Source: Gemmatimonadota bacterium
GTDB lineage: Bacteria > Gemmatimonadota > Gemmatimonadetes > Gemmatimonadales > GWC2-71-9
Direction of reading: 5' to 3'
NCBI GenBank assembly: GCA_003222055.1
Contig: QHUT01000076.1
Location: forward strand, 1-32,392
DNA length: 32,392 nt
In this document: positions 1-32,392 of the stretch, one piece after another
Layout of the letters: each line of letters begins with the position of its first letter
Numbering within the stretch: position 1 is the first letter of the stretch
Translations under genes and position numbers: made by a program
The notes under the pieces: model-generated
Told to the model about the DNA's origin: nothing
The model's input: the letters and a program-made list of their open reading frames with translations, nothing else
Database searches by the model: none

Positions 1-202
1 CGTGCCGGTGGAATACCTCCTCGAGCACGCGCCGGTCGCCCACGTTGCCGTGCACGAACTCGACTCCGGGCGCGATGGCCGCGCGGTGTCCGGTGCTCAG
101 GTCGTCGAGCACGATCGGCACGTGACCCCGGGCGAGGAGCTGCTCCACCACGACGCTACCGATGTACCCCGCCCCTCCCGTGACCAGGACCCTATGTCCC
201 AT
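1..202 (-). CDS. galE: UDP-glucose 4-epimerase-type sugar epimerase, N-terminal fragment (cut by window edge)
   Basis: About 67 N-terminal residues of an extended short-chain dehydrogenase are visible; the rest lies left of the window. The protein starts [16 protein letters not shown], the NAD-binding glycine-rich loop in the form typical of GalE, and continues with [12 protein letters not shown], where the acidic residues after the second strand bind the adenosine ribose. GalE interconverts UDP-glucose and UDP-galactose in the cytoplasm. The ATG at 202 lies inside the end of hemA (11-base overlap) and is preceded by GGAG about 9 bases upstream, which suggests translational coupling. Without the C-terminal half, other UDP-sugar epimerases of this subfamily cannot be excluded. 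Confidence 0.8.
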
Positions 203-1454
203 CCCGTCGCTCCAAACCGAACAGCCGCTTCAGGGCGTCGAGCAGCCCGTACCCCCGGCCGGCACGCGCGGCCTCCTTCAAGACGACGGTGGGTTGGTGG
301 AGGAATTTGTTGAGCAGCGCCTGGCTGAAGTACTCGATCTGGTCGCGATCCTCGGGGCTCAAGTGCGTGAGCCGGCGCAGCGTGCGCTCGAGCTCCGCCG
401 CGCGCACCGCCTCCATGCGCTCGCGGAACTCCCGCAACACGGGCACGACCACTAAGCCGCCGTACCACCCCCAGAAGCGCTCCACCTCCTCCGTCACGAT
501 CCGCTCGGCCGCGGGGATGTCGTTACGACGCTCGGCCGCCGCGTGCGCCGCCACGGCCTGCAGGTCGTCGAGATCGTACAGGAACACGTTCTCGAGCTGC
601 GCCACGGCGGGCTCCACGTCCCGCGGGACGGCGAGATCGAGAATGCACAGGGGTCGTCCACCGCGGCGCCCGATGGCCGCCGCCACGCGGTCCCAGGTGA
701 CGACGGCATGGGGTGCCGCAGTCGAGCTGAGCACGATGTCGCAGTCGCCGAAGTGCTCCCACGCTTCGTCGAGCGTGAGCGCCCGGGCGCCGAGCTCTTC
801 GGCGATCGCCCTGGCCCGCTCGTAGGTGCGGTTCGCGACGAGCGTGACACGCACACCCTCGGACACGAGGCACGTCGCGGCCAGCTCGGCGATGTCCCCC
901 GCGCCTAGAATCAGCGCGGAGCGGCCGGCGAGCTGGGTGAAGATCTTGCCGGCCACGGTGACCGCCGCCGACGGCGCCGATGCGGCACCGGTGGCGAGCC
1001 CGGTCTCACTGCGCACCCGGGCGCCCACCAGCAGCGCCGATTGGAACAGCCGGTGCAGCACCGGTCCCGCCAGGGGCCTCGAGGCGTCCCACGCGTCGCG
1101 CACCTGCCCCTGAATCTGCGGCTCGCCGAGGATCATCGAATCGAGCCCCGCCGATACGCGGTACAGGTGTCGCACGGCGTCGCGATCGCGCTGGACGTAG
1201 CCATACGCGCTCGCACTGCGCCCGGCACCCAGGCGCTCCGAGAGGAGCGCCCATACCGCTTCGGGAACGGTGTCGTCGGGCTCGGCCAGGTAGAACTCGG
1301 TGCGGTTGCACGTCGAGAGCAGCACACCGCCGCGCGCCCCAGCCGCCAACACCCGCTCGAGCGCCTGCGGCACCTCCCCCGTCGTGTGGGCGAAGCGCTC
1401 GCGCACGTCGAGGGGTGCCGTACGGTGATTCACACCCAGAACGGTGATGCTCAT
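192..1454 (-). CDS. hemA: Glutamyl-tRNA reductase
   Basis: Reduces glutamyl-tRNA(Glu) to glutamate-1-semialdehyde with NADPH, the first committed step of C5-pathway tetrapyrrole synthesis. The 420-residue length is usual. The N-terminal catalytic domain has [13 protein letters not shown] and [11 protein letters not shown], whose Cys49 is the expected thioester nucleophile, then [17 protein letters not shown] around residues 99-114. A Rossmann NADPH domain follows with [13 protein letters not shown], then a helical dimerisation domain ending at the stop. The ATG at 1454 gives the family N terminus [11 protein letters not shown]; the open frame runs further upstream, but that part lies over the neighbouring gene. 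The HemX/CcsA-like gene ends 11 bases upstream, the common hemX-hemA pairing. Confidence 0.97.
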
Positions 1455-1465
1455 AACCTCGTTGC

Positions 1466-2257
1466 TCAGAGGAACCGCTCGGTCCCGGGCGTCGTGAGCT
1501 TGAGCGCGAGATACACGAGCAGCACCGCCGCGAAGCTCGCGATACTCGCGAACGCCGCGCGCCGTCCCGCCCAGTGCCGCACCACGCGCACGCCCACCGC
1601 CCACCCGAGAACGAGCCACATGAGCATCCCCCACACTACCTGCGCGGCGTCCACCGACACACCCCCCGCATAGCGCACGCCAAACCCCAACAGCACTCCC
1701 AGGGTCACGGTCGGAAAGCCCACCACCAAAGATAGATGGTTCAGCTGGTCCAGCCGCTCCAGGGGGGGGAACAGCCGGAACACCTGGCCGAACCGTTTGG
1801 CTTTGAGCTCCCGGAACTGCAGCAGGTAGAGCGCCGCTGCGATGAACGCGAGTGCCAGCATGGCGAGGCCCAAGATGCTCACGGTGATGTGCAGGATCGA
1901 CCACGGGCTGCGCCCCGCGACCAGACGCGCGTCGGGTACGAGACCGATGAGCAAGGCCAGCCCGATGAGCCCCGTGGCGAGCGGCCCGGTGAACACGCCG
2001 ACGGCCGACGCCCGAAACGCCGCCTCACTCGCGACCTGGAAGAGCGCGAGGAACAGCGCGAGCATCGAGAGCGTCGGGGCGACGCCCATGAACGGCGTCA
2101 GCCGTGCGACCCCGAGCAGGTGCGCCGCGATGCCGGCAATGGGTACGCCCAGGAGCAGGCTGCGCGGTGCGGATCGCAGCCCAGCGAACGGCGCCAGCAC
2201 CAGCACTGTGGTCAGGGCGTACAGGCCCAGTGCGATGAAATGAGAAGTGAGCACCAC
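1466..2257 (-). CDS. hemX: HemX/CcsA-like cytochrome c assembly membrane protein
   Basis: A 263-residue integral membrane protein with about eight hydrophobic segments. It resembles the CcsA/CcmC/HemX family: the segments WSILHITVSILGLAML and LDQLNHLSLVVGFPTVTLG keep histidines where the family ligates or handles haem. The strict WWD-type tryptophan motif of true cytochrome c synthases is degraded here to VVWGMLMWLVLGW, so a HemX-type role (modulating HemA or haem handling) is more likely than CcsA itself. The gene lies directly upstream of hemA. The start is one of two tandem GTG codons near 2257. Family assignment is fairly secure; the exact function is inferred from context. Confidence 0.78.
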   Translation of the reverse strand: MVLTSHFIALGLYALTTVLVLAPFAGLRSAPRSLLLGVPIAGIAAHLLGVARLTPFMGVAPTLSMLALFLALFQVASEAAFRASAVGVFTGPLATGLIGLALLIGLVPDARLVAGRSPWSILHITVSILGLAMLALAFIAAALYLLQFRELKAKRFGQVFRLFPPLERLDQLNHLSLVVGFPTVTLGVLLGFGVRYAGGVSVDAAQVVWGMLMWLVLGWAVGVRVVRHWAGRRAAFASIASFAAVLLVYLALKLTTPGTERFL

Positions 2258-2299
2258 GAGCCATGAACACCGGCCCCGCCGGATGCGGGGACCGGCGAA

Positions 2300-3580
2300 T
2301 CAGGAAGGCATCTTCCGGATGAGCCGCACGGGCATGCCCGGAACGAGGTTGGGGTGGTCGATGTTGAGGATCAGTCCCGAGGACGAATGGTCGCGCGTGT
2401 GCACGATCTCGACCACCACCTGCACCTGCTCCGACGACGTCCCGGGCAGGCCGGCTGCCGGCTTGAAGGCCTCAAACACGTCGCCCGGGCTCACGCCGTC
2501 CGCCCGCCCGCGATTGATGAAGATGATCTGCTGCGGACCGGCGAGCACATGCAGGTCCCGCTCCGCGATCACCGTGCCCTCGAGCCCGCCATCGACCGGC
2601 GTGGGGCGCACCTGGCCCGGGTCCTTGAACGGCTCGAGCGGCAGCGCTAGGTGGCCCTCGTGGATGCGACCGAACTGCATCACCACGTCCGCCAACACCT
2701 GCCGACGCTGCGGCTCCGTCACGCGCGCCACGCCCACCGGCACCACGACGCCCCCCCACCCGGCGATGTCGCGATCCACGCGCACGATCAGCAGCGAGTC
2801 GCCCACGTGATACGAGGCGCTCCGCGGCGGCTGGATCGCAATCTGATCGAACGTCGTGGCCGACGAGCGCTCGGTGAGCCGTGGGATCGCCGGGGTGGCC
2901 GTATTCCCAAGGACCCGGCCGTAGGGAAGCCGTTCCTCCTCGGTGAGGAAGCCAGCCGAGTAGAACTCGCCCCGGCGCAACGGACGGTACGGCTGGTTCG
3001 TGTACGCCCGCAGCTCGTCCCGTACCTCCTGAGACGGCGTGCGGCGCCGATCGAAGATGGTCTGGTAGGTCTCCGTGGGTCCCGGCGGCGGGGCCACGAC
3101 CGCCGTGTCGACCACGGTGGTGGTATCGGCCGCCACGGTGTCGGCCGAGGGCGTGGGCTGCGCATGGACCGTGTCGGCAGCGACCTGCTGGGGCGCGGCG
3201 ACGAGCGTCGTGTCGGGCGCTTGAGCGACGCTCACGGCGCCCGCGAGGCTCAGCTCTTCACCAGGATAGATCCAGTGCGGGTCGTCGATGATCGACGTAT
3301 TGAGGCGATAGATCTCGGGCCAGAGCAGTGGATCGCTGAAATAGAGCTGGGCAATGGACCAGAGAGTCTCACCCCGGGTGACGACGTGAGTGGAGGGGAG
3401 CTGCCCCTCCGGGGCCGGCGCGGGCGCCGCTTGCGATGTATCCGGCGCCGGCCGCGATGTGTCCGGCCGTGCCTGCGTGGTGTCCTGCGCCACGAGCACC
3501 TGCGCCGGCCCCGCGAGCAGCCCTGCCACAAGGGCGAGCAGGGCTGCTCGTTCAGAACGGCAGATCGTCGTCCTCCTCAT
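2300..3580 (-). CDS. Secreted LysM-domain protein
   Basis: A 426-residue exported protein. The N terminus has a basic start (MRRTTICRSER) followed by a hydrophobic stretch ending near PAQVLVAQ, a plausible signal peptide. A Thr/Pro/Asp-rich linker precedes one LysM domain at about residues 64-112 (HVVTRGETLWSIAQLYF ... LLWPEIYRLN ... YPGEELSL), a peptidoglycan- or chitin-binding fold. A second low-complexity Ala/Thr/Val-rich spacer follows, then a long conserved-looking C-terminal region with IIFINRGRADGVSPGDVFEAF near residue 350, a pattern seen in other LysM envelope proteins. No hydrolase motif is visible. The ATG at 3580 has GGAGG six bases upstream and overlaps the end of ssb by 29 bases. 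Confidence 0.85.
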   Translation of the reverse strand: MRRTTICRSERAALLALVAGLLAGPAQVLVAQDTTQARPDTSRPAPDTSQAAPAPAPEGQLPSTHVVTRGETLWSIAQLYFSDPLLWPEIYRLNTSIIDDPHWIYPGEELSLAGAVSVAQAPDTTLVAAPQQVAADTVHAQPTPSADTVAADTTTVVDTAVVAPPPGPTETYQTIFDRRRTPSQEVRDELRAYTNQPYRPLRRGEFYSAGFLTEEERLPYGRVLGNTATPAIPRLTERSSATTFDQIAIQPPRSASYHVGDSLLIVRVDRDIAGWGGVVVPVGVARVTEPQRRQVLADVVMQFGRIHEGHLALPLEPFKDPGQVRPTPVDGGLEGTVIAERDLHVLAGPQQIIFINRGRADGVSPGDVFEAFKPAAGLPGTSSEQVQVVVEIVHTRDHSSSGLILNIDHPNLVPGMPVRLIRKMPS

Positions 3581-4058
3581 CCAGGGCCTCCGGGAACGCG
3601 TCGAGCGATTCCGCCTTGCCCCCCGCCTCGGGCGCCACCTTGGCGGCGGCCTTGGCCCGCGCGAAATCGCCTGAGCCCTCCCCGCCTCCCCCGCTGCCCC
3701 CTCCGCCCCCTCCCCGAGACGACAAGAGAAGCACTTCCCGCGCGATGATCTCGGTGGTGTACCGCGTCTGCTTCTCGCGATCCTCCCACGTGCGGTACTC
3801 GACCCGCCCCTCGACGTAGATCCGGTCGCCTTTCTTCATGTACTTCTCGGCCAGATCCGCGAGCTGGGCGCCCTTGTTGTTCCAGCAGATCACCCGGTGC
3901 CACTCGGTCTTTTCCTGCTTCTCGCCACCCTGCCCCGTCCACTGCCGGCTGGTCGCCAGCGACAGCGTGGCGACGCGGGAGCCGTTGTTGGTGCTCCGCA
4001 CCTCGGGATCGGCCCCTAAGTTCCCGATTAGCATGACCTTATTGAGACTGCGGCTCAC
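3552..4058 (-). CDS. ssb: Single-stranded DNA-binding protein
   Basis: Binds single-stranded DNA during replication, repair and recombination and recruits partners through its acidic tail. The 168 residues comprise an OB fold (about 1-110: SLNKVMLIGNLGADPEVR, RVATLSLATSR, TEWHRVICWN, KKGDRIYVEGRVEYRTWED), a Gly-rich linker (GGGGGGSGGGGEGSG) and the C-terminal tip DEEDDDLPF, the classic partner-binding peptide. I chose the GTG at 4058 because GGAGG lies six bases upstream and the protein then begins MSRSLNKVMLIG. A longer frame beginning with TTG at 4103 would start at the promoter -10 and is rejected. The gene is first of a unit continuing into the LysM gene, hemX, hemA and galE. Confidence 0.96.
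   Translation of the reverse strand: MSRSLNKVMLIGNLGADPEVRSTNNGSRVATLSLATSRQWTGQGGEKQEKTEWHRVICWNNKGAQLADLAEKYMKKGDRIYVEGRVEYRTWEDREKQTRYTTEIIAREVLLLSSRGGGGGGSGGGGEGSGDFARAKAAAKVAPEAGGKAESLDAFPEALDEEDDDLPF
3676..3715 (-). other. G-rich tract (possible G-quadruplex) within ssb
   Basis: The coding strand of the SSB glycine linker carries at least five runs of four or five G separated by one to four bases. That satisfies the usual four-run quadruplex pattern in both the DNA and the mRNA. The tract is explained at protein level by a Gly-rich linker in a high-GC genome, so a structural role is only possible. End positions are accurate to about one base. Confidence 0.5.
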
Positions 4059-4064
4059 GAAAAA

Positions 4065-4069
4065 CCTCC
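4065..4069 (-). promoter_or_regulatory. Ribosome binding site of ssb
   Basis: GGAGG on the minus strand, six bases before the GTG at 4058. It decides the ssb start in favour of GTG over the upstream TTG. Confidence 0.85.
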
Positions 4070-4104
4070 GAACGCTGGGCGGGTCCGGAACCAAGGGCGA
4101 CAAC

Positions 4105-4133
4105 AGTATATGACCCGCAAGTCATTCTGTCAA
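4105..4133 (-). promoter_or_regulatory. Sigma-70-type promoter of the ssb unit
   Basis: On the minus strand a perfect -35 hexamer TTGACA (4133-4128) is separated by exactly 17 bases from TATACT (4110-4105), a one-mismatch -10. Transcription would start near 4098, giving a leader of about 40 bases before the ssb GTG. It lies in the short gap between the rimI stop codon and ssb and is the clearest promoter in the window. Confidence 0.85.
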
Positions 4134-4153
4134 TCAAAGATACGCCACTTGGG

Positions 4154-4606
4154 CTAAAGTTTTGCAGACACCCCGGCCGGGTCAATCGCAGCGCATAGCA
4201 CGACCGCGTCCTCGACCGGCCTGCGGTAGTACCGCGCCCGTCGGGCCACCTCTCCGAACCCCAGCGCTTCGTAAAGCCGCCGGGCGCCCGCGTTCGACTC
4301 TCGCACCTCGAGGTACACCACGCGCACGCCCCGGGCCCCCAGCGCGGCGAGCACGTGCTCCACCAGCGCCCGTCCCACCCCGTGGCGCCGATGGGCCACG
4401 GCCACCCCAAGGTTCAGAATCTCACCCTCGTCCGCCGCGCAGTGCGCAATCACGTAGCCCGCGACCAGGCCGTCCACTTCGGCGACGAGGAACGGCAGAC
4501 CAGAGGTGACGCACTCCGCGAAGTCGCGACGTGACCAGGGATCGGAGAATACGGCGCGCTCGATCGCCGCGACGTCGTCGACGTCAGCCGGCGCGGCCGG
4601 ACGAAT
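4154..4606 (-). CDS. rimI: RimI-like N-terminal acetyltransferase (start codon uncertain)
   Basis: A GNAT-fold acetyltransferase; RimI acetylates the N terminus of ribosomal protein S18. Visible motifs are ERAVFSDPWSRRDF at the N terminus, EILNLGVAVAHRRHGVGRAL (strand four and the acetyl-CoA pyrophosphate loop with RRxGxG/A) and YLEVRESNAGARRLYEALGF, all strongly RimI-like. It follows tsaE and tsaB, the usual neighbourhood. No in-frame ATG, GTG or TTG precedes the conserved N terminus. Candidates are ATT at 4606 (used here, 150 residues), ACG at 4624 with GGGAGG six bases upstream, and CTG at 4657. A GTG at 4477 would remove about 43 residues of the domain. The end overlaps tsaB by at least 23 bases. 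Confidence 0.85.
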   Translation of the reverse strand: MRPAAPADVDDVAAIERAVFSDPWSRRDFAECVTSGLPFLVAEVDGLVAGYVIAHCAADEGEILNLGVAVAHRRHGVGRALVEHVLAALGARGVRVVYLEVRESNAGARRLYEALGFGEVARRARYYRRPVEDAVVLCAAIDPAGVSAKL

Positions 4607-5318
4607 CCGGGAAGGGACGGCCGTGGCGCGCCTCCCATTGGGCCTGCGCTTCGGCAGGACGTCCGTAGACCGGCTCGGCGATGGCGGGATCGTCGAGGGT
4701 ACGACCGACGCCGGGGCGCCCGAGCAGGGCGAGCAGCATCGTCGCGGCGGGGGGGAGGCTGTCGAGCGGTACGGGGGGGGCGCCGGCCCAATCGGTCATC
4801 TGGTCCGCGAAACCGGGGCCACCGCCGCCGACCACGAGGCGGGGGCGCACCGGGGCGACACGCACGAACTCGGCCGGCGTCAGGACGGCGGGCTCCACCA
4901 AGCTGTCCACGCGGTCGGGGTGGAAGGCGTACATCGCGCCGTACACCTGACCGCGCAGCGCGTCGAAACAGGCCGCCACCGGATCGGTGCCGAGGCGCAG
5001 CGACGCCCCGGCGGCTGCGGCCATGAGCGACGGAATGGTTCGAATGTCGAGCCCGGCCTCATGCGCCAGCCCCTTCGCCGCCGACCAGCCGATGCGCAGC
5101 CCGGTGAAGCTCCCCGGCCCATCCCCGACCACGATGCCTTCGAGGTCCCGGGGGCGGAGGCTCAGCCGGTCGAGCACGAAGTCGACCAACCGGATGATCT
5201 CCGCGGCGTGCCGGCGGGCTCCCTGCACGTGCGCCCCGCTCTCGGCGACCGGCGGCCGGCCGGCGGCGACGCTCGCGATGTCGGTGGCGGTATCGATCCC
5301 GAGCCAGAAGCCGACCAT
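4584..5318 (-). CDS. tsaB: tRNA threonylcarbamoyladenosine biosynthesis protein TsaB
   Basis: Partner of TsaD and TsaE in transferring threonylcarbamoyl to A37 of ANN-decoding tRNAs (t6A). The 244-residue protein belongs to the ASKHA fold: it begins MVGFWLGIDTATDIASVA, has GARRHAAEIIRLVDFVL (around residues 33-50) and the diagnostic VVGDGPGSFTGLRIGWSAAK (around 67-90). The ATG at 5318 is chosen because it starts just before the conserved first strand. The frame stays open further upstream only because it runs through the heptad repeat. The gene follows tsaE and overlaps rimI. No tsaD is in the window. Confidence 0.95.
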   Translation of the reverse strand: MVGFWLGIDTATDIASVAAGRPPVAESGAHVQGARRHAAEIIRLVDFVLDRLSLRPRDLEGIVVGDGPGSFTGLRIGWSAAKGLAHEAGLDIRTIPSLMAAAAGASLRLGTDPVAACFDALRGQVYGAMYAFHPDRVDSLVEPAVLTPAEFVRVAPVRPRLVVGGGGPGFADQMTDWAGAPPVPLDSLPPAATMLLALLGRPGVGRTLDDPAIAEPVYGRPAEAQAQWEARHGRPFPDSSGRAG

Positions 5319-5330
5319 CAAGCACAACCC

Positions 5331-5411
5331 GATTGCGGATTGTGGATTGCCGATTGCGGATTCGAAGCACGAACCACCAATCCGCAATCCGAAATCCGCA
5401 ATCCGCAATCC
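5331..5411. repeat. Heptad palindromic repeat, copy 1
   Basis: Two arms of about 32 bases form an imperfect inverted repeat (about three mismatches) around a 15-base loop at 5364-5378. Each arm is a tandem of the 7-mer GATTGCG and close variants (GATTGTG, GATTGCC, GATTTCG). The right arm (5379-5409) is an exact 31-base reverse-complement match to the left arm of copy 2 at 12181-12211. It fills most of the gap between the tsaE stop and the tsaB start. No T-tract follows on the coding strand, so it is not a standard terminator. Confidence 0.9.
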
Positions 5412-5430
5412 CGCGCCGCGACCGTCCTCG

Positions 5431-5841
5431 TCACCGAGTCTCCTCCAACTCCCGGATGTCCGGTTGCTCACCGTAACTCAGCCGAAAGTGCCGATCCAGC
5501 GGTGGCGCCCACGGTCCGGCGCGCTCCGGCCATTCGATCAGTACGATGGCCCCGTCGCGCATCATGTCGTCGAACGCGAGGTCGCGGGCCTCGTCGGGCG
5601 ACTTGAGCCGGTAGCAGTCTACATGGTAGACCGGCCGGCCGTCGGAGGTTTCGTAGTGATGCACGAGGGCGTAGGTGGGACTCGTGGCCAGTACGCGAGC
5701 GCCGAGGCCCGCGCAGATCGCCTGGACCAGAGTCGTCTTCCCCGTCCCGAGCTCGCCGGAGAGCCCGATCACGACGGGGCCCGCGAGGTCGCGCCCGAGC
5801 GCGTCACCGAACCGCTGGAGCTCGTCCGCGGACAGGCGCAT
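5431..5841 (-). CDS. tsaE: tRNA threonylcarbamoyladenosine biosynthesis ATPase TsaE
   Basis: P-loop ATPase that drives the TsaB-TsaD complex in t6A synthesis. The 136-residue length is typical. The Walker A loop is [15 protein letters not shown] (about residues 29-43), followed by [11 protein letters not shown], the family's switch-like segment, then HVDCYRL with the conserved Asp, and IVLIEWPER near residue 100, the Walker B-like strand with Glu-Trp. The ATG at 5841 lies inside the end of uvrB (38-base overlap). It is followed by the heptad palindrome and then tsaB. Confidence 0.95.
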
Positions 5842-7828
5842 GACGCCCGGTGTCGGCTTCGGCCCGGAGCTCGAGGATCTGGTCGCGCAGCACGGCGGCG
5901 AGCTCGAAGTCGAGCTCTTCGGCGGCGGCCTGCATCTGACTTTCCAGCAGCTTGATGAGGGCGTCGCGCTCCTTGGCGTCGGCCGGGCGCGGTACGCCGC
6001 CCGCGGCGGGGCGTGCGGTCTTGGCGTCCGCGAAACGGGTGGCGAAGCGGACCTGGTCGACGGATTTGACGATCGAACGGGGCGTGATGCCGTGCTGCGC
6101 GTTGTACGCCACCTGCGCCTCGCGCCGGCGGGTCATCTCTTCGAGGGCGCGCTGCATGGAGCCGGTGACGCGGTCGGCATAGAGAATCGCGCGCCCCTGC
6201 AGGTGGCGCGCGGCGCGGCCGACGGTCTGGATGAGCGACCGGTCGGACCGCAGGAACCCTTCCTGGTCCGCATCCAGGATGGCCACGAGCGACACCTCCG
6301 GCAGATCGAGCCCCTCGCGCAGCAGATTGATTCCCACGAGCACGTCGAATTCGCCGAGCCGCAGGCCCCGAATGATCTCGACCCGCTCGATCGCGTCGAT
6401 CTCGGAATGCAGGTAGCGCACGCGCACCCCGTGCTGCTGCAGATAGTCGGTGAGGTCCTCGGCCATCCGCTTGGTGAGAGTGGTGACGAGCACGCGCTCG
6501 CCCTTCTTCTCGCGCAGCCGGATCTCGTGCAGCAGGTCGTCGACCTGCCCCTTCACGGGACGGACTTCCACCTCGGGGTCCACGAGGCCGGTCGGGCGGA
6601 TGATCTGCTCGACGACGACGCCGCCGGCCAGCCGCAGCTCTTCCTCGCCCGGCGTGGCCGACACGAACACGATCCGCGGCACGAGCTGCATGAACTCGTC
6701 TATGCGCAACGGCCGGTTATCCAGGGCGGAGGGCAGCCGGAACCCGTAATCGACCAGGGTCTGCTTGCGGGAGCGGTCTCCTTCGTACATCCCGGCGACC
6801 TGCGGCAGCGTCTGGTGCGACTCGTCGAGGATGCACAGGTAGTCGGCGGGGAAGTAGTCGAGCAGGCACGCGGGGCGCTCCCCCGCCGCGCGGCCGGTCA
6901 AGTGGCGCGAGTAGTTCTCGATCCCCGTGCATCGCCCGACCTCGAGCAGCATGTCGATGTCGAAGTTGGTGCGCGACTCGAGGCGCTGGGCCTCGAGCAG
7001 CTTGTTCCGGGCACGCAGCTCCGCGAGACGGCCCGTGAGCTCGGCCCGGATGGCCGCGACGGCACGCTGGATGGTGGGGCGCTCGGTCACGAAATGGGTG
7101 GCGGGATAGACGGCGGCGCGCGGTAGCTCGGTGATGGTGTCGCCCGTGAGCGGGTCGATCTTCGCGATGCGCTCCACCGTGTCGCCCCAGAATTCGATGC
7201 GCACCGCCTGCTCGTCGTAGGCGGGGAACACCTCGATCGTATCGCCCCGTACGCGGAACGTGCCGCGTTCGAACGCGACGTCGTTCCGCTGATATTGCAC
7301 GCCCACCAGCTGCTCGAGCAGCGCGTCCCGGCCGCGCTCCTCGCCCACGCTCGCCGTCACGAGGCGCTGCCGGTACATCTCGGGATCGCCCAGGCCGTAA
7401 ATGGCCGAGACGCTCGCGACGATCACTACGTCCTCGCGCTCCATCAGGCTCGACGTGGCCCGCAGCCGCAACCGGTCGATGTCGTCGTTGATCGACGAAT
7501 CCTTGGCGATGTAGGTGTCGGTCTGCGGGACGTAGGCCTCGGGCTGGTAGTAGTCGTAGTAGGAGATGAAGAATTCGACGGCGCTCCGCGGGAAGAACGA
7601 CTTGAGCTCCCCGTACAGCTGGGCCGCGAGCGTCTTGTTGTGCGACAGCACGAGCGTGGGGCGCCCGAACCGGGCGATGACGTGCGCCATCGTCATCGTC
7701 TTGCCCGAGCCGGTGACGCCGAGCAGCGTCTGGTAGCGGTCGTCCCGGGCGAGGCCCGCCGACAGCTCCCGGATGGCGCGCGGCTGATCCCCCGCCGGCG
7801 TGAACGGGGACACGAGGTCGAACGGCAT
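5804..7828 (-). CDS. uvrB: UvrABC excision nuclease subunit B
   Basis: Damage-verifying DNA helicase of nucleotide excision repair; loads on DNA with UvrA and recruits UvrC. At 674 residues it is full length. Motifs in order: [11 protein letters not shown] at the N terminus, Walker [13 protein letters not shown], the beta-hairpin region [20 protein letters not shown], the Walker B/DEAH-like box [12 protein letters not shown], helicase motifs V and VI in [19 protein letters not shown] and QTVGRAARH, and a C-terminal UVR coiled-coil ([20 protein letters not shown]) that contacts UvrC. A short basic tail follows, overlapping tsaE. It starts nine bases after the rel stop codon. Confidence 0.98.
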
Positions 7829-7837
7829 CGACGAAAG

Positions 7838-10048
7838 TTAACCGACGACGGGCTGCGTCTGGGGGCCCGATTCGCGGCGCGATACCTCCATCACGCCTTT
7901 CACCCGTCGGATCGCCCGGATCACTTTGCTCAGGTGGGTCTGGTTCTCCACCTCCACCAGCACGGAGCCGAACACCGCCCCGTCCCGGGTCGAGATCTCG
8001 GCCGAGCGGATGTTGGTGCCGGATTCGCTGATGGCCGTGCAGATGTCGGCGTACAAACCGCGCCGGTCTTCGCCGCTCACCGCCAGGCGGACGACGAACG
8101 TCTCGCCCTCCGACTCCTGCCAATCGATGTCGATGCGGCGCTCCGCCTCGGTCGACAGCACGAGCAGGTTGGGGCAGTCCGAGCGGTGGATCGAGATGCC
8201 GCGCCCCTGGGTGACATAACCGACCACGGTGTCGCCCGGGACCGGCTGGCAGCACTGCGCGTACCGCACCATCAGCCCGTCCACGCCCTGGATCTTGATG
8301 CCCCGGCCGAGCCGCAGCCGCTCGATCACGCGGCCGAAGGCCGTGGGCTTCGGCGCCTGCAGGTCGTCCGCGGGCAGGTCGGGGTACAGCGCCCGCATCA
8401 GCGTGCCCAGGGCCAGGTCGCCGCGCCCGAGCGCGGCCTGGAGCTGCTCCGCCGTGCCCACCGACAGCGCCGCGGCGGCCCGCTCCAGCCGCTCCTCGTC
8501 GGGAACGTCGAGCCGGCGGCGCCGTACTTCGCGCGCCAGGATCTCCCGACCCAACTCCAGACTCTTCTCATGCTCTTCCTGGCGGATCCACTGACGGACC
8601 TTGTGCCGGGCTCGCGCGGTCTGGACGTGAGCCAACCAGTCACGCGAGGGCTTGGCCTGGGGGCTCGTCATCACCTCTACCGTGTCGCCGTTCTTGAGCG
8701 GCCGGTGCAGCGGCGCGATGCGGCCGTTGATGCGGGCGCCCTGGCAGCGTTGGCCGACCTCGGTATGCACGGCGAACGCGAAATCGATCGGGGTGGCGCC
8801 TTTCGGGAGCCGCTTCACGTCCCCGCGCGGGGTGAACACGAAGATCTCGTCCTGGTACAGGTCGACCTTGAGGAACTCGAGGAACTCCTCGGGCGTGTGC
8901 GCGTCCTGCTGCAGCTCGAGCAGCTGCCGGAACCACGCGAGATGGCGGTCCAGCTCGTCGGGGCTCTTGCGCCCTTCCTTGAAGAGCCAGTGGGCCGCGA
9001 TGCCGTATTCCGCCGTGTGATGCATCTCGCGCGTGCGGATCTGGATCTCGTACAGCTGCCCCCCGGGGCCGAACACGGTGGTGTGGAGCGACTGATAGCC
9101 GTTGGACTTGGGGCTCGCGATGTAATCCTTGATCCGCTCCTGGAGCGGGGTCCAGCTGTGATGAATGGCGCCGAGCACGTGGTAGCACTCGGGGATGTCG
9201 TTCACGAGCACGCGCACGGCGAGCAGGTCGTAGATCTCCTCGAACGGCTTGCCCCGTTTGCGCATCTTCTTGTAGATCGACCACAGGTTCTTCGGCCGAC
9301 CGGTGATCTCGATGTCGGCGAGCCCTGCCTCGCGCAGCGCGTCGCCCAGCGGCCCCCGCAACCGCTCGATCGTCTGCTCGCGCTCGACCTTCTTCGCCTT
9401 GACCTTGCGCGCCAGCGTGCGGTAGTCGTCGGGCTCGAGGAACTTGAACGCCAGGTCCTCGAGCTCGGCCTTGACGCCGGCCATGCCGAAGCGGTGCGCC
9501 AGCGGGGCGTAGATCTCGCGCGTTTCGAGCGCGATGCGGTGGCGCTTGTCGGCATCGAGGTGCTCCAGGGTCCGCATGTTGTGCAGCCGGTCCGCGAGCT
9601 TGATGATGATGACGCGGGCGTCCTTCGCGACCGAGAGCAGGAGTTTGCGGTAGTTCTCCGCCTGCTCCTCGGCGGTCGAGCGGAACGTGAGGGTCGAGAG
9701 CTTAGTGAGCCCGTCCACCAGCTCCGCGACTTCGGGGCCGAAGGTTCGGCGGATGTCCTCGACCGAGACGTTCGAGTCTTCCACGACGTCGTGCAGCAGC
9801 GCCGCCGCGATGGTGACCGAGTCCATCTGTTGCTCGGCGAGAATCGTGGCCACGGCGACGCTGTGCGACACGTAATCGTCGCCCGATTGGCGCTTCTGGC
9901 CGCGGTGCGCCTGCGCGCTCAGGCCATAGGCGCGTGCCAGGAGGTCGACGTCGAGGCGGTCGCGCTGCAGCGCGACCGCCCGGGCGAGCTCCGGGGCGAG
10001 GAGGGGAGCGGTGCTGGTCACCTGTGGAGGATGGCGAGCCGCGGTCAC
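7838..10048 (-). CDS. rel: Bifunctional (p)ppGpp synthetase/hydrolase (Rel/SpoT family)
   Basis: Makes and degrades the alarmone (p)ppGpp during starvation. At 736 residues all domains are present: an N-terminal HD hydrolase with His62, His86-Asp87 and Glu90-Asp91 (LLHDVVEDSNV), so hydrolysis should be active; the synthetase domain with EIYDLLAVRVLV and ERIKDYIASPKSNGYQSLHT, whose R-I-K-D at 305-308 matches the RxKD signature of bifunctional enzymes and not the ExDD of RelA; a TGS domain from about 401 (EIFVFTPRGDVKRLPKG); a Cys-containing zinc-finger-like region (VRYAQCCQPVPGD); and a C-terminal ACT domain. The start is GTG at 10048. It begins a leftward group with uvrB, tsaE, tsaB and rimI. 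Confidence 0.97.
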   Translation of the reverse strand: MTAARHPPQVTSTAPLLAPELARAVALQRDRLDVDLLARAYGLSAQAHRGQKRQSGDDYVSHSVAVATILAEQQMDSVTIAAALLHDVVEDSNVSVEDIRRTFGPEVAELVDGLTKLSTLTFRSTAEEQAENYRKLLLSVAKDARVIIIKLADRLHNMRTLEHLDADKRHRIALETREIYAPLAHRFGMAGVKAELEDLAFKFLEPDDYRTLARKVKAKKVEREQTIERLRGPLGDALREAGLADIEITGRPKNLWSIYKKMRKRGKPFEEIYDLLAVRVLVNDIPECYHVLGAIHHSWTPLQERIKDYIASPKSNGYQSLHTTVFGPGGQLYEIQIRTREMHHTAEYGIAAHWLFKEGRKSPDELDRHLAWFRQLLELQQDAHTPEEFLEFLKVDLYQDEIFVFTPRGDVKRLPKGATPIDFAFAVHTEVGQRCQGARINGRIAPLHRPLKNGDTVEVMTSPQAKPSRDWLAHVQTARARHKVRQWIRQEEHEKSLELGREILAREVRRRRLDVPDEERLERAAAALSVGTAEQLQAALGRGDLALGTLMRALYPDLPADDLQAPKPTAFGRVIERLRLGRGIKIQGVDGLMVRYAQCCQPVPGDTVVGYVTQGRGISIHRSDCPNLLVLSTEAERRIDIDWQESEGETFVVRLAVSGEDRRGLYADICTAISESGTNIRSAEISTRDGAVFGSVLVEVENQTHLSKVIRAIRRVKGVMEVSRRESGPQTQPVVG

Positions 10049-10085
10049 CGCGTCAACGCGGGCAGCGGAAACACACGGCCACTCC

Positions 10086-10091
10086 TATAAT
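10086..10091 (+). promoter_or_regulatory. Possible -10 element for the rightward PAP2 gene
   Basis: TATAAT matches the consensus -10, about 96 bases before the chosen start of the PAP2-like gene. The hexamers at -35 spacing are poor, so this is only suggestive. It lies in the 138-base divergent gap between rel and the PAP2 gene, where I see no other convincing promoter on either strand. Confidence 0.35.
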
Positions 10092-10175
10092 GCGCGATCC
10101 TCCAATGGCTTAGCTGGTTACGTGAGGACCTCTCGCCGCGACCGGTCCGGCGACCTATGATGGAGCAACTCTCTC

Positions 10176-10180
10176 GGAGG
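10176..10180 (+). promoter_or_regulatory. Ribosome binding site of the PAP2-like gene
   Basis: GGAGG six bases before the ATG at 10187. It selects this start over the ATGs at 10157 and 10160 and places the lipoprotein signal at the correct N terminus. Confidence 0.75.
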
Positions 10181-10186
10181 CACCGC

Positions 10187-11443
10187 ATGCGATCCAGCTC
10201 GACCGTCTCACGCCGCGCGCTGCTCGTAGTTGCAGCCGTCGCGCCCATCTTGGCCTGTCAGCCCGACGCGGACCCGACCGGCGTCACGGCACCCCTCGTC
10301 GCATCGCGCGGCGCCGATGTCACGGAAGAACTAGCCAGCCCGGCGTGGCAGGGGACGGCCGCAACCCTCGTCGCGCAGGGCAACCTCGCACCTGTCGTGT
10401 CGACCCGCGCGTACTCGCTGCTCGGTGTCGCACAATATCTGGCGGTGCAGCGCACCGAAGGCGGAAAGGGGAAGGACGAGTCCGGACGGCGCGGGTGGAG
10501 CGAGCGCGCATCCGATCGCGGCGCTGTCGCGGGTGCGTCGGCAACTGTGCTGAGCTACCTCTTCCCCCTCAAGACGCAGGCGCTCGAGGACATGGTGAAG
10601 GCACAGCGGGGCGCAGGTCCTGGGTTTGCGCGCGGCGAAGTGATCGGCCGCGCGGTAGGCGCCGAGATCGTGGCCCGAGCGCAAGCGGACGGCTTCTCCA
10701 CTCCGTTCACGGGTACCATTCCCGTGGGCGCAGGGTTGTGGATCAGTAACACGACACCCGCGACCATCGCCGGCGGGCCATTGCCCGGCGTCCGTCCCTG
10801 GTTCCTCAAGTCCGCGCGTCAGTTTCGGCCGGGCCCTCCGCCGGCGTTTGGGTCCGCGGACTTCCTCGCGGCGCTGGCGGAGATCCGGCACATCTCCGAT
10901 ACACGCACGGACGAGCAGGTTCGGATCGCCACGGTTTGGGCGCAGGGCGCGGGCACGGCCACCACTTCGGGAGTCTGGCTCCAGGTCGCGACGGACGGCA
11001 TCAATTCGCACAGATTGTCGGAGCGGCAGGCGACACACCTGTACGCGTTGCTCAGCGCCTCGATGTTCGACGCGCAGATCGGTTGCTGGGACGCGAAGGA
11101 GACGTACTGGTTCATTCGGCCGTGGCAGGCGGATCCCGGGATCACGGTCGTTGCCGCGGTCGGGAAGCCCAACCACCCCTCCTATCCGTCGGGACACAGC
11201 TGCATCTCCTCGTCGGCCGCGGCGGTGCTGAGCGGGTTCTTCCCTGACCAGCGCAAGCAATTGGACGCGATGGTGACCGAGGCGGGGCTTTCACGCATGT
11301 ACGGCGGCATCCATTACCCCTTCGACATCGAAGCCGGGCAACGGCTCGGGCGGAGCGTGGCGCGGTTCACCATGCGGGCCGACAGATCGGGCCACTCGGT
11401 GCTGACGCCGGGCGACGAAAAGGAGGGCCACGGACGGCGCTAG
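10187..11443 (+). CDS. PAP2/vanadium-haloperoxidase-like lipoprotein
   Basis: A 418-residue exported protein. The N terminus is a lipoprotein signal: the twin-arginine-like SRRALLV at residues 8-14, a hydrophobic core and lipobox ILAC with Cys24. The C-terminal third has the complete PAP2/vanadium chloroperoxidase signature: Lys304 with Arg311-Pro312 (KETYWFIRP), PSGH at 334-337, and Ser369-Arg370, His376, Asp380 (SRMYGGIHYPFD). The Lys-Arg spacing of 7 and Arg-His spacing of 6 match the vanadate site of chloroperoxidase. The motifs do not separate an acid phosphatase from a haloperoxidase. It is the only rightward gene left of L28 and converges on radC with a 10-base gap. Confidence 0.9.
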   Translation: MRSSSTVSRRALLVVAAVAPILACQPDADPTGVTAPLVASRGADVTEELASPAWQGTAATLVAQGNLAPVVSTRAYSLLGVAQYLAVQRTEGGKGKDESGRRGWSERASDRGAVAGASATVLSYLFPLKTQALEDMVKAQRGAGPGFARGEVIGRAVGAEIVARAQADGFSTPFTGTIPVGAGLWISNTTPATIAGGPLPGVRPWFLKSARQFRPGPPPAFGSADFLAALAEIRHISDTRTDEQVRIATVWAQGAGTATTSGVWLQVATDGINSHRLSERQATHLYALLSASMFDAQIGCWDAKETYWFIRPWQADPGITVVAAVGKPNHPSYPSGHSCISSSAAAVLSGFFPDQRKQLDAMVTEAGLSRMYGGIHYPFDIEAGQRLGRSVARFTMRADRSGHSVLTPGDEKEGHGRR

Positions 11444-11453
11444 CCGCCACGTC

Positions 11454-12137
11454 CTACAGCAGCCCCGCCTCCGCGAAACTGACGTAGCGGTCGCCTGCGA
11501 CGATCACATGATCGTACACCGGGAGGTCGAGCAGGCGGCCGGCGTCGACGAGCTGCCGCGTCACGGCCCGGTCGTCCGCCGACGGCGTGGGGTCGCCGCT
11601 CGGGTGATTGTGGACGACGATGATGCCCGCCGCGGCCTCCGCGATGGCGGCCCGGAACACCTCGCGCGGGTGGACCAGCGAGCTGTTGAGGATGCCCCGC
11701 GTGATCAGCAGGTCGCCCAGGATCTGGCTCTGGCTCCCCAGCGCCAGCACGTGGAACTCCTCCACCGCGAGGTCCCGCAGCCGCGTCCCATAAAAGCGCT
11801 GCACGTCCGCGGGTCCCCGCACGCGCTCGGGCGGCGGTTCTGTCTCGCTCTCCACGCGGCGCCCCAGCTCGAGCGCCGCGGCGACGCGCGCGGCCTTGAT
11901 TCGTCCCACGCCAGCGACCTTGGCCAATTCCGCTGAGGGCCGCCCCGCGAGGCGCCGCAGCGAGCCGTCCACGCGGGCCAGCACGGCGCCCGCAACGGCG
12001 AGCGCGTCACGACCGCTGCACCCCGTCCCCAGCAGAATGGCCAGGAGCTCCTGCCCCGTCAACGCGGCGGGGCCCACGCTCCAGAGGCGCTCGCGCGGCC
12101 GGTCGTATTCGGGATGCTCGGAAAGGCGCAGGGGCAT
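11454..12137 (-). CDS. radC: RadC/YsxA-type JAB domain protein
   Basis: A 227-residue protein of the RadC family. The N-terminal half has helix-hairpin-helix-like segments (ELLAILLGTGCSGRDA and LAKVAGVGRIKAARVAAALEL) and the C-terminal half is a JAB1/MPN metal-binding domain with the signature VHNHPSGDPTPSADD, in which the two His and the Asp coordinate zinc. The old link to radiation resistance in E. coli is disputed and the cellular role is unclear. The start at 12137 gives the family N terminus MPLRLSEHPEYDRPRERL. It is the first gene after the palindrome that follows secA and converges on the PAP2 gene. Confidence 0.94.
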   Translation of the reverse strand: MPLRLSEHPEYDRPRERLWSVGPAALTGQELLAILLGTGCSGRDALAVAGAVLARVDGSLRRLAGRPSAELAKVAGVGRIKAARVAAALELGRRVESETEPPPERVRGPADVQRFYGTRLRDLAVEEFHVLALGSQSQILGDLLITRGILNSSLVHPREVFRAAIAEAAAGIIVVHNHPSGDPTPSADDRAVTRQLVDAGRLLDLPVYDHVIVAGDRYVSFAEAGLL

Positions 12138-12180
12138 GGGGGAAACGTAGGTAGCGAAGGGAAATGTCCGGCACCGGAAT

Positions 12181-12259
12181 ATTGCGGATTGCGGATTTCG
12201 GATTGCGGATTCGGCCTAGCCTACCTCCAATCCGCAATCCGCAATCCCCAATCCGCAAT
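12181..12259. repeat. Heptad palindromic repeat, copy 2
   Basis: Inverted repeat with 31-base arms (two mismatches) around a 17-base loop at 12212-12228. The arms are tandem GATTGCG-type heptads. The left arm is identical over 31 bases to the reverse complement of the right arm of copy 1, so the two copies are in opposite orientation. The palindrome begins immediately after the secA stop codon on the coding strand and is the only large structure between secA and radC. It has no T-tract. Confidence 0.9.
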
Positions 12260-15511
<3,252 letters not shown>

Positions 15512-15518
15512 CAGTCCT

Positions 15519-16100
15519 CTACTTCCTGTACAGCCCCCGCGCCGCGATGTAGTCGCGCACGACGTCGGGCACGAGATAGCGAATCGACCGGGCCTGCCGC
15601 ACGCGCTCCCGGATCATCGTCGCAGAGACGTCGAGCGCCGGCACCTCGACGCTCCGGGTGATCGCGGGATGGCGCGGCGGCGGCGCCCCGGGCCGCGCGA
15701 ACACCACGACGTCGGCGAGCTGCGGCAGCGCGTCGACCTCGAACCAAGACGCGAGCTCCGCGGCCGCATCGGCCCCCAGCAGTAACGTGAAGCGGTTCCC
15801 GGGCTCCCGCTGGGCGAGTGCCCGCAACGTCCGGACCGTGTACGAGGGCGCCGGGAGCGTCAGCTCGATCCGCTCGACCGTGAGCCGCGCGTTCCCGGCC
15901 ACCGCGAGCTCCAACATCTCGGCCCGCTGCTCGGGGCTCGCCCCATGGACGGCGTGGGCCGTGCGCTTGAGCGGTTGCTCCCGCGCCGGCAGGAACCGGA
16001 TCGTCGCGCCGAGCGCTTCGCCCACCGTCTCTGCCACGACCAGGTGCCCGACGTGCACCGGATCGAACGAGCCGCCGAACAGCGCCTGAACCGAGGTCAG
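15519..16100 (-). CDS. nadD: Nicotinate-nucleotide adenylyltransferase
   Basis: Transfers AMP from ATP to nicotinate mononucleotide, giving deamido-NAD in NAD synthesis. The 193-residue protein shows ALFGGSFDPVHVGHLVVAE, the nucleotidyltransferase HxGH-type motif, LLGADAAAELASWFEVDAL, and DVSATMIRERVRQ, the C-terminal S/T-x-x-R phosphate-binding motif. No ATG, GTG or TTG lies at the N terminus. CTG at 16100 gives MTSVQALFGG, which lines up with E. coli NadD (MKSLQALFGG), and overlaps the bamD stop as CTGA, the same arrangement as the ATGA/GTGA junctions nearby. It precedes secA. Confidence 0.92.
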   Translation of the reverse strand: MTSVQALFGGSFDPVHVGHLVVAETVGEALGATIRFLPAREQPLKRTAHAVHGASPEQRAEMLELAVAGNARLTVERIELTLPAPSYTVRTLRALAQREPGNRFTLLLGADAAAELASWFEVDALPQLADVVVFARPGAPPPRHPAITRSVEVPALDVSATMIRERVRQARSIRYLVPDVVRDYIAARGLYRK

Positions 16101-16852
16101 GAGGGCGTCGCAGTGGTCGAGTCGGCCGGGCAGGACGCGCCGAGCCCCGCGGTCTGCGGGTAGTACTTGCGCAAGGTCCCGCACGTCTCCTTCAGCTCGT
16201 CCGCGTACCCGATCGCGCGGTAGGAGTCCACCAAGCGCAGCAGGGCGTCGGGGACGCGCGCCGTCCCCTGGTAGTTGGCGATGACGTCCTTGAAGTAGAT
16301 GATGGCGGAATCGAAGGCGCGCCGCCGGAAGTAGAACAGGCCGTTCTTGTAGTCCTTTTGGGCGAACCACTCCCGCAGCTGCTGGACGTGCACCTGGGCG
16401 CGAGCCGCGGCGTCGGTTCCCGGATATCGCCCCGCGAGCTCCTGGTAGATGGCGAGCGCGCTCTCCCCGTACGAGGGATCGAGCTCCGGTTTGCGCCACA
16501 GCCGCAGGTTCGCGTCCCCCGCGCGCAGCAACGCCAGGGGCGCGTACGGGCTCGCGGGAAACTGATCGGCGACCTGTCGGAAGTCGTGCGCCGCCTGCAC
16601 CCGATCACCCGTCTGGAACGAGCATTCCGCGAGGTCGTATTTCACCTCGGCCAGCTCGGGATCGGTGGGGCCGAGCTCGTAGCTCAAGCGCCGGAAGGAG
16701 ACGAGCGCCTTGCCGAAGTCGCCGCGGTGAAACTGCGCGCGCGCCCGGGCCAGCTCCGCGACGGGATCGGGGGCCGGCTGTATGCGCGGTCCATGGTGGC
16801 ATGCCGCCGCCGCGGCGCAGCCGATCAGCAGAAGATGACGCATCGTCCTCAT
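16097..16852 (-). CDS. bamD: BamD/YfiO-type outer-membrane assembly lipoprotein
   Basis: A 251-residue lipoprotein with TPR-like helices resembling BamD, the essential lipoprotein partner of BamA in inserting outer-membrane barrels. The signal MRTMRHLLLIGCAAAAACHHG contains a lipidation Cys, most likely the one at about residue 18. Helical pairs follow (AQFHRGDFGKALVSFRRL, AAHDFRQVADQFPASPYAPLA, ALAIYQELAGRYPGTDAA, RRAFDSAIIYFKDVIANYQGT), the usual BamD pattern in which YP or FP and PxSxxAPxA close each repeat. The ATG at 16852 overlaps the upstream stop as ATGA. Other tol-pal or competence-type TPR lipoproteins look similar, so the exact role carries some doubt. Confidence 0.85.
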   Translation of the reverse strand: MRTMRHLLLIGCAAAAACHHGPRIQPAPDPVAELARARAQFHRGDFGKALVSFRRLSYELGPTDPELAEVKYDLAECSFQTGDRVQAAHDFRQVADQFPASPYAPLALLRAGDANLRLWRKPELDPSYGESALAIYQELAGRYPGTDAAARAQVHVQQLREWFAQKDYKNGLFYFRRRAFDSAIIYFKDVIANYQGTARVPDALLRLVDSYRAIGYADELKETCGTLRKYYPQTAGLGASCPADSTTATPS

Positions 16853-17769
16853 GGTTGTTTGGGCGGGGCCGGCGACGGCGCGTCCGCCTTCCCCAACGCA
16901 TTGATCTTGTCCTGCGCGCGCTGCGTGAGCGTATCGCCCGGCGTGCCGCCCAAGAGCGCCTGCTGGTAGCTCTCGAGCGCCCCCGCGACGTCGCCCTGCG
17001 CGAGCTTCACGTCCCCGAGTCCCAGAAACGCCCCCCGCACCACGTCGGCCGGTGCACCGGGGGCCGTCGCTCGGCGGAACCAGTCTTCGGCGTCGGCCGG
17101 CTTGCCGGCGGCGACCAGCCGTTGTCCCTCGACCAGCGCGCACAGGCCCAGCCCCTCGCGCGCCCCGTCGGCGACGACGGGCTCACGCTGGCGCCGGATG
17201 ACGCCTTCGAACACCGGCACCGCGGTACTGCAGGCGCGCACCCGCACGGCGACCATGCCGTACACGTACAGGAGTGAGTCGGTCATCCGCCCGTCACCCG
17301 CGGCGGCGACGGCGGCCGGCAAGAGCGCCAGGGCGCCGGCCGTATCGCCCCGATCCGCGGCGTCGAGCGCCGCGAGGCGGGCGTAGCGGCCCAGCGGCCG
17401 CGTGGGGGCCACCGCGTGCAGTCCGGCGAGCCCTCGGGCGGCGTCGCTCCGGTCGTTCGCCCCGAGGGCGGCCCGGGCGCTGCGCTCGAGCCCGTCGGCG
17501 GCCTCGCCGGCGCGCGAGCGGTCTCCCTCGCCCAGGGCGATGTAGGCGTTCACCGCGGTCGCGTAGTCGCCCACATGCAGCGCGGCCGCCCCCAGCTTCG
17601 CTTCGAGGTCCGCGTCTCCCGGGTGCGCCTTCAGGCCGAGTTGGTATTCGGCGAGCGCGTCACGGTACGCACCGCCCCCGTACCAGCGATCGCCGAGCTC
17701 CTCGTGGTCGGCGGCGCTCGGCTGGCACGCGAGCGCCAGCGCGACGCCTACAACCGCCCAGCGGCTCAC
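16849..17769 (-). CDS. TPR-repeat lipoprotein
   Basis: A 306-residue putative lipoprotein of unknown specific function. Starting from GTG at 17769 it begins MSRWAVVGVALALACQPSA, a short signal with lipobox LALAC and Cys15. Tetratricopeptide-like helices fill the rest: DRWYGGGAYRDALAEYQLGL, ALHVGDYATAVNAYIALGEG, and near the C terminus AFLGLGDVKLAQGDVAGALE. A Pro/Ala tail closes it. The GTG overlaps the stop of the upstream TPR gene as GTGA, and the stop overlaps bamD as ATGA, so the three are almost certainly co-translated. A scaffolding role at the outer membrane is inferred from this neighbourhood only. Confidence 0.85.
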   Translation of the reverse strand: MSRWAVVGVALALACQPSAADHEELGDRWYGGGAYRDALAEYQLGLKAHPGDADLEAKLGAAALHVGDYATAVNAYIALGEGDRSRAGEAADGLERSARAALGANDRSDAARGLAGLHAVAPTRPLGRYARLAALDAADRGDTAGALALLPAAVAAAGDGRMTDSLLYVYGMVAVRVRACSTAVPVFEGVIRRQREPVVADGAREGLGLCALVEGQRLVAAGKPADAEDWFRRATAPGAPADVVRGAFLGLGDVKLAQGDVAGALESYQQALLGGTPGDTLTQRAQDKINALGKADAPSPAPPKQP

Positions 17770-18602
17770 ACGCGCGTCTTTCGTCCGCCGAGCCCCCGTC
17801 CCCCGGCTCCTTCGGGACCGCCGTCTCCGGATCGCGGGGGCGGCGGATCGGTGTCCGGCGACGCCGCCGCGCCGGCCGGAACCTGGGGGAGGGCGGCGTT
17901 GTCGTTCCGGGCCAGCATGGCGAGGTAGGCTTCCACGCGGGGATCTTCGGGCCGGCGCTCGCGGCAGTCTTCCCACACGGCCTTGGCGGCGAGCCCGTCG
18001 CCCGCGAGATAACAGGCGAGCCCCAGCATCGCGGCGGCATCCAGGTAGTTGGGACGCGCCCGGACGATGATCTCGAAATGCTCTCGTGCGTCCAACGCGC
18101 GTCCCGCCTCGAGCAGCATGCGCCCCAGCTTGTACCGCAGATCGTGAAACGCGGGTCCCAGCGCGAGCGCCGCCTGGTACTGGTCGATCGCGGTCGCCAG
18201 GCCTCCCGACTCGAGGTAGGCGTCCCCCAGGCGCGCGTGGTGGTTCGCGAGCTTGGCGGCGACGTGGGCCGGAAAGCCCTGCCGCGGCACGCCGCCGATT
18301 TGCGCCGCGCGCCGGAACGCCGCGTCGGCCTCCGCTTCGCGACCCAGCTCGTTCAAGACGAGGGCGCGGTGCACCAGCGCCTCGACGTAGTACGGGTTCA
18401 ACGCGAGGGCGCGGTCCAGCTGCGCCAGCGCCGGGTCCTGCTGGCCCACCAGCGAGTACGACAGCCCGAGCAGGTGGTGCGCGTCGGCAAACGCCCGGCC
18501 CGTCGCGATCACCTCTTCCAGAAGGTGAATCGCGCCGTAATAGTCCTGGAGCTGAAACCGCTCCCGGGCCTGCGCGACGAGATGCTCAGGACTGACGTCC
18601 AT
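17766..18602 (-). CDS. Cytoplasmic TPR-repeat protein
   Basis: A 278-residue protein made mainly of tetratricopeptide repeats: FQLQDYYGAIHLLEEVI, HHLLGLSYSLVGQQDPAL, HRALVLNELGREAEADAAF, GDAYLESGGLATAIDQYQAA, YKLGRMLLEAGRALDARE, LGLACYLAGDGLAAKAVWED. There is no signal peptide. A Pro/Gly-rich tail ends the protein. The ATG at 18602 is preceded by GAGG seven bases upstream and overlaps the sugar epimerase gene by 17 bases; an upstream extension of the frame has shadow-like composition and is rejected. TPRs mediate protein contacts; the partner is unknown. It links the sugar block to the lipoprotein pair that follows. Confidence 0.85.
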   Translation of the reverse strand: MDVSPEHLVAQARERFQLQDYYGAIHLLEEVIATGRAFADAHHLLGLSYSLVGQQDPALAQLDRALALNPYYVEALVHRALVLNELGREAEADAAFRRAAQIGGVPRQGFPAHVAAKLANHHARLGDAYLESGGLATAIDQYQAALALGPAFHDLRYKLGRMLLEAGRALDAREHFEIIVRARPNYLDAAAMLGLACYLAGDGLAAKAVWEDCRERRPEDPRVEAYLAMLARNDNAALPQVPAGAAASPDTDPPPPRSGDGGPEGAGGRGLGGRKTRV

Positions 18603-19554
18603 GGGTCGCCTCGTACCAGCGGACGAAGAGCCGAATCCCTTCCTCGATGCCGACCTTGGGCCGGAAGCCAAGCTCGCGGCCGGCGCGCCGCAGGTCGGCA
18701 TCCGTGAGCCGCACGTCCCCCGGCTGGTCGCCGTGGCGCTCGATCCGCACCTCGCGGCCGAGCGTGCGCGCAATCAGCTCGATCAGCCGATCGAGCCGCA
18801 CCCGGGCGCCGCCGCCGATGTTGATCGGCTGGGCGATCCCGCCGGGACGGGTACGCTCGGTCCAGGCCATGGCCGCCAGGACGCCGTCGACGCAATCCGT
18901 AATATAGGTATAGTCCCGCTCGCTCGACCCGTCGCCGTGCATGCGCACCGGCTGCCCCCGGGCGACCAGGTCCGTGAACCGGTGTATGGCCAGATCGGGC
19001 CGCTGGCGCGGGCCGTACACGGTGAAGAACCGCAGGCAGGCGATCTGCAAGCCGTACAGGTGCGCGAAGGCGTGCGCCACCAGCTCGCCGGCGCGCTTGC
19101 TCGCGGCGTACGGGGAGATCGGCTCGACGGCGGCAGCCTCCTCGCTGAACGGGGCGGGCGTGGTGTCGCCGTACACGGAGGACGACGAGCCGAACACCAC
19201 GCGCCGGATCCCGGCGCGCCGGGCCGCCTCGAGCACACGCACCGTGCCGGTCACGTTCGTCTCGCTGTACGACGCGGGATCTTCGAGCGAGGGGCGCACG
19301 CCCGGGCGTGCCGCGAGGTGCACCACCACCGACACGCCGTCGAGCGGCAGCGGGTCGCGCACGATGTCGGCCTCCACGAAGCGGCATCCCTTGCTGCGCC
19401 GCAGCGTTTCGAGGTTCCGCTCTTTCACCGCGCGGGGGTAGAACGGGTCGAAGTTGTCGAGGGCCACGACCTCGTCGCCCCGCGCCACCAGGGCTTCGGC
19501 CACGTGCGATGCGATGAACCCCGCTGCGCCCGTGACGAGCACGCGCGGGCTCAC
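18586..19554 (-). CDS. UDP-glucuronate 4-epimerase-type SDR
   Basis: A 322-residue extended SDR. The NAD loop is [18 protein letters not shown], with [18 protein letters not shown] (residues 31-48) typical of UDP-glucuronate 4-epimerases of the CapI/WbpP branch. The catalytic Ser region is GSSSSVYG, and Tyr149/Lys153 lie in [30 protein letters not shown] and [18 protein letters not shown] line the sugar pocket. The likely reaction is UDP-glucuronate to UDP-galacturonate, consistent with ugd two genes upstream. UDP-GlcNAc or UDP-GlcNAcA epimerase activity is the main alternative. The start is GTG at 19554, overlapping the UDP-xylose synthase stop as GTGA. Confidence 0.88.
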
Positions 19555-20483
19555 ACCACGATCCCACGAAAGTACTCGATCGTACGGCGCAATCCGTCCT
19601 CGAGCGGTACCTGCGGCTCCCAGTCCAGCGTTTCGCGGGCGTGGCGGATGTCCGGCTGGCGCACCTTGGGATCGTCGGTGGGCAGGGGCTGCTCGACGAT
19701 GGCGCTCCGGCTGCTGGTGAGCCGCAGCACCAGCTCGGCGAGCTGGCGCACGGTGAACTCGTGGGGGTTGCCGATGTTCGTCGGGTCCGACCCGCCGCGC
19801 TCGAACAGCCGCACGATGCCCTCGATCAAGTCATCCACGTAGCAGAACGAGCGGGTCTGCGACCCGTCGCCGTACACGGTGAGCGGATCGCCCTTGATCG
19901 CCTGCACGATGAAGTTGGACACCACCCGGCCGTCCTTGGGGCGCATGCGCGGTCCGTACGTATTGAAGATGCGCACGATGCGCGTGTCGAGCTTGTGGTA
20001 GCGGTGATAGGCCATCGTCAGGGCTTCGGCAAAGCGCTTGGCTTCGTCGTACACGCCGCGCGGGCCGACCGGGTTCACGTTGCCCCAGTAGCTCTCGGGT
20101 TGGGGATGTACCAGGGGGTCGCCGTACACTTCGGACGTGGACGCGAGCAGGAAGCGAGCCCCTTTGGCCCGCGACAGCCCGAGCGCCTTGTGGGTGCCGA
20201 GCGAGCCGACTTTGAGCGTCTGAATCGGGTAGTCGAGGTAGTCGACCGGGCTCGCCGGACTCGCGAAGTGGAGCACCCCGTCGAGCGGACCCTGGACCTC
20301 GACGAAGTTCGCGACATCGTGCAGCACGAACTGAAAGCTGGGATGCTTGCGGAGGTGGGCGATATTGACGGGGTTACCGGTGAGGAAATTGTCCATTCCG
20401 ACGACGCGGTGACCCTCTGCCAGCAACCGGTCACAGAGGTGCGACCCGAGAAACCCTGCGGCCCCGGTTACGAGGACGCGCAT
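19551..20483 (-). CDS. uxs: UDP-glucuronate decarboxylase (UDP-xylose synthase)
   Basis: Converts UDP-glucuronate to UDP-xylose and CO2 through a bound 4-keto intermediate, with NAD retained. The 310-residue sequence is very close to the Uxs family: [68 protein letters not shown] (Glu118), [19 protein letters not shown] (Tyr145, Lys149), [20 protein letters not shown] and [18 protein letters not shown]. The ATG at 20483 lies inside the end of ugd (16-base overlap), which fits Ugd supplying its substrate. The gene ends in a GTGA overlap with the 4-epimerase, so UDP-glucuronate can be split between xylose and galacturonate branches. Confidence 0.95.
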
Positions 20484-21787
20484 GCGACCGGGCGGCCGAT
20501 GCTTTCGTACACGAACCCGAGGCGCGCGAGACGCTGCGGGTCGTAGAGGTTGCGTCCATCCACGATCAACGGCCGCGACAACAGCTTCTTGATACGGCCG
20601 AAATCGGGGTTGCGATACTCGAGCCACTCGGTCACGATGACGAGCGCGGCCGCGCCCTCGAGCGCCTCGTACGCGGTGCCCGCGTACGTGACCCGGTCGC
20701 CGAGGTGGCGGCGGGCGCTGTCCATCGCGGCGGGGTCGTGCGTGCGCACGTGCGCGCCCGCTTCGAGCAGCTGCTCCGCGAGCACCAGCGCCGGGCTGTC
20801 CCGCACGTCGTCGGTCTCCGCCTTGAAAGCGAGCCCCCATACCGCCACGGCGACGTTGCGCAGCTTGCCGCCGAAGTGGCGGGCCAGCTTCTCGTACAGC
20901 ACGCGTTTCTGGCGCTCGTTCGCGGCCTCCACCGCCTCGAGCACGTCGAGCGGCACCCCGCACTCCCGGCCGGTGTGGATCAGCGCCTTGACGTCTTTGG
21001 GGAAGCACGATCCGCCGTAGCCCGGACCCGGAAACAGGAACGCCGGCCCGATGCGCCGGTCGGTGCCCATGCCTTTGCGGACTAGCGTGACGTCGGCCCC
21101 GGCCGCGTCGCATAGCCGCGCGATCTGGTTCATGAACGAGATCCGCGTGGCGAGCATCGCGTTGGCCGCGTACTTCGTCATCTCGGCCGAAGCGAGGTCC
21201 ATGAAAATGATGGGGTTGCCCGTCCGCACGAAGGGCGCGTACAGCTCTCCGATCGTCTGCGCAGCTTCCGGTGAATCCACGCCGACGATGACGCGGTCCG
21301 GTTTCATGAAGTCCTCGACCGCCGCGCCTTCCTTCAGGAACTCGGGGTTGGCGCACACCTGAAACGGGGTGGTCGTGTGTGCGGCGACCGCCGCCCGGAC
21401 CTTCTGCGCCGTGCCCACGGGGACCGTGCTCTTGGTGACCACCAGTTTGGGCCGGTTCATGTGGCGGCCGATGGTGGCGGCGACGTCGAGCACATGGGTC
21501 AGGTCGGCGGAGCCGTCCTCGTCGGGCGGCGTTCCGACGGCGATGAAGATCACGTCGGAGCTCTCGATGGCGGCGCCGACATCGGTCGTGAACTGGAGAC
21601 GCCCGTCGCGCTGGTTGCGCGTCACCAGCGGCTCGAGCCCCGGCTCGTAGATCGGCAGACGATTCTGGCGGAGCGCCTCGATCTTCGCGACGTCCAGGTC
21701 CGCGCCCACGACGTCGTTCCCGGTCTCCGCCAGGCAGGCGCCGGCGACCAGGCCGACGTACCCCGTGCCCACGACGGCGACTCTCAT
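20468..21787 (-). CDS. ugd: UDP-glucose 6-dehydrogenase
   Basis: Oxidises UDP-glucose to UDP-glucuronate with two NAD. The 439-residue protein has the N-terminal Rossmann loop [19 protein letters not shown], the family segments [14 protein letters not shown] and [34 protein letters not shown], and the catalytic cysteine Cys261 in [14 protein letters not shown]; the C-terminal UDP-binding domain has [19 protein letters not shown]. These features separate it from the neighbouring UDP-HexNAc dehydrogenase. The ATG at 21787 overlaps the upstream stop as ATGA. It feeds the two genes that follow (UDP-xylose synthase and 4-epimerase). Confidence 0.97.
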
Positions 21788-23103
21788 CGCTCCTGCCCCC
21801 GCCGCCGCTGCCGCGCGAGCGCGTTGCGCGTGTCCACGACCAGCCGCGCGCTGCGCGCGACGAGCCCGTAATCGACGTCCGAGTGGTCCGTGACGATGAC
21901 CACGCAGTCCGCGGCGGCGAGCGTCTCCGCCGTGAGCGGCGTGGATGTCAGGTCGATGTCCTCGTCCCTGAGCTTGCGCACGTGCGGATCGTGATATCCC
22001 ACCACCGCACCGCGTGGCCGCAACAGGCGGATCACGTCGAGCGCCGGGCTCTCCCGGACATCGGCGATGTCCTTCTTGTACGCGACGCCGAGCACCAGCA
22101 CCTTGCTGCCCCGCGCCGCGCGGCCCTGTTCGTTGAGGCGGTCCACGATCTGCCCCACCCAGTACTCCGGCATCGCGGCGTTGATCTCTCCGGCCAGCTC
22201 GATGAAGCGGGTGCGGTAGTTCAAGGTGCGCATCTTCCAGGCGAGGTAGTGAGGGTCGAGCGGGATGCAGTGCCCGCCGACGCCGGGCCCGGGCGTGAAT
22301 TTCATGAACCCGAACGGCTTGGTCGCGGCGGCTTCGATCACCTCCCACACGTCCACCCCGAGCTTCTCGCACACGATCGCCATCTCGTTGACGAGCCCGA
22401 TGTTGACGCTGCGGAATGTGTTCTCGAGGATCTTCACCAGCTCGGCCGCCTCGGTGGACGAGACCGCGATGAGCGTCTCGATGGCCGGCTCGTATACGGA
22501 TATCGCCACGCGCCGACAGGTGTCCGTGATCCCGCCCACCACCTTCGGTGTGTTGTGCGTGTTCCACTTGCCGTTGCCCGGGTCCACCCGCTCGGGCGAG
22601 AACGCGAGGAAGAAGTCCTCCCCGACCTTGAGACCCGTCTCCTCGAGCGCGGGGAGCATGAGCTCGCGCGTGGTGCCGGGGTACGTGGTCGATTCGAGGA
22701 CGATCAGCTGACCGCGACGCAGCGCCTGCTTGATGGAATTCGTCGCCGCGAGCACATAGCTCACGTCGGGGTCCTTCGTCTTGGACAACGGCGTCGGCAC
22801 GCACACCGACACGACGTCGGGCTCACGCAGCCGTGCCAGATCCGTCGTCGCGGCAAATTTCCCCACCTGGGCGAAGCGGGCCACGTCGGCGCTCGCCACG
22901 TCCTGGACGTGCGACCGCCCCTGATTCAGGCCCTCGACCACGCCCCGGCTCACGTCGAAGCCGAGGACGCGGAACCCGGCCCGCGCGAACTCCATGGCGA
23001 GCGGCAGGCCGACGTATCCCAGCCCGACGATGCCGATCAGCGCCGAGCGGTCGTGCGTCTTGGCGACCAGGAGGTCGGCGGCGGAGGATGCCGTGGCGGT
23101 CAC
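21784..23103 (-). CDS. wbpA: UDP-N-acetyl-D-glucosamine 6-dehydrogenase (WbpA type)
   Basis: Four-electron oxidation of UDP-GlcNAc to UDP-GlcNAcA, first step to diacetamido-uronic acid sugars. The 439 residues show [90 protein letters not shown] and the active-site Cys in [19 protein letters not shown], all of the WbpA/WecC branch and not Ugd. UDP-ManNAc dehydrogenase is the main alternative, but the following oxidoreductase, aminotransferase and acetyltransferase point to WbpA. The start is GTG at 23103 with a GTGA overlap; the gene ends in an ATGA overlap with ugd. Confidence 0.92.
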
Positions 23104-24104
23104 AGGTCCACCGGCGCTCCGCCCGTGGCCAGCGAGCGGGACGCCGCCTCCAGCACGCGCACGACGCGGACACCGTCGTCGGCGCCGGCGCGCGGGGGCT
23201 CCGCGCCGCGCGCCACCCGAACGAAGTGACTCAGCTCCGCGGCAAGGGGCTCCACGTTGGGAATCTTGGGGATGAAGATGTCACCCTCCCGGATCGACAG
23301 CGCTTCACCGTACGACCCGTACTCGGGTGGGCGCTCCACGCCTTTGTCGTAGATGCGGAGCTTCTCGCGCGCCTCCATATCGTCGAACACCACCATCTTT
23401 TTCGCGCCGACGACCGTCAGCTTTCGCTCCTTGTGGGGGTCCAACCAAGAGAGCTGCACATGGGCGAGGATCCCGGAGCTGAACTCCATCGTAAGGAACA
23501 CCACATCTTCAACCTGGCGTTGGAGATAGCTCTTGCCATGCGCGGCGACGCGCACCGGCGCCTCACCTAGCAAGTACAATGCCACGGATACGTCGTGGGG
23601 GCCGAAGCTCCACAGGGCGTTCTCGTCCGCGCGAATCTGGCCCAGGTTCACCCGGAGACCGTAAAGATAGTAGATCCGACCCAGCTCCCCGCCCTGCACC
23701 AGGGCCCGCAGCCGCTCGACCGCCGGATGGAACACGAGCAAGTGGCCGGCGAGGACGGGCACCCGGCGCTCGCCCGCCGCGCGAGCCACCGCCTCCGCAT
23801 CGCGCGTGCTCAACGCGAACGGTTTCTCCACCAGGCACGGCTTCCCCGCCTCGACACACTGCAGCGCCAGCCGCGCGTGTGTGGCCGCGGGTGCCGCGAT
23901 GACGACGGCCTCCACCCGGCCGAGCAGATCGGTCACGTCGGCGGTGACGTGCACGCCCGGGTATTGGCGGCACAGCTGCTCGCGTCGCTTGGCGTCGGTG
24001 TCGCACACCGCGGCGAGCTCGCCTTCGGCGAGGCCCGCGGCGGTGCGCACGTGGTTCCTCCCCCACGTGCCGGCTCCAATCACGCCGAGCTTGAGTCGGC
24101 TCAC
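23100..24104 (-). CDS. wbpB: UDP-GlcNAcA 3-dehydrogenase, Gfo/Idh/MocA family (WbpB/WlbA type)
   Basis: Oxidises C3 of UDP-GlcNAcA to the 3-keto sugar for the aminotransferase. The 334-residue protein begins with a Rossmann domain, LKLGVIGAGTWGRNHVRTA, has the family motif CLVEKPFALSTRDAEAV (the Glu-Lys-Pro lysine near residue 96), HLLVFHPAVERLRALV, and the catalytic-type His in LWSFGPHDVSVALYLLGEA. It ends in an alpha/beta barrel-like sheet common to the family. The start is GTG at 24104, with GTGA overlaps at both ends. The general family is certain; the substrate is inferred from its three neighbours. Confidence 0.88.
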   Translation of the reverse strand: MSRLKLGVIGAGTWGRNHVRTAAGLAEGELAAVCDTDAKRREQLCRQYPGVHVTADVTDLLGRVEAVVIAAPAATHARLALQCVEAGKPCLVEKPFALSTRDAEAVARAAGERRVPVLAGHLLVFHPAVERLRALVQGGELGRIYYLYGLRVNLGQIRADENALWSFGPHDVSVALYLLGEAPVRVAAHGKSYLQRQVEDVVFLTMEFSSGILAHVQLSWLDPHKERKLTVVGAKKMVVFDDMEAREKLRIYDKGVERPPEYGSYGEALSIREGDIFIPKIPNVEPLAAELSHFVRVARGAEPPRAGADDGVRVVRVLEAASRSLATGGAPVDL

Positions 24105-25219
24105 CGGTAGAATCCACGAATCGTCTCGATCACGTAGTCCAGCTGCTGCTGGGTCAGCTCGGGGAACACCGGAAGCGAGAGCACCTCCCGGCACGCCCGC
24201 TCCGCCTGCGGCAGCCGGCCGGCCTTGTAGCCCAGATGCGCGAAGCAGTTCTGGAGGTGGAGCGGCACGGGATAATAGACCGCGGTTCCGATGCCTTTGG
24301 CCTTGAGGTGCGCCTGCAGCTCATCGCGGCGCTCGACCCGCACCGTGTACTGGTGATAGATGTGCTCGTTCGCGGGGTCCAGCACGGGAGGACGAACGCC
24401 CGCAACGTCGCTCAACCCCTGGCTGTAATAGGCCGCGTGCTTGCGCCGCGTGGCCGACCAGGACGCGAGGTGCGGCAGCTTGGCGAGCAGCACGGCGGCC
24501 TGCAGCGAATCGAGCCGCGAGTTGGTGCCGACCTCGTCGTGGTGGTACTGCTTGGCGCCGCCGTGCAGCCGCAGCTTCCGCAGCCGCTCGGCGAGCGCGT
24601 CGTCGGACGTGACCATCATGCCGCCGTCGCCCCAGGCGCCCAGATTCTTGCTCGGGAAGAAGGAATAGCCCGTCGCCCAGCTCAGCTCGCCCGCCATGCG
24701 CCACTGCCCGTCGATCCGACGCCGGGCCCCGATCGCCTGCGCCGCATCCTCGATGACGCGGAGCCCCTGCCCCGCGCGCGCCAGCGGGAGCAACCGTTCC
24801 AGAGCAGCCATCTGGCCGTACAAGTGGACCGGCATGACGGCCCGGGTACGGGGCGTGATGGCCGCCTCCACGGCGGCGGGATCGATATTGAACGTGCCCG
24901 GCTCGATGTCTACGAACACCGGCGTCCCGCCGGCGTTGTGGATGGTTCCGGCGGTCGCGAAGAACGTGAACGGCGTGGTGACCACCTCGTCCCCGGGTCT
25001 CAAGTCGAGCGCTTTCAGGGGCAGGAGCAGCGCGTCGGTGCCGCTGGCGCACGCGATGCCGTGCTTCGCGTGAGCGAGCTCGGCGAGGGCGGTCTCGAGG
25101 CGCGGGACGCTCGGGCCCATCACGAACTGCTGGGACTCGATCACCGCCTGGACCGCGGGCAGGACATCGTCCTTGATCGCGCGGTACTGCGCCACCAGAT
25201 CGAGGAGCGGCACGTTCAC
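24101..25219 (-). CDS. wbpE: DegT/DnrJ/EryC1-family sugar aminotransferase (WbpE/WlbC type)
   Basis: PLP-dependent transfer of the amino group from glutamate to C3 of the 3-keto UDP-GlcNAcA. The 372-residue protein starts MNVPLLDLVAQYRAIKDDV and shows ACASGTDALLLPLKAL (PLP phosphate loop), GDEVVTTPFTFFATAGTI, VMPVHLYGQMA, VIEDAAQAIGA (Asp158 pairs with the pyridine N) and SFFPSKNLGAWGDGGM with the Schiff-base Lys191. I chose GTG at 25219 by family N terminus; GTG at 25246 would add nine residues. It follows the acetyltransferase closely and ends in a GTGA overlap with the dehydrogenase. Confidence 0.92.
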   Translation of the reverse strand: MNVPLLDLVAQYRAIKDDVLPAVQAVIESQQFVMGPSVPRLETALAELAHAKHGIACASGTDALLLPLKALDLRPGDEVVTTPFTFFATAGTIHNAGGTPVFVDIEPGTFNIDPAAVEAAITPRTRAVMPVHLYGQMAALERLLPLARAGQGLRVIEDAAQAIGARRRIDGQWRMAGELSWATGYSFFPSKNLGAWGDGGMMVTSDDALAERLRKLRLHGGAKQYHHDEVGTNSRLDSLQAAVLLAKLPHLASWSATRRKHAAYYSQGLSDVAGVRPPVLDPANEHIYHQYTVRVERRDELQAHLKAKGIGTAVYYPVPLHLQNCFAHLGYKAGRLPQAERACREVLSLPVFPELTQQQLDYVIETIRGFYR

Positions 25220-25250
25220 GACGCCCGTGTCCGAAAGTAGGGCCACGAAG

Positions 25251-25841
25251 CTATCCGACGCGGCTGGGTTGGGCAATCGCGCGCAGGCTGCCGTTCGTCT
25301 CCTGGTAGCGGGAGCCGCACACGGCGCACGCCGTTTGCCCCGACGCCACGGAGAGACGCTCGCCGCATTGGCACATCCAGCCGACGCGGCGGGCCGGCAC
25401 GCCCACCATGAGCGCATACGACGGGACGTCGGAGGTCACGACGGCGCCCGCGCCGATGAACGCATACTCGCCGAGAGTGACGCCGCACACGATCGTCGCG
25501 TTCGCGCCGATCGACGAGCCCCGCTTCACGAGGGTGGAGCGATACTCGTGCTTGCGCGACACGTGGCTGCGGGGGTTCATCACGTTGGTGAAAACGCACG
25601 ACGGCCCGCAGAACACGTCGTCCTCGAGAGTGACACCCTCGTAAATCGACACGTTGTTCTGGATCTTCACGTTGTTGCCGATGCGCGTGCCGGGCATGAC
25701 CACGACGTTCTGGCCGAGGCTGCAGCGCTCGCCGATGACGGCGCCGGGCATGACGTGGCAAAAATGCCAGATCTTGGTATCCTTGCCGATCCGGGCGCCG
25801 GCGTCGACGTAGCTCGATTCGTGGACGAAGAAGTCCGCCAT
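25251..25841 (-). CDS. wbpD: UDP-2-acetamido-3-amino-glucuronate N-acetyltransferase (WbpD/WlbB type)
   Basis: Acetylates the new 3-amino group with acetyl-CoA, giving UDP-GlcNAc(3NAc)A. The 196 residues form a left-handed beta-helix: hexapeptide-type repeats run from about residue 10 to 150 ([66 protein letters not shown]-like turns, [14 protein letters not shown]). [11 protein letters not shown] and the Asn/His residues match the WbpD/WlbB acceptor site. A C-terminal Cys pair set (157, 159, 172, 175) could bind zinc. The ATG directly follows the murB TAG, and the aminotransferase comes next. Confidence 0.93.
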
Positions 25842-26812
25842 CTATCCGATCACCTTGACCTCGAGCTCGAGCTCGACCCCGGTCTTCTTGGTCACCGTCT
25901 TCCGCACGTGGTCGATGACCTTGAGCACGTCGCCGGCGGTGGCATTGCCCGAATTGACGATGTAGTTCGCGTGCAGGGGCGACACCTGGGCGCCGCCGAT
26001 CGTGAAGCCCTTCAGGCCGCTCTCGTCGATCAGCATCCCGGCCGTGCGGGCGCCGCCCGGGTTCTTGAACACGGAGCCGCAGCACGGCTGGTCGAACGGC
26101 GTGCCGGCCTTGCGCCAGCGGAACAGGCGCGCCTGCATCTCCTTGAGCTTCGCCGGCGGCTCCTCGATCAGCGCGAGCTTCGCCTCCAGCACGACGACCG
26201 CACCGAGGTTGGACGAGCGGTACTTGAACGAGATCTGCTTGCGGGGCACCTGCTTGATCTTGCCCTTCGCATCCATCACGGTCGCTTCGGTCAGCACTTC
26301 GGCGAACTCCGCCCCGTGCGCGCCGGCGTTCATGTACACGCCCCCACCCACCGTCCCCGGGACGCCGATGAAGCGCTCCACACCCGCGAATCCCGCCTCC
26401 GCCGTGCGCCGCGCCAAGAGCGGCGTGGCGAGACCGGCGCCCACGATCGCCGTGGCCCCTTTCATCTCGAAGCGGTCGAGCCCTTTCCCGATCCGGATCA
26501 CGACGCCCGCAAAGCCGGCGTCCTTCACGAGCACGTTCGATCCCAGCCCCAGCGCCAGCCACGGGAGGCCGCGGTCCTGCGCCAGCTCGAGCGCTTTGGC
26601 GACGTCGTCCGGGTCGGCCGGCATCACGTAGAAGCGCGCCGGGCCGCCCAGCCGATACGTGGTGTAGCGCGCCAGGGGCTCGTTCTCGAGCACCCGGCCG
26701 CGGAACTTGACCTTGGCCGGCGGCGGCGCGGCAACCGGCTTGGCGCCGCCCTTGGCAGTCTTCGCAGCCGGCTTTACTGCCGCCTTGGCCGCCGTGGCGC
26801 CCGGCCGTTTCC

Positions 26813-32300
<5,488 letters not shown>

Positions 32301-32304
32301 TGAA

Positions 32305-32326
32305 AAGGGGGACCGAGGTCCCCCTT
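32305..32326. terminator. Hairpin after rpmB, probable terminator
   Basis: A perfect nine-base-pair stem of the form AAGGGGGAC/GTCCCCCTT around a four-base loop CGAG. On the plus strand it follows the rpmB stop by four bases but only two T follow. On the minus strand the stem is followed by TTTT, so it could also end a leftward gene that enters from beyond the right edge. Confidence 0.7.
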
Positions 32327-32355
32327 GCCGCTCCCGCCGCTCCCCCACCACCCCG

Positions 32356-32392
32356 TCACGCACCCAGCAGTTCGATCCGAGCCACCTCGGCG
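32356..32392 (-). CDS. Possible C-terminal end of a leftward gene (cut by window edge)
   Basis: Twelve codons ending in TGA at 32358-32356 read AEVARIELLGA. The peptide is too short to identify. It is listed because a leftward gene here would explain the T-tract on the minus-strand side of the hairpin at 32305-32326 and would be oriented like its neighbours. It could equally be chance. Confidence 0.25.
   Translation of the reverse strand, partial: AEVARIELLGA

Follow-up and report, generated by a model that had tools for sequence, protein, structure and literature searches.

The window, the whole 32,392-nucleotide stretch of DNA that was analysed, is contig C128 of the 3.69 Mb, 173-contig assembly of a Gemmatimonadota bacterium (genome G000). 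It carries two palindromic elements, one between tsaE and a tsaB-like gene and the other between secA and radC, in the following arrangement:

4584-5318, minus strand: tsaB-like gene (TsaD family in Pfam, 4.9e-25), downstream of element 1, with 13 nt between the element and its start codon
5332-5362, plus strand: element 1 left arm, 31 nt, (ANNGCGG)x4+ANN
5363-5378, minus strand: element 1 loop, 16 nt, with a direction on the minus strand, where it reads GGTGGTTCGTGCTTCG (consensus of its class, GGAnnnnnnnnnnTCG)
5379-5409, minus strand: element 1 right arm, 31 nt, reverse complement of 12181-12211
5431-5841, minus strand: tsaE (Pfam TsaE, 1.5e-33), upstream of element 1, with 21 nt between its stop codon and the element
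11454-12137, minus strand: radC (RadC, 3.8e-39), downstream of element 2
12181-12211, plus strand: element 2 left arm, 31 nt
12212-12228, minus strand: element 2 loop, 17 nt
12229-12259, minus strand: element 2 right arm, 31 nt, abutting the secA stop codon (12260-12262)
12260-15511, minus strand: secA (SecA_DEAD, 1.3e-118; SEC-C motif), upstream of element 2

The heptad palindrome that the original prediction placed at 5331-5411 is real. Its arms (5331-5362 and 5379-5410) are 32 nt long, 91% complementary and spaced by 16 nt, while those of the second copy at 12181-12259 (12181-12211 and 12229-12259) are 31 nt long, 94% complementary and spaced by 17 nt. The arms of both elements follow the formula (ANNGCGG)x4+ANN, in which NN is mostly TT. 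As had been proposed, the segment 5379-5409 matches 12181-12211 base for base when reverse-complemented, with the variant heptad GATTTCG included. The proposed division into one conserved and one variable arm is fortuitous: each arm closely copies a single consensus, and alignment of the copies scatters the variants GATTTCG, GATTGTG and GATTGGG over either arm, mainly in units 2 and 3. When up to one mismatch is allowed, the window has 16 occurrences of the sequence GATTGCGGATT, against 0.42 expected and a shuffle maximum of 3. As RNA the two elements have predicted folds of -51 and -52 kcal/mol (z -8.5). The printed element flanks, read by eye, show no consistent T tract of an intrinsic terminator, and no Rfam match was found in the window or in loci L199, L203, L217 and L230.

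The elements are dispersed across the genome. The three-heptad search has 68 exact matches of TT type (GATTGCGGATTGCGGATT) and 162 when NN is left free inside GATTNNGG (GATTNNGGATTNNGGATT), and the non-TT pattern GGAVNGC has 41; backwards controls gave 0 in each case. Element statistics were obtained from ~350 kb of G000 pieces chosen around elements, in which 57 paired elements were parsed and none in the reversed sequences. Their architecture is fixed, with exactly four units in 92 of the 114 arms (81%). Loop lengths peak at 16-17 nt (22 elements), 24 nt, 40-41 nt (10) and 55-57 nt (8). Short-loop elements measure 78 bp and have sharp ends; their loops of 16 nt have a direction, with the consensus GGA.gc.CG.cCtTCG, and are found in both orientations. 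This fixed length, the sharp ends and the recurrent directional loops in either orientation support the suggestion that the element disperses as a unit. Note that the 57-nt loops (L204, L221 and element 1 of genomes G001 and G009) belong to a range of long loops that often carry GGTTCGATCC-like motifs resembling a tRNA T-arm. Inverted heptad arms at L199:6099-6122 and 6430-6446 (G000:C24:14099-14451) stand ~310 nt apart and possibly form one element with a very long loop.

A motif-independent palindrome scan of the G000 pieces for periods 3-12 gave 69 calls at period 7, 3 at period 8 and none at the others, a ratio that is biased by the selection of pieces with GCGGA heptads; this bias does not extend to the GGGAAAC and octad cases. 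The GGGAAAC heptads form a second palindrome family of similar geometry, near the Xanthomonas GGGAATC unit discussed below, with the following members:

L203:13532-13610
L215:2354-2440
L222:1681-1788
L223:5499-5564
L229:4754-4896
L237:4641-4716

Two palindromes of 8-nt units (GACGCCNA; L208:4494-4615 and L213:2824-2907) have the sole period other than 7 in these pieces.

The elements lie in short intergenic gaps, mostly between co-directional genes and typically at 0-8 nt from the stop codon of the gene upstream. With genes called by a custom codon-usage predictor, no annotation being used, 47 of the 57 G000 elements have a co-directional context, 2 a convergent and 1 a divergent one, while 7 are spanned by a predicted ORF; these last may be mis-calls because the arms can be read through in every frame. 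In 43 of 56 cases a long ORF has its stop codon from -6 to +30 nt of an element edge, most commonly at -2 to +8, against 3-10 of 48-57 at control positions displaced by 600-1500 nt. The same interval holds a stop codon in 50 of 118 cases in other phyla (7-12 of 92-114 when shifted). Much of this placement can be explained by selection in tight operons, where insertions would disrupt genes or ribosome-binding sites, and it does not amount to proof of targeting.

The distribution extends far beyond this genome. A search of named-species genomes for GCGGANN arms, with three units required, found at least 118 stretches. Among the matches listed are Planctomycetota, Acidobacteriota, Gemmatimonadota, Verrucomicrobiota, Chloroflexota and Omnitrophota MAGs, as well as Nitrospira-type, delta-, beta- and gammaproteobacterial and Bacteroidota MAGs. 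Nearly all carriers from other phyla are MAGs, and some binning errors are therefore possible. The matches listed from other phyla contain 129 elements (0 in reversed sequences), with four units in 199 of 258 arms (77%) and, in the remainder, three (32 arms), five (16), six (5) or two (6). The search asked for only three units and so did not itself impose the count of four. The Gemmatimonadetes MAG loci L101 and L125 align over ~5 kb to G000 pieces at 78-79%, which is the basis for assigning the host to Gemmatimonadota. Matches occur in 86 of the 395 genomes of a sample of this phylum and come in bursts, a single genus spanning 0 to 79 matches. Among 2.9 million viral contigs no more than 3 match, and a phage origin was rejected.

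Within the genus each species has its own heptad preference. Counts of heptads of TT, AC and RT type are 68/4/27 in G000, 4/58/1 in G009, 15/41/4 in G001, 21/31/0 in G007, 2/2/115 in G006 and 0/1/92 in G004. These preferences meet at shared sites, as seen when 19 junctions and the two window sites were compared with four relatives. The closest of the four, G009, has 91.5% identity to G000 over the upstream coding stretches and carries an element or half-element at 17 of the 20 junctions located; read by eye, its heptad type differs from that of G000 at 16 of these 17. At the 3' end of secA the heptads are TT in G000, AC in G009 and G001, and GAGTGCG/GAATGCG in G004. At site 0 the loop retains GCTGACGATTCGT, and the arms are TT in G000, AC in G001, G005 and G009, and GTGGTGC in G007. 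At sites 14, 15 and 16 the loops of G009 (AC) match the loops of G001, a more distant genome, at p values of about 0.02 or below; AC is thus likely ancestral and G000 the genome that changed. Significantly matching loop pairs (p<0.05) are direct in 9 cases and inverted in 3 (sites 3, 5 and 6). A general rule by which arms are re-typed and the loop is kept was discarded: the loop also changes at most sites, site 0 being the one place where the inner loop can still be recognised. Since at one site most loops from elements of different type do not align, replacement cannot be separated from loss followed by re-insertion.

Some sites are element-free in relatives. At uL2-uS19 (site 2) G005 and G009 have a TAATG overlap instead of an element, and at site 3 the same two genomes have no element and read TGACCATG. 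Elements are found at uL2-uS19 in some species (loci L004, L244, L267 and L274). Collapsed remnants in the form of mini-palindromes are seen at site 10 in G005 and at site 3 in G001. Note that contigs C96 and C112 of G009 both cover tsaE-tsaB, at 93-94% to the window, with different elements, so this assembly is possibly a mixture of strains.

The explanation that we favour, at evenly balanced confidence, is that the elements are copies of a short non-autonomous dispersed repeat that forms hairpins, turns over by template switching and conversion, survives in operon gaps and probably modulates messages. Template switching between inverted repeats inverts spacers and homogenises arms (PMC8604942). 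Replication-associated template switching, together with ectopic gene conversion between hairpins, would spread and replace copies, driven by host machinery rather than by a RAYT or a reverse transcriptase, and the same ectopic events may carry the locally dominant heptad through the element family. The copies would persist chiefly between the genes of operons, downstream of stop codons, a position in which the hairpin, once transcribed (about -50 kcal/mol), may be tolerated. It probably acts on the upstream message, through ribosome release, protection of the 3' end or RNase III cleavage, modes known from stop-proximal REPs of E. coli. E. coli REPs at most 15 nt from a stop codon are reported to influence translation (PMC12306157), which by analogy makes such an effect plausible for heptad hairpins. 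Transposition and conversion are deduced here from sequence patterns and no event was seen directly; template switching alone gives no measuring device for exactly four units.

Such a device is what a dedicated trans-acting system would supply by measuring four 7-nt steps as it makes, moves or rewrites elements, the heptad being the specificity of the version present in each lineage. This reading is unlikely, if still a serious candidate. The unit of 7 and the count of four stay constant while the heptad varies (GATTGCG, GAACGCG, GARTGCG, GGGATGC, GTGGTGC, GGGAAAC), one heptad dominates in each species, and the bursts within one genus (0-79 matches) point the same way; against it, no candidate gene was found and the two families tested, Y1_Tnp and RVT_1, do not track the elements. 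A more specific form, to which we give slightly less credence, would have a system that is neither RAYT nor RVT_1 write four-step hairpins in many phyla, its word changing between species, by analogy with changes of telomere repeats, and being installed at pre-existing stop-proximal sites.

It is rather improbable that the elements are simply regulatory RNA hairpins selected at gene ends, as attenuators, insulators or mRNA stabilisers, and evolving by selection at each site. Their stop-proximal position in G000 and other phyla, the strong predicted folding and the effect reported for E. coli REPs would all suit this role, whereas the element-free junctions in relatives, the ribosomal uL2-uS19 included, and the lack of an Rfam match in the loci searched speak against it. 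Similarly improbable is an origin as ordinary simple-sequence repeats, with slippage making the heptads and hairpin template switching mirroring them. Heptads are over-represented among prokaryotic simple-sequence repeats, according to work cited in PMC4692102, and variant units and mini-palindromes do exist. Slippage predicts a variable copy number, however, and this reading is weakened because the unit number is fixed, mostly at four across phyla; the same GCGGA frame and 16-nt loop moreover recur at many unlinked sites.

The original prediction likened the element to a REPIN or MITE. Mobilisation as a REPIN by a RAYT (Y1 transposase) is already contradicted and very improbable. Four Y1_Tnp (RAYT-like) matches in G000 speak in its favour. 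Three of these genes were read with ~1.5 kb on each side; each adjoins a palindrome of its own and no heptads were found within that distance:

L046 (G000:C169): GACCCCGGGCGCAAGCCCGGGG
L047 (G000:C74): CCACGCCGGAGGCGTGG
L048 (G000:C35): CCCCGGGGCGTGGCCCCGGGG

These three genes and their palindromes are likely true REP/RAYT sets. Y1_Tnp has no match in the heptad-rich G001, G006 and G007 (assemblies 93, 73 and 94% complete) and is present in heptad-free genomes, without correlation with heptads. An origin from a reverse transcriptase or retron was rejected, RVT_1 being undetected in every heptad-rich genome of a 61-genome panel. The comparison to a MITE stands as regards the terminal inverted repeats, the short non-coding sequence and the many copies, and is not borne out in the strict sense: target-site duplications of 2 nt were seen in 3 of 39 cases and of 3-9 nt in 0-1 of 39, none standing out, no clean pair of empty and filled sites with target duplication and no transposase partner were found, and an unsystematic look at the ~350 kb of G000 pieces noticed no parent transposon with the same ends. 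Least probable of all is a signal of DNA-uptake type with species dialects as in Neisseriaceae (PMC3630211), which the dialect-like specificity and the inverted pairs behind genes recall, as GATTGCGG outside palindromes (19 against a letter-shuffle expectation of 11) shows single heptads to be only weakly enriched.

The preferred reading, a dispersed hairpin repeat turned over by template switching and conversion, has to be placed among known repeats. With REPs and REPINs the elements share dispersed intergenic hairpins, often right behind stop codons; they differ in their heptad-periodic arms and in having no tie to a RAYT. Dispersed tandem 7-mers also include the STRR heptads of cyanobacteria and the TAACTGA repeats of Beggiatoaceae. 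The latter are direct repeats of 2-6 copies, mostly upstream of start codons, with one inverted case (PMC4679880). In Geobacter metallireducens, elements of four heptads (consensus GGACCGG) are dispersed in 49 copies within and between genes and are predicted to be regulatory RNA, and the available part of the report describes no inverted partner arm (PMC2700814). The closest likeness is to the heptad repeats of Xanthomonas (GGGAATC), reported with those of Nostoc (GGGGA(T/C)T) by Rehm et al. 2015 (PMC4692102), which gives a closely similar repeat a formal description. Xanthomonas units are also 7 nt long and mostly four in number, with 70-75 inverted pairs per genome, which like the present elements lie close to where the upstream ORF ends and are under-represented between divergent ORFs; two species mostly have them at matching intergenic positions, with variation in sequence. 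Reported unit numbers in Xanthomonas and Nostoc range from 2 to 26, compared with four in about 80% of arms here. The Xanthomonas units form G-quadruplexes, to which the authors related the count of four. GCGGANN has no GGG run, whereas the minor GGGAAAC family of G000 has one; because units without G3 tracts show four as well, the four-unit preference needs a cause other than G-quadruplexes. The available sections of the Xanthomonas description mention neither loop inversion nor a replacement of heptads at orthologous sites, both of which are seen here.

The present elements belong with the known Xanthomonas type of heptad inverted repeat. Added here are the 31-nt arm fixed across phyla, the heptad replacement at orthologous sites, the loop inversion and the evidence against a link to RAYT or RVT_1. 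The original prediction mentioned spurious peptides from similar heptads in several environmental genomes, and a literature search for the peptide strings gave no match. The heptad arms could explain odd heptad peptides in gene predictions, because a stop codon arises in them only where NN is TA. What recurs in many phyla is a geometry that stays constant, with inverted arms of four 7-nt units placed behind stop codons, combined with a free sequence. The swap of heptads at most sites shared by species that are ~91.5% identical makes a concrete and testable case of concerted evolution in bacteria.
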